DNA from: a bacterium | Lineage (GTDB): Bacteria; B130-G9 | Direction: 5' to 3' | Length of the DNA stretch: 50,236 bases | Assembly (NCBI GenBank): GCA_021160245.1 | Contig: JAGHCW010000116.1 | Span: 1-50,236, forward strand | Shown here: positions 1 through 50,236 of the stretch, in pieces | Layout: each line of letters starts with the position of its first letter | Position numbering within the stretch: the first letter of the stretch is position 1 | Translations under genes and position numbers: made by a program | Notes under the pieces: model-generated | Database searches by the model: none | What the model saw: only the letters and a program-made list of their open reading frames with translations | What the model was told of the DNA's origin: nothing

Positions 1-283
1 ATTTGCGCCTCTTCTCGAGATGACAGTCGCCTATCCTGAAGAGCTCTCCCAAAGCAAGGTGTGGCTGGTTATAGGCATCGATAAGACTGGAGATGTCATA
101 TCTGCTAGGCCGGCATTTTCTGAACTCGGGCCAAATCAGACAAAAACGCTGGCCTTTCTGGCCAAGAATTGGTATTTTGAACCGGCAGTTGATGATGAGG
201 ATGAGGCCTTCGCCTCGCTCTGCATCGTCCCGCTGGATTTGGCCAGCTTGTGTGAGATCGATGGAGGACAGCTGCCGGAATGA
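1..283 (+). CDS. C-terminal part of a TonB-like domain protein (5' truncated)
   Basis: The frame is open from the window edge, so the true start lies upstream; the ATG at 20 is probably internal. About 93 residues are visible. The segment VWLVIGIDKTGDVISAR, then a helix-like stretch, then NWYFEPAVDDED and a closing strand SLCIVPLDL, follows the TonB C-terminal domain plan (strand with V.V.IDK.G.V, helix, W.FEPA, final strand with V.V). In TonB proteins this domain contacts outer-membrane receptors; many unrelated envelope proteins carry the same fold. Nothing N-terminal can be judged. It ends 44 bases before purC on the same strand. Domain assignment is by pattern and moderately sure; the specific function is unknown. 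Confidence 0.55.
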   Translation, partial: FAPLLEMTVAYPEELSQSKVWLVIGIDKTGDVISARPAFSELGPNQTKTLAFLAKNWYFEPAVDDEDEAFASLCIVPLDLASLCEIDGGQLPE

Positions 284-327
284 GAATACGAACGTGAGTA
301 TGGGTTGAACGGGCATAAGGAGCGCAG

Positions 328-1236
328 ATGATGTCAATAGAAAGTGCCGTAACTAAAGTCGACAACGTAGGCGAGCTTGAGCTGTTCGCAAGCGGTAAGG
401 TTCGTGAGACGTTCCGCTTCACAAGCAACGTGCTCCTGATGGTCTCAACGGACAGGATCTCGGCGTTCGACTATGTGCTTCCCACCGGGATACCTGGCAA
501 GGGCAAGGTACTAAATGGACTTTCGAAGTTCTTTTTTCGGGAATCAAAGGACGTTTGCCCCAACCATTTCATCTCGACCCGCCTGGGGGACTTCATCGAG
601 CTAGAAGAGGATATGCTGGAACTGCTTGAAGGCAGAGCCATGCTGGTTGAGGAGATGAAGCCGATACCATTTGAGTGCATCGTCCGGGGTCATCTGTGCG
701 GCTCGGCTTGGCGCGAGTATCAGGCATCCGGCAAAGTCGGTGACATAACTCTACCCCAAGGGCTGGAGTTTGGGGACAGCTTGAAAACGCCACTTTTTAC
801 CCCAACTACTAAGGCGGAAACGGGGCACGACCGGCCTGTGACACAAGAGGATGTTGTGGCGGCCATCGGTAAGAAGGACGCGGATTATATCCACAAAATG
901 TCGATTGAGCTCTTCGATCTTGGCCACAGGACAGCTTATGACAAAGGAATCGCCGTGCTAGATACCAAGTTCGAATTCGGCTACAATAGGCGGGGTGAAA
1001 TATGTGTCATGGACGAGTTTATGACGCCGGATTCGTCCAGATTCTGGCTCAAGTCAGAGTACCGTAACGGGCAGAGAAACAATTTCTATGACAAAGAATA
1101 CATCCGCTCCTACTTGAACGACAGCGGTTGGGATAAGGAGCCGCCCGCGCCGAATCTGCCGGATGAAGTAGTCGCTGAGATGGCGAGGCGCTATCGCGTT
1201 GTTTATGAGAGCATCACGGAGCATTCGCTGGCCTAG
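328..1236 (+). CDS. purC: Phosphoribosylaminoimidazole-succinocarboxamide synthase (SAICAR synthetase)
   Basis: Cytosolic enzyme of de novo purine synthesis that joins aspartate to CAIR using ATP. It is the long, about 300-residue form. Visible family marks are GKVRETFRF near the start, the STDRISAFDYVLPTGIPGKG block, the signature IVRGHLCGSAWREY, and LDTKFEFGY followed by MDEFMTPDSSRFW near the C-terminus. Two ATG codons in tandem (328 and 331) follow AAGGAG at 317-322; the second gives the better spacing (8 bases), so the protein may start one residue later. No other purine gene is in the window. The next gene, birA, begins 26 bases downstream on the same strand, so co-transcription is likely. 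Confidence 0.95.
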   Translation: MMSIESAVTKVDNVGELELFASGKVRETFRFTSNVLLMVSTDRISAFDYVLPTGIPGKGKVLNGLSKFFFRESKDVCPNHFISTRLGDFIELEEDMLELLEGRAMLVEEMKPIPFECIVRGHLCGSAWREYQASGKVGDITLPQGLEFGDSLKTPLFTPTTKAETGHDRPVTQEDVVAAIGKKDADYIHKMSIELFDLGHRTAYDKGIAVLDTKFEFGYNRRGEICVMDEFMTPDSSRFWLKSEYRNGQRNNFYDKEYIRSYLNDSGWDKEPPAPNLPDEVVAEMARRYRVVYESITEHSLA

Positions 1237-1262
1237 GATTTCCCAGGCGAGGAAAACGCCGA

Positions 1263-2063
1263 ATGAAACGCGCCGCACACATTCCGCCCGATCATCCGAG
1301 GGCCGCCATCAATCAGCGAGGCGCCGACTTGTGCTTCACGGTCACAAAGTTTGATGAGGTCTCATCAACTAGCGATGTGGCGAAGCAGTTGGCTACAAAA
1401 GGCGCATCAGAAGGGACTGTTGTCGTCGCAAGCGCTCAGAGCGCGGGAAGGGGAAGGCGGGGAAGAGCTTGGTTCTCGCCCCGAGGCGGTCTCTATTTCA
1501 CGATATTACTTCGGCCGAATGTTGCCCCAGAACGGCTTAGATTGCTCGCCGCGGCCTCGGCGCTTGCCGTTTTTGATGCGATGGCGATAAGCGTCGGTAG
1601 GCGTCTCCTATTGAAGTGGCCAAATGACATCTATCTTGAAGGCAAGAAAGTTGGGGGGATATTGATAGAGACGAAGGGCTCTTGTGCAAGAATTGACGAG
1701 GCATTTGTTGGGATTGGAGTGAATCTGCAAAGGCCCGAAATGGTGATTCCCCCGGAGGTTATGAACAGCGCTTTGTGGCTTTCGGACTGCGCCTCCGAGG
1801 CGCCAAGTCGCGAAGGTCTTCTTGCGGATATTCTCCGGTCATTTGCTGATAGGTACAAAGAGCTGCTCTCGTCGGGCGCGGGGGCGATTGCAGAATGCTA
1901 CAATCGAAGGCTTCTGCTTATGGGACGAAAGCTCAATGTTAGATGTGACGGCAAAGCCCTTGTGGGAATATGCAGGGGCATCAACGAGGCCGGCGCCTTG
2001 ATGATTGATGATAACGGAAAAGATGTGTCAATAACTACAGGTGAAATATGTTCGTGGCAATAG
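1263..2063 (+). CDS. birA: Biotin--[acetyl-CoA-carboxylase] ligase, without DNA-binding domain
   Basis: Activates biotin to biotinyl-AMP and transfers it to the lysine of biotin carboxyl carrier proteins. The catalytic-domain signature GRGRRGRAW lies at residues 62-70, after the SSTSDVAK substrate segment, and KWPNDIYLEGKKVGGIL follows. A C-terminal SH3-like part (GRKLNVRCDGKALVGICRGI) is present. At 266 residues it has only a short N-terminal extension and no helix-turn-helix, so it should be a mono-functional ligase and not the biotin-operon repressor type. A GAGG-rich ribosome site sits near 1248. Its 3' end overlaps coaX by 16 bases, which suggests translational coupling of the two cofactor genes. 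Confidence 0.93.
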   Translation: MKRAAHIPPDHPRAAINQRGADLCFTVTKFDEVSSTSDVAKQLATKGASEGTVVVASAQSAGRGRRGRAWFSPRGGLYFTILLRPNVAPERLRLLAAASALAVFDAMAISVGRRLLLKWPNDIYLEGKKVGGILIETKGSCARIDEAFVGIGVNLQRPEMVIPPEVMNSALWLSDCASEAPSREGLLADILRSFADRYKELLSSGAGAIAECYNRRLLLMGRKLNVRCDGKALVGICRGINEAGALMIDDNGKDVSITTGEICSWQ

Positions 2064-2821
2064 ACATCGGCAACACGCAGGTCGTCATCGGCGTTTTCGA
2101 GGGCGAGCGTCTAAAGAATACATGGCGCATATCGACGGACCATCGCAGGACGGCGGATGAGCACTCGCTTCTTTTCAGCTCGCTATTTGCGGAGGCAGGC
2201 ATTAAGCCCAGGGATGCTGACGGCATCGGCATCTCGTCCGTCGTGCCGCCGCTTTCGCGAGTCTTCTCAAAAATGGCCGCCAAGATATTTGGCAAGGAGA
2301 TTCTCCATATCGCGCCGGGCATAAAAACAGGTATGCCCATCCACTACGATAACCCGGCGGAGGTTGGCTCTGATAGGATTGCCAACGCTGTTGCGGCATA
2401 CAGCCAGGCGAGGCGGGCCGTTATCATCGTCGATTTCGGAACCGCTACGACGTTCTGCGCCGTGTCCGAGAGGGGAGAATACCTCGGCGGCAGCATCGTC
2501 CCCGGCATGAAGATTGGAGCGGAGGCGCTTTTTGCTAGAGCGGCAAAACTGCCGAGGGTCGAGATTGTAAAGCCGGCGACCGCGATCGGCCAGACGACCG
2601 TGTCCAGCATTCAGTCGGGGCTCTTCTTCGGACATTTGAGCATGGTTGAGGGGATGATCGCGCGGATTGTCGATGAACTTGGTTATGAGAGCAGGCCGAT
2701 GGTTATTGCGACGGGTGGGCTTGCGCAGCTCTTCGCTCAGGATATGGATACGATAGACACAGTTGACCTCGATCTAACGCTCAAGGGCATAAAGATTCTC
2801 TATGAGAAGAACAGGCAGTGA
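2048..2821 (+). CDS. coaX: Type III pantothenate kinase
   Basis: Phosphorylates pantothenate, the first step of CoA synthesis, using the acetate/sugar kinase/Hsp70 fold. The N-terminal phosphate loop DIGNTQ is at residues 6-11. The segment GSDRIANAVAAY, the DFGTATTF phosphate-binding motif, the GGSIVPGMKIGAEAL block and a late ATGGLA motif all match CoaX. Length 257 residues is typical. The ATG lies inside the end of birA. Pairing of birA with coaX is common in bacteria; some are fused. No PanK type I (coaA) is in the window. Its terminator is not evident in the 130-base convergent gap that follows, which holds only short hairpins such as CGAGG-CTG-CCTCG at 2857-2869 without a T tract. Confidence 0.95.
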   Translation: MFVAIDIGNTQVVIGVFEGERLKNTWRISTDHRRTADEHSLLFSSLFAEAGIKPRDADGIGISSVVPPLSRVFSKMAAKIFGKEILHIAPGIKTGMPIHYDNPAEVGSDRIANAVAAYSQARRAVIIVDFGTATTFCAVSERGEYLGGSIVPGMKIGAEALFARAAKLPRVEIVKPATAIGQTTVSSIQSGLFFGHLSMVEGMIARIVDELGYESRPMVIATGGLAQLFAQDMDTIDTVDLDLTLKGIKILYEKNRQ

Positions 2822-2951
2822 TGTGTAGGGAGCTCCTGCAGAATGTTCATCTATGTCGAGGCTGCCTCGTAGGTCGTAATTGCTGTTTTGCAGAACGGGG
2901 CTGACTCCGCCCGCTCATATATTTGGGCAGACTCAAGGCGTGCCCAATTCC

Positions 2952-4544
2952 CTACGGTTCGCGTAGCTCATAGATGCGGATTGTCGGGCCCCCGCTGAGG
3001 AATGACGGTTGAAATTCCTTCAGTAAGTGGCCCCTGGTGAAGAGCTCGCGATAAAAGGCCACTTCTTTTGGATGCCGCTCAGGCTCCGGAAGAAATCTGT
3101 CGTAGATCGCGCTGCTGGCAACGAGGTATCGATAGCCCGCATCGTAATAGGCTCTGATACTCTTTCCATCTGGTAGCACGAAGCGATTGGAGACGACGAA
3201 GTCTGTCGCATTCAGCGGAATGGAGTAGCCCTCCTTCGCGATCTTGCTGCCAACAGGGAGATTGCGCAACATCCACTCTCTCGCAAGGACATGGGTGCCG
3301 GGGCTTGCCTCGGCGATCTCATAGAGGACTAGACTGTGAATCGGCTGAATCGAAAAGAGCAAAACCAGAGCCACCGTGATGCGCCGGGAATCAACGAGCC
3401 GGCGCTTGATTAGCCGAGGGAGTCGCATGGCGATTTCTGAAAGGGATTTCGCGGCGAATAGCATGAGAATGGGTAGAATCTGGAGCATCCATCGTGCCCA
3501 GTGTAGCGCGAGGAGACTGGTGCCGATGATGAAGATGCCCACGAACCCCAGCACGAGAATCCCGTCGAGCCGACCGCTCCGAATCACCAAGACCGCGCCC
3601 ATTAGCGCAAGGAGCGCAATCGGCCATGTGATTGAGGCGGGAATCGATTTCGCCAAATACCACCTCGCGTTACCGAGAAAGGAGAGACCGTCTGCTCCAG
3701 CATGTGTCGAACGTCCCTCATTGCCCATGTCTTGGATTGCCTTGGAGAAATCGAGGAAGAAAAATGGCGTGGAGAGCACAAAAGCCAACACGACCGCAAG
3801 CAACCCCGCGATGATCGCCGGCCAAACGGGCCGTTCATCGTGTTCTGAGCGCTGACGATAGATTATGTAAAGGTCAACGGCCAGGAGAATCGGAATGAGC
3901 GCGGCCATGAAGTACCTCGTTGCGATTGCGAGGCCAATCGAGAGTCCTGCAAGTGTGTGGTTTCTCGGCGTTGGCTTATCAAGAATCTTGAGGCAGAGCC
4001 AGATGCTGAGCAGGCCAAAGAACGTCGCCGGGGTATCCGTTCGAACTACTTGGGCGTGTGCCACGATAAGTGGCGGCAGCACAAAGAACCAAGCCCCGAT
4101 GAGCGCAACGTTGTCCGAGAAGAGCCGCCGGCCAATGAGAAAGACCAACGGCACGCTGAAGACGCCATATAGAATCGTGAGCAGCCGGCCGAGCAAATAG
4201 AACTCGCTCTGGTTATCGTAGAAGACAGCGGTCAGGCTCCCATCGGGCCGCAACAGCCGGCCATCGTGCTCAATCGCGTGCCAGAAATCGAAGATGAGGA
4301 CGAGGGGATATATGACCGTGGAGCCCGGGTTGCCGAACCAACGGGGATTCAAATCGCCAGATGCGGCTATTCTGATCGCTCGCTTGACATATATCTGTTC
4401 ATCGCCCTCGTGGAGGTATGGCAAATCCTTTTGGAATCCGGCCAAGAACACCCCTGCCGAGAATCCGACTATCGCCAAGAGCACCCAGACAGATTTGGAT
4501 GAATTATGGGCGTCCGGACAACCTGGCATTCCTAAGCTATTCAA
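2952..4544 (-). CDS. Membrane glycosyltransferase, family 39 (PMT/ArnT-like)
   Basis: Predicted polytopic inner-membrane protein with roughly ten hydrophobic segments, starting with SVWVLLAIVGFSAGVFLAGF. Right after this first helix comes an acidic loop HEGDEQIYVKRA, followed by NPRWFGNPGSTVIYPL; this is the usual layout of the catalytic loop in GT39/PMT_2 enzymes, which move sugars from polyprenyl-phosphate donors onto lipids or proteins at the outer face of the membrane. The C-terminal 130 residues are soluble (HVLAREWMLRNLPVGSKI...). Donor and acceptor cannot be told. It lies 21 bases downstream of the radical SAM gene on the same strand and is probably the last gene of that run. A second GT39 gene is at 34305. 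Confidence 0.8.
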   Translation of the reverse strand: MNSLGMPGCPDAHNSSKSVWVLLAIVGFSAGVFLAGFQKDLPYLHEGDEQIYVKRAIRIAASGDLNPRWFGNPGSTVIYPLVLIFDFWHAIEHDGRLLRPDGSLTAVFYDNQSEFYLLGRLLTILYGVFSVPLVFLIGRRLFSDNVALIGAWFFVLPPLIVAHAQVVRTDTPATFFGLLSIWLCLKILDKPTPRNHTLAGLSIGLAIATRYFMAALIPILLAVDLYIIYRQRSEHDERPVWPAIIAGLLAVVLAFVLSTPFFFLDFSKAIQDMGNEGRSTHAGADGLSFLGNARWYLAKSIPASITWPIALLALMGAVLVIRSGRLDGILVLGFVGIFIIGTSLLALHWARWMLQILPILMLFAAKSLSEIAMRLPRLIKRRLVDSRRITVALVLLFSIQPIHSLVLYEIAEASPGTHVLAREWMLRNLPVGSKIAKEGYSIPLNATDFVVSNRFVLPDGKSIRAYYDAGYRYLVASSAIYDRFLPEPERHPKEVAFYRELFTRGHLLKEFQPSFLSGGPTIRIYELREP

Positions 4545-4565
4545 GGCTTGATCCCATCCTCATCG

Positions 4566-5933
4566 TCATGTCACAGGCGTGAGAGTAAGCTCCTCCTGCT
4601 TCTTTCCGGCCAATTCTCTTGACCATCGCCTATAGTCACAAAGCGTGAAATCCTTCCTGGAATCTGCGTTTGCCCCCATCGCCAGCTCGCTAACGCCACA
4701 AGCAGAATCACGGCATGAAAGGCAGGCCCCATCGCATGATGCGGCCGGCATGAATCTCGGGCGCCTCGTGCCGGAGATGTCTGTGTATTCCCCGGACCCG
4801 CCGGAGAAATCACGTACGTAAACGGGAATGTCGATGCCCTCGCAGTTCTTGCAGCCGGCCATAAACTCCGCGTTCAGGCCACGCGATGAGACCTTCTTCA
4901 TTTTGCCGGAAGCCGTTTTGACCGAAGACATATCATTGCATTTTTCAAACTCCATGCAGAGCGCGAACGAGAGCTCGTTTTCGATGCAGAGGTTGCGCAG
5001 AAAGGAGAAGAGCTCCCGACGATACTCGATATTCGCGTGAAGCGTGCCATTCATCCTCTCCGTGAAGAGCTCCTCGTATGGCGTTTTGGGATTTTCATTG
5101 ATCGAGTAGAAGAGATTGAACATCTGCTTCGCGGACGTAACCGAGAGATCAACGCAGCTTGCAATGATGTGGTCCGCCCCGCAGAGCTTGGCGCGCCGAA
5201 TGAGCTGCTTCAGCTCCTGCCTGTCGTCAGTTATGAATGGGAGAATCGGGTCGATGCGGCATACCGTGTGTATCTTGTCGCGATACTCGGACGGCCAGGA
5301 CGATATCCGCCTGAGGTTGTAGAAAAGCTCATCTGTCGTCGCGCCGTGCCCGGGGGATAGTTGCTTTCGGATGCTCTCATTAACGGTAGTTATCGATACT
5401 TGCGCAAACGAGTGAGGATTCTGCGCGAGTTGTCTTATGACAGTATCCGGAACGATGCCCTTTGTAACAACCTCAATCGGCACGCCTCGCTCAGTGAACG
5501 CCTCGACTATTTTTTGAGACAATCTGTAGCGGTCCTCTACGGGCTGGAAGGGGTCGGTTACGGGCGATAGGTAGCCGGTTGATGCGAAGTCAATGGCATC
5601 GAGCTGACGTTTGACGTTTAAGTCCATGTCCCCAAAGACTGTAACCACTCGCCTTTGCCGAAAGAGTCGGAAGTAGCCCCAATCCATCCTGTTCGCATAG
5701 CAGTAAAGGCAGCTGAATTCGCAGCCGTTATAGGGATTGATAAGCATTCGCTCCCCGGTGCACTCGCGTTTTCCGGGCCACCAGCCGTGAAGCTGCTTTG
5801 TGGACGAGACAACGATATGAGGTGTTGGATAGTCAATGACCCGAAATCGCCGAGTTTTTCTGCCGACGTTCCAGGTGATGGTTCCCGCATGGCAACCAGC
5901 ATTCTGCTCATGAGTCGCGAGCATCTGCATCAT
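4566..5933 (-). CDS. Radical SAM protein, spore photoproduct lyase/SplB-like
   Basis: The radical SAM cluster motif is C71-x3-C75-x2-C78 within NPYNGCEFSCLYCYANRM, typical of the SplB-like proteins found widely in non-spore-formers. Downstream are DPFQPVEDRYRLS and a TIM-barrel-like stretch (IEVVTKG, QVSITTVNE, RIDPILPFI). The last 100 residues add a cysteine-rich block: C-x2-C in CKNCEG, then CDGACLSCRDSACG, which could hold one or more auxiliary Fe-S clusters. Such a C-terminal block is not part of classical spore photoproduct lyase, so DNA repair is only one possibility. It starts 3 bases after the CCA-adding gene, strongly suggesting one transcript with it. Substrate is unknown. Confidence 0.8.
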   Translation of the reverse strand: MMQMLATHEQNAGCHAGTITWNVGRKTRRFRVIDYPTPHIVVSSTKQLHGWWPGKRECTGERMLINPYNGCEFSCLYCYANRMDWGYFRLFRQRRVVTVFGDMDLNVKRQLDAIDFASTGYLSPVTDPFQPVEDRYRLSQKIVEAFTERGVPIEVVTKGIVPDTVIRQLAQNPHSFAQVSITTVNESIRKQLSPGHGATTDELFYNLRRISSWPSEYRDKIHTVCRIDPILPFITDDRQELKQLIRRAKLCGADHIIASCVDLSVTSAKQMFNLFYSINENPKTPYEELFTERMNGTLHANIEYRRELFSFLRNLCIENELSFALCMEFEKCNDMSSVKTASGKMKKVSSRGLNAEFMAGCKNCEGIDIPVYVRDFSGGSGEYTDISGTRRPRFMPAASCDGACLSCRDSACGVSELAMGANADSRKDFTLCDYRRWSRELAGKKQEELTLTPVT

Positions 5934-5936
5934 GGC

Positions 5937-7232
5937 CTAGACCTTCCTCTCGGTCTCAACATCTTCAGCAAGGTTCCTTAAAATATTTTGAGCCACCGCT
6001 CTTTCATCTTCCCTCGTTCGAACTTCTCCGTCGATTTTTGCCAGTCGGAGCCTTTTCAGTATCTCGCCGATTGCAGGCCCAGGGCCAATTCCCATTTCAA
6101 TTAGATCGTCCCCGGTTAGCTCAGGCGCCACATTGAGCGCTCTTGTGAAGTATCGTTGTAGCGGCACACGATTGGCTTTCTTCCCTCTAAGCGCGACCAG
6201 CGTGAGAGCAATCTCTGGCTGAAGGGGCGAGAATAGACCGTATAGTTCGCTGTCTTTCGGACTATTCATGTTCTTAATTGCAGCAAGCGACTCATCCCGC
6301 ACAAGCACGAACTGCTCAACGACCCGCGACTCACGTTGATTGAGATCAAAGACCGAGAGGCCGTCCGCGATCTTTGCTGGAGGCACATTTGCGAAGAAGA
6401 GAAGGAGTCTGGCAAGCCATATCGAGTAGTCGTCTGGCAGATACTCGGTGAGCATGGCCTCAAAGTCCTCAAGCTTTTGGAGTATCGGCAGCGACTCGTG
6501 GGGAATGGTAAGATAGCACCAGACCGAGTTCAGAACGCAGAATTGAGCGAGGTCCCATATTGCGCCCCACGGCTTTTCCTCGATGAACAGAAGTCGCAGC
6601 TCGTCCGTGAGTCTATGCGGCGAAATCGTCTTGACCGCATCCTCCCAAATGGCTAATTCCAGCTGGTCTTGTGTGTGATGATCAAAAACGAACGAGAATC
6701 GATTGACGTACTTGATGCCTCTTATGATCCTCGTCGGGTCATCCACGAAGCTCTTGTCGTGAAGAGTCCTGACAAGCCCGATCTCAAGATCACTCAGCCC
6801 CTGGAGAGGATCGCTGACGGTTCCGAAATCGTCCGGCGCAATCGAGGCGGCAATGGCGTTGATCGTGAAGTCTCTGCGCAAAAGGTCCTCCTGAATGCTG
6901 GCGGGTATCACGGTCGGCAGAGCTCCCGGCGCAGAGTAAGTCTCGGCTCTTGCCATCGCAATGTCGATGTGAACTTCGTCATCAAGCGGAATGCAAGCCG
7001 TCCCGAATGCTCGATTGAAGACGATCTTCTTGCTATCTGCGGGCGAGATGCTCTTCGCCACGGCCATCGCGTCCCCCTCGACAACGATGTCCAGATCGAG
7101 GCTTGGGCGGCCCAAAATGGCATCCCGAACTGTGCCGCCGACAACGTATGCCTTTGAGGAATGCTCGCTTGCAGTTTGACCAATACTTTTGAGCAACGAG
7201 AAGAGATACTCGGGCAGCATAGCCTGCAACAT
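5937..7232 (-). CDS. CCA tRNA nucleotidyltransferase / polyA polymerase family
   Basis: Class II template-independent nucleotidyltransferase that adds or repairs the 3' CCA of tRNA. Counting from the ATG at 7232, the GG motif of YVVGGTVRD is at residues 32-33 and the metal-binding DLD at 46-48. The RRDFTINAIAASI and DPTRIIRGIKYVNRFSF segments match the neck region of the family. I chose 7232 because it puts 31 residues before the core, as is usual; the frame stays open up to a GTG at 7337, with an ATG at 7295 also possible, and none of these has a clear ribosome site. No HD or CBS domain is present. Full CCA addition versus A-adding or CC-adding specificity cannot be decided. Confidence 0.88.
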   Translation of the reverse strand: MLQAMLPEYLFSLLKSIGQTASEHSSKAYVVGGTVRDAILGRPSLDLDIVVEGDAMAVAKSISPADSKKIVFNRAFGTACIPLDDEVHIDIAMARAETYSAPGALPTVIPASIQEDLLRRDFTINAIAASIAPDDFGTVSDPLQGLSDLEIGLVRTLHDKSFVDDPTRIIRGIKYVNRFSFVFDHHTQDQLELAIWEDAVKTISPHRLTDELRLLFIEEKPWGAIWDLAQFCVLNSVWCYLTIPHESLPILQKLEDFEAMLTEYLPDDYSIWLARLLLFFANVPPAKIADGLSVFDLNQRESRVVEQFVLVRDESLAAIKNMNSPKDSELYGLFSPLQPEIALTLVALRGKKANRVPLQRYFTRALNVAPELTGDDLIEMGIGPGPAIGEILKRLRLAKIDGEVRTREDERAVAQNILRNLAEDVETERKV

Positions 7233-7388
7233 TGGGCCCACATCTTTAATGCCAGCAACGCCAGCCCTACAAATGCTTGACTGCATACGCCCCATCGCAA
7301 TAAGCTTCTTAGAGGTTGTGAAGCCCACGGCTATCACTACATTTGGGATATACTGTCCGTATCACCACAATATGTCAAGGATTCAAGC

Positions 7389-8912
7389 GTGCAGATTATC
7401 AATGCAGACCTTAAACTCGCGGGATTTCCCGGAGCATCCAACTACATCCGGACTGATGGGTCTCAGATAGCGGAGATCGGAACGTCGCCGCCTTCTGCAA
7501 TGAGTTCCCCGATCATCGATGCGCGAGGCAGAATCGTCTTGCCCGGCTTTATTGACTCGCATGCGCACCTGCTTATGAGGGAGTTCGACGTGCTGACAGT
7601 TGATCTTAAGGACGCAAGAGATGTCGATGAGATCATATCAACGGTTGCAGACAAGGCGGGCCAGCTCGGGCGCGGAAGATGGATAGTCGGCATTAACTGG
7701 GACGACTCCAAAATAGCTGGCGCCGAGAAACTCAACCGCGAGCTGCTGGATTCAACAGGACTCTCTAATCCTATCTTCCTGCAGCGCGTATGCGGACATG
7801 CGGCATTCCTCAATTCCCGTGCCACAGCCGCGCTCTGCGCCTCGCCTTATTTCGGTGAGATCGAGCATCTCGTCTCTCGCAAGACGGGGCTTATCACTGA
7901 GACAGCAGTCCACGTTATGCGTGAACTTGTGGAAATTGCGCATGAGGAGCGCGTGCTGGGGGTGGGTCGCGCGATTGACGAGGCGCTGGCGCTCGGTATT
8001 ACGACCATCTGCGAGATGCACGCTACGCCCTATCAGTTCGAGATAATTCGGGAAGCAGCGAGGGACATTGAGGTTTTCGTATATTTGGACTACATATCAG
8101 ACGAGAGTTTTGATGCGTTCAGACGGTTGGAGGGTTCTTCATCATGCCATCCGGCGGGTCTAAAGCTCGTAGCAGACGGCTCGATAGGAGCGAGAACGGC
8201 GGCGGTGTCCAGGCCTTTCCATGGGACGGACGAGCGCGGGATGCTGCTCTTGGATAGAGAGAAGATTGCCAGGATAGCGAAGCTGGCGTTCGAGCGAGAC
8301 TGTCAACTTGCCGTTCATGCTATAGGCGACGTTGCGGTGGATGCGGTGATCCGCGGCTATGAGGACGCAGGCGCGGCGTCGGTCCCCGATCATCGGCATA
8401 GGCTGGAGCATTGCGAGCTATTCCCAGAGCCACAAGCCGATAGTCTATCACGATTGAAGAAGACGGGCCTCATCGCCTCGATGCAACCGGACTTCGTTAC
8501 GAGCTGGGCTCATGCGGATGGCCTTTACGGCGAGCGGTTCGGTCAGAATTGGGCGATAACCAACGCGTTTGGGGCCATCGAAAGAGCCGGCATTTTGCTC
8601 GTATTTGGCTCCGATTCGATGCCCATCGGTCCGGTCTATGGCTTACGAGGCGCGATTAATCATCCGCACGAGGAGTTTTGCCTTTCGCTTTCGGATGCGA
8701 TTCAGGCTTACACCGCGCGTGGCGCATTCGCATTGTCTCAGGAGAGCCGGTTGGGACAGATTCGAGAGCGTATGGACGCGGATTTCGTCATTCTGGATTG
8801 CTCAAACGAAGACGACCTTCTGGACGCAGAGGTCATTGCGACGACAAAGGCGGGCCGGATTGTCTATCAGGCAGAGCACTCTCGCGATGTGGATTCGGTT
8901 ACTCGGAGTTAG
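7389..8912 (+). CDS. Amidohydrolase family protein, YtcJ-like
   Basis: Metal-dependent hydrolase of the amidohydrolase 3 (YtcJ/LAF3) group, 507 residues. The N-terminal small beta domain leads into GFIDSHAHL, whose HxH pair binds the first metal. Further metal or catalytic segments are AVHAIGDVAVDAVI, HRHRLEHCEL and FGSDSMPIGPVYGLRGA. The substrate is unknown; family members act on N-acyl or cyclic amide compounds. Translation starts at a GTG (7389) with no strong ribosome site. NagZ-like gene follows after 6 bases, so the two are probably co-transcribed and may act in the same scavenging or cell-wall turnover route; that link is inference from position only. Confidence 0.85.
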   Translation: MQIINADLKLAGFPGASNYIRTDGSQIAEIGTSPPSAMSSPIIDARGRIVLPGFIDSHAHLLMREFDVLTVDLKDARDVDEIISTVADKAGQLGRGRWIVGINWDDSKIAGAEKLNRELLDSTGLSNPIFLQRVCGHAAFLNSRATAALCASPYFGEIEHLVSRKTGLITETAVHVMRELVEIAHEERVLGVGRAIDEALALGITTICEMHATPYQFEIIREAARDIEVFVYLDYISDESFDAFRRLEGSSSCHPAGLKLVADGSIGARTAAVSRPFHGTDERGMLLLDREKIARIAKLAFERDCQLAVHAIGDVAVDAVIRGYEDAGAASVPDHRHRLEHCELFPEPQADSLSRLKKTGLIASMQPDFVTSWAHADGLYGERFGQNWAITNAFGAIERAGILLVFGSDSMPIGPVYGLRGAINHPHEEFCLSLSDAIQAYTARGAFALSQESRLGQIRERMDADFVILDCSNEDDLLDAEVIATTKAGRIVYQAEHSRDVDSVTRS

Positions 8913-8918
8913 GGCGAT

Positions 8919-10538
8919 ATGGAAGAATTCAAAGAGCGCGAGCAACAGATTGAGAAGCTGATTTCAGGCATGTCGATGGAACAGCTGGTTGGCCACCTTC
9001 TCGTTACTGGCTTTGCGGGCGTCGTTATGCCGACACACTTGCAGAACTTAATCAACGACAGCATTGTAGGCGGCGTGATTCTCATGCGCCCCAACCTTTT
9101 TGACGCCGATCAGACTGAGGGGTTATGCCGAACTGTGCAAAGCGCGGCGGCAGAGTCCGGCGCGGCGCTTCCATTTTTTATTATGGTCGATCACGAGGGC
9201 GGGTCTGTAACGCGTTTCGATTGGACGACGATGCTGCCTTCCGCCATGGCGCTTGGAGCGGCTGATTCTCGTTCTTACGCTTATATCGCGGGTGAAATAG
9301 CCGGCAAGGAGCTTCGAGCGCTCAATATCAATGTCAACCTTGCCCCAGTCCTCGACCTGCTGACCAACCCGAAGAACTCCTGCATCGGGACGAGGTCATT
9401 CGGCATCGCGCCCGATCGCGTCACGAAGCTCGCGTTGCAATACATAGCGGGCCTTCAATCGAAAGACGTCATGGCCGTCGCAAAGCACTTCCCGGGACTT
9501 GGCGCAGCGCAAGCAGACACCCATCGAGGCGCCGCGCAGATTGATAAGACGCTTGATCAGATGAGAAGCACCGATCTGGCGCCGTTTGCCCAGGCTTTCA
9601 AACAGGGCGTGGCAATGGTGATGGTTTCCCACGCGGAATACCCGAGGCTTGGGGGCGCAGAGCTACTTCCGGCCTCGCTCTCGACTAACATACTCACCCA
9701 TCTTCTGCGCGGCGAGATGAATTTCTCCGGGCCTGCTATCACGGACGATCTTTCAATGGGCGCCATAACGAAGAGGTTTACGCCGGAGCAAGCTGGGATA
9801 AAGGCCATCGCCGCCGGCTGTGATATTTTGCTCTATTGCCACGATGGAAAGAGTATTCGGAGTGTTCACCGCGCAATAATTGATGCTGTCAACAAGAGAA
9901 CGCTCTCTGCAGAAAGAGTTATTGAGGCCGCAACCCGCGTCCTTTGGCTGAAGGCGGAGATCAAGTCCAGGGAAGCAAAAGAACATCCGCAGCACTCGGT
10001 CGAGGAAGAGGATGACGAGATGTCGCAGCTGCTTGTATATGAGATCGCCGAGAGCGCCATTTGCATTGTTCGGGACGAAGCCGGGCTGTTGCCACTTGAA
10101 AGAGATGATAAGATTCTGGTCATTCATCCCGATCTCGAAAGTCTCTTCAACTTACCGCCGCCTCACGAGTATCTGTCGATTTATGATGCTCTAAAGGAGT
10201 TTTTTGACCGTGTTTCTGAATTGAAGTTCCGATTGTCCGGACCATCGAACGAGCAGACCGAGAGAATGAGGATTGAGGCGGAGAAGGCCGATTTGCTAGT
10301 GCTTTGCACTCACGGCGCTTGTCACCGTGCAGGTCAACTGGAGATGGCGCGACTGGTCCCTGGATTGGAGAAGCCCTGCGTTCTCGTTGCGCTGGACGCC
10401 CCCATTGACATAAGCGGGCTTCCCAAGTTCCGGACAGCAATCGCCTCGTTCGGTTTCAGAGGGCCGGCGGTTCAGGCTCTGGCGTCGGTTCTCGCCGGGG
10501 AGTCACAAGCCGGCGGCATAATGCCAATTGATGTTTGA
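8919..10538 (+). CDS. Glycoside hydrolase family 3, NagZ-like beta-N-acetylhexosaminidase
   Basis: Cleaves N-acetylglucosamine-type linkages, in NagZ from muropeptides during wall recycling. Markers in order are VDHEGGSVTRF at residues 90-100, KHFPGLG at 189-195 followed by DTH at 200-202 (the flexible loop with the catalytic His of NagZ), and TDDLSMGAI at about 275-283, which holds the aspartate nucleophile. The KHFPG...DTH loop separates NagZ-type enzymes from other GH3 beta-glucosidases. At 539 residues it is longer than single-domain NagZ (about 340) and carries a C-terminal alpha/beta domain like two-domain GH3 enzymes. No signal peptide is seen, so it should be cytosolic. It sits between an amidohydrolase and a clamp-loader gene. 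Confidence 0.88.
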   Translation: MEEFKEREQQIEKLISGMSMEQLVGHLLVTGFAGVVMPTHLQNLINDSIVGGVILMRPNLFDADQTEGLCRTVQSAAAESGAALPFFIMVDHEGGSVTRFDWTTMLPSAMALGAADSRSYAYIAGEIAGKELRALNINVNLAPVLDLLTNPKNSCIGTRSFGIAPDRVTKLALQYIAGLQSKDVMAVAKHFPGLGAAQADTHRGAAQIDKTLDQMRSTDLAPFAQAFKQGVAMVMVSHAEYPRLGGAELLPASLSTNILTHLLRGEMNFSGPAITDDLSMGAITKRFTPEQAGIKAIAAGCDILLYCHDGKSIRSVHRAIIDAVNKRTLSAERVIEAATRVLWLKAEIKSREAKEHPQHSVEEEDDEMSQLLVYEIAESAICIVRDEAGLLPLERDDKILVIHPDLESLFNLPPPHEYLSIYDALKEFFDRVSELKFRLSGPSNEQTERMRIEAEKADLLVLCTHGACHRAGQLEMARLVPGLEKPCVLVALDAPIDISGLPKFRTAIASFGFRGPAVQALASVLAGESQAGGIMPIDV

Positions 10539-10547
10539 TTTGAAGGA

Positions 10548-11948
10548 GTGATGCTTGTGGGAAGTGACGAGATTCAGCCAGCATTTCCTGGCGTATTTGG
10601 GCAGGAGAGCGCGATTGCTCAGCTGGCGAAGTGCGTGGCCGAAGACCGTGTGGCGAGCGCGTATCTTTTCACAGGGCCTTCCGGCGTAGGGAAAAAGACC
10701 GTTGCCTTCTCGCTGGTACGGACTGTTCTCTGTGAGAGACGAATTGGCATGGAGCCTTGCGGAAGATGCGCATCCTGTGGCGTGACGGCCTCATTGGTCC
10801 AGCTTCACCCATCGCTGCTTCTTTTCGAGGACCTCCTGCGGCCAGTCTGTATTAGGCGCGGAACGATCATGAGCATCTGCGGCTATGGGTCCGGCGAGCA
10901 GCAGCAGTACCTCTCAGGAATGACGACGCTTTCAGACCTGGGCCTCATCGAGTTTATGCCGTCCTCCGGCGACGGCGCCGATCAGGTGGACGTTTTCGTC
11001 CGCAACTCAAAGGCCGTTTTTGATAAAACCGATTCAAAATCTGTATCTGGAAACGTCATTGAAAAAAGCATCGAACTGGTTCATAGAGACGTCTCCAAGA
11101 GCTCAGACATCCGGCCACTCCGGCTCGCGGAGAATATCCTTCGAAACACATCGGCCGGGCTTTACCAGAACACGATCAAGGTCTCGATGATTCGGAACAC
11201 ACTGCAGAAGGCGTTCTCGACGCGCTCCCTTTTGGGGTCGAGGCATATATGTATAATTGATGACGCCCATAACATGCAGGAGCCGGCCCAGAACTGCCTG
11301 CTAAAGACGCTTGAGGAGCCACCGCTTGGCTCGGCTATCATCCTCGTCACCGACAATGTGTCTGCCCTTCTGCCGACGATCCTCTCCAGATGCCAAGTCG
11401 TCAACTTCCAGCGATTGAGAACCATCGACATCGAGCGCTTTCTTGTCAAGAGACGAGGCGCCGAGGCCAAAGATGCCAATCTGATAACCTCGATTGCGGG
11501 CGGAAGCCTCGGGAAGGCGATATCGCTGAATCCGGAGGACTTGAGGCAACGTCGTGGGATTGCCCGGAATCTTCTCGATTGCATACTCGGTCGCCGGAGC
11601 GAAGACCTCTTCAGCGTCGTGGAGTCCGCTCTACTCGGAGCCGAAAGCACGATGGCGCAAAAGAGGCGTTGGACCCTTGGGCTTCTTGAGATACTGCTGT
11701 GTCATATAAGGGACGCGATGCTTGCCAACGCGGGTTTGACAAAGGAGAGTTTCATCTCAGCCGACGACGAGAGCACGATTATCTCGCTGGCCGATGCCTG
11801 CAGCCGAGAGCAGCTAGAATACTTGGCGGAGGCGTTGAGCAGAGCGAGCGAGAAGATAGTGCGAAACGCTGACATCAGGTTGACGCTTGAGGCGATGATA
11901 CTTGGCGCATGGCTTAAGCATCCGAGGCGCAAGCCGGATGCGGGCTGA
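10548..11948 (+). CDS. DNA polymerase III delta-prime / tau-like AAA+ ATPase with large insertion
   Basis: Clamp-loader subunit homologue. VFGQESAIAQLAKC leads to the Walker A motif GPSGVGKKT at residues 43-51. A zinc module uses C62, C71, C74 and C77. Walker B is CIIDDAHNM at about 235-243, then LLKTLEEPP and sensor TILSRCQVV. Between the zinc module (HPSLLLFE) and the helix before Walker B about 115 extra residues (roughly 95-210) are inserted, absent from ordinary DnaX or HolB. Walker A is intact, as in tau, but the length and C-terminus look more like delta-prime. AAGGAG at 10543-10548 favours the GTG at 10557 (MGSDEIQ) over the GTG at 10548 or ATG at 10551. Function in clamp loading is by homology. 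Confidence 0.8.
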   Translation: MMLVGSDEIQPAFPGVFGQESAIAQLAKCVAEDRVASAYLFTGPSGVGKKTVAFSLVRTVLCERRIGMEPCGRCASCGVTASLVQLHPSLLLFEDLLRPVCIRRGTIMSICGYGSGEQQQYLSGMTTLSDLGLIEFMPSSGDGADQVDVFVRNSKAVFDKTDSKSVSGNVIEKSIELVHRDVSKSSDIRPLRLAENILRNTSAGLYQNTIKVSMIRNTLQKAFSTRSLLGSRHICIIDDAHNMQEPAQNCLLKTLEEPPLGSAIILVTDNVSALLPTILSRCQVVNFQRLRTIDIERFLVKRRGAEAKDANLITSIAGGSLGKAISLNPEDLRQRRGIARNLLDCILGRRSEDLFSVVESALLGAESTMAQKRRWTLGLLEILLCHIRDAMLANAGLTKESFISADDESTIISLADACSREQLEYLAEALSRASEKIVRNADIRLTLEAMILGAWLKHPRRKPDAG

Positions 11949-12027
11949 TGCTTGAATGGTTTTTAGATGACGCACTTGACCGGCAACGGGTCTTCTGCGA
12001 CTATTGCTTGTGGGAGGAACAGCGACG

Positions 12028-12381
12028 ATGATTGAGACTGCGGCCTTGAGAAGGCAGCGCAAAAGCGCAATCGACGAGGAGATCAAGAGGATGCTCGCGA
12101 CGCTCATAAAAATGCGGTCCGTTACAAAGGTCATCCTGTTCGGCTCGGCCGCTAAAGAGGAGACCGGGATAGCAAGTGACATAGATATTATTGTTGTGAT
12201 GAAGACCGAGAAGAGGTTCATCGACCGTCTTGATGAGCTTTACACAGCCGTCCAACCGGAGATCGGCACGGACATTCTGGCATATACACCGGATGAGTTT
12301 GAGGCTCTTGCATCAGAGTCCGCGTTTGTGAAGCACGCCGTCCGAGAGGGAAAGGTGATCTATGATCGATGCGCGCCATGA
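12028..12381 (+). CDS. Minimal nucleotidyltransferase (MNT) of an MNT-HEPN pair
   Basis: Small pol-beta-superfamily nucleotidyltransferase. The signature GS-x10-DxD is exact in the stretch from LFGSAAKEE to SDIDIIVV, with the two aspartates as metal ligands. In characterised MNT-HEPN toxin-antitoxin modules the MNT protein is the antitoxin, inactivating the HEPN protein by AMP transfer. The ATG at 12028 follows GGGAGG at about 12012-12017; a TTG further upstream (12004) is less likely. Its stop lies 20 bases inside the HEPN gene, so the pair is translationally coupled. Gene order is antitoxin first. Around 117 residues is usual. Module activity is inferred from family and gene order. Confidence 0.85.
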   Translation: MIETAALRRQRKSAIDEEIKRMLATLIKMRSVTKVILFGSAAKEETGIASDIDIIVVMKTEKRFIDRLDELYTAVQPEIGTDILAYTPDEFEALASESAFVKHAVREGKVIYDRCAP

Positions 12382-12772
12382 GGCAGGTCGCTGGCTGAGC
12401 CAGGCTCAACGAGACCTGGATGATGCTCGTTTCAATCTTGAGGGAACGAGAAACAATGTCGCCTGCTTTATGGCCCAACAGGCTGCTGAGAAGAGCCTGA
12501 AGGCCTTTCTATATGGGCAGGGAGAGGAGATTGTCTGGGGTCATTCTGCGTCCGATCTCTGCAAGCGCTGTTCAGCCTTTGACCCTGAGTTCCAGGATAT
12601 TCTCGCCTCGGCATCGGCGCTCGATAAGTACTATATCCCCACGCGCTACCCAAATGGACTGCCCGGAGGCATTCCGTCCGACGTATTCGATGCACACGAC
12701 GCCTCACGCGCTCTCTCGTTGGCAGATGAGGTAGTTGGATTCGTCAGCCGCAAGATGGCGGCAGAAAAATAG
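12362..12772 (+). CDS. HEPN domain protein (partner of MNT)
   Basis: Helical HEPN-domain protein of 136 residues. The family segment ACFMAQQAAEKSLKAFL sits at about residues 37-53, and YIPTRYPNGLPGG near 96-108 matches the tail of the PF05168-type HEPN proteins. I do not find the R-x4-6-H ribonuclease motif that marks toxic HEPN RNases, so it may bind RNA or nucleotides, or act only in complex with MNT. The start ATG overlaps the MNT stop by 20 bases. It converges on glyQ with only 12 bases between the two stop codons. Whether it is a toxin cannot be read from sequence. Confidence 0.85.
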   Translation: MIDARHEAGRWLSQAQRDLDDARFNLEGTRNNVACFMAQQAAEKSLKAFLYGQGEEIVWGHSASDLCKRCSAFDPEFQDILASASALDKYYIPTRYPNGLPGGIPSDVFDAHDASRALSLADEVVGFVSRKMAAEK

Positions 12773-12784
12773 CAGTTAAGCTCG

Positions 12785-13678
12785 TCAACCAGTCGGAGCG
12801 CGGGCCGTCTCGTCTTCTGCATCGCCTTCAGCGAGCTTCTCACAATAAAGCGCGGCGCAGCCCTTGGCCATTTTCCTGACGCAGGCTATGTATGCGACTC
12901 TCTCCACAACGCTGATGGCAGACCTTGCGTCGAGGATGTTAAAGGTGTGGGAGCACTTTATGCAGAAATCGTATGCGGGTTGCTCAAGTCCTTGTTCTAA
13001 CAGACTCATGCAGCTTGCCTCGTACATATCGAAGAGCCGCTTCATTCTATCGATGTCCGCTATTTCGAAGTTGAACTTCGAGAACTGAACCTCGCGGTCT
13101 AAAAAGAGCTCTCCATACTTGACATCGTCGCTCCAACCAAGCGTGTACACGTTGTCAACGCCCTGTATTGAGGCGCATATACGCTCAATGCCGTAGGTTA
13201 GCTCGACGGAGACAGGATCGAGCTCTATTCCGCCAATCTGCTGGAAATAGGTGAACTGAGTGATCTCCTGACCGTCGGCCCAGACCTGCCATCCGATGCC
13301 ACTGGCGCCGAGTGTAGGCGATTCCCAATCATCGTGGATCAGTCTCACATCATGCTCCTTGGGCTCAAGCCCCAGAGCGCGAAGGCTGTCAAGATACATA
13401 TCCTGAATTTCTGCCGGCGGTGGTTTCATGACGACTTGAAACTGAAAATAGTGTTGAAGCCTGTTCGGGTTCTGGCCATACCTCCCATCCGTCGGTCGGC
13501 GGCAAGCCTGCACATAGCCGATATTTGCTTTTTTCTTGCCGAGAACAGAGAAGAACGTCGCCGGGCAGAAGGTGCCGGCCCCGACCTGCATATCATAAGG
13601 CTGGACTATCGTGCAGCCCTTTCGTGCCCAGAAAGTTTGAAGAGCGATAATGGCGTCTTGCAGGTTCAAGTGATTCAT
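12785..13678 (-). CDS. glyQ: Glycyl-tRNA synthetase alpha subunit
   Basis: Catalytic class II subunit of the bacterial alpha2-beta2 glycyl-tRNA synthetase. The N-terminus ([20 protein letters not shown]) and the motif region [20 protein letters not shown] are diagnostic, followed by [23 protein letters not shown]. Length 297 residues is normal. The beta subunit glyS, normally directly downstream, is absent: the next gene downstream is the convergent MNT-HEPN pair, only 12 bases away. The enzyme needs the beta subunit for tRNA binding, so glyS must be elsewhere in the genome. A hairpin terminator separates it from kbl upstream; its own promoter is probably in the 77-base gap or inside that region. 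Confidence 0.95.
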
Positions 13679-13700
13679 CCTAAGAGACTATGGAACAGGA

Positions 13701-13738
13701 AAGGGCGAGGGTCCGGGTAAATCGAACCCTCCGCCCTT
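13701..13738 (-). terminator. Rho-independent-type terminator after kbl
   Basis: On the minus strand AAGGGCGGAGGGTTC pairs with GGACCCTCGCCCTT across a short loop, with a single bulged G, giving a GC-rich stem of about 14 pairs. The tail reads TTTCCTGTT, a modest U tract. It lies just past the kbl stop and before the glyQ start, so it should end kbl transcription. Confidence 0.65.
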
Positions 13739-13755
13739 GTGTTCACTATTCGTTT

Positions 13756-14943
13756 TTAGCTTATCACGCCGTGCTTCTTGCCTACTTGCGTGAATGCGTC
13801 AATCGCCTTGTCCATCATCTCCTTCGTGTGAGCCGCGGAGAGTTGGACTCTGATTCTGGCCTGGCCTTTGGCTACAACCGGATAGAAGAACCCGATTACG
13901 TATATGCCGAAGCCCAGAAGGTCCCGAGCCATGTCCTGCGAGAGCTTCGCATCGCCAAGCATAATTGGGACGATCGGATGGTCGCCCGGCCTGATCTTGA
14001 AGCCCGCATCGGTCATGTGCTTACGGAAATACACTGTGTTCTCTTCCACTTTGTCCCGCAGCTCCGTCGTCCGAGAGAGCATCTTGAACACCTCGTTTTC
14101 GACGTATGCGATTACGGGCGCTAGTGAGTTGGAGAAGAGATATGGCCGTGAACGCTGCCTTAAGTAGTCAACGATCTCCTTGTGAGCTGCCGTGAAGCCG
14201 CCGCTTGCGCCACCGAGCGCCTTTCCAAGCGTGCTTGTGATGATATCCACTCTCTCCAGCACGCCGCGATACTCCGCCGAGCCCCGCCCTGTCTTGCCAA
14301 CAAAGCCCGTCGCGTGGGCATCATCCAGCATCACGAGCGCCTCGTACTTGTCGGCCAAGTCGCAGATGTCGTCAAGAGGCGCAACGTCACCGTCCATGCT
14401 GAAGACACCGTCCGTAGCAATGAGCTTGACTCGGGAGCCCTTTGCCTCTTTCAGCTTTTCCTCGAGATCGTTCATGTCCATGTGCTTGAAGATGAACCTC
14501 TTCGCCTTGCACAGCCGAATCCCGTCGATAATGCTTGCGTGATTCAGCGCGTCTGTGATGATTGCGCAATCATCCTTGAGCAGAGTCTCAAATAGGCCTC
14601 CATTGGCATCAAAGCAGGACGAATAGAGAATCGTGTCGCCCTTCTTCAGGAACGTCGCTATCGTGGCTTCAAGCTCCTTGTGAATGTCTTGCGTGCCGCA
14701 AATGAACCTGACCGACGAGAGTCCGTAGCCATACTTATCGACTCCGTCCTTCGTGTGTCTGGCCAGTTCCTTGCTGTTGCAGAGACCCAGATAGTTGTTA
14801 GCACAGAAGTTGATGACCTCCTCGCCCTTGACCGTGATGGCCGAATACTGCGGCGAGGTGATGATCCTCTCCTCTTTGTAAAGACCAGCCGCCTTGATTT
14901 CAGCGAGCTCTTTGCTCAGCTGATCCTGGAACGCTCCAAACAT
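13756..14943 (-). CDS. kbl: Glycine C-acetyltransferase (2-amino-3-ketobutyrate CoA ligase)
   Basis: PLP enzyme of threonine breakdown that splits 2-amino-3-ketobutyrate with CoA into glycine and acetyl-CoA. The N-terminus ([22 protein letters not shown]) and [10 protein letters not shown] match Kbl closely. [10 protein letters not shown] holds the PLP-ring aspartate and histidine, and [13 protein letters not shown] holds the Schiff-base lysine. Length 395 residues is standard. The usual partner tdh (threonine dehydrogenase) is not adjacent. GGAGG lies just upstream of the ATG (minus-strand GGATGGAGG then a short A/T stretch). A promoter candidate is at 15008-15037. The alternative, serine palmitoyltransferase or KBL-like alpha-oxoamine synthase, is less likely given the close match. 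Confidence 0.93.
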
Positions 14944-15007
14944 CTCAAAAAACCTCCATCCGTGAATATGAGAGAGTCTAAGACGATTATCTTCCCTTAA
15001 GGCGGCA

Positions 15008-15037
15008 ATCCTAAAGTAACTGAGACTGAACTGTCAA
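15008..15037 (-). promoter_or_regulatory. Sigma-70 promoter candidate for kbl
   Basis: Minus-strand TTGACA (15032-15037) is followed after 18 bases by TAGGAT (15008-15013). The -35 is perfect, the -10 matches 4 of 6. It points towards kbl, whose start is 64 bases downstream of the -10. Confidence 0.45.
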
Positions 15038-15088
15038 GTTTCATCGAAGGCGAAAACTATCTGATTCTTCTCGTTCTCACAATTTGCT

Positions 15089-15117
15089 TTGACATGGCAG
15101 CTCACAACACCTACAAT
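15089..15117 (+). promoter_or_regulatory. Strong sigma-70 promoter for the FapA-like gene
   Basis: TTGACA at 15089-15094, a 17-base spacer, then TACAAT at 15112-15117: a near-consensus promoter pointing to the gene at 15250. Transcription from here would give a leader of about 125 bases. With the kbl promoter it fills the 306-base divergent gap 14944-15249; I see no other gene there. Confidence 0.65.
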
Positions 15118-15249
15118 TCTCTTAAGGTGGATAACACCAGCTGTTGTGAACTGGAATTGCCAACGGCGAGCGCGCTTGAAAATTTCTGTCGGGCGAGTGC
15201 GCAAAATGCCAGCCTATCTCGGTTCTGAAGCAGTCACCAGGAGTGCGAA

Positions 15250-16872
15250 ATGGCGGAAGAACGAAAGCTCAAGCTTCCCGTAAAAATGATAGACGGGAGG
15301 ATGTTGTTAGCTATCTCCAAGGAAGAGCAGTCCCAATACAATCTGACTGAAATCAGGATGAATATGTTGGGACAGGGCGTAGGGAATATGCGCCTCGACA
15401 ACATCAAGAAGGTCATTGAGAAGGCCTCTGGAAAGGCCCAGGATATTGGTCCCGTCTTCACTTTCTTTGATACATCCAAAGAGAAGCATATAGATGTAAT
15501 GGTCTCAGATGATTCGCTACGGGCAATTATTGAGGTGCGGCAGTGGGATAATCCGAAGATTACCGTTGACGACCTTCGTTTTTGCCTTTACAAAGCCGGC
15601 GTCATTGAGGGAATAGATGAGGACGCTTTGAAAGAGGCGGCACGAGAGATGCGTGCAGACAGAGAGATAAAAGCGGCCAAGTCGATACCGGCTATTGATG
15701 GCGAGCCGGCGGAGATCGAGCATGTTGTTAGAGTCTCAAGCAAGCCGCAACCGAGGATATTGAAGGACGGCTCCGTTGACCTAAAATCCTACGATATGCT
15801 GGTTCCTGTGGAGGAGAACCAGGTCTTACTCAGGAAGAAACCTCCAACCGAGGGCATTCCCGGCTTGAACGTGCGAGGCCAACCGTTGCCGGCCAACCCG
15901 GGCAAGGACATTCAGCTTCCCAAGGGCGCGAAGGGCACATATCTGACGGATAATGGTCGTGAGCTCAGAACCTCAGTTGCAGGTTGCGTTATGAAAGCCC
16001 CGGGTGGCGGCCTTTATGTTGAGCAAACGTACGAAGTTCGCCGGGATGTTGACTATTCCACCGGAAATATAGACTTCTCGGGTAATGTAATCGTCAAAGG
16101 GGACGTCCTATCTGGCTTCTCACTCAAAACCACCGGCGATGTCGTTATTCATGGCGTTGTAGAGGGTGCGACTGTCATCTCAACTGAAGGTAGCGTAACG
16201 ATAAAAGGCGGCGTTCACGGCCGGCAGAATGCAGGCTATATTGAGGCGAAACACACTGTCGCAGCGAAGTTCATTCAGGAAGCCACGGCAGTCGCCGGCG
16301 ATACGGTTATGGTCTCCGCTCATATCCTCGACAGCACTATCAAGGCCAAGAAGAAAGTAGATGCCTCCGCCAAGGAAGGCAGCATTATAAATAGCATCAT
16401 ATACGCCGGAGAGGAGATTATTGCCCAGAACATGGGCGGGCCCAATGCACGTGGAACAGAGGCAGCGATTCGTGACTTCGATTTGAGCACAGCCGAAATC
16501 AAGGAGAAATTGACCCAACTTGAGCAGGAAATGATTAAGGCGTGCGGCGGCGAGGAGGAGCTGATCAACATCATGAATAGGCTTAGTGAGGCCTCTGTGC
16601 CGAAATCTCAGATCGAGTTCACAGTGAAGAACTACTATAAGAAGATGGAGACCTTTCAGGAGGGCCTGCTCAGCATCCACAGCCAGTACTGCGAGCTGAA
16701 GAACGTCGCTCGGGGGCTCCTGCGTGGGCGTATCATCATTATAGGTACACTCCATCCGGGCGTCAAACTGTCAATTGCTGGGCGCAGCTGGACCGAGACC
16801 AACGGCTTGAAGCAGGTCAAGTTCTTCGTTGAGAAAGGCAAGATCGCTTACGGACCATACACGCCCGAGTAG
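15250..16872 (+). CDS. FapA / DUF342 family protein
   Basis: 540 residues. The middle (about 190-390) is the FapA beta-helix region: KKPPTEGIPGLNVRGQPLP, then repeated G-V/D strands such as IDFSGNVIVKGDVLSGFSLKTTGDVVIHGVVEGATVIS and GGVHGRQN, and late AKHTVAAKFIQEATAVAGD. The N-terminal about 180 residues are a separate, less conserved part; the C-terminal about 150 residues include a helical segment (STAEIKEKLTQLEQEMIK) and a final beta part. FapA-family proteins in other bacteria are linked to surface, motility or cell-shape functions; the biochemical role is poorly known. AGGAG at 15239-15243 sits 6 bases before the ATG. It is convergent with the CsgG-like gene. A strong promoter precedes it. 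Confidence 0.85.
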   Translation: MAEERKLKLPVKMIDGRMLLAISKEEQSQYNLTEIRMNMLGQGVGNMRLDNIKKVIEKASGKAQDIGPVFTFFDTSKEKHIDVMVSDDSLRAIIEVRQWDNPKITVDDLRFCLYKAGVIEGIDEDALKEAAREMRADREIKAAKSIPAIDGEPAEIEHVVRVSSKPQPRILKDGSVDLKSYDMLVPVEENQVLLRKKPPTEGIPGLNVRGQPLPANPGKDIQLPKGAKGTYLTDNGRELRTSVAGCVMKAPGGGLYVEQTYEVRRDVDYSTGNIDFSGNVIVKGDVLSGFSLKTTGDVVIHGVVEGATVISTEGSVTIKGGVHGRQNAGYIEAKHTVAAKFIQEATAVAGDTVMVSAHILDSTIKAKKKVDASAKEGSIINSIIYAGEEIIAQNMGGPNARGTEAAIRDFDLSTAEIKEKLTQLEQEMIKACGGEEELINIMNRLSEASVPKSQIEFTVKNYYKKMETFQEGLLSIHSQYCELKNVARGLLRGRIIIIGTLHPGVKLSIAGRSWTETNGLKQVKFFVEKGKIAYGPYTPE

Positions 16873-16966
16873 TGACGAGCGGCCGCTCACAGGTCTCATC
16901 CGCCCATCTGTCCAATCCGCGCAGCCAACAGGGGCCGGTGCAGGTCATTGTGGTGGTAGTTCCCCG

Positions 16967-18400
16967 CTACTTGCCACCCTCGGCTATCCTGAAGCCCCGG
17001 AAGTAAAATGGCCTCTTCTCGCTTATATTCCCATGCGCAATAAGCGCGAAACTCGCCGGAGTAAAATCTCCAGGATTGGGCACGTTGGCGATGCGCGTAT
17101 CATCGGCGTATGCTTTAATCGACCTCTTACTCACCATGAGCCTTAGACGGTGAACGCCTCTTGAGTGGAAGGCGGCATCATCCTTGCGCCCAAGTTGTTT
17201 CCCTTTCAGACGAAGATTCGCACCGTAGGAGAAGTAGTTAAGCTGGCCTATACGGTCGCCTTTATCCCCCACAAAGCAGATGTCAATGCCGGGATATGAG
17301 GATTTACCAGTCGGATGATAAATCTCGAGCTCAAGCGTCCACTTCTCTGGCAGACGTACCTTGCCTGTGTTCGGCATGAGCTTTCCGTCAGTCGTGGCCA
17401 TAATCCACTTCTCGCCGCCGATATCGACCACCTCGAAATTCCCATTGTCGAGCTTGTTGTTGAACGGGAATTCGCCGACCTCGTCCTCGCTTAGATCGTC
17501 AATCCAGATGGTCTTCTGGCCTGGGACGAAGTCACATCCACTCTTGCGAATGGTTTTCTTCCGCGGCGACTTCGGCTTTGCGGGCTTCTTCTCTGCAGGC
17601 GTCTGAGTCTGATGATTAGAAGATCGAGCCGGTTCCTGCGACTTTTGCTTTTTCCCGGACCGTCCGTATTCTTGAGTATATTGCCCTTTGCCCTGGTATC
17701 GGTAATAGCTGCTGGGCAGCTTCTCCGCGATCTCCTTGATCACCTTATCAAGGGCGACACGGATTGCTTTCTCCATCGGGCTATTGGAATAGACACCCAG
17801 ATCGCCTCGCATGGCAACACTTCTTGACCATCCACCTTGGTAGCCTCTAACGCCCCAGCTGTTGGATATGCCCTCTATATTAGTCGCGAAGATGATTCTC
17901 CTTTGCCTGATGTCAATCAACTTGATATCAAGGCCCATCGTCGCCTTCTTCATTGTCACTCTGGCGCCTCCAAGAAGCCTGTTGGCGAAATCCCGCCCGC
18001 GACCTCCTATGCTCGTGCTCTTCGCATTGGGCTCAAACATCGTCACGGAACCGGTGATTAGAACGTCGGCGCCCTCCATAAGGCCCGCCTCGGCGCCCTT
18101 GCCTTCCTCAACCATGCCGCCTTGAGCGAATTTTATCTCCTCCGTGATCTCCGCAAGGTCATCGCCGCTTGCAAGAACAATGAACCTGTTGTTATTCGCG
18201 AGTGAGGTCGAGAGCATCTCACTGAAAGCTGAGGCCATTCTGCTTGAACACCGATTCGCTTTGCTTTTGATCCGCCCGACAGATATTCTGGCCTTGTTCC
18301 CCTGGTAGGTTAGATTGTCCTCGATTGAGCTCGCCATGGTTGATACTGAGCCAACCACAAAGCAAATGAGCAGCAAGCATACCGATAACCGCTTACGCAT
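16967..18400 (-). CDS. Secreted CsgG-family protein with C-terminal beta-sandwich domain
   Basis: The ATG at 18400 is chosen because GAGGAGG lies 8 bases upstream; the frame opens slightly earlier. A signal peptide (RKRLSVCLLLICFVVGS...) has no lipobox, so the product is likely periplasmic or exported. Residues 35-235 resemble CsgG/curli-assembly proteins: VLASGDDLAEI, then GADVLITGSVTMFEP, DIKLIDIRQRRIIFATNIEG. A basic, low-complexity linker (about 240-285, rich in K, P, Q) leads to a last 190 residues starting DFVPGQKTIWIDDL with FPFNN...GNFEVV...GEKWIMATT. That opening recurs in concanavalin-like domains preceding OmpA domains in other bacteria; here no OmpA follows. Function in envelope assembly or polysaccharide binding is inference. 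Confidence 0.72.
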   Translation of the reverse strand: MRKRLSVCLLLICFVVGSVSTMASSIEDNLTYQGNKARISVGRIKSKANRCSSRMASAFSEMLSTSLANNNRFIVLASGDDLAEITEEIKFAQGGMVEEGKGAEAGLMEGADVLITGSVTMFEPNAKSTSIGGRGRDFANRLLGGARVTMKKATMGLDIKLIDIRQRRIIFATNIEGISNSWGVRGYQGGWSRSVAMRGDLGVYSNSPMEKAIRVALDKVIKEIAEKLPSSYYRYQGKGQYTQEYGRSGKKQKSQEPARSSNHQTQTPAEKKPAKPKSPRKKTIRKSGCDFVPGQKTIWIDDLSEDEVGEFPFNNKLDNGNFEVVDIGGEKWIMATTDGKLMPNTGKVRLPEKWTLELEIYHPTGKSSYPGIDICFVGDKGDRIGQLNYFSYGANLRLKGKQLGRKDDAAFHSRGVHRLRLMVSKRSIKAYADDTRIANVPNPGDFTPASFALIAHGNISEKRPFYFRGFRIAEGGK

Positions 18401-18620
18401 CCTTATTTCCTCCTCTGGACTGTCCATCGATTAAACATTAATTCCCAACTGCACTAAGATACATAAAACACACTAGGCATACAAATACAGATTGGAAGTC
18501 GAAGAATCAGATTGAAGTGTGGGGCGAGCTATCCAGCCTTCGGGGGCTTAAGTTAATGGATATGCAAGCAGCGGGATCAATGCCGCAGCGAGATGTTACG
18601 CAGTCCGGAAACTCCCAGAG

Positions 18621-19805
18621 TTACTCCGAATTGTCGCTCCCATTCTCCCCGGCCACAGGCGTCTCCTCAAAAACGCCGGGCCGCCGGAGCTCAGCTCTTG
18701 CGCTACGCCGTTTCCGCTTCTGCTCATACATGAGCTCATCGGCCCTCATCATAAAATTATCCAGAGTGCTAGTATCTTCCGGATCGTATGAAGCCATACC
18801 GACACTGATTGCAAGCTCATAGCTCCTATCTTTCGAGGCGTTATGTAACTTGATGCAATCCTCGATACGCTCGTTCGCGAATTCAGCGGAGGAGGCGCCA
18901 ACCGCCAGAACAGCAAATTCGTCGCCGCCGAGCCGAGCGATGATATCCGATGATCGGAAAACCTCCCTGAAAACATCTGCCGCCTCGATCAGCGCCTCGT
19001 CTCCCACGTTATGGCCCAGCGTGTCGTTGATCGATTTCATGTTGTCTAAATCGGCGAAAATCAGCGCAATTGGCTCTTTCGTGCGGCCGGCAGCTTTGAG
19101 CTGTTGCTCGGCAAGAGTCATGAAGCCACGCCTGTTGTTGAGGCCTGTTAGCGGGTCAATAAGGGACATCTCTTGAACTTCCTGCAGTGCCTGCTCAAGA
19201 GCGTCCTCCGCACGCTTCCGCTCGGTGATGTCGTTGCCGATGCTGAGTATCCCGATCGTATCTCCACTTTGATCAAGAACCGCCCTATTTGTCCACGAGA
19301 CCCAGACCCGTTCGCCGTTTTTGCGGACGTTCTCGTTCTCGTTGTTGACGTATTTCTCGGGATGCTGGCCGATGTCCACCATCATCTGTCCAAGATCCAT
19401 TCCTGATGCGTCGCGCTCGGCAACGATAAGCCCGATCAGACGCCGGCCGACCATCTCCATCTCTTCATACCCGAAGAAATCGAACCCGAACTGGTTCATA
19501 AAAGTAATCACTCCGTGTACATCCCATCGCATGATTATGCTGTTTGCGTTCTGAACCAGCTCACGGTACTCGCATTCTGTCTTATCCAGGGCGTCCCGCG
19601 CCTCGTTTCGGCTTCGAGTGATGCGCTCTGCATAGGCGCCGAAACCAACGATGAGCCCCGTGGTGAGGCAGCGCATCCAGAGCTCGCCAGGATTGATCGG
19701 GAACAGATTGTCCGCAAGTGTCGTGCCGCCATAGAAAATGTACGTGTCCAGAATCGAGTCGACTATCCAATACACGAATGCAACCCACAGCCCGATTTTC
19801 AGCAT
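18621..19805 (-). CDS. Membrane PAS-GGDEF diguanylate cyclase
   Basis: Makes cyclic di-GMP from GTP. The ATG at 19805 is preferred (AGGGAGC 6 bases upstream); an open extension of 49 residues exists. Two hydrophobic segments near the start (IGLWVAFVYWIVDSIL and LTTGLIVGFGAYA) anchor it in the membrane. A PAS domain follows (ELVQNANSIIMRWD...FFGYEEMEMVGR) with its PAC end (VWVSWTNRAVLDQSGDTIGI then NDITERKRAE). The GGDEF domain starts DPLTGLNNRRGF and keeps an intact RLGGDEFAVL. An RxxD product-inhibition site (RSSD) is exactly five residues before GGDEF, so the enzyme is probably active and feedback-inhibited. The PAS input is unknown. Confidence 0.92.
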   Translation of the reverse strand: MLKIGLWVAFVYWIVDSILDTYIFYGGTTLADNLFPINPGELWMRCLTTGLIVGFGAYAERITRSRNEARDALDKTECEYRELVQNANSIIMRWDVHGVITFMNQFGFDFFGYEEMEMVGRRLIGLIVAERDASGMDLGQMMVDIGQHPEKYVNNENENVRKNGERVWVSWTNRAVLDQSGDTIGILSIGNDITERKRAEDALEQALQEVQEMSLIDPLTGLNNRRGFMTLAEQQLKAAGRTKEPIALIFADLDNMKSINDTLGHNVGDEALIEAADVFREVFRSSDIIARLGGDEFAVLAVGASSAEFANERIEDCIKLHNASKDRSYELAISVGMASYDPEDTSTLDNFMMRADELMYEQKRKRRSARAELRRPGVFEETPVAGENGSDNSE

Positions 19806-20194
19806 CAAGAGCTCCCTAACATGCCCGAAAGGACAGCGATCTGGACTGCCTATCTGCGCAAATCTGGTGCTCTCGATGTCTGCGGCCAAACACCCATAGG
19901 TTGCCACCCATACAAAGAGCCGCGCCAGTTGCGGCAGTCCATACGAGTCCAATATCGGTAAAATGCCTCAATTCGTTTAAGTGGCATATAGGACGGGCAC
20001 TACTTCAATCTGACCATTTATAATACTGGCCCAGCTAAGACGTCTGCGTGTGCATGCACAATGCGTGCTTGCATAGGCCGGGAGAATAGTATTCCCATCA
20101 ACAAATCTGGAGAGAGCTTGATGCGGATGACTAATGTGGATTTGCTTAATGGCGTCATTGGCCTGCACATCTGGCGGCAAACAGCCCAAGCGCA
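19806..20194. other. 389-base stretch without a supported gene
   Basis: Between the diguanylate cyclase start and the end of the AT-rich cassette. I see only a short palindrome GTGCATGCAC at 20050-20059 inside a weak hairpin. No convincing gene, RNA or promoter; it probably holds the cyclase promoter and the end of the cassette transcript. Confidence 0.4.
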
Positions 20195-20743
20195 TTACTT
20201 GAAGGGAGGAATATCGACAGGCAGGCCAACTCTCATGAAGAATCTGGCGAAGGCCTGCGACAAGTGCTCCCTGTAGGGAGGGAGGAGGCGCAGTCTCGGT
20301 CCCATGTTCTTGGAGAACCTAGCAAGAAATCTATATGGGAGGCTCGATGTTCTCCTGAAGTCAACAGCCAAAAAATCATCGAATATATCACCTAATTCTG
20401 GTTTCATCAGAAGGTGGAAGCCCACTACTGAGCCCTGTCGCAGGTCGTTTTTTAGTGAATTCCTCTCCTTTCTGTTTCTTTCCTTGAATAATGGATCATT
20501 TTTCTCGAATTTCTCCAATTCCCAAATGGGACAGAACACGACGCTCTTGACCTTAGGTTTTTCTCGAGCCAAATCGCATGACTGAGTTAGAATGATCACA
20601 TCATAGTACAACACGTCGGTTTCATACTCTTGACCGGCCTCAACTTTATCTATAATCTCAAACAATGGGCAGGATGTGAGAATGTCGCCCTGTTGAATTC
20701 GCTCTTCCGCCTTTACGATTTCATAGGGTGGGTAATGAAGCAT
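20195..20743 (-). CDS. Uncharacterised protein, third gene of the TIGR04255 cassette
   Basis: 182 residues, not assigned. It has an N-terminal part with QGDILTSCPLFEI, a central strand YDVIILTQSCDLA and then VKSVVFCPIWEL: two cysteines in SCP and QSCDLA sites spaced about 30 apart look conserved-site-like and could bind metal. The middle is very basic and acidic (FKERNRKERNSLKNDLRQ), and the end RRTSSLPYRFLARFSKNMGPRLRLLPPYREHLSQAFARFF is basic and helical. No signal peptide or membrane helix. GC is low: lines 20341-20400 and 20461-20520 count 40% and 33% against 58% in a sampled housekeeping line. It starts 11 bases after the preceding gene, on the same strand. Function unknown. Confidence 0.7.
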   Translation of the reverse strand: MLHYPPYEIVKAEERIQQGDILTSCPLFEIIDKVEAGQEYETDVLYYDVIILTQSCDLAREKPKVKSVVFCPIWELEKFEKNDPLFKERNRKERNSLKNDLRQGSVVGFHLLMKPELGDIFDDFLAVDFRRTSSLPYRFLARFSKNMGPRLRLLPPYREHLSQAFARFFMRVGLPVDIPPFK

Positions 20744-20754
20744 GTTTGGGATCC

Positions 20755-21174
20755 CTACAAGAACCAGCTGGGATCGAGCTCCGGTGGTTCAGCTTTGCCG
20801 ACGTTTCTGATACGCATAACGACCTTGCGCTTCTCCTTTGGCAGCAACTGAACAGCTAGATCATACTCAAAAAGGCCCTCGTCTGTTGAGAAATCAGCTT
20901 CATCCGAGATCTCTTCGGGAACGCTCCATTCATTCTCCCTCAGAGCAGACGGCGGGGAGAAAGACCGTTCAGTCCCTCGCAGCTCGTGCTCTTGACCAAG
21001 CACTGATTCTCGGAGCCCTTTCCCCGCCTTAAGGCTCCCGAAATCTGAGGAAATTGGGACGGGCCTAAAATAACAGCCGCGACCGTCGATCGTGGAACTC
21101 GTACCACCGGTGGTAAAGGGAATCCCACGGGGGCCAAGAGGATGGTTTGCGATTAAGACTGATGCCTGTGTCAT
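20755..21174 (-). CDS. Uncharacterised small protein, second gene of the TIGR04255 cassette
   Basis: 139 residues with no family I recognise. Composition is polar; the first half is rich in G, P, S and T (for example HPLGPRGIPFTTGGTSST) and probably extended or disordered. The second half contains EISDEADFSTDEGLFEYDLAVQLLPKEKRKVVMRIRNVG, which looks like two or three beta strands. The start ATG overlaps the TGA of the TIGR04255 gene by four bases (ATGA), a translational-coupling arrangement. Close coupling on both sides says it belongs to one functional unit with its neighbours. Confidence 0.65.
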   Translation of the reverse strand: MTQASVLIANHPLGPRGIPFTTGGTSSTIDGRGCYFRPVPISSDFGSLKAGKGLRESVLGQEHELRGTERSFSPPSALRENEWSVPEEISDEADFSTDEGLFEYDLAVQLLPKEKRKVVMRIRNVGKAEPPELDPSWFL

Positions 21175-21941
21175 TTGAACCTCTCCATAAGCTCGCCCTC
21201 AATCATCCTGAAGAATATCTTATGAATCAATTCATCGGCATCATTAGCCCAGCTAGCAATCTCTTCGGTATCCTGCGGTACATCTTGCCCCGTGGTCTCA
21301 ACAATCGTCTCCCAAGTGAGAAGGTCCTTGTTGTTCCTGCTGCCTCGGCCGAATCGCAAGCGCAGCTGCCCCTTCGGTCTGTCTGAGGCAAAGAAAATTG
21401 TGGAATCAAGCGCCGTGGGTGAAGTTGAAACTCCGGTACCCTCGAGCAAAGAGGGCTTTGCTGTAACGTCAGTTTTGAGTGTTCGTGAGATGTATTCTGA
21501 AACGTTCTCGGCTTGATAATCGAAATCCACAGCATCGATATAACGTAGCATCAGGCGACTGAATGTCGGTTTCTGGTCATCCTGGTAAATGCTCAAAAAG
21601 ACCTGCACAAGAGCCTCAATTCCACAATGGAAAACATCTCTCTTAAATCCCTGCTTCGTATGATTCAAAGTGAGTATCCCGGGGCCCATTTGCACCAAAG
21701 GCCATTCGTTCTTACCTTTTCGGAAACGATGCTGAATTACGTGAGCTGCAATCTCGGCCGGCATACTGGCCGTAGGCAATGGTTCATGAAAAGGATAGTC
21801 GTCGCTGAGCTTCTCGTATATTCTGCCTGCGAGTATTCCATAGTTGAACTCAGGCGGTTCATCTTGCCGTTGGCGAAGCTGCCAGTATAGTTCGAATATG
21901 GCCTCCACCAGTGGTGGATTACTGAGGTCTGGATAGCCCAT
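21171..21941 (-). CDS. TIGR04255 family protein
   Basis: Member of the sporadically distributed TIGR04255 family of unknown function. The opening NPPLVEAIFELYWQL, then HRFRKGKNEWPLVQMGPGILTLN and SRLMLRYIDAVDF, are the family pattern as I know it. I start it at ATG 21941 (256 residues), after AAGAGGAAG, rather than at 21980. Upstream is an inverted repeat TGAACA-5-TGTTCA (21960-21976), a possible operator, in a region where minus-strand TATAAG could serve as a -10. First gene of a three-gene minus-strand operon. Members are scattered and often sit in accessory regions, so a mobile or defence role is plausible but unproven. Confidence 0.78.
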   Translation of the reverse strand: MGYPDLSNPPLVEAIFELYWQLRQRQDEPPEFNYGILAGRIYEKLSDDYPFHEPLPTASMPAEIAAHVIQHRFRKGKNEWPLVQMGPGILTLNHTKQGFKRDVFHCGIEALVQVFLSIYQDDQKPTFSRLMLRYIDAVDFDYQAENVSEYISRTLKTDVTAKPSLLEGTGVSTSPTALDSTIFFASDRPKGQLRLRFGRGSRNNKDLLTWETIVETTGQDVPQDTEEIASWANDADELIHKIFFRMIEGELMERFK

Positions 21942-22177
21942 GCTCTCTCTTCCTCTTGCTGAACATGTATTGTTCACCACTTATACAACAGATTGTGCGG
22001 CACTGTGTTTCATTAAAGGTGTAACCTATCACAGTACAGCAGAATCTACACCCGAAAATGAACTTGGCACATAGCGGAACCCGTGACAGTCATAATGAGT
22101 GAGCTCCAATCAACGAGAATCCCAACAGCCTTTGCGATCGAGTGACCACAAGACCTGAGCAAAATGTCTTACGCACA

Positions 22178-23443
22178 TTACAGGACCCTCGGCACGGTGA
22201 TGCTGCCGTTCATCAAAAAGAGCATCCGGGCGTCGGGGCCGGCCGATGAAAGCGCGTTGTCAATCGCGGCTTGGAGAAATGAAAACGGCTCAATAAAGAC
22301 GCGCTTTAGAATTAATGGATCAAGATCGGTTACGGCGAGTATCCGGCCGCGAAGCACCGCCTTGGCCAGTCGTCCGGCCTTGTGGCAGCCAAAATTTAGC
22401 TCCTTGCTCACCCTCTCCAGCACCACCTCGGGCGTGCCGCAACGCTGAATAAAACGGATATAGGAGTCCTCACCAACGCCAGCCGGACACTTCGAGACGA
22501 GAATAACCACGCCTCCTTTGGTCAAGGCTGGCAGCGCGTGCTCAAGCGCCTTTTGTATCTGATAGAAGTCCCGGTCAAGAGGCGCCCGAGCGACAGAGAC
22601 GACGACATCTGCTCGAGCCTCGACTGGAATAACGAAGACCTCGTCCGCGAGCTTCGTGGCCGCTATAAACGATTTGTGGAGATCGCCGGAGGTTGTGGAA
22701 TATATCCGATTGTCCCGGTCCAGCACAAGGTTGATTGAGAATACCGGTTTGCCCCCAAGAAAAGACGCCGCCTCGACCATGTCCTCATGAACCGCATTGC
22801 CAGAAAGCGCGAGCGGATTGACGCCGGGCTTAAGGGCCAGGCTATGATTCTGCTCGATAGACTCGAATGCGGCAAGCCCCGGCAGAAATGACTTGCGACC
22901 ACCGGTGTACCCCGCGAAGTAGTGCGGCTCCACTGAGCTCAGAACGACGATTCGGCCCGCCTCAAGCACAGCGGCGTCGAGGCTGACATGGGCGCCGGCG
23001 CTGGTTGTGCCGACATAGGCCTGCTCGGAGGGTTTGCGCGAGTGGTGAATTAGCACTCTGGGCGCGATGCTGGAGAGCGACGGCCCAAATATCATCGCCA
23101 ATTCCGCCGATGTCGGCGGCCCATGGGCCCCGGTGGCCACGATGAACCACAGGTCTTCCGGGCACTTTGCCATCTCAAGCAAGACCGGAACCACTCGCGC
23201 TGTCGGTGTGGGTCTGGTGGCGTCATTCACGACAACAAGAGTCTTGCCGGACGAAGATAGAAACTCGGCCAAACTGGGCGAGGCGATGGGTCTAGCGAGC
23301 GATTCGCGTATCAGCTCCTGTTCATCACGAACGGGCATGGATCTGGGATGCAGCACGCCGGCCAGGTTTGCCTCGGGAACGCGGGCCCTTATACTGCTCG
23401 ACCCGTACGGGACATCAACTGAGACTAGATTCTTGTTCATCAT
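22178..23443 (-). CDS. LarA-like (DUF2088) nickel-pincer-type racemase homologue
   Basis: 421 residues, matching the lactate racemase catalytic protein LarA. The key residues fall in the expected places: H107 in VATGAHGPP, H174 in EPHYFAG, K184 in GGRKSFLPG and H200 in QNHSL; in Lactiplantibacillus plantarum LarA these are H108, H174, K184 and H200 (cofactor attachment and proton shuttling). The VVVNDATRPTP segment is also typical. LarA homologues act on many 2-hydroxy acids, so substrate is open. The genes that make the cofactor (larB, larC, larE) are not in the window. It lies downstream of icd but after a strong terminator, so it should have its own promoter. Confidence 0.85.
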   Translation of the reverse strand: MMNKNLVSVDVPYGSSSIRARVPEANLAGVLHPRSMPVRDEQELIRESLARPIASPSLAEFLSSSGKTLVVVNDATRPTPTARVVPVLLEMAKCPEDLWFIVATGAHGPPTSAELAMIFGPSLSSIAPRVLIHHSRKPSEQAYVGTTSAGAHVSLDAAVLEAGRIVVLSSVEPHYFAGYTGGRKSFLPGLAAFESIEQNHSLALKPGVNPLALSGNAVHEDMVEAASFLGGKPVFSINLVLDRDNRIYSTTSGDLHKSFIAATKLADEVFVIPVEARADVVVSVARAPLDRDFYQIQKALEHALPALTKGGVVILVSKCPAGVGEDSYIRFIQRCGTPEVVLERVSKELNFGCHKAGRLAKAVLRGRILAVTDLDPLILKRVFIEPFSFLQAAIDNALSSAGPDARMLFLMNGSITVPRVL

Positions 23444-23465
23444 GGAAGGCTATAGCACACTTGAT

Positions 23466-23507
23466 GGGTAAAAAGCAAAATGGGGGACACCGAAAGGCGC
23501 CCCCCAT
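23466..23507 (-). terminator. Rho-independent terminator after icd
   Basis: On the minus strand ATGGGGG and CCCCCAT form a GC-rich stem closed over a small loop, with inner pairs and a TTTC loop (two mismatches), and the stem is followed by TTTTGCTTTTT. A strong intrinsic terminator ending the citrate-synthase/LeuC/LeuD/Icd unit. Confidence 0.85.
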
Positions 23508-23526
23508 GAGCTGTAGCGAAATGCTA

Positions 23527-24768
23527 CTACAGGTTTTCTATCAGAGCCGAGCCGTATTCGGAAGTCTTGAGCTTCGTCGCGCCTTCCATCTGCCGATGCA
23601 GGTCGTAAGTGACTCGCTTCTGCTTGATGGTTTTCTCTATCGCGGCATTGATGAGCTGCGCGGCCTCGTCCCACTCGAGATGCTCAAGCATCATAACGCC
23701 GGAGAGGATGACCGAGGTCGGATTGACCATGTCCTTGTTAGCATACTTCGGCGCCGTGCCATGCGTTGCCTCAAAGAGCGCAACCTGATCGCCGATGTTT
23801 GCACCCGGGGCCATACCCAGACCGCCGACCTGCGCGGCGCAGGCGTCAGAGAGGTAGTCCCCGTTGAGGTTTGGAAGCGCAACGACCTCGTATTCGTCAG
23901 TTCTGGTCAGGATCTGCTGGAGCATACTATCCGCAATCCTATCCTTCATGACGATTTTGTCCGCAGGCGCTTTGCCGTCGAACTTGTCCCAGAGCTCCTG
24001 CTCCGTGATCGTTATATCACCGAATTCATCCTTGGCGACCTCATAACCCCAGTCCTTGAAGGCGCCCTCGGTGAACTTCATGATGTTGCCCTTGTGCACA
24101 AGCGTAACGCTCTTTTTGTGACGCTTGATTGCGTATTTGATTGCTGCCCGAACGAGCTGCTTTGTCGCATGGATACTGATTGGCTTGATGCCGATGCCAG
24201 AGTCCATCCTGATGTTCTGGCCCATCTCTTTGTTGAGGAAGTTGATTACTTTCTTAACATCCTCAGAGCCTTCTTGCCACTCGATGCCCGCATATACATC
24301 TTCGGTATTCTCACGGAAGATGATGATGTTCATCTTCTCTGGGTGCTTCACAGGGCTAGGAACGCCCTTGAAATACTGGACTGGCCGGACACAGCTGTAG
24401 AGGTTCATTATCTGCCGCATCGCGACATTTAGGCTCCTGAAGCCACCGCCAATGGGTGTCGTAAGCGGCCCTTTGAGCGCCACAAAGTAGTGGCTGATGG
24501 CGTTGATGGTGTCCTTTGGCAAGACCTCATCATACTTGGCAAGAGCTGAATCGCCAGCATAAATATCAAGCCACACTATCCGCCTCTTGCCTCCATAAGC
24601 CTTCTCAACGGCGCCATCCAAAACTCGGCGTGTTGCCTTCATGATATCAGGACCTATTCCGTCGCCCTCAATGACCGGAATGATAGGATTATCAGGAACG
24701 ACGAGCTTGTCGCCCTCATAAGTAATCCTGGTTCCGTCCTTTGGTGGAACGATCTTGTCGAACTGCAT
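23527..24768 (-). CDS. icd: Isocitrate dehydrogenase, NADP-type
   Basis: Oxidises isocitrate to 2-oxoglutarate and CO2. The core carries [11 protein letters not shown], the substrate serine and arginines in [38 protein letters not shown] and [14 protein letters not shown]. The motif [11 protein letters not shown] keeps the Lys-Tyr pair that gives NADP preference in E. coli Icd. Length 413 residues is standard. AAGGAG is 7 bases before the second ATG (24768), so I prefer that over the first ATG at 24774. It is the last gene of a minus-strand unit after a LeuCD-like pair and citrate synthase, and is followed by a clear terminator. Confidence 0.95.
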
Positions 24769-24798
24769 GGTCATTCTCCTCTTTCCTCTTTGTACGAG

Positions 24799-25302
24799 TC
24801 AGTCAAGATTGAAATCGCCATACTTGTCTATGTGATTCAGAAGTCCGCCGTCCTCAAGTAACTTCTGCATCACCTTCGGCAACGGCGCAAATGAGATGTT
24901 TGTCTTCTTAGTCAAATTGTGGACTACGCCGGCGTCAATGTCCACCTCAAGCTCGTCACTCACCTCGATCCCGTCGGTATTGCAGATTATGACCGGCAGA
25001 CCGACGTTGATTGAGTTGCGATAGAATATCCTGGCGAATGACTTGGCTAGCACCGCGCTCACGCCAGCGATCTTGATAATCGTCGGCGCGTGCTCCCGAC
25101 TCGAACCGAGACCAAAATTGTTGCCACCAACAACGAAATCGCCCTTGCTCATCTTTGTAGCGAATTCAGGGTCCGCATCCTCAAGAACGTGCTTTGCTAG
25201 CTCCGGCAAATCAGAGCGCAAATGGAAAAGTCGCCCCGGCGCAATGTGGTCCGTGCTGATGTCGTCACCAAATACCCAAGCCTTGCCCTTCATCTTCTCC
25301 AT
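24799..25302 (-). CDS. Aconitase-superfamily small subunit, LeuD/homoaconitase-like (probable aconitase)
   Basis: Swivelling subunit of a two-part hydro-lyase, 167 residues. DDISTDHIAPGR and GGNNFGLGSSREHAP are diagnostic. The substrate-specificity loop reads H27-L28-R29-S30; homoaconitases, which bind tricarboxylates, carry an arginine in this loop, whereas isopropylmalate enzymes usually have hydrophobic residues. This, and its place between citrate synthase and Icd, suggests it serves citrate/isocitrate interconversion instead of leucine synthesis. The start is 1 base after the stop of the large-subunit gene, so the two are coupled. Databases would probably label it 3-isopropylmalate dehydratase small subunit. 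Confidence 0.85.
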   Translation of the reverse strand: MEKMKGKAWVFGDDISTDHIAPGRLFHLRSDLPELAKHVLEDADPEFATKMSKGDFVVGGNNFGLGSSREHAPTIIKIAGVSAVLAKSFARIFYRNSINVGLPVIICNTDGIEVSDELEVDIDAGVVHNLTKKTNISFAPLPKVMQKLLEDGGLLNHIDKYGDFNLD

Positions 25303-25303
25303 C

Positions 25304-26566
25304 TTACAGCACCTCCCGCGGGTCAGTTATCCTCCCCGTCAGGGCTGTTGCAGCGGCTGTCGCCGGAGAACCGAGATATATAAAGCCCTTGGGGTTACCC
25401 ATTCGCCCGACGAAATTGCGATTCTGTGTTGTAAGGCACGTCTCGCCGTCGCCGAGAGCGCCTTGATGAACACCAACACAAGGCCCGCAACCCGGCGGCA
25501 GAATCAGCGCATTGGCATCAAGCAGCGTCTGGAGCGTTCCATCCTTGAGCGCAGCCATCAGGATACCTCTGGACGCCGGTGCTATCAGCAATCTCGTGTC
25601 CTTGTCCCGCTTCTTGCCCTTTAGAATCGACGCCGCAACCTGAAGGTCCTCGAGGCGCCCGTTCGTGCAAGTTCCTATGACAACCTGGTCGATATGGATT
25701 GGGTCCATTTCTTTAACTTGTGACATCGTCCTTGTGTTATCGACCGTGTGTGGAAAGGAGACCGTCGGCTCGAGCTTCGAGACGTCGATCTTGATGACCT
25801 TCTCATATTCAGCGTCCGCATCCGGTGATATGGGTCTGAAAGCATCACCTCGGCCCATCTCCTGCAAATAGTCCCGGGTGACGTCGTCGGAGGGGAAGAG
25901 CCCAACCTTCGCGCCCGCCTCGACCGCCATGTTGGCAATCGTAAGTCGCCCGAACATCTTCATTTCGTCAACGGTCTTGCCGTGGTATTCCAAGGCCTTG
26001 TATGTGGCTCCATCCGCCCCGATCATGCCGATCAGGTGAAGCACGAGGTCTTTTGTATACACGCCTTCTGGAAACCGACCCATGAGCTGTATCTTGAACG
26101 TCTCGGGAACCCTGAACCAAGTCCTCCCGAGCGCCATAGCGATCGCAACATCCGTCGAGCCCATGCCCGTTGCGAACGCGCAAAGCGCGCCTCCCGTACA
26201 CGTGTGAGAGTCCGCGCCAACGTGAACATCTCCCGGCGCAAGGTAATCCTGCGGAATGATCTGATGGCAAATGCCATCACCCACCTCGGACAGCACGGCC
26301 CCGGTCTTCCTAGCAAAGCGCCTCAACAACATGTGGTCGTTTGAGAGCTCCTTGCGGGGAGAGGGCGCCGCGTGATCGAGAAACAGAACCGTCTTGCCGG
26401 GATGTGCGACACGTTCCAAGTTGATCTTCTGAAGCTGCCGAACCGCCAGCGGGCCGGTGCCGTCCTGCACGAGGCAGACGTCAACCGAGGCGATAACGAA
26501 CTCGCCGGCCTTCACTGCGCGACCAGAATGCTCAGAGAGGATCTTCTCTGCTAATGTCTGTCCCAT
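25304..26566 (-). CDS. Aconitase-superfamily large subunit, LeuC/homoaconitase-like (probable aconitase)
   Basis: 420-residue Fe-S hydratase subunit. The cluster cysteines appear as IGTCTNGR and PPGCGPCVGVHQG, and VGADSHTCTGGALCAFATGMGSTD is the family signature. It matches the prokaryotic LeuC/HacA type, clearly shorter than a full AcnA or AcnB. No separate aconitase is in the window, and the gene lies between citrate synthase and LeuD-like/Icd genes, so the simplest reading is that it isomerises citrate. Isopropylmalate or homocitrate activity cannot be excluded. Upstream, two hairpins occupy the 97 bases to the citrate synthase gene. Confidence 0.87.
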   Translation of the reverse strand: MGQTLAEKILSEHSGRAVKAGEFVIASVDVCLVQDGTGPLAVRQLQKINLERVAHPGKTVLFLDHAAPSPRKELSNDHMLLRRFARKTGAVLSEVGDGICHQIIPQDYLAPGDVHVGADSHTCTGGALCAFATGMGSTDVAIAMALGRTWFRVPETFKIQLMGRFPEGVYTKDLVLHLIGMIGADGATYKALEYHGKTVDEMKMFGRLTIANMAVEAGAKVGLFPSDDVTRDYLQEMGRGDAFRPISPDADAEYEKVIKIDVSKLEPTVSFPHTVDNTRTMSQVKEMDPIHIDQVVIGTCTNGRLEDLQVAASILKGKKRDKDTRLLIAPASRGILMAALKDGTLQTLLDANALILPPGCGPCVGVHQGALGDGETCLTTQNRNFVGRMGNPKGFIYLGSPATAAATALTGRITDPREVL

Positions 26567-26592
26567 GATTGCTTCATCCTATCAAGATCAAT

Positions 26593-26617
26593 GATCCGCC
26601 AAACTTGGCGGTGATCA
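26593..26617. promoter_or_regulatory. Hairpin upstream of the LeuC-like gene
   Basis: CCGCCAA (26596-26602) and TTGGCGG (26605-26611) form a tight stem, flanked by GATC on each side. It lies 27 bases before the LeuC-like start on the minus strand, in its leader. It could be an mRNA-processing or attenuation element, or protect the downstream mRNA; no function is established. Confidence 0.4.
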
Positions 26618-26626
26618 AATAACAGC

Positions 26627-26649
26627 GAGCGCCTCAACTCGAGGCGCTC
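26627..26649 (-). terminator. Hairpin after citrate synthase
   Basis: GAGCGCCTC and GAGGCGCTC form a perfect 9-pair stem with a 5-base loop, 15 bases past the citrate synthase stop. The minus-strand tail GCTGTTATTTG is only partly T-rich, so termination may be incomplete and allow read-through into the LeuC-like gene. Confidence 0.6.
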
Positions 26650-26663
26650 ACCGCAACAGCATT

Positions 26664-27935
26664 TTATACGAGATTCGTAAGCTTGTTGAACTCAATTGAC
26701 TTAGGTCTGTTGATCGCGGTCCCGATTCCACGATGTAGAATCAGCTGCGAGATCATTCCCATCACCCTAGATACGCTGAACAGCACTGTATAGTACTCGA
26801 ACTCGCGCAATCCGTAATGATACAGAAGCGAGCCGGACCCAGCGTCAACGTTCGGCCACGGGTTCTTAATCTTCGGGAACTCCTTCAGGACCTTCGGAAC
26901 GACATCAAAGACCGTGGCGACGGTCTTGAATACCGGGTCTTCCGGAATATGCTCTTTGCCGAAGGCAAGGAAGCCAGCAAAACGCGGATCAGTCACTCTC
27001 AGGACGGCATGGCCGTAGCCCGGAACAACCTTGCCAGCCGCAAGCGTCTCCCTTGTGTTCTTGTCAATTTGCTCCGGAGTCGGCACGCCGTCGAACTTCT
27101 CCATCAGCTCCAGTATCCAGTTGAGGCACTCCTGGTTCGCGAGACCGTGAAGCGGGCCAGCGAGACCATTCAGCCCGGCGGACACAGCATAATATGGGTC
27201 CGAAAGCGCCGAGGCGACTGTGAAGCACGTGTAAGCCGAGACGTTACCACCCTCGTGGTCGCAATGGAACGTCAAGTAAAGCCGCATCAGCTTCGCAAAA
27301 TCGCCCGTCGGGTCCGAAACGCCGAGCATGTTGGCGTAGTTCGCGCCCAGGTCAAGGCCCGGAGTCCACGGGATAACATCGCCCTTGCCATAACGCATGC
27401 GATAAATCCCAGCGGCAATCGAGGGTATCTTGGCCAAGATGTGTAGGCCATCCTCAAGGGCCGGAATCCAATACTGGTCCTTTGTCATGCCCTCGGAATA
27501 CATCTTGCGGAATACGCTCTCACGCTCCAAAACCAAAACAGCCGTGTTCAGCATAGCCATTGGATGGCTATCCTCAGGCATGGACGCCAAAACGTCCCAA
27601 ACATATTCCGGCACGTATGAACGCTTGTCGAGGTCCTGCTGAAGCGTTTTCTTCGCCTCGTCATCCGGGAACTCGCCGGTCAATAGGCAGAAGAATATCT
27701 CCTCCGGCCACTTGTCCTTAATGTCAAGTAGCGGGTATCCGCGAATAATAAGGCCCTTGTCAGGCTCCACGAGCGATGTATCGCACAGAAGGCCCAAAAC
27801 CCCTCGCAAGCCACCGAGAAGCTGTGCTACGGTAACTGTTGATATCTGCTTTGCGCCGTGCTCCTTTGCAAATGCCTTAACTTTCTGGCGATTTAGCGGA
27901 ATCTGCTCGGCTAACTTCTGCTGAAGAGTTGCCAT
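26664..27935 (-). CDS. Citrate synthase, mitochondrial-type
   Basis: Condenses acetyl-CoA and oxaloacetate. The catalytic triad is visible: His in GLAGPLHGLANQE, His in VPGYGHAVLR and Asp in NVDAGSGSLL. The protein resembles eukaryotic citrate synthase much more than E. coli GltA: LLTGEFP, HCDHEGGNVSAYT, LNGLAGPLHGLANQECLNW, EFEYYTVLFSVSR and the tail INRPKSIEF. A eukaryote-like citrate synthase is known in Geobacter, so this type is not unique. 423 residues. It leads the minus-strand unit with a candidate promoter at 28043-28072; ribosome site GGGAAGG is 4 bases before the ATG. Lack of the NADH-sensing N-terminus of GltA suggests it is not NADH-inhibited. Confidence 0.93.
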   Translation of the reverse strand: MATLQQKLAEQIPLNRQKVKAFAKEHGAKQISTVTVAQLLGGLRGVLGLLCDTSLVEPDKGLIIRGYPLLDIKDKWPEEIFFCLLTGEFPDDEAKKTLQQDLDKRSYVPEYVWDVLASMPEDSHPMAMLNTAVLVLERESVFRKMYSEGMTKDQYWIPALEDGLHILAKIPSIAAGIYRMRYGKGDVIPWTPGLDLGANYANMLGVSDPTGDFAKLMRLYLTFHCDHEGGNVSAYTCFTVASALSDPYYAVSAGLNGLAGPLHGLANQECLNWILELMEKFDGVPTPEQIDKNTRETLAAGKVVPGYGHAVLRVTDPRFAGFLAFGKEHIPEDPVFKTVATVFDVVPKVLKEFPKIKNPWPNVDAGSGSLLYHYGLREFEYYTVLFSVSRVMGMISQLILHRGIGTAINRPKSIEFNKLTNLV

Positions 27936-28042
27936 CGTCCTTCCCTCTCTTCTCCGTTAAAGGTTCAATCTATTCCTAAGCGACCTCTGCCTATGATGTG
28001 GTCAATAAGTGCAGTCTGTGCCTTATATTTTGAAAGCAACCG

Positions 28043-28072
28043 ACAATAACTGAATCACATCTTGATAGTCAA
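28043..28072 (-). promoter_or_regulatory. Sigma-70 promoter candidate for citrate synthase
   Basis: Minus-strand TTGACT (28067-28072), 18-base spacer, TATTGT (28043-28048). Match is 5/6 and 4/6. It would give a leader of roughly 100 bases before the citrate synthase ATG. Confidence 0.4.
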
Positions 28073-28150
28073 CCCCAATCTCTCAAATAGGTTCCCAAGA
28101 ATGGGGGCGAGGCGCGTGTGGAGGTGAGAGCTATTAATAATGGGAGGATC

Positions 28151-28176
28151 CACGAAGGACACGAAGCGCCACGAAG
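28151..28176 (+). repeat. Three spaced CACGAAG direct repeats
   Basis: The heptamer CACGAAG starts at 28151, 28160 and 28170, almost one DNA helical turn apart (spacing 9 and 10). Similar runs are common in non-coding DNA of several environmental bacteria in my general experience, so this may be a dispersed repeat and not an operator. Confidence 0.6.
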
Positions 28177-28398
28177 GTCACTGGTAGTGCTCCTTTGGTG
28201 GATAGTCTCTCCTTACGCGCATAGCAGATGGCGATGAGCGGAAGCGCCTCACGGACCGGCATGATTGGCTTCGCATCCCTAGCAGGGGCCTTTGGATTTC
28301 GAGGCTTTGACTCGCGTATTGTATTTCGCTATTGTGCTTTGAGTTTATTGCCCTCTAAGAATGAGTCATTCGGGTCGGTGGCCTAGCGAGGAGCTGGA

Positions 28399-29382
28399 AT
28401 GCAGAATACAGAAGTTACTACTTTCGGCCCCCTAATCGCACGTGACCGAGGGATGGTTGACGCATTGGGATTGGCTCGCAAGGCTTCAAGGGAGAATGTC
28501 CCAGTGCTTCTAGAGGGAGAGAGCGGGACGGGTAAACAGGCGTTAGCATTTGCTATTCACACAGAAAGCTCTCTCAAACGCTCACAGTTCTGTGTTATAG
28601 GATGTTCCGCTGATGCCCCGACAGCCTTGAAATCTATGTTGGTTGGGTCCAAGCCCATTCTTGTAGTGCGATACGGGCAGAAAACTGGGAGTGAGCTCAG
28701 GCTAGAGAGGGCTGGCACATTATATATTGATGAGATTAGGCTTATGAGCCCGACGGTTCAGTTTGGGCTATTGAGTCTTCTGGACGAGCTTCGGTCTTCC
28801 CCGTGTGGGATTCAGAGGGAAACGAAACCACATCTACGTGTGATTACGTCAACCACCGGAGACATCCAGAAAGCCTGCAAAGAGGGTCTTGTCAGGTCCG
28901 ACCTATTCTATGCTATGAGTGTAATACATATCACGTTGCTGCCTCTCCGAGAGAGGCTGGATGATCTTGTTCCGCTGGCCAAGCATTTTCTACAAGTGGC
29001 TATGCAGAAGCATAGCAAGAGCCATAGGACGTTTTCGTCCAAATGCCTCACCGAGATGGCCAAATATGGTTGGCCGGGGAATCTGGATGAACTGAAGAGC
29101 AGAATAGAAAGGGCTGTTATTCTGTCATCGGCAATGGCGATAAGCCACCGAGAGCTGGGTTTACCATCCTTGACCCGCGAAATTGGGATCAAGCTCGCTG
29201 ATAGAAAGCTTGAGCTGGAAAAGCAGAATCTCCACACCGCTCTGGAGGCAGCCGGGGGCTACGTTGCACGCGCGGCGAGGATTCTTGGTCTATCGAGGCA
29301 GAACTGCTATAGACTTGTGAAAAAACACAACATGTCTCTTGACGATTTCCGAAACAAGAGGATAGCTGATCTTGACAATTGA
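28399..29382 (+). CDS. Sigma-54-activator-like AAA+/Fis protein lacking GAFTGA
   Basis: 327 residues: an AAA+ domain then a Fis-type helix-turn-helix (ALEAAGGYVARAARILGLSRQNCYRLVKK). Walker A is GESGTGKQ at residues 40-47 and Walker B GTLYIDEI at 106-113; the arginine-finger region is RSDLFYAMSVIHITLLPLRER and KYGWPGNLDELKSRIERAVIL follows. The GAFTGA loop that contacts sigma-54 is absent: after Walker A the chain reads MLVGSKPILVVRYGQKTGSEL where the loop should be, as in activators that no longer use sigma-54 (TyrR-like). No receiver or sensor domain precedes it. Start ATG has GAGGAGC 5 bases upstream. It may be a sigma-70-type regulator or a degenerate ATPase. Confidence 0.82.
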   Translation: MQNTEVTTFGPLIARDRGMVDALGLARKASRENVPVLLEGESGTGKQALAFAIHTESSLKRSQFCVIGCSADAPTALKSMLVGSKPILVVRYGQKTGSELRLERAGTLYIDEIRLMSPTVQFGLLSLLDELRSSPCGIQRETKPHLRVITSTTGDIQKACKEGLVRSDLFYAMSVIHITLLPLRERLDDLVPLAKHFLQVAMQKHSKSHRTFSSKCLTEMAKYGWPGNLDELKSRIERAVILSSAMAISHRELGLPSLTREIGIKLADRKLELEKQNLHTALEAAGGYVARAARILGLSRQNCYRLVKKHNMSLDDFRNKRIADLDN

Positions 29383-29488
29383 CTGCCGTACAAATGAGCA
29401 GCGCGTAGCGTTCCTCGGCAAAAACAACGCCAGCCAAGGTCAGCGTCACGAAAGCGATCGATAGCAGAACACGAATGTGTCTAACCAT
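29189..29488 (-). pseudogene. Remnant of a secreted caspase-like (C14) protein
   Basis: From an ATG at 29488, with GGGAGGA 6 bases upstream and a perfect minus-strand TATAAT (29525-29530), the frame encodes a clear signal peptide (VRHIRVLLSIAFVTLTLAG) cut after VFA, then EERYALLI. EERYALLIG is the usual first strand of secreted caspase-like (peptidase C14) domains, but here the sequence breaks immediately afterwards (CTAVNCQDQL...) and the frame then runs antisense through the 3' end of the AAA+/Fis gene. It looks like a gene whose 5' end with its expression signals survived a deletion. A real short exported peptide is the alternative. Only 29400-29488 is convincing as former coding sequence. 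Confidence 0.45.
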
Positions 29489-29693
29489 TTTATATCCTCC
29501 CATTCCGATCTATATGTCTGCACCATTATAGTAATCGGATTGGACGGCGTTTGCAAATGGGATTCGTCGATGAGTTTCCGCATTCATTGCCTGGATTTCT
29601 CTTAGTATTAGCATTCAAGCTTGATATTCTGACCTTTCAGGGCAGTCCTATAATCGGATTTGAAGAATAAACAGATATTCTAGCATACGGGAG

Positions 29694-29722
29694 TTGACGT
29701 GGCTTTAGAGGTGTGGTTTAAT
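29694..29722 (+). promoter_or_regulatory. Sigma-70 promoter abutting the start of the PPDK-like operon
   Basis: TTGACG at 29694-29699, a 17-base spacer, then TTTAAT at 29717-29722. Transcription would begin around 29729, at the GTG start codon (29730), with no Shine-Dalgarno in between; the transcript may be leaderless. Confidence 0.5.
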
Positions 29723-29729
29723 CTATCAT

Positions 29730-30116
29730 GTGACTATAGATGAGCATCTAGATCTGAAGATTATCGAAAAAGCCTGCCCGGAAATCGATGAGGCGCTTTT
29801 TGGGGATAGGGACTCGGTTTGCATTCTTGAGAAGGAATACAGACCGTTCTCCACAGGGAAAGTGCGCGAGATCGCTATCGCTGAGGCCAATCTCAAGTTC
29901 ATTCAGCAGAATCCTGAGAAGATCAACCAGAGAACTAAGGAGCCCAGTGACGGCGCCCTGGCTGCTCTTGCGGGGCATCACGTGATATGGATACTTATAG
30001 GCGATAGGTACACCGGCGCGGGTGTTCTGGACGGTTGCTATACTCCCACTCTTCATCGTGATCTTAAGCTGTTGATCAGAAAGGTGATCCGTAACCGCCA
30101 CCCCCAGGAGGAGTGA
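29730..30116 (+). CDS. Uncharacterised 128-residue protein, first gene of the PPDK-like operon
   Basis: No recognised family. The sequence is soluble and mixed alpha/beta: helix-like KIIEKACPEIDEALFG, then STGKVREIAIAEANLKFIQQNPEKINQR, then two hydrophobic strand-like parts (HHVIWILIGDRYTGAGVL) and a basic C-terminal helix (LKLLIRKVIRNRHP). The start is a GTG with no ribosome site; no in-frame ATG lies near. The stop TGA overlaps the GTG of the PPDK-like gene by four bases, so the two are co-translated. Its tight link to the other two genes indicates a shared role; the role itself is unknown. Confidence 0.65.
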   Translation: MTIDEHLDLKIIEKACPEIDEALFGDRDSVCILEKEYRPFSTGKVREIAIAEANLKFIQQNPEKINQRTKEPSDGALAALAGHHVIWILIGDRYTGAGVLDGCYTPTLHRDLKLLIRKVIRNRHPQEE

Positions 30117-32863
30117 GCGTGCCGGAGATCGTTCGCTTCTTTCAGGGAATGCCTAACGGTCTCTGGGGCGCAGATGCAGCGGCGAGAGGGGAGCATCTGG
30201 GCCTTAAGGGCGCGGGCCTCGTCCGGCTTGCTGAGCTTGGTCTTCCGACCCCTGATGGATTCGTCATACCAATTGACGCTATTGAGCGACTTAGGAGTCT
30301 GAATATCGGGCTTATTTCTGAGATCAAGCTCAACCAGCGCCTCCCCACGGAGCTCATCGACGACTTGGTTATTCCGGAGGGCTTCTTTGAAGCGGTCAAG
30401 GAGAACATTGCATGGCTTGAGGAGAGAAATGCTTGTCGGTTTGGGGAAGTAAATCGCCCCCTTCTCGTCTCCGTTAGGTCGGGCGGAACAGTCTCTCTGC
30501 CCGGTCTCATGGCGACTGTCTGCAATGTGGGTCTGACTAGACAGATGATCGATTCCATTGAGCCGACAGACACGAGGCGTGGGTTTCTATTGGACTGCTT
30601 TCGGCGGTTTATAGAGAGCTTTGGAGGCGCGGCGCGCGGAATTAAGACCCAGTGCTTCAGAGACATCCTGAGAGAATATAAGTCGTCGGGGCATAGTAAT
30701 ATCTCCTGGCCTATGAATGAGTATCTTTCGCTTTGCCCCGTCCCGAGCGACCCATGGAGTGCTCTTAGGTTCTCCATTTTTGCCGTTATGCTCTCTTGCG
30801 AGACGACAGAGGTTGCTAGTTTTGCTCGAACCATTTACATCAGGGAGCGAGTCAGGACGGCTGTAACGGTCCAGAAGATGGTTTTTGGAAACCTCGATGC
30901 TGCATCGGGTAGTGGCGTCGTCTTCAGCCGCAATCCATCCACTGGTGAGCCATCGATGAAACTGGGTGGGAGTCGTGTGTTTGGACAGATTATACTTCAA
31001 TCGCAGGGCGTGGACGTCGTCCAGGACCTCGATGACAACAGCGCTATCCAGGACTTGCAGCAGAGTCAGCCTTCAGTTTGTGAGAAGCTGGCCGAGATTG
31101 CCAGGACACTCGAAAAGGACTCGGGCCACGTCCAGGACATAGAGTTCACGCTGGAGTCTGGCAATCTTCATATTTTGCAGGCAAGGCCCGCTAGGATGGC
31201 TCCGGCCGCGTTTTTGAGGGCTCAGCTTGATATGGTCGCGGAGGGCATAACATCGGAGGCTGATGTCATAAAGCGAACTGACCCGAGGCAGCTGGAGCGC
31301 GTTCTATCCTGCACGGTGACGTCAAGTCAGACCGGTTCCCCAAGACTGATTGGCAGTGGAAGCCCGCTGGTGCCCGGCTATGCAACGGGCCGGCTATGTT
31401 TCGACATTCGGAAGGTGAGGCAGTTCAAATCACAAAACGAGCCGGTCATCTTCTGTTGCGAGCGGCTTCTATTATCTCATATTCACGTTTTGGAGGTCGT
31501 TGACGGCATTATATCCTCGCAGCGAAACGTCCTATCACACGCAACGCTCAACGCGCGCTATCTCGGTCGCCCGAGCGTTGTGAAGGCCTCCGTTCGCATA
31601 GACTCGCGAGCGGGGACGTTGCGCTACGGTGGTGATGATATTCCTTCCGGGATACTCAAGGAGGGGGATACTGTCTCAATCGATGCGCATCGTGGGCATA
31701 TATACGAGGACCAAATGGAGATACGGGTCTCCGGAATCGATGACCCAATCGCCCAACGTTTCTGCTCTCTAGTCACCAGCTACGGTGGAATAAAGGTCTA
31801 TGCGCAGGCGGAGGACCACGAGACATACGCCGTCGCGAAGCGGCTCGGAGCAGACGGCGTGGCCAACTTCCGGTCTGACGTCTTGTTCTTCAAGAAGTTT
31901 ATGAACGTCGCTCTTTGCGACTATGTCCTGAGTGTGGGCACAGCGAACGAACCATCGGCCCGGGAGCGGCTGCTTCTGGCGCTCAAGCGGGACTTTGCGG
32001 AGATCTTCCGCACAATGGATGAGAACTACATCGCGATCCGCCTGATCAAGCATACGATGTATGAGTACTTCCCGAAGGAAAGGTCCGATCTCGTTGGTCT
32101 TGCCGAGGATATCTTGAGAGCGAGGCGCAGTGATGATCCAAGAGATGCCGGAAAGAAACTGAGCAGCAGCGAGGTGGAGAAGATGGTGAGGGTTATCAGA
32201 AGCAAGAAACGACTTCAGGAGGACTATAACCCAATTATAGGAAGGCGAGGGGTCCGGCTTGCGACGACGCTGCCTGAGATTTACGAGATCGAGATCAAAG
32301 CAATCCTTCTGGCAATGCTCCAATCGAGGGAAGAGGGGAAAGAGCTCGCAGTCGATATGCTGATCCCTTATGTATGTGTGGTCGGTGAGTTTTTGTTCGT
32401 CAAAGGGCTCGTGGACAGGATCGCCATCGAATGCGGAGCGGCCGACCTTGAGTATGGCACGGCGCCGGTTATCGAGATGAGCGGCATACTTTTTGAGATG
32501 GACAAGATTGCAGCGCACACGGGCTTGGTTGTAATCAGGTCGGACAAGCTCACCACGTCAACGCACCATATAGCGAGAGAGGACGCGGAGGAGTTTCTCC
32601 CAGAATACGTAGATAGAGGATGGTTCTACGGTGATCCATTCAGAGTGATTCAGGAAAGCACTGAAAGAATCGTCAGACAGGCTGTCCAGGCAGCGAAACA
32701 GAGCAACCCGGCCATTAGGATAATGGTCTCAGGAACACATTGTGCCAACGAGTATAGCCTCAGAAGATTACTCGACCTCGGAATAAATGAGGTCTCCTGC
32801 CCACCAATAATGGTGCCCGTCGCCAAACTCATCGCCGCCAAGATCGAGGAGACTGGGCATTGA
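30113..32863 (+). CDS. Divergent pyruvate phosphate dikinase-like protein
   Basis: 916 residues covering the whole PPDK plan. ATP-grasp: GLKGAGLVRLAELGLPTPDGFVI and PLLVSVRSGGTVSLPGLMATVCN. Phospho-His domain: SQRNVLSHATLNARYLGRPSVV, keeping His476; the regulatory Thr two residues before is Leu. PEP/pyruvate barrel: FRSDVLFF, NPIIGRRGVRLATTLPEIYEIE (both substrate arginines), VIEM (metal Glu) and SDKL (metal Asp). But the C-terminal ICGEHGG motif, whose Cys is the general acid for pyruvate, reads VSGTHCANE: Ser873 where Cys is expected, with Thr875 for Glu; a Cys lies at 877. Phosphoryl transfer to ATP/His may survive while pyruvate chemistry is altered. Starts at GTG; overlaps both neighbours by four bases. 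Confidence 0.85.
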   Translation: MSVPEIVRFFQGMPNGLWGADAAARGEHLGLKGAGLVRLAELGLPTPDGFVIPIDAIERLRSLNIGLISEIKLNQRLPTELIDDLVIPEGFFEAVKENIAWLEERNACRFGEVNRPLLVSVRSGGTVSLPGLMATVCNVGLTRQMIDSIEPTDTRRGFLLDCFRRFIESFGGAARGIKTQCFRDILREYKSSGHSNISWPMNEYLSLCPVPSDPWSALRFSIFAVMLSCETTEVASFARTIYIRERVRTAVTVQKMVFGNLDAASGSGVVFSRNPSTGEPSMKLGGSRVFGQIILQSQGVDVVQDLDDNSAIQDLQQSQPSVCEKLAEIARTLEKDSGHVQDIEFTLESGNLHILQARPARMAPAAFLRAQLDMVAEGITSEADVIKRTDPRQLERVLSCTVTSSQTGSPRLIGSGSPLVPGYATGRLCFDIRKVRQFKSQNEPVIFCCERLLLSHIHVLEVVDGIISSQRNVLSHATLNARYLGRPSVVKASVRIDSRAGTLRYGGDDIPSGILKEGDTVSIDAHRGHIYEDQMEIRVSGIDDPIAQRFCSLVTSYGGIKVYAQAEDHETYAVAKRLGADGVANFRSDVLFFKKFMNVALCDYVLSVGTANEPSARERLLLALKRDFAEIFRTMDENYIAIRLIKHTMYEYFPKERSDLVGLAEDILRARRSDDPRDAGKKLSSSEVEKMVRVIRSKKRLQEDYNPIIGRRGVRLATTLPEIYEIEIKAILLAMLQSREEGKELAVDMLIPYVCVVGEFLFVKGLVDRIAIECGAADLEYGTAPVIEMSGILFEMDKIAAHTGLVVIRSDKLTTSTHHIAREDAEEFLPEYVDRGWFYGDPFRVIQESTERIVRQAVQAAKQSNPAIRIMVSGTHCANEYSLRRLLDLGINEVSCPPIMVPVAKLIAAKIEETGH

Positions 32864-34248
32864 GACCATCGGGTGACGAGACTATCAGGCTATCGGACCT
32901 AGTAGAGCAGTTCGATCAATTCATGGAGGCCAACAAGAGGGCCGTCAGAAGTCTAGGTGAGCTCGGCAAGATGTTTGCGAAGATATCACTCGTGACGGTG
33001 CGGCGTAATGAGCCATTCAATGCCGAGAACATTCGACATCGCTGTCGAAAAAAGCGGCACATCGAAGCCATCTGCCACAGCCTTTCCAGGCGCCTCCTAG
33101 GTTGCATGGCCGCCATGGATGCTCTGGTCGAATCATACCATCTGCTCAGCCGTGCAAACAAGGCGGAAATCGACGAAGCTCTTGAGCGAATAAAGAACCG
33201 TTTTCTCTCTCACTTTTGGTTTCTACAGCGAATTTTGCTCTTCAACCTGAGCAGCGATGTTACCTATTTTTCACAACACAAGAGGGCTCTAGGCCTGCTC
33301 ATCGACATAAGGCCGAGCATCATGAGATCGATACTCAGCATGAAGGACCAGGGGCTGGTTCCAAAACTGAGAAGTCTCAACGAACTTGTTCGATACATCC
33401 ACCAGCGCGGTGAGAACGCATTCTTCATCCGCGCGCGACAGATGGGCGCCTCAGCCCAATTTGCGTTGGGGAGTGGGAACTGTCTCAACCTGGTTGATCT
33501 GGACGTTCAGCTCTCTTCCGGCGGAGCGGATGACGGAACCGACCGGACGCTAAGTGATCTGCTCAGGGAGCCTGTGATGGCTGGTCTCCTGCAACCCTAC
33601 AGAGAGGGAATAAAGGGCGAGGGAGCAGAGACGCTCAATGTCGTCAAATTCAAAGAGACGATCGATACGCAGCTGGAGCTGGGCCTTCATAAGGCGAGGC
33701 TCAGGAGCAGAATACCGACAGTACCCGGCGCGACCCCAAGCTCCATATCGCTCTCCTACTACGAGCCTTTCCAGACACTTGTCTCCCAAACACTCGGCCA
33801 GCGTGTCCGATACCTGTCCGGGATACTTTCCCGATTGCTTTTCTCTGTCGATACAGACTTCGTAACTTATCTCAACGCGCAATTCGATGGCGCGCCGGGG
33901 AAATGCCGCGCAGCGCTTGGCGAGCTCGTTCGCGCCATGATCTCGCTAAAAGACCTCGATGAATTGCTCTCCCAGCCGGGCAAAACAGAGCACGCAATTT
34001 CGCTTTTTGCCGAGGGCGTAAGCAACATACATGGATACTTCAACGCCGTCCGGTGCCTCGATCTGGCGCTCAATGGCGAAGTGTCGCCCGAGTCCCTCTC
34101 AATGATCCTTGGGCAAGAAGAACTCAGCCCCAAGGAGATGAGTATTCTCCTGCACGGCGATTTCGCCAAGTTGATCGGGCGTCCGGGTGTTGATGCCACA
34201 ATTGCAGAGACCATCCGGTCTGTCTTAACCAGCCAGATGAGCGGTTGA
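32860..34248 (+). CDS. Uncharacterised helical protein, third gene of the PPDK-like operon
   Basis: 462 residues, no family recognised. Nearly all predicted helical, with heptad-like leucine-rich stretches (LVEQFDQFMEANKRAVRSL, YLSGILSRLLFSVDTDFVTYL, AISLFAEGVSNIHGYFNAV) and a basic patch (RHRCRKKRHIEAICHSLSRRL). No signal peptide or membrane helix. The TTG start overlaps the TGA of the PPDK-like gene (TTGA). Likely a cytosolic partner or substrate-binding subunit of the PPDK-like protein, as PPDK regulation in other organisms uses separate proteins; the known PPDK regulator (DUF299) looks quite different, so this is inference. The next gene on the strand, GT39, begins 57 bases later and may be separate. 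Confidence 0.7.
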   Translation: MRPSGDETIRLSDLVEQFDQFMEANKRAVRSLGELGKMFAKISLVTVRRNEPFNAENIRHRCRKKRHIEAICHSLSRRLLGCMAAMDALVESYHLLSRANKAEIDEALERIKNRFLSHFWFLQRILLFNLSSDVTYFSQHKRALGLLIDIRPSIMRSILSMKDQGLVPKLRSLNELVRYIHQRGENAFFIRARQMGASAQFALGSGNCLNLVDLDVQLSSGGADDGTDRTLSDLLREPVMAGLLQPYREGIKGEGAETLNVVKFKETIDTQLELGLHKARLRSRIPTVPGATPSSISLSYYEPFQTLVSQTLGQRVRYLSGILSRLLFSVDTDFVTYLNAQFDGAPGKCRAALGELVRAMISLKDLDELLSQPGKTEHAISLFAEGVSNIHGYFNAVRCLDLALNGEVSPESLSMILGQEELSPKEMSILLHGDFAKLIGRPGVDATIAETIRSVLTSQMSG

Positions 34249-34304
34249 GCACCTAACGGTCAGAATCGAATAAAGAGAAGACGTCCGAAAATGCGAACAT
34301 CCAA

Positions 34305-35723
34305 ATGGAACTTCAGATTGTGAGCAATAGAAAGACCTTTCTGCTGATTACGGCCGCAGCGCTTTTCATTCGCATTGTCTATCTTCTCCTTGCGCCCCAG
34401 ACGCCTGTTCTGACCTATTACAACTTCGATGAGGGCGACTACGAGCTCATAGCTAAGAACGTCTATGAGGGCAATGGCTATTGCTATATCAAGGGGCAGC
34501 CGACGGCCTTCAGGCCGCCTTTATACCCCCTCATGATCGCCTCAATCTACCAGATTACCGGGAAACGCAGCCATCTAGCAGTCAAGCTAACGCAGGCACT
34601 CATCAGCGCAGTAACTGCTGGGCTTATCTTCCTGCTGGCTAGCATAGTTCTTAGCCGTGCGGCTGGCTTATGGGCCGGCATGTTATTCTGTATATATCCC
34701 ATTATGCTCTATTACGTCCCGAAACTCCTGACGGAAACCCTCTTCATTGCCCTTCTCTGCGCCTCGTTATGCTTGTTGCTCTTCGCCGTCAAACGAGGCG
34801 CGGTCAAGTTCTATGCGCTAGCGGGTCTCGCGTTTGGCGTGGCGTTTCTCTGCCGCCCGGTTCTTCTGCCGTTTTTGGTCGGCCTATTCGTTCCGATGAT
34901 AATTTTACTGGCGAGGCGCGGGGCGATAAAGGGGCCTCTGGTGCGAGGCGCCTCGCTCCTTTTAGTATTTGTGGTCGTCATCTCCCCCTGGGTAATCAGG
35001 AATTACGTTGTGTTCGACGAGTTCATCCCAACAGATACCCACCTCGGCTGGGTCCTCTGGCATAACACCAAAGTCCACTTCGATTTTGATGCGGATTTTG
35101 AGAAATCGAGACGCGAAATCGATGAGGCGCAAGCGGCCGGAACGTTGACGAGTGAGAGCTTCTTCGATGCAATTCAAAGGCATGCGCACTACGGCGCTCA
35201 AGCTCAGCAGGACGGCATACGAAAGGCATACGACCCGACACAGATGCCGCAGTCGGAGACTGAGATCAGCCGCTTCTTTATCCGAAAAACGTTCGAGTTC
35301 TTCCGCGATAAAAAACTGCGCCTCGTTCGGGACAGGGTCGCGAATTTCATCAACTTCTGGATGCCGATTTCCTCAACCGAGGGCAGAAAGGGCGAGTACC
35401 AGTTTATGTACGGTGTCATGGCGCTTTTTGCGCTTGTGGGCCTCTATTTCGCATTCAAGGAGCGAAGACTGCTCGATCTGTTACCGTTGCTCCTCATCGT
35501 GGCCAACTTCTGGATTGCAACGACCGTCTTCATCTACCATTCGCGACTGAAGATGCCGGCCGATATTGTAACTATTGTCCTCGCGGGGTATTCAATAGAC
35601 GCAATCCGCCGCGCAAAAGGCGTGAGATGGCTCGCCTGCCTCGCCGCCGCGGCGATTGGCCTTAACCTCATCGCCTGCTTCCTGCTAGCGCCGCTGAAGG
35701 GTCTGATCAAAAGCGTCTTCTAG
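34305..35723 (+). CDS. Membrane glycosyltransferase, family 39 (second copy)
   Basis: 472 residues with about ten hydrophobic segments (FLLITAAALFIRIVYLLL; ALISAVTAGLIFLLASIVLS; ASLLLVFVVVISPWVI). After the first helix the loop YYNFDEGDYELIAKNVYEGNGY, then FRPPLYPLMIASIY, gives the acidic motif and P-rich segment of GT39/ArnT-like enzymes. It resembles the gene at 2952 in plan but not closely in sequence. Donor is presumably a polyprenyl-phosphate sugar; acceptor unknown. It lies 57 bases downstream of the PPDK-like trio on the same strand. No strong ribosome site is visible before the ATG. Confidence 0.8.
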   Translation: MELQIVSNRKTFLLITAAALFIRIVYLLLAPQTPVLTYYNFDEGDYELIAKNVYEGNGYCYIKGQPTAFRPPLYPLMIASIYQITGKRSHLAVKLTQALISAVTAGLIFLLASIVLSRAAGLWAGMLFCIYPIMLYYVPKLLTETLFIALLCASLCLLLFAVKRGAVKFYALAGLAFGVAFLCRPVLLPFLVGLFVPMIILLARRGAIKGPLVRGASLLLVFVVVISPWVIRNYVVFDEFIPTDTHLGWVLWHNTKVHFDFDADFEKSRREIDEAQAAGTLTSESFFDAIQRHAHYGAQAQQDGIRKAYDPTQMPQSETEISRFFIRKTFEFFRDKKLRLVRDRVANFINFWMPISSTEGRKGEYQFMYGVMALFALVGLYFAFKERRLLDLLPLLLIVANFWIATTVFIYHSRLKMPADIVTIVLAGYSIDAIRRAKGVRWLACLAAAAIGLNLIACFLLAPLKGLIKSVF

Positions 35724-35766
35724 TAGGGGCGTCCTGCATGCGCCCTTGAATCCCACGCCTCCTCCT

Positions 35767-35835
35767 CATCGCCCGACTTCAGTCGAGGCGATGCAAAGGG
35801 CTATTATGATCCTAACCCCCGAATTCATTCGGGGG
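35767..35835. repeat. REP-like pair of hairpins with identical TTCA loops
   Basis: First hairpin (35767-35793): CATCGCC plus CGAC, loop TTCA, GTCG, one bulged A, GGCGATG. Second (35816-35835): CCCCCGAA, loop TTCA, TTCGGGGG. They are 22 bases apart and share the same four-base loop. No T tract follows, so they are poor terminators; the layout is like paired REP (BIME) elements. Confidence 0.55.
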
Positions 35836-35894
35836 ATGCGGGCCAGCCGACCCCCTCTATATGCTCTTCAGGTGAAGATTCCGGGGAGGTGGCC

Positions 35895-36131
35895 TCAGCT
35901 GCCAACCGCGCCGACTTGCTCGACCGCGAGATTCTCAAGCTGCATTAGCGGCCGGCTCCCGACGAATTCCAGGTGCTCCCGCGCGGAGAGTATCTCAATC
36001 CCCACAATCTCGCCCTTCGGATCGCAGTCGATCGCGATGTCCTCGCTGAGTCGCATCGTCGTTACCTCATGCTTGCCCTCCATGAAGCGAACGTAGAGCG
36101 CATCGACCTTTGAATCATAGGCTATTTTCAT
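35895..36131 (-). CDS. DUF2283 domain protein
   Basis: About 78 residues. IAYDSKVDALYVRF, then SEDIAIDCDPKGEIVGIEILSA, is the DUF2283 pattern (short beta-rich protein). AAAAAGGG 6 bases upstream favours ATG 36131 over 36137. It follows the DUF4258 gene on the same strand with about 12 bases between. DUF4258/DUF2283 pairs recur in many genomes and are often treated as toxin-antitoxin-like; which partner is toxic is not known to me. Function unknown. Confidence 0.85.
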   Translation of the reverse strand: MKIAYDSKVDALYVRFMEGKHEVTTMRLSEDIAIDCDPKGEIVGIEILSAREHLEFVGSRPLMQLENLAVEQVGAVGS

Positions 36132-36143
36132 CGGCATCCCTTT

Positions 36144-36425
36144 TTAGAAATAGAAAGCATAAACCGTAACCACAATCATATCCGTCTCTTCTTTAACAAC
36201 GATCGGGACAACTTGCTTGATCGCATAGTGCTTACCACCCCAACACCTGTTGAACTTGAAGTTTCGCCTGAATGACAGACGCCCTCTCTTCGCCGGTATT
36301 CTCTCGCCCATGCGAATCGCATCCTCCACCTCGTCCCTACTTACGCCTCGTTCTTGCATCTGCCTCAGAGCGTGATCGGAGAGGATAATCGTCTGCTCAA
36401 CCATGACAGTGGAATTGTCGTCCAT
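36144..36425 (-). CDS. DUF4258 domain protein
   Basis: About 93 residues. LSDHALRQMQERGVSRDEVEDAIRMGERI (H, R and E residues of a BECR-like small fold), then RNFKFNRCWGGKHYAIKQVVPIVVKEETDMIVVTVY, match DUF4258. The start is uncertain: ATG 36425 or 36404 are possible, and none has a clear ribosome site; the frame opens at 36470. Usually such proteins are ribonuclease-like candidates; catalysis is not shown. Paired with the DUF2283 gene directly downstream. Confidence 0.8.
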   Translation of the reverse strand: MDDNSTVMVEQTIILSDHALRQMQERGVSRDEVEDAIRMGERIPAKRGRLSFRRNFKFNRCWGGKHYAIKQVVPIVVKEETDMIVVTVYAFYF

Positions 36426-36565
36426 TTTGTTTACCAAGGAGCATAGGTCTTCTGAGCAGAAATATACCACGAAGAGGCAGATTGTCTAAGCAGCCGGTTT
36501 TGAGGATTAGAAGGGACACGGGAAGGCTTGCTGTATGAATCTGATTCTCGGGGTGTGTCCAGTTA

Positions 36566-36594
36566 TTGACAGTTCATGTCTCGCACCCTATATT
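36566..36594 (+). promoter_or_regulatory. Strong sigma-70 promoter for rpmH
   Basis: TTGACA at 36566-36571, 17-base spacer, TATATT at 36589-36594. It points to rpmH, 87 bases downstream of the -10, and probably drives the rpmH-rnpA-yidD-yidC unit. Confidence 0.7.
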
Positions 36595-36681
36595 CCTTGC
36601 AGGGGATTCTTAAGAGCTATCCTCTTACTCGATTCGACACTCATTTTCCATGACAACAATAGAATAAGGTTAGAGATCGGT

Positions 36682-36816
36682 ATGAAGCGAACATATCAAC
36701 CTCACAATACGAGGCGCAAGCGAACACACGGCTTCCTAGTTAGAATGCGATCGAAGAACGGTAAGCAGGTGATAGGCAGGCGCCGGGGAAAGGGCCGACG
36801 CCAGCTGTCGGTCTGA
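36682..36816 (+). CDS. rpmH: 50S ribosomal protein L34
   Basis: 44 residues, [22 protein letters not shown] then [21 protein letters not shown]. The very basic L34 sequence is unmistakable (KRTYQP, RKR.HGF, R...GR.V...RR.KGR..L). The ATG at 36682 is the family start; the frame opens much earlier but there is nothing L34-like before it. It heads the conserved rpmH-rnpA-yidD-yidC order. A strong promoter lies just upstream. Confidence 0.97.
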
Positions 36817-36849
36817 GCTTAACAATGCGAGTTCAGGGGCTTTTTCAAG

Positions 36850-37200
36850 TTGCCTAGACGAGGCGTCGATTACGAACGACTGAGGCTCGTATCAGAATAC
36901 AATCACCTATACAAGCGGGGCCGGCGAGCGTACGGCCAGCTGGTCGTTGTGTTCGGTCAGAAAAAGCCACAGGGCGGTCTGCCGAGGCTCGGAGTCTCTG
37001 TCAGCCGAAAGGTGGGCAAGGCGGTTGTGCGCAATCGGACAAAGAGATTCTTAAGAGAGTCGTTTTGGGCGTTTTTGTCTGAAATTCCCTCGGGATGGGA
37101 TATTGTTATCTGCGCCAGGCCACTGATAGCTTCGGCATCGTTTAGCGAGGTCCGGGGTGAGGTCAAGCGAGCTTTTGGAAGGCTTTTCCGAGCGAATTAA
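36850..37200 (+). CDS. rnpA: Ribonuclease P protein component
   Basis: 116 residues. The RNR signature region GVSVSRKVGKAVVRNRTKRFLRE, and the start region LRLVSEYNHLYKRGRRAYGQLVVVF, match RnpA, which binds RNase P RNA for 5' tRNA maturation. Start is a TTG at 36850; no ATG is near. It lies 33 bases after rpmH and 3 bases before yidD, in the classic cluster. Confidence 0.93.
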   Translation: MPRRGVDYERLRLVSEYNHLYKRGRRAYGQLVVVFGQKKPQGGLPRLGVSVSRKVGKAVVRNRTKRFLRESFWAFLSEIPSGWDIVICARPLIASASFSEVRGEVKRAFGRLFRAN

Positions 37201-37203
37201 GCT

Positions 37204-37488
37204 GTGTCTGCCCGCAAATATATAGGGAAAGGAATTGGCAAGATGGCTTCACTGTTGGTCATAGTTGCGCTGACAGCCTATAAGAATCTGCTTTCGCCTG
37301 TTTTGCCGAGGTGTTGTAGGTTTGAACCAACTTGCTCTGAATACGCGATGGAGGCGTTCAGGACGTTTGGTTTTTGGCGAGCTATGCGACTCTCTACTTT
37401 AAGGCTCATGCGGTGTCATCCTTTCTGTCGAGGCGGTTATGATCCGCTGCCGCCGAGGGCGGAGAATGCTAGTCGGAGGATAAGCTAA
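37204..37488 (+). CDS. yidD: Membrane protein insertion efficiency factor YidD
   Basis: 94 residues. LTAYKNLLSPVLPRCCRFEPTCSEYAMEAFRTFG and RLMRCHPFCRGGYDPLP are the family signature (cysteines in C-x5-C). It is thought to help YidC insert membrane proteins. Start is GTG 37204, 3 bases after rnpA; ends 3 bases before yidC. Confidence 0.95.
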   Translation: MSARKYIGKGIGKMASLLVIVALTAYKNLLSPVLPRCCRFEPTCSEYAMEAFRTFGFWRAMRLSTLRLMRCHPFCRGGYDPLPPRAENASRRIS

Positions 37489-37491
37489 GAT

Positions 37492-39459
37492 ATGGAAACC
37501 AGGCGACTAGTTCTCGCGGTGGTCTTGACTCTCGCAGTCATTCTGGTTTGGAATTATGTATGGAAGCCAGAGCCCAAGCCTCCGGCGGCGCCCGAGGCCC
37601 AACGCGCGGGCGAGCCCGTGAAGCGGGGTCCGGCCAAGAAGGCTATAGATCAATTTATTGAGGAGCAGCGCTCATCAGGAGAGTCGTCTCGCGATGTGAA
37701 GCTCGATCCTGAAGCGCCGGCCACGCGAGAGGTTACGGTTGACACCGACCTTTACAGAATCGTTTTTACCTCTGATGGAGGGGCCATAAAGAGTTTCAGG
37801 CTCAGAAAATACAAAGACCTACCTCCGGACTTCATCACTGCGAAGGAAAAACTTCTCGCAAAGAGCGCCGGCGACCGGACGATGCACCGTTCCCAGAAAA
37901 AAGAGTCATTTGCGAAGATGTCCTCAATCTTGGCCGATAGCCGAGCTGCGGCTTATGCAGGCGACGCGCTTTCGGATGACGAGGCGAAGCATCTTGAGGA
38001 GATGACAGAGGAGTTTTATACAACCGCTCGCAAGCTGAGCAATGCGGACTTTATCGAGCGTAGAGGCGCCGCCTCCAGAATCAGGGAGAGGGCGGCCTCG
38101 CGAGGTTCTGAGGAGAACTTCGACGGTGACACGAGGCGCCGGTTGGAACTGCTGGAGGGCGTTGAGCTTGTTCCCTCATATCTGTCCGAAATAGGTGAAA
38201 ACGCGTTACGAACCGTCTATGGCGACGAGACCACGGATGGTGGCAAGGTCTTCAAGACACTTCCATTCAGGACAACGTCCCCGGCAAATGTAACCGTGCG
38301 CTCGGGTTCTGTCAGCACGATAAGGTTTGTCGCATCGTTCAACCAGGGCACGGGCAAGCTGATAAAGGAATATCGGATAAAGCCGGAGGGCTACGCTTTT
38401 GACTTGTCCTACAGGATTGAGGCAGCAAGCGCAGGAAGCATAGGCCTGCCTGCAGTTGAGACATGGCTTGGTCCGGACATAGGCTCATCCGGTATTGAGC
38501 CGAAGGGGCGTTATTCGAGCGGCGGAATCGTGGCTTCCGACGGCCCCAACCTTCTGGATGAGCCGTTCGAGTTCACAGACGGCCTGAAATGGGCCGCGCT
38601 CCAGGACAGATATTTTATCGTATCGCTGGCGAATAATGTCGCTTGGCTTTTGGGTTCGGCCCCGATGTTGCAGGGCTCCGAGCTAAAATGGGTCCTTCCG
38701 ATTGTGCCTGGCGCAAGCTCCAGCATTAGCGTTTACGCCGGGCCGAAGGCGATTGACGAGCTCAAGGAGCAGGGCGGCGGTCTCGAGCGGGTTGTTGATT
38801 TTGGGTGGCTTTCAGTCATTGCGAAGCCGATCTACTTTCTGCTGAAGCTCTTCTATTCTTTCCTGGGCAACTATGGGCTTGCGATTATTGTGCTGGCCAC
38901 GCTGATCAAGATCGTTTTCTACCCGTTGACGCTCAAGCAGACCCAGTCGATGAAGAAGATGCAGGCGGTTGGGCCTGAGATAAAGCGGCTGAAGGAGAAG
39001 TATAAGAACGACAAGGAGACGCTGAACAAGGAGACAATGGCGCTTTACAAAAAGCACGAGGTCAACCCGATGGGTGGTTGTCTCCCGATGCTCGTCCAAT
39101 TCCCCGTTCTGTTTGCGCTCATAAGAGTTTTGCCGATCGTCATCGAGCTGCGGCAGTCGCCATTTATCTTCTGGCTAAACGACCTTTCCGAGCCCGATCC
39201 TTACTATGTCACGCCGATCCTAATGGGCGCCGCGATGGTTGCTCAGCAGAAGTTGGCGCCCTCGACGGCCGATCCCAAGCAGTCGAGGATGATGATGATG
39301 ATGTCCGTTCTCTTCACCTGGTTCTTCCTGAGCTTCTCGTCTGGGCTCGTGCTCTATTGGTTCACAGGCACGCTCCTTCAGATCGTTCAGCAGATTGTAA
39401 CGGACCGGTGGAAGAGGACCAAAGAGGCGGCGGGACCTCCGGCCAAAGCCAACGGCTAG
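37492..39459 (+). CDS. yidC: Membrane protein insertase YidC
   Basis: 655 residues, inserting proteins into the inner membrane. An N-terminal helix (LVLAVVLTLAVILVWNYVW) is followed by the periplasmic P1 domain, then the five-helix core with FYSFLGNYGLAIIVLATLIKIVFYPLTLKQTQSMKKMQ, LKEKYKNDKETLNKETMALYKKHEVNPMGGCLP and a late YWFTGTLLQIVQQ. The P1 domain carries an extra charged helical insertion (about residues 112-222) absent from ordinary YidC of about 550 residues. Having P1 at all marks the Gram-negative type. Last gene of the rpmH unit; the usual jag/mnmE genes do not follow, the next gene being on the other strand. Confidence 0.95.
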   Translation: METRRLVLAVVLTLAVILVWNYVWKPEPKPPAAPEAQRAGEPVKRGPAKKAIDQFIEEQRSSGESSRDVKLDPEAPATREVTVDTDLYRIVFTSDGGAIKSFRLRKYKDLPPDFITAKEKLLAKSAGDRTMHRSQKKESFAKMSSILADSRAAAYAGDALSDDEAKHLEEMTEEFYTTARKLSNADFIERRGAASRIRERAASRGSEENFDGDTRRRLELLEGVELVPSYLSEIGENALRTVYGDETTDGGKVFKTLPFRTTSPANVTVRSGSVSTIRFVASFNQGTGKLIKEYRIKPEGYAFDLSYRIEAASAGSIGLPAVETWLGPDIGSSGIEPKGRYSSGGIVASDGPNLLDEPFEFTDGLKWAALQDRYFIVSLANNVAWLLGSAPMLQGSELKWVLPIVPGASSSISVYAGPKAIDELKEQGGGLERVVDFGWLSVIAKPIYFLLKLFYSFLGNYGLAIIVLATLIKIVFYPLTLKQTQSMKKMQAVGPEIKRLKEKYKNDKETLNKETMALYKKHEVNPMGGCLPMLVQFPVLFALIRVLPIVIELRQSPFIFWLNDLSEPDPYYVTPILMGAAMVAQQKLAPSTADPKQSRMMMMMSVLFTWFFLSFSSGLVLYWFTGTLLQIVQQIVTDRWKRTKEAAGPPAKANG

Positions 39460-39588
39460 AATTCTCTGCCCGTGCAGGTCGGTCTAGCCTAGCTGCATCA
39501 TATCAAAATAACGTGACCATAATGAGAGATGATTCGCTCGAACAGCCTGGCAGAAGGGCAGCAATTGCCCCCGTTGTCAGCGTATCAA

Positions 39589-42500
39589 TCAGCCGGGGAA
39601 TCTAAGCGATTTTAACGCAACACAGAGCTTGGCCTCGTCGAGGTTTGCGACTGTAGTTAGCGCATAGACTTGCCGAACGTCCTGCCGAGGCGGGACCCAG
39701 ATGTCTTTTTCGGTAAAATAGCCGTGGCCCTCAGTGCCGACATCGTCGCAGATAAGCGTGGCGCCAGGTGTGGCGCTCGTTATTACAAGGGCTCTTGAGG
39801 ATTTAAGATTCTCTCCGCAAAGCCAGCCATCCGAGCGCACCGTGGCCGCACGGTCGGTTGATTTCCGGCAGATGAACTCACCTTTGCGTCTGTAATGCGT
39901 TATGAAACTCTCGGCAGCGTCGCGCATTGGAAAGCACCAGACAGAGAGCCAAACACGAAACGCCGCGTCAGTCAGATTGCGAACGGTCGGCAGAATAGCG
40001 ATGACGTTCGAGCCCGGCAGCGTTAAGTACTCCACCTTGAGCGCGAGGCCGACTAGATTCTCGTTGACAAGGTCACCCTCAACAGCAACCCCACGCCAAA
40101 GGTTGCCGGAAGAATCGAGTCTCTCGCTCAGCTGATGGCTGAACTTCACCTTGTGCGTCTCGTCCGGCTCGTACCAGACCTCGTCGCTGCTTCTTTTCAC
40201 CAGAACTCTTAAGCCGCCATACCACGGATTGAAGAAAGAGAGCGTCCCAGGTTCTGGAAACGGAGAGTGCAGATATTCTTTTTCGCCGCGCTTCAAGGAG
40301 TATAGAGCGCCATTAAAATCGGGAGAGACGCAATACTCAAGCTCCCCATTCGACACGCTCAGGACACTCTTTCCAGATATCTTCTGTTCCGAATTGACCA
40401 TGACAGCATTACCTGCGGCCTCGGAGTTTGCCACGAAGACCGGTAGGGGCTTTCTAGTGGAGGAAACCTGCGTCTCGATTCTTGCCGTAAGCGGCTCAAC
40501 GCGCGTAGGCCCCGCGGCTTTGAGCGTGAGCGACGCCGCAAATGGATTCTCAAGACATATACCCTTAAATTGCATTGTGCGAGGCTCTACGCCTATACCG
40601 GAACCCAATAGGTCTATTTCGCCCTCGAGCGCGGAGTTCCGCAGATGCGCAAGCCTGAGCGCTAGAGTTTTCGCCTCGCCGGTCATAAAAATCGGCGCCT
40701 CGGACGTCGAGACCTGAATGAGCGAATCCAATATCGGCAAATCCTCGTTGGGCTTCTCTCCGAGCAGCCTCTCCCAATTGCGCCTCACTACTCGGAAATC
40801 CCCCGCGCCGGCGTATAGGAAGAGCGGCGGCAGCGATTTCTCGCCAAGGGGCGGTATGACGCCGAGATCAAAGACCAATAGAGGCATGGCGGTCTCCCCA
40901 TACTCCACCTTTGAGGCGCCCTGCCAGATGAGCCCGGCGAGGTTGCCCTCCTCGCCTTTGAGGGCAGACCACGATTCTGCGAAATGCTCAGGGGCCTCTG
41001 GGAGGTCCATCTCGTACGCTGGGAAATCGGTCTGATCAACGTCGATTATGCCGTCCTTTGTGGGGATCGTTGTGTGAGGTTTTGGGTCTGCGAAGTAGTT
41101 ATGGACCTTCAACTTCAAGGCCCTCTTTTCAAGTCCGAGGTTCCTGACGGTGTAGTCAAATCTGACAATGGGGCATCGGCCGAGAGTGACGCGCTTCTCA
41201 ATCTCAATGCCGGGGAACGCCTCAGAGTGGTTTTTCATGACCAATACCTTTCCGTGGTCAGACTCCTCCAGCGTTCCGGAGAATGGTAGGTTTCGGAATT
41301 CGTCCGAAAAAGGCTCTCCGAGCTGGTCGATCCAGTGATATACGAGCGAACGGTTGCAGTCCGGGATTGATATCTCCACCCAACCCTTGGGCGGATTTCC
41401 GTGGAGCCTGACGAAGCCGTTTTGAAGCAACATCTCCTTACCGAACGAGGCAGCTACTAGACCATTGAAGGCAAGCGAACTGATGACGAATTCCTTCATC
41501 GGCAGAAGGGACTTCTTGCCGTCTATCGTCGTCTGAAGCATCGGTTTGATTACAAAGGCGCGGCTTTCGCTGGCCCTAACCTTGATATCCACACCAGTTG
41601 ACGCCTTGGGATCGAGCTTCAGGTCGCACGAGCGCGGAGTAAAGTCTATACCATTCTCCGCGACGAATATCAGCTTGCCCTCGAGGGGCTCGTCGCCCCG
41701 GTTCGTAAATGCGAAGTGGGCTATTTCACTGGAGTCGGGGTTGATTGTGATCTGTTTCGGCTTCGAGAGAAGCTCCATCGCATATTTTGCGCGCACGCCG
41801 GTTTTTAGAGAGAATCTATCACCCCCAAGAACCACGTCCGTAATCACACATTTCGCGGTCTCCTTGATGCGCTCGACAAAATCAGGTCGAACGGCGACCG
41901 GAGCCTCCAGATGCTTTTCATCCTTAAGGGAGAAATTGGCCTGATACTTGATCTTCAATCCCTCCTCGCCTGTTGCCCGGATCGTCACATCTTGGGGCGT
42001 GTCCGTCTGATTCTTGAGGCGCCAAGAGATGTTGTGGGTAACGCCTATGGCCGGCTTCTTCGTGTCAAGCCTCGTTGAGATATAGAGCTCGGGCGTCTCA
42101 ATGCTCGATATTCCGCAGCAATCGCGGTCGATCACAACTTTCAGAAAATCTTCACCCTCGCGCCACTCGTGGAGATATGCGTTCCTGTCATTGAAGCTCA
42201 TCTCGTCCATCTTAACCGAGAGGTCTCGAGCAAACGTCGAATACCAGTCGTGCTTCTCAAAAAAGCGCCTGGCTATGGAATTCTGGAAGATCAGCGGTAG
42301 GAAGTTCTGCATGTGGACCTCGGTCTTGGGGACCCAGAAGAAGCCGGTCTTTTTGTAAAGCGGAACGGCCTTTGTGTTGCCGGCCCATGTGTAAAGATCG
42401 AGTCGATCATAGCCTCGCTTGATGCTCTCATTTAGTGCTGCAAGTAGAACCTTCTTACCAATTTTCTTGCCGTGATAATCAGGATGAGCATTCAGGAGCG

Positions 42501-42744
42501 GAATATATGATACACCTCGATCAGTGGATCTCTCCGCCAACGAGCAGTATCCGACGATTTTCTCCCCCAGCTGAGCAACGTAAATCGCAATATGCTCCTT
42601 CTCTTTCAGTTTCTCCCTAAGTCGCTCCGCCGTGAACTCTATGAATGGCAAAAAGCCTCCAGGCCACCCCTTGTTACTCTCGTTCCACATTTTTGCCAAC
42701 GCTGCCGCGTCAGAATCAGTGTATTCCCTCACAACAACGTCCAT
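39589..42744 (-). CDS. GNAT acetyltransferase fused to about 890-residue beta-rich region
   Basis: 1051 residues. Residues 1-155 are a GNAT domain: REYTDSDAAALAKMW, the acetyl-CoA loop HPDYHGKKIGKKVLL (loop at 91-96) and LYTWAGNTKAVPLYKKTGF. The remainder is soluble, mostly beta, with Ig-like spacing (KPAIGVTHNISWRLKNQTDTPQDVTI; ITINPDSSEIAHFAFTNRGDEPLEGKL) and a sandwich-like domain (NGELEYCVSPDFNGALYSLKRGEKEYLHSPFPEPG) like those in carbohydrate-active enzymes. No signal peptide, odd for beta-sandwich domains of this kind. Substrate unknown; acetylation of a polysaccharide precursor or protein is only speculation. It stands alone on the minus strand between yidC and etfB. Confidence 0.8.
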   Translation of the reverse strand: MDVVVREYTDSDAAALAKMWNESNKGWPGGFLPFIEFTAERLREKLKEKEHIAIYVAQLGEKIVGYCSLAERSTDRGVSYIPLLNAHPDYHGKKIGKKVLLAALNESIKRGYDRLDLYTWAGNTKAVPLYKKTGFFWVPKTEVHMQNFLPLIFQNSIARRFFEKHDWYSTFARDLSVKMDEMSFNDRNAYLHEWREGEDFLKVVIDRDCCGISSIETPELYISTRLDTKKPAIGVTHNISWRLKNQTDTPQDVTIRATGEEGLKIKYQANFSLKDEKHLEAPVAVRPDFVERIKETAKCVITDVVLGGDRFSLKTGVRAKYAMELLSKPKQITINPDSSEIAHFAFTNRGDEPLEGKLIFVAENGIDFTPRSCDLKLDPKASTGVDIKVRASESRAFVIKPMLQTTIDGKKSLLPMKEFVISSLAFNGLVAASFGKEMLLQNGFVRLHGNPPKGWVEISIPDCNRSLVYHWIDQLGEPFSDEFRNLPFSGTLEESDHGKVLVMKNHSEAFPGIEIEKRVTLGRCPIVRFDYTVRNLGLEKRALKLKVHNYFADPKPHTTIPTKDGIIDVDQTDFPAYEMDLPEAPEHFAESWSALKGEEGNLAGLIWQGASKVEYGETAMPLLVFDLGVIPPLGEKSLPPLFLYAGAGDFRVVRRNWERLLGEKPNEDLPILDSLIQVSTSEAPIFMTGEAKTLALRLAHLRNSALEGEIDLLGSGIGVEPRTMQFKGICLENPFAASLTLKAAGPTRVEPLTARIETQVSSTRKPLPVFVANSEAAGNAVMVNSEQKISGKSVLSVSNGELEYCVSPDFNGALYSLKRGEKEYLHSPFPEPGTLSFFNPWYGGLRVLVKRSSDEVWYEPDETHKVKFSHQLSERLDSSGNLWRGVAVEGDLVNENLVGLALKVEYLTLPGSNVIAILPTVRNLTDAAFRVWLSVWCFPMRDAAESFITHYRRKGEFICRKSTDRAATVRSDGWLCGENLKSSRALVITSATPGATLICDDVGTEGHGYFTEKDIWVPPRQDVRQVYALTTVANLDEAKLCVALKSLRFPG

Positions 42745-43008
42745 GCGTTATGTCCTCGCTCAGAATTATTGCTTCGCATTCATCCGCAAGTAATGGTAGC
42801 CAAAGACACCGGGAATTTTCAAATGGTTTGAATCTGGGGGGGGGCTCGTTTATGTTTTGAAAGCAAAGCGTCTGCCTCGCGAAATAAGGCTTGATAACTC
42901 GTCGGCCACCTTGTAGCTTCCGAGGCTCAGGGGAGACCTGATGCATTGTTGGGCTTTCTTCTATTCATGGAGCTTCTTAAATGTGGAATTGGATTTGGGA
43001 CTATAAGA

Positions 43009-43803
43009 ATGCGAACGATTGTCTGCATAAAACAGGTGCCGGAGACAGCCTCCGATATCAGCATCAACCCGGAAGATAACACCCTCAATCGAGAAGGCGC
43101 CGAAGCCATCATCAATCCCTTTGATACTTATGCCATTGAGGAGGCGCTTCTTTTACGGGAGAAGTTTGGCGGTGATGTCTGGGTGATAAGCATGGGTCCC
43201 GCACAGGCGGAGAAGGCCCTCAAGGAGTCGCTCGCAATGGGCGCAAACGAGGCGGTGCTAATAAATGACGATCTCTTTGCGGGCTCCGACACGCTGGCCA
43301 CCTCACACGCTCTTACGAAGGCCATTCGCAAGATCGGGGATTTCGATCTGATAATGTGTGGCAAACAGGCGATAGATGGCGATACGGCTCAAGTGGGCCC
43401 GGGGATAGCCACTAGGCTGGGCATATCTCAGCTGACTTATGTGTTTAAGATCGTTGAACTTGAGCTTGAGGCTGAGAAGATTGTCGTCCACCGCATGTTG
43501 GAAGATGCCATTGAGGTTGTTGAGGCAAGGCTTCCGGCACTGCTGACCGTTGTAAAGGACATGAATCAGCCGAGGTATCCATCGCTCCTTGGGATTCGCA
43601 AAGCCGCGAAGAGGCAATTGCCTCATTGGACAGCATCGGATATTGAGGCAGATACATCCCGTATCGGTCTTGGCGGTTCGCCGACTTGGGTTGACAAGGT
43701 CTTCACACCGCCCGTGCGTTCAGGTGGCGAGGTCTTTGAGGGCGAGGTTGATGAAATGGTTGATAAGCTTATAGAGAAATTGGCTGCAGACGGTCTTGTT
43801 TGA
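43009..43803 (+). CDS. etfB: Electron transfer flavoprotein beta subunit
   Basis: 264 residues from the ATG at 43009 (MRTIVCIKQVPETASDI, the normal start). An in-frame TTG at 42946 exists but the extra 21 residues are not ETF-like. The segment GKQAIDGDTAQVGPGIATRLGISQLTYV is typical of the EtfB group seen in electron-bifurcating complexes. Binds AMP or, in bifurcating ETFs, FAD, and pairs with EtfA. The gene is 12 bases before etfA. No acyl-CoA dehydrogenase or butyryl-CoA gene is adjacent, so the electron partner is unknown. Confidence 0.92.
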   Translation: MRTIVCIKQVPETASDISINPEDNTLNREGAEAIINPFDTYAIEEALLLREKFGGDVWVISMGPAQAEKALKESLAMGANEAVLINDDLFAGSDTLATSHALTKAIRKIGDFDLIMCGKQAIDGDTAQVGPGIATRLGISQLTYVFKIVELELEAEKIVVHRMLEDAIEVVEARLPALLTVVKDMNQPRYPSLLGIRKAAKRQLPHWTASDIEADTSRIGLGGSPTWVDKVFTPPVRSGGEVFEGEVDEMVDKLIEKLAADGLV

Positions 43804-43815
43804 GGGGTTGACTAA

Positions 43816-45009
43816 TTGAGTAGTCTTAGAATTGACAATGAGCTTTGCACGGGTTGCGGACTTTGTGTGGATTCGTGCCCGGTTTCAGCGATAAGTATAG
43901 ACGATTGTCTCGCGGTCATATCTGATGCCTGCAATGATTGTGGGGCGTGCATCAGCGTCTGCCCTGTTGAGGCGTTATCGTTTCCGCGGGAGGGGGCTCT
44001 GCAGGAGATGCCCATCGAGAAGTATAGCGACGTTTGGATTTTCTGCGAGGAGGAGCACCACAAGATAGCGCACGTAACGTTTGAGTTGCTGGGCAAGGGG
44101 CGAGAGCTCGCAGATAGGCTTGGCTGTCGGCTCTGTGCGGTTTTGTTTGGCCATGAGGTCTCTGACCTCGTGTCCCCGCTTTATCGCTTCGGCGCAGAGC
44201 GTGTTTATATGGTTGATGATGAGCGGCTTCATTCTTACACCACTGCGCCTTTTGCCCGGGCATTCACATCACTTGTGCGGACCCATAAGCCGGAGATAGT
44301 CCTGATAGGGGCAACGACTCGCGGTCGGGATTTGGCCGGCGCAGTAGCCACGATCCTAGAGACAGGCCTTACAGCGGATTGTACGGGCCTTGATATAGCA
44401 GAGGATGGTAAGAATCTCGTGCAGACGCGCCCCGCGTTTGGCGGCAACATAATGGCTCGGATAATGTGCATGAAACGCCGACCACAGATGTCCACCGTTC
44501 GACCCAAGGTAATGATAATGTCTCAGCCGGACGAGTCGAGGCAGGGCGAGCTGGTTCAAGAGAAGCTGGTCATCAAGGAGAGCGAGATACTCACAAAGGT
44601 CGTGGAGTACATCAAAGACGACAAGGGAAGCGTCAACCTTGCGGATGCGGATATCATTGTGTCTGGCGGTCGCGGCCTCGGCAAACCTGAGAATTTCTCG
44701 CTCATCCGGGAACTGGCGGATGCCTTGGGTGGAGTAGTTGGCGCCTCTCGCGCGGCAGTGGATGCTGGCTGGATACCATATCAGCATCAGGTAGGGCAAA
44801 CGGGAAGGACGGTCAGGCCCAAGCTCTATATCGCTTGCGGTATCTCCGGGGCAATACAGCATTTGGCCGGAATGAGAACATCTGACGTCATAGTTGCTGT
44901 GAACCGCGATCCCGAGGCGCCCATCCTCAAGATCGCAACTTATGGCATTGTCGGCGATCTTTTGAAGGTGGTGCCAGAGCTCACAAGGAAGCTCAAGGAA
45001 AGGCACTAA
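43816..45009 (+). CDS. etfA: Electron transfer flavoprotein alpha subunit with N-terminal 2[4Fe-4S] ferredoxin domain
   Basis: 397 residues, TTG start. The first 60 residues hold two ferredoxin motifs: C11-x2-C14-x2-C17-x3-C21 and C39-x2-C42-x2-C45-x3-C49. Residues about 70-397 are EtfA, with the FAD motif GGRGLGKPENFSLIRELADALGG, SRAAVDAGWIPYQHQVGQTGRTVRPKLYIACGISGAIQHLAG. Ferredoxin-fused EtfA occurs in bifurcating complexes such as the caffeyl-CoA reductase ETF. That suggests low-potential ferredoxin coupling in an anaerobe. The pair etfB-etfA is followed by a hairpin at 45013. Confidence 0.93.
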   Translation: MSSLRIDNELCTGCGLCVDSCPVSAISIDDCLAVISDACNDCGACISVCPVEALSFPREGALQEMPIEKYSDVWIFCEEEHHKIAHVTFELLGKGRELADRLGCRLCAVLFGHEVSDLVSPLYRFGAERVYMVDDERLHSYTTAPFARAFTSLVRTHKPEIVLIGATTRGRDLAGAVATILETGLTADCTGLDIAEDGKNLVQTRPAFGGNIMARIMCMKRRPQMSTVRPKVMIMSQPDESRQGELVQEKLVIKESEILTKVVEYIKDDKGSVNLADADIIVSGGRGLGKPENFSLIRELADALGGVVGASRAAVDAGWIPYQHQVGQTGRTVRPKLYIACGISGAIQHLAGMRTSDVIVAVNRDPEAPILKIATYGIVGDLLKVVPELTRKLKERH

Positions 45010-45012
45010 AGC

Positions 45013-45035
45013 GCCCGAAACGTCCACGTTTGGGC
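45013..45035 (+). terminator. Hairpin after etfA
   Basis: GCCC, a bulged G, AAACGT, CC loop, ACGTTT, GGGC: a 10-pair stem 4 bases past the etfA stop. The tail ATATCTCCC has no T run, so it is a weak terminator or RNA-stability hairpin. Confidence 0.5.
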
Positions 45036-45284
45036 ATATCTCCCTCGATTTCACCTAAAGAGTCCAGCGAGCTTGATCGAAGCTTCATCATAATTAGCGA
45101 TGCGTCCTGATTTAGGTAAAAAGGTCGCAATTATTCGCTTTTTGCAGCTTTATCTTTTGGAGAGAGATCGCCTCAGAAAGTCATGGCTGGGATTTGGGTA
45201 TGAGAGTTTAGGAAGAACATGCTACACCACTCAATCTGCTGGGACGAGCGGCTGCGACATTAGATTGCGATATGGGATGATCCA

Positions 45285-45941
45285 GTGAATCAGAGACCGG
45301 AAATGTTATGGGAGACGTTGTCTCCGAGTATTCTCCGGCCGGGCTTTCATATGCATCTTCACCCGCTTGAGGGAAGACAGCGCGAGCCTGTGCTTGGAGT
45401 TATCAGTGTCGTCAACTCCCAGAAGATAGTCCTTCATTTGAAGGGCCATGACTCGCGGATGTCGCAGGGCAAGGGCGTCTCTGCTATGGGTACTGCCCAG
45501 AGAGGCCTGATAAAGTTTCAGACCACAGTGCATTCTGGTGGGGCGGGGGCAAACCTCATCTGTCTTTTGACACCTGATGTTGTTTACAGACGTGCCCTTA
45601 GAAAGCACCAACGCTTAAATGTGAATGTTAACTGCATCTACCGCGCTTTTCAGTTCGAAGGCGGCACTCCCTACCCAGAACATGCTGGTGAAGTGCTTGA
45701 TATAAGCAAGGGCGGCTTGCTGCTTTCTTGCCCGATTCGGCCTGAAAGCAAATGTCTTAGAATCTTACTAGACCTTCCTTCATGTCCCCGGATATCAGCT
45801 GACTGCTTGGTCCAACACATACGAGGACCAGTCCAAGACAGCGAGTGTTTTCGTGCGGGTTTGAAATTCGAGCTTATCGAAACCCAGTTGCTTCGATCCT
45901 TGAATATCTTCATTGCGATGAGGACGAGTAATGAGGCGTAA
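45285..45941 (+). CDS. PilZ domain cyclic di-GMP binding protein
   Basis: 218 residues, GTG start. A first half of about 100 residues resembles the YcgR-like N-terminal domain (HPLEGRQREPVLGVISVVNSQKIVLHL). The second half is a PilZ domain: RRALRKHQRLNVNVNC gives the RxxxR site, and EVLDISKGGLLL gives D/N-x-S-x-x-G; both motifs bind cyclic di-GMP. This plan is that of flagellar brake proteins, though no flagellar gene is in the window. The 275-base gap upstream holds only the etfA hairpin and a weak AT-rich stretch. The stop overlaps the HD-GYP gene by 11 bases, linking a c-di-GMP sensor and a hydrolase. Confidence 0.85.
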   Translation: MNQRPEMLWETLSPSILRPGFHMHLHPLEGRQREPVLGVISVVNSQKIVLHLKGHDSRMSQGKGVSAMGTAQRGLIKFQTTVHSGGAGANLICLLTPDVVYRRALRKHQRLNVNVNCIYRAFQFEGGTPYPEHAGEVLDISKGGLLLSCPIRPESKCLRILLDLPSCPRISADCLVQHIRGPVQDSECFRAGLKFELIETQLLRSLNIFIAMRTSNEA

Positions 45942-47193
45942 GGATCTTCTTGCACGACAAGTTGATGTGGATGCACTAGGTGAGGGCGCCGCAATCTCGA
46001 TCGAGCGCCTCAAACCAGGGATGGCGCTTGCAGAGAGCGTCTTCACGTCCAATGGCCTACTGCTGCTGCAAGGGGGGACTAAGATCAGCTCATTTGAGCA
46101 GATAGCGAGGCTCAAGATTGCTGGTGTATTCGCCGTCGTTGTTCAACCCGAAGCCGGCGAGTCGCCGCTTAAGTCACCTTTGGAAGAAGAGATACTGTCC
46201 GAATTGCCATTAGTTTTTAAGCCTCGCGAGGAGGTCAAGCCGTCTGGTTTTGCGGAGGGGATCAGGCTTGCGCGGGAGCTGCTCACAAACATGAGAGCGA
46301 GGATTGAGACTCTCCTTGACGAAACCGCGCAGGGAAGCGGCCTAGGGCTTGATGAATTCGAAGAGATTGCGGAGATGTTCGTGGCGATGGGCCGGGGGAA
46401 TTGTTGGTTGGCGTCAGCGATACTGGATGAGCCCGCCTTTTCCATAGAAAGCGTGTACGTCCGGAGCGTAAATGTAGCCGCCATCTGCGCGGCAATCGCG
46501 CCATGGCTGGGCATGGATGCCGATGAGGCCAACTGGCTATGTGTTGCGGCCCTCCTTCATGACGTAGGGATGATTCCGCTGTTCTCATCGGGAGCGATGA
46601 AGAAGGGTTCGCTTTCATCACAACATATAGAGATAATGAGAACACATACAACAATCTCAAGGCGGATTGCCAGACAGATGGGGCATATCCCGGCTAAGGT
46701 GATACAAACCATATACCAACATCATGAGCGACTGGACGGGTCTGGATTTCCCAGAGGAGAGTCCGGGGCGAGGATTGGCAAACAGGCGCAGGTAGTCGGT
46801 GTTGCAGACCATTACTGCGCCATGATTGCGGGTAGGCTAGGCCGGGGCTCCCTTCCGCCTCATCGAGCCGTGCAGCTTCTGCTCAGTGTTGGAAGTCGGC
46901 TATATGCAGAGGAGATTCTGGAGAAATTCGTTCGTATAGTTGGGGCATATCCCATCGGAACACTTGTGCTGCTCTCCAGTGACGAACTCGCAGTCGTGTG
47001 TGGTGTCAGCGAATTGGACCTTTTGAAGCCTGAAGTCGCCATCATCTTCGATGCGAACAGGCTTCATATTCCGACGCCGGAGCGTTGCCTTGACTTGGCG
47101 TCAGAAGATGAGAATCCTGAAGGCATCACCATTCAGGCCGCGGCCGAGCTTGAGAAGTTCGGTGTGAATTACATTGAATGGTTGACCCAATAG
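45931..47193 (+). CDS. HD-GYP-type cyclic di-GMP phosphodiesterase
   Basis: 420 residues. The N-terminus ISIERLKPGMALAESVFTSNGLLLLQGGTKIS is the DUF3391-like entry of many HD-GYP proteins. The HD motif is AALLHDVGMIPL, then HTTISRRIA, then IYQHHERLDGSGFPRG, the GYP element being GFP. HDIGK of canonical enzymes is HDVGM here, so the lysine is lost, which may weaken phosphate binding. Histidines and aspartates for metal remain, so phosphodiesterase activity is possible. It starts at an ATG inside the end of the PilZ gene. A C-terminal tail of about 100 residues is unassigned. Confidence 0.85.
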   Translation: MRRKDLLARQVDVDALGEGAAISIERLKPGMALAESVFTSNGLLLLQGGTKISSFEQIARLKIAGVFAVVVQPEAGESPLKSPLEEEILSELPLVFKPREEVKPSGFAEGIRLARELLTNMRARIETLLDETAQGSGLGLDEFEEIAEMFVAMGRGNCWLASAILDEPAFSIESVYVRSVNVAAICAAIAPWLGMDADEANWLCVAALLHDVGMIPLFSSGAMKKGSLSSQHIEIMRTHTTISRRIARQMGHIPAKVIQTIYQHHERLDGSGFPRGESGARIGKQAQVVGVADHYCAMIAGRLGRGSLPPHRAVQLLLSVGSRLYAEEILEKFVRIVGAYPIGTLVLLSSDELAVVCGVSELDLLKPEVAIIFDANRLHIPTPERCLDLASEDENPEGITIQAAAELEKFGVNYIEWLTQ

Positions 47194-47382
47194 GCCAAGG
47201 GAACCTGATGGCACAAGGCCCCTTGAGGCTTTCCCTCCACCACAAAGGCCACTAGTAGGCTGTTATTGCCGACTGGGTCCGAGAAGTGAACATCCAAAGC
47301 AAGTCTTGCCAGTTTGCCAGTAGTCTAGTAGAGTCCCTCGCAATATAGATTGAATATCTGAACTGTAATTGGACAGGTTGAA

Positions 47383-49884
47383 ATGGAAACCAGAGCACAT
47401 CAGATTATTCCTAGAGATATAACCGATGAGATGAAGACGGCGTACCTCGAGTACGCCATGAGCGTTATCGTAGCGAGGGCGCTTCCAGACGTTTGCGACG
47501 GGTTGAAGCCGGTCCAGCGTCGGATACTGTATGCAATGAAGGACCTGGGGCTTGCCTATAACAAGCCCTATAAGAAGTGCGCCAGAATAGTCGGCGACAC
47601 GATGGGTAAGTATCATCCGCATGGCAACGAAGCCATATACAATGCGCTCGTTCGCATGGTGCAGAGCTTCTCGCTGAGATATCCGCTGATTGACGGCCAG
47701 GGCAACTACGGCTCAATCGATGACGATCCCCCGGCCGCCATGAGATATACCGAGGCGAGATTGGCTCGTATCTCGGACGAGATGCTGGCGGATATCGAGA
47801 AGGAAGTCGTCGATTTTGCCCCGAACTATGACACGACAACGACCGAGCCGAAGCTTCTCCCGGCCAGAATACCGAATCTGCTCGTCAACGGTTCGAGCGG
47901 CATAGCGGTCGGCATGGCCACGCAGCTACCGCCTCATAACCTTTCGGAGGTGATTGATGGGCTAATTGCGGTCATAGATCAGCCTGAGATGACGGTTCTT
48001 GACCTGATGTCTATTATCCGAGGCCCTGATTTTCCGACCGCGGCCTTTATACTTGGGCGGAGCGGCATCAAACAGGCTTACGAGACGGGGCATGGTCAGG
48101 TGATTATGCGCGCCAAGACAGCCTTCGAGTCGTTTGGGCCAAAGGGCAACAGGACTAGGATAGTCGTTACCGAGCTGCCCTATCAGCGGCAGAAGAGCGC
48201 CATCATCAGGACCATCGCCGAGCTGGTTACACACAAACGGCTCGAGGGGATTTCGGATATCCGAGACGAGTCCGATCGACAGGGGATGCGCATGGTGATC
48301 GAGCTGAAGCGAGACGCCCAGGAGGATGTTGTTCTGCGGCAGCTCTTCAAGCACACATCGCTTCAGGATACATTCAACGTCAACATGCTGGCGCTTGTCG
48401 GTGGGCAACCGAGGCTACTAAATCTCAAGCAATTGCTTCTAGCGTTCGTCGAATTCCGGCAAAAGGTTGTTCGACGCCGATGTGAGTTTGAACTGAAGAA
48501 GGCCGAGTCGCGCGCACACATCGTCGAGGGCTTGAAGATAGCGCTTGCGAATCTGGACGCCGTGATCGCCACAATCCGCGCCTCAAGCAACACGGAGCAA
48601 GCGCAGGGCGATCTAATGACGCGCTTCAGTCTGAGCGCGATCCAGGCGAAGGCTATTTTAGAGATGCGTCTTCAGAATCTGACCAAGCTTGAGCAGGAGA
48701 AGTTGGACAACGAGTATGCCGCTTTGATTGAGCGGATTGAGCATTTCCGCCTGGTTCTGTCGGATGAGCAGCTGATTCTCGGGATAGTCAAGGACGAGTT
48801 CCTTGAGGTGAAGGAGCGATACGGGGATGAGCGAAGGACGGTGATTGCTGAGGCTGAGGAGGCCGTTACAGACGAGGAGCTGATACCCGTTGAGGATGCG
48901 CTTGTAACATCAACTCGCTCCGGCTACATCAAACGAACGCCGCTTGATCATTTCACTGCCCAGCGCCGGCGTGGTCAAGGGTCTTATGGTATGGCCACCA
49001 AGGGCGAGGATTTCATTGACACGATCTTCGCCGCCTCGACGCATGACTGGATCATGTTCTTTACAAATCACGGTCGTGTTCACATCTTGAAGGTTTACAG
49101 TCTTCCGGGGAGCGAGAAGAACTCGAAGGGGCGCGCAATCCGGAATCTCTTGAATCTCAAGCCGGACGAGCAAATACGGACTATTTTCCCGGTTGGGGAC
49201 CTCGATTTTGATTCTGAGCAATATCTCCTAATGGCGACGGCAAAGGGTCAAGTGAAGAAGACCAGCCTCTCGCAGTTCAAGAATATCCGCTCAAATGGTA
49301 TAATTGCGATCGGTCTTCGGGATGATGATAGCCTCGTATCCGCGAAATTGACAGATGGTCAGCAGGAGGTCTTCCTGGGCAGCAGGAACGGGTATTCTGT
49401 GCGCTTTGAGGAGGAGCAAATTCGCCCCATGGGTCGCAGCGCTCAGGGCGTCCGAGGTATGAAGCTTCGTGGGGATGACGAGGTCGTCGGAATGGAGATT
49501 CTGTCGGAGACAACGACCATCTTGACCGTTACGGAGAACGGTTTTGGCAAGCGAAGTCGCGCGTCGGACTACAGACCGCAGAATCGCGGTGGCTATGGCC
49601 TGATAAACATCCGATGCACAAAGCGGAATGGCGATGTTGTTGGTCTCGTGCAGGTTAGAGACGGCGATGAGGTCATAATGATGACGCACAATGGAAAGAC
49701 CTTGAGGTTCAAGTTGGAGCCATCAAGCGTTCGCATAACGGGTCGGGCGACAATGGGCGTTAGGCTTCAGTCCCTTCTTGAGGATGACAAACTGGCGTCG
49801 GTCTCGGTGATCGGTCAGGAGTTCGCTGGCTCGGATGACTCCAGCAAATCAAAGATTGAGGAGGCAGACAATGAGCAGAAATGA
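47383..49884 (+). CDS. gyrA: DNA gyrase subunit A
   Basis: 833 residues of the breakage-reunion subunit that, with GyrB, negatively supercoils DNA. Catalytic Tyr122 lies in [10 protein letters not shown], the same number as in E. coli. The GyrA box reads QRRRGQG (in [14 protein letters not shown]), which separates gyrase from ParC. The six-bladed C-terminal domain is complete. The quinolone-determining region reads [12 protein letters not shown]: Asn82, Glu83 and Asn87 where E. coli has Asp82, Ser83 and Asp87. AGG lies 7 bases before the ATG. gyrB is not in the window. The DUF1844 gene overlaps its end by 14 bases. Confidence 0.95.
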
Positions 49885-50233
49885 TGGCGACGGTTCGCAG
49901 ATGAAGCATCAAGAGCTGTTTGTCGGGCTTGTGTTTTCCATACTTCAAAGTGGCATGGCGCAGCTCGGTAAGACGGCTAATCCGATGACCGGAAAGGTCG
50001 AGAAGAACCTGGAACAGGCGCAATACTCTATCGGCATGTTGGAGATGCTGAAGGCAAGAACCGAGGGCAATCTCCAGCGGGATGAGCAGGTTACGTTGGA
50101 TACGGCGCTTACGAATCTGCGGCTGAACTACGTGGATGAGGCGAAGCGTAATGCGGAGGAGCCCAAAGCGGACGATAGCGTGAAGGAGGAGCTGGCGGAA
50201 GACCAGCCAAATGAGACGCCAGAATCTGATTAG
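49871..50233 (+). CDS. DUF1844 family protein
   Basis: 120 residues from ATG 49871, after GAGGAGG; the frame opens 36 bases earlier without a good site. [53 protein letters not shown] and [19 protein letters not shown] match DUF1844, a small helical family of unknown function seen near housekeeping genes. The acidic tail ([18 protein letters not shown]) is low-complexity. Overlaps the gyrA stop by 14 bases, so it is translated with it. Confidence 0.85.
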
Positions 50234-50236
50234 AGC

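Follow-up and report, generated by a model that had tools for sequence, protein, structure and literature searches.

We describe a conserved unit of two genes, one for a divergent homologue of pyruvate phosphate dikinase (PPDK) and one for a helical protein of no known family, in a bacterial family represented by metagenome-derived genomes. The PPDK-like protein keeps the residues expected for taking up phosphate from ATP and has exchanged those of the pyruvate/PEP site. It could be a dikinase-type phosphohistidine enzyme that serves a non-pyruvate acceptor, with the helical protein as its adaptor, acceptor or substrate-binding partner, a reading that we regard as evenly poised.

Gene layout and conservation

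The window, that is, the whole stretch of DNA analysed here, is a single contig of 50,236 nucleotides from a 3.43-Mb genome assembled in 244 contigs. A sequence-only reading of it had proposed three overlapping genes on the plus strand (Table 1). The open reading frames stand: own-frame codon-usage scores were 0.20, 0.15 and 0.13 for genes 1, 2 and 3 and shifted frames scored negative, so that all three are coding-like. The TTGA overlap between the PPDK-like and helical genes is also solid, since a Shine-Dalgarno-like GAGGAG precedes the TTG by 8 nt and the sister genomes G001 and G003 share this join; G002 has an adjacent ATG instead. The proposed GTGA overlap between the first two genes is doubtful. 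An AGGAGG at positions 30106-30111 is separated by 1 nt from the GTG at 30113 and by 7 nt from the in-frame GTG that follows at 30119, and this join is less certain because the AGGAGG suits the second GTG better; a start at 30119 would leave a 2-nt gap after the 128-residue gene.

Table 1. Positions of the genes, motifs and domains discussed in the text (nucleotide positions in the window; residues of the PPDK-like protein)
Feature	Position	Strand	Basis or remark
Gene for 128-aa protein	29730-30116	+	ORF call; coding-like codon usage
Divergent PPDK-like gene, 916 aa	30113-32863	+	Pfam and PDB matches, AF2 model, orthologues in 4/4 family genomes
Helical-protein gene, 462 aa, TTG start within the PPDK-like stop	32860-34248	+	Orthologues in 3 other genomes
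H476 codon, equivalent to catalytic phospho-histidine H455	31538-31540	+	Canonical alignment; in SSQRNVLSHA
Rebuilt PEP-site motif RSDKLTT (R809-T815), canonical GTNDLTQ	32537-32557	+	Strictly conserved in four orthologues
Rebuilt catalytic-cysteine motif MVSGTHCA, canonical GICGEHGG	32723-32746	+	C831 position S; A in three sisters
ATP-grasp domain	residues ~1-360		
Swivel domain, including H476	residues ~410-535		
Rebuilt PEP/pyruvate-type TIM barrel	residues ~545-912		

We surveyed 386 genomes, comprising the four metagenome-derived genomes of the window's family (the window genome, G000, and its sisters G001 to G003, in three genera) and 382 others drawn from about 250 further families, most of which contributed one to three genomes. 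Another broad search, set up around a different genome, largely returned genomes already sampled. The PPDK-like and helical genes were adjacent, with their order unchanged, in all four family genomes, and the sister orthologues were 61-64% and, over the full length, 59-60% identical to the respective window proteins. Neither orthologue occurred in the 382 genomes outside the family; the divergent PPDK-like orthologues scored 1825-1932 bits, and no other PPDK in the 386 genomes exceeded 459. The sequence-only reading had looked to synteny across distant genomes, and the survey placed the pair in this one family. As far as sampled, with four genomes here and shallow coverage elsewhere, the pair is confined to one lineage.

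Conservation thus extends to two of the three genes, and the 128-residue gene is outside the unit. No homologue of the 128-residue protein was detected in the 386 genomes, the three sisters included, or in plasmids or viral contigs, and nothing resembling its gene lies upstream of the pair in the sisters. Weak matches elsewhere (E 0.007 or worse) were taken as chance. Both flanking proteins had been called unrecognised, and neither matched a known family in Pfam, NCBIfam, PADLOC or PDB searches. Both had also been proposed as partners of the PPDK-like protein, which is supported for the helical protein, always adjacent, and not for the 128-residue protein, found in one genome only. An obligate three-gene system would suit the first frame, which is closely spaced and coding-like in its codon usage; the lack of a homologue in the sisters or other genomes searched, or upstream of the pair, makes it extremely improbable. 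The 128-residue gene is possibly co-transcribed with the pair. A sigma-54 interaction (AAA+) protein with a Fis-type HTH and no receiver domain found is encoded at 28399-29382 (+), its gene ending 347 bp upstream of the 128-residue gene; no such gene preceded the pair in the sister loci examined.

In the sisters the pair is flanked by a YdjM-family gene (G001 and G002; the G003 contig ends there) and by uppP-mreB-mreC. The window locus has the sigma-54 activator on one side and a PMT_2-family glycosyltransferase on the other, and the uppP homologue and best YdjM-gene match of the window genome lie on contigs C171 and C20. Since the flanking genes differ and the pair is intact, the PPDK-like and helical genes stayed together through rearrangement. 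Values of dN/dS were 0.07-0.18 for both genes where dS was computable, several dS being saturated, compared with 0.06-0.09 for canonical PPDK; within that limit the ratios point clearly to purifying selection on the pair, although its two genes evolve faster than canonical PPDK.

Some other features of the region were recorded. One copy of a dispersed repeat, about 72 bp long, occupies positions 35764-35834; the repeat has 32 matches in the window genome, 25 in G001, 13 in G003 and 2 in G002, and in G001 one copy immediately precedes the PPDK-like gene (C108:47299-47370). Elsewhere, several copies have a piece of about 35 bp in opposite orientation some 80-140 bp away, resembling a MITE/REP-type arrangement; the window copy has no inverted partner beside it. 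Adjacent DUF2283 and DUF4258 genes at 35895-36470 (-) are reminiscent of toxin-antitoxin-like modules. Two overlapping small genes at 12004-12772 (+) look by eye like an MNT nucleotidyltransferase/HEPN pair, on the basis of an FGSAA motif and AQRDLDDARFN...QQAAEKSLKAFL.

Relation to canonical PPDK

The middle gene had been read as a full-length PPDK homologue, and the searches bear this out. Its product carries the Pfam PPDK_N, mobile and PEP-binding domains, and residues 27-910 match C. symbiosum PPDK (1kbl) with an E value of 8e-98. The AF2 model, whose alignment included canonical PPDKs that help it, reached a pLDDT of 82 and superposed on the PPDK crystal structure 2r82 with Z 40.9 and rmsd 4.4 over 833 residues. 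The TIGR01828 equivalog cut-off was not reached (499.5 bits vs 843.45).

Alongside a second, canonical PPDK, each of the four family genomes encodes an ordinary PTS enzyme I, and central metabolism therefore needs no divergent copy. The canonical PPDKs of the family are 82-90% identical to one another; the divergent copy is 28-31% identical to them. In the ML tree, the four divergent proteins formed one clade (100/100) apart from the family's own PPDKs. The branch that divides this clade from all canonical PPDKs, taken across the midpoint root, exceeds 7 substitutions per site, a length to be taken as only rough. Recent duplication of a local PPDK was rejected on account of this very long, fully supported branch to all canonical PPDKs. 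We read the PPDK-like protein as an ancient, strongly diverged PPDK paralogue. The DUF299 regulator of PPDK was absent from all four genomes, and because of that its absence beside the PPDK-like gene is uninformative on this gene. The canonical PPDK of the window genome (L015, positions 2930-5563 of G000:C19) follows a 724-aa ORF (671-2845) that by eye resembles the beta subunit of glycyl-tRNA synthetase.

Active-site residues kept and replaced

We compared the four divergent orthologues with 25-26 canonical PPDKs, using C. symbiosum numbering; literature searches on PPDK-like paralogues and on the active-site residues returned nothing usable. The ATP-grasp catalytic residues K22, R92, D321, E323, Q335 and R337 are retained in all four, as are the catalytic histidine H455 (H476 in the window protein) and R561, R617, R665 and E745. 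Ten other near-invariant canonical residues are replaced in all four: T453 by L, D620 by K, R748 by G, G766 by R, T767 by S, N768 by D, D769 by K, Q772 by T, C831 by S or A and E833 by T. The window counterparts are D811 for N768, K812 for D769, T815 for Q772, G791 for R748 and S873 (A in the sisters) for C831. T453 is the regulatory threonine. We take C831 of the C. symbiosum enzyme to be the acid/base for the enolate N768 to bind PEP, and D769 with E745 to hold the magnesium. The joint loss of C831, N768 and D769 strongly argues against ordinary PEP formation.

That the protein is nevertheless a working, pyruvate-specific PPDK isoenzyme with an unusual active site is very unlikely. The full-length PPDK fold of the AF2 model and the retention of R561, R617, E745 and H455 would suit such an enzyme; C831, N768, D769, Q772 and R748, near-invariant in canonical PPDKs (25-26 of 26), are replaced in all four orthologues, and a canonical PPDK is already present in all four genomes.

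The exchanged positions do not look like decay. Near-invariant canonical columns are retained to 57% in the ATP domain, 30% in the swivel domain and 38% in the barrel; within the divergent clade, conservation is 66-70% in the barrel and swivel domain and 51-54% in the ATP domain. As the barrel is more conserved within the clade than the ATP domain, the altered barrel is constrained. Its strictly conserved new set comprises R809, S810, D811, K812, T815, T875 and C877, and the motif RSDKLTTSTHHI is invariant in the four orthologues except at its flanks.

The histidine loop is altered as well. A T/SxxGGxxxH swivel loop is conserved across the PEP-utilising superfamily (PMC12167813); here GG has become R/K-N, and the loop reads S-S-Q-R/K-N-V/M-L-S-H in all four. 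Phosphorylation of H476 by the PPDK-like protein is not assured, because the superfamily GG is lost from this loop, and the change leaves room for a regulatory pseudoenzyme. The protein would then be a catalytically dead pseudo-PPDK, acting as a nucleotide-binding regulator of another enzyme (for example by pairing with canonical PPDK) or as an ATP/AMP sensor with the helical protein as effector. We consider this somewhat unlikely: changes do affect both the pyruvate site and the glycine loop of the swivel domain, and each genome offers a canonical PPDK to pair with and no DUF299 regulator, but a purely structural role would need neither the tested ATP-grasp residues nor the catalytic histidine, which four diverged orthologues have retained, and the barrel holds its new, strictly conserved residue set.

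The helical partner and a candidate phosphate relay

The 462-residue partner is a soluble protein in which the histidines H60, H140, H181, H277 and H391 are invariant. It had been described as helical, and AF2, run on the four available sequences, predicted it to be mostly so, with low confidence (pLDDT 44). Designed TPR proteins were its sole PDB profile match, over 28 residues with no stretch significant by itself, and were set aside; weak matches of its profile in other genomes, which were short, had E values of 0.01-0.09 and in some cases contained stops, were likewise put down to chance. Viral-contig scans with both flanking proteins gave no match. A role in anti-phage defence was rejected, there being no PADLOC match.

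A physical partnership between the helical and PPDK-like proteins is suggested by their linkage. The helical protein could instead be a mere operon neighbour with an unrelated job, which would be in keeping with a pair known from four genomes and a fold predicted at low confidence. We find this quite improbable, given that the two genes are always adjacent with overlap or near-overlap coupling, that the helical protein was never found without the PPDK-like gene in the 386 genomes, and that the pair was kept together when its surroundings changed.

For the dikinase-type enzyme favoured here, we propose the following mechanism. The two genes would form a translationally coupled two-protein unit of this lineage. 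Through the ATP-grasp domain, H476 in the swivel domain would most likely receive a phosphoryl group from ATP. The C-terminal barrel has most likely abandoned the pyruvate/PEP half-reaction, because the catalytic cysteine, the PEP-binding asparagine, the metal-ligand aspartate and other pocket residues are lost. With the pyruvate pocket rebuilt, the phosphoryl group would reach a non-pyruvate acceptor: the swivel domain may carry it to a new acceptor in the rebuilt barrel, or to the helical protein, which would act as an adaptor or accept it directly. The redirected phosphotransfer of the sequence-only reading is compatible with these active-site changes.

Known systems share parts of this design. 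With PPDK itself (TIGR01828, 1kbl) the protein has in common the three-domain order and fold, the ATP-grasp residues and the catalytic histidine; it differs in its identity of about 30%, in the replaced pyruvate/PEP-site residues, swivel GG and regulatory threonine, and in the added helical partner. PTS enzyme I, which passes phosphate to a protein partner, has a swivel histidine and a related PEP-binding barrel, but is without an ATP-grasp domain and retains the GTNDL and GVCGEM motifs that the PPDK-like protein has lost. Rifampin phosphotransferase, HpeHI and PpsAB are dikinases that have gained new acceptors (PMC4844700, PMC12167813), and by analogy with them a phosphate relay to a new acceptor is the most likely reading of the window protein. 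In rifampin phosphotransferase, an ATP-grasp domain and a swivel histidine domain serve a new acceptor, as we infer here, through a different acceptor domain (PMC4844700). Superposed on it, the AF2 model matches chiefly in the ATP-grasp domain. HpeHI, CreHI and PpsAB are PPDK/PEP-synthase-related phosphohistidine enzymes of more than one gene with a non-pyruvate acceptor, again as proposed here; their ATP-grasp sits on a subunit of its own, and their acceptor domain is of another type than the PEP-type TIM barrel (PMC12167813). Unlike HpeHI and PpsAB, the window protein has all three PPDK domains in one 916-aa chain, and its second gene encodes an unrelated helical protein.

Where members of the PPDK/PEP-synthase family are known to have moved to new substrates (rifampin, phenols), the pyruvate barrel is lacking. 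In contrast, here the whole PPDK is retained and the barrel itself is rewired, and a dedicated protein outside any known family is added. The most far-reaching form of the proposal is a new ATP-driven phosphohistidine relay, in which a full-length PPDK would have become a protein-phosphotransfer or new-substrate dikinase with the helical family as its obligate acceptor or adaptor; we hold this form to be unlikely. The rewired PPDK with its partner would, if confirmed, be a new reuse of a phosphohistidine machine of central metabolism, in a lineage known solely from metagenomes.
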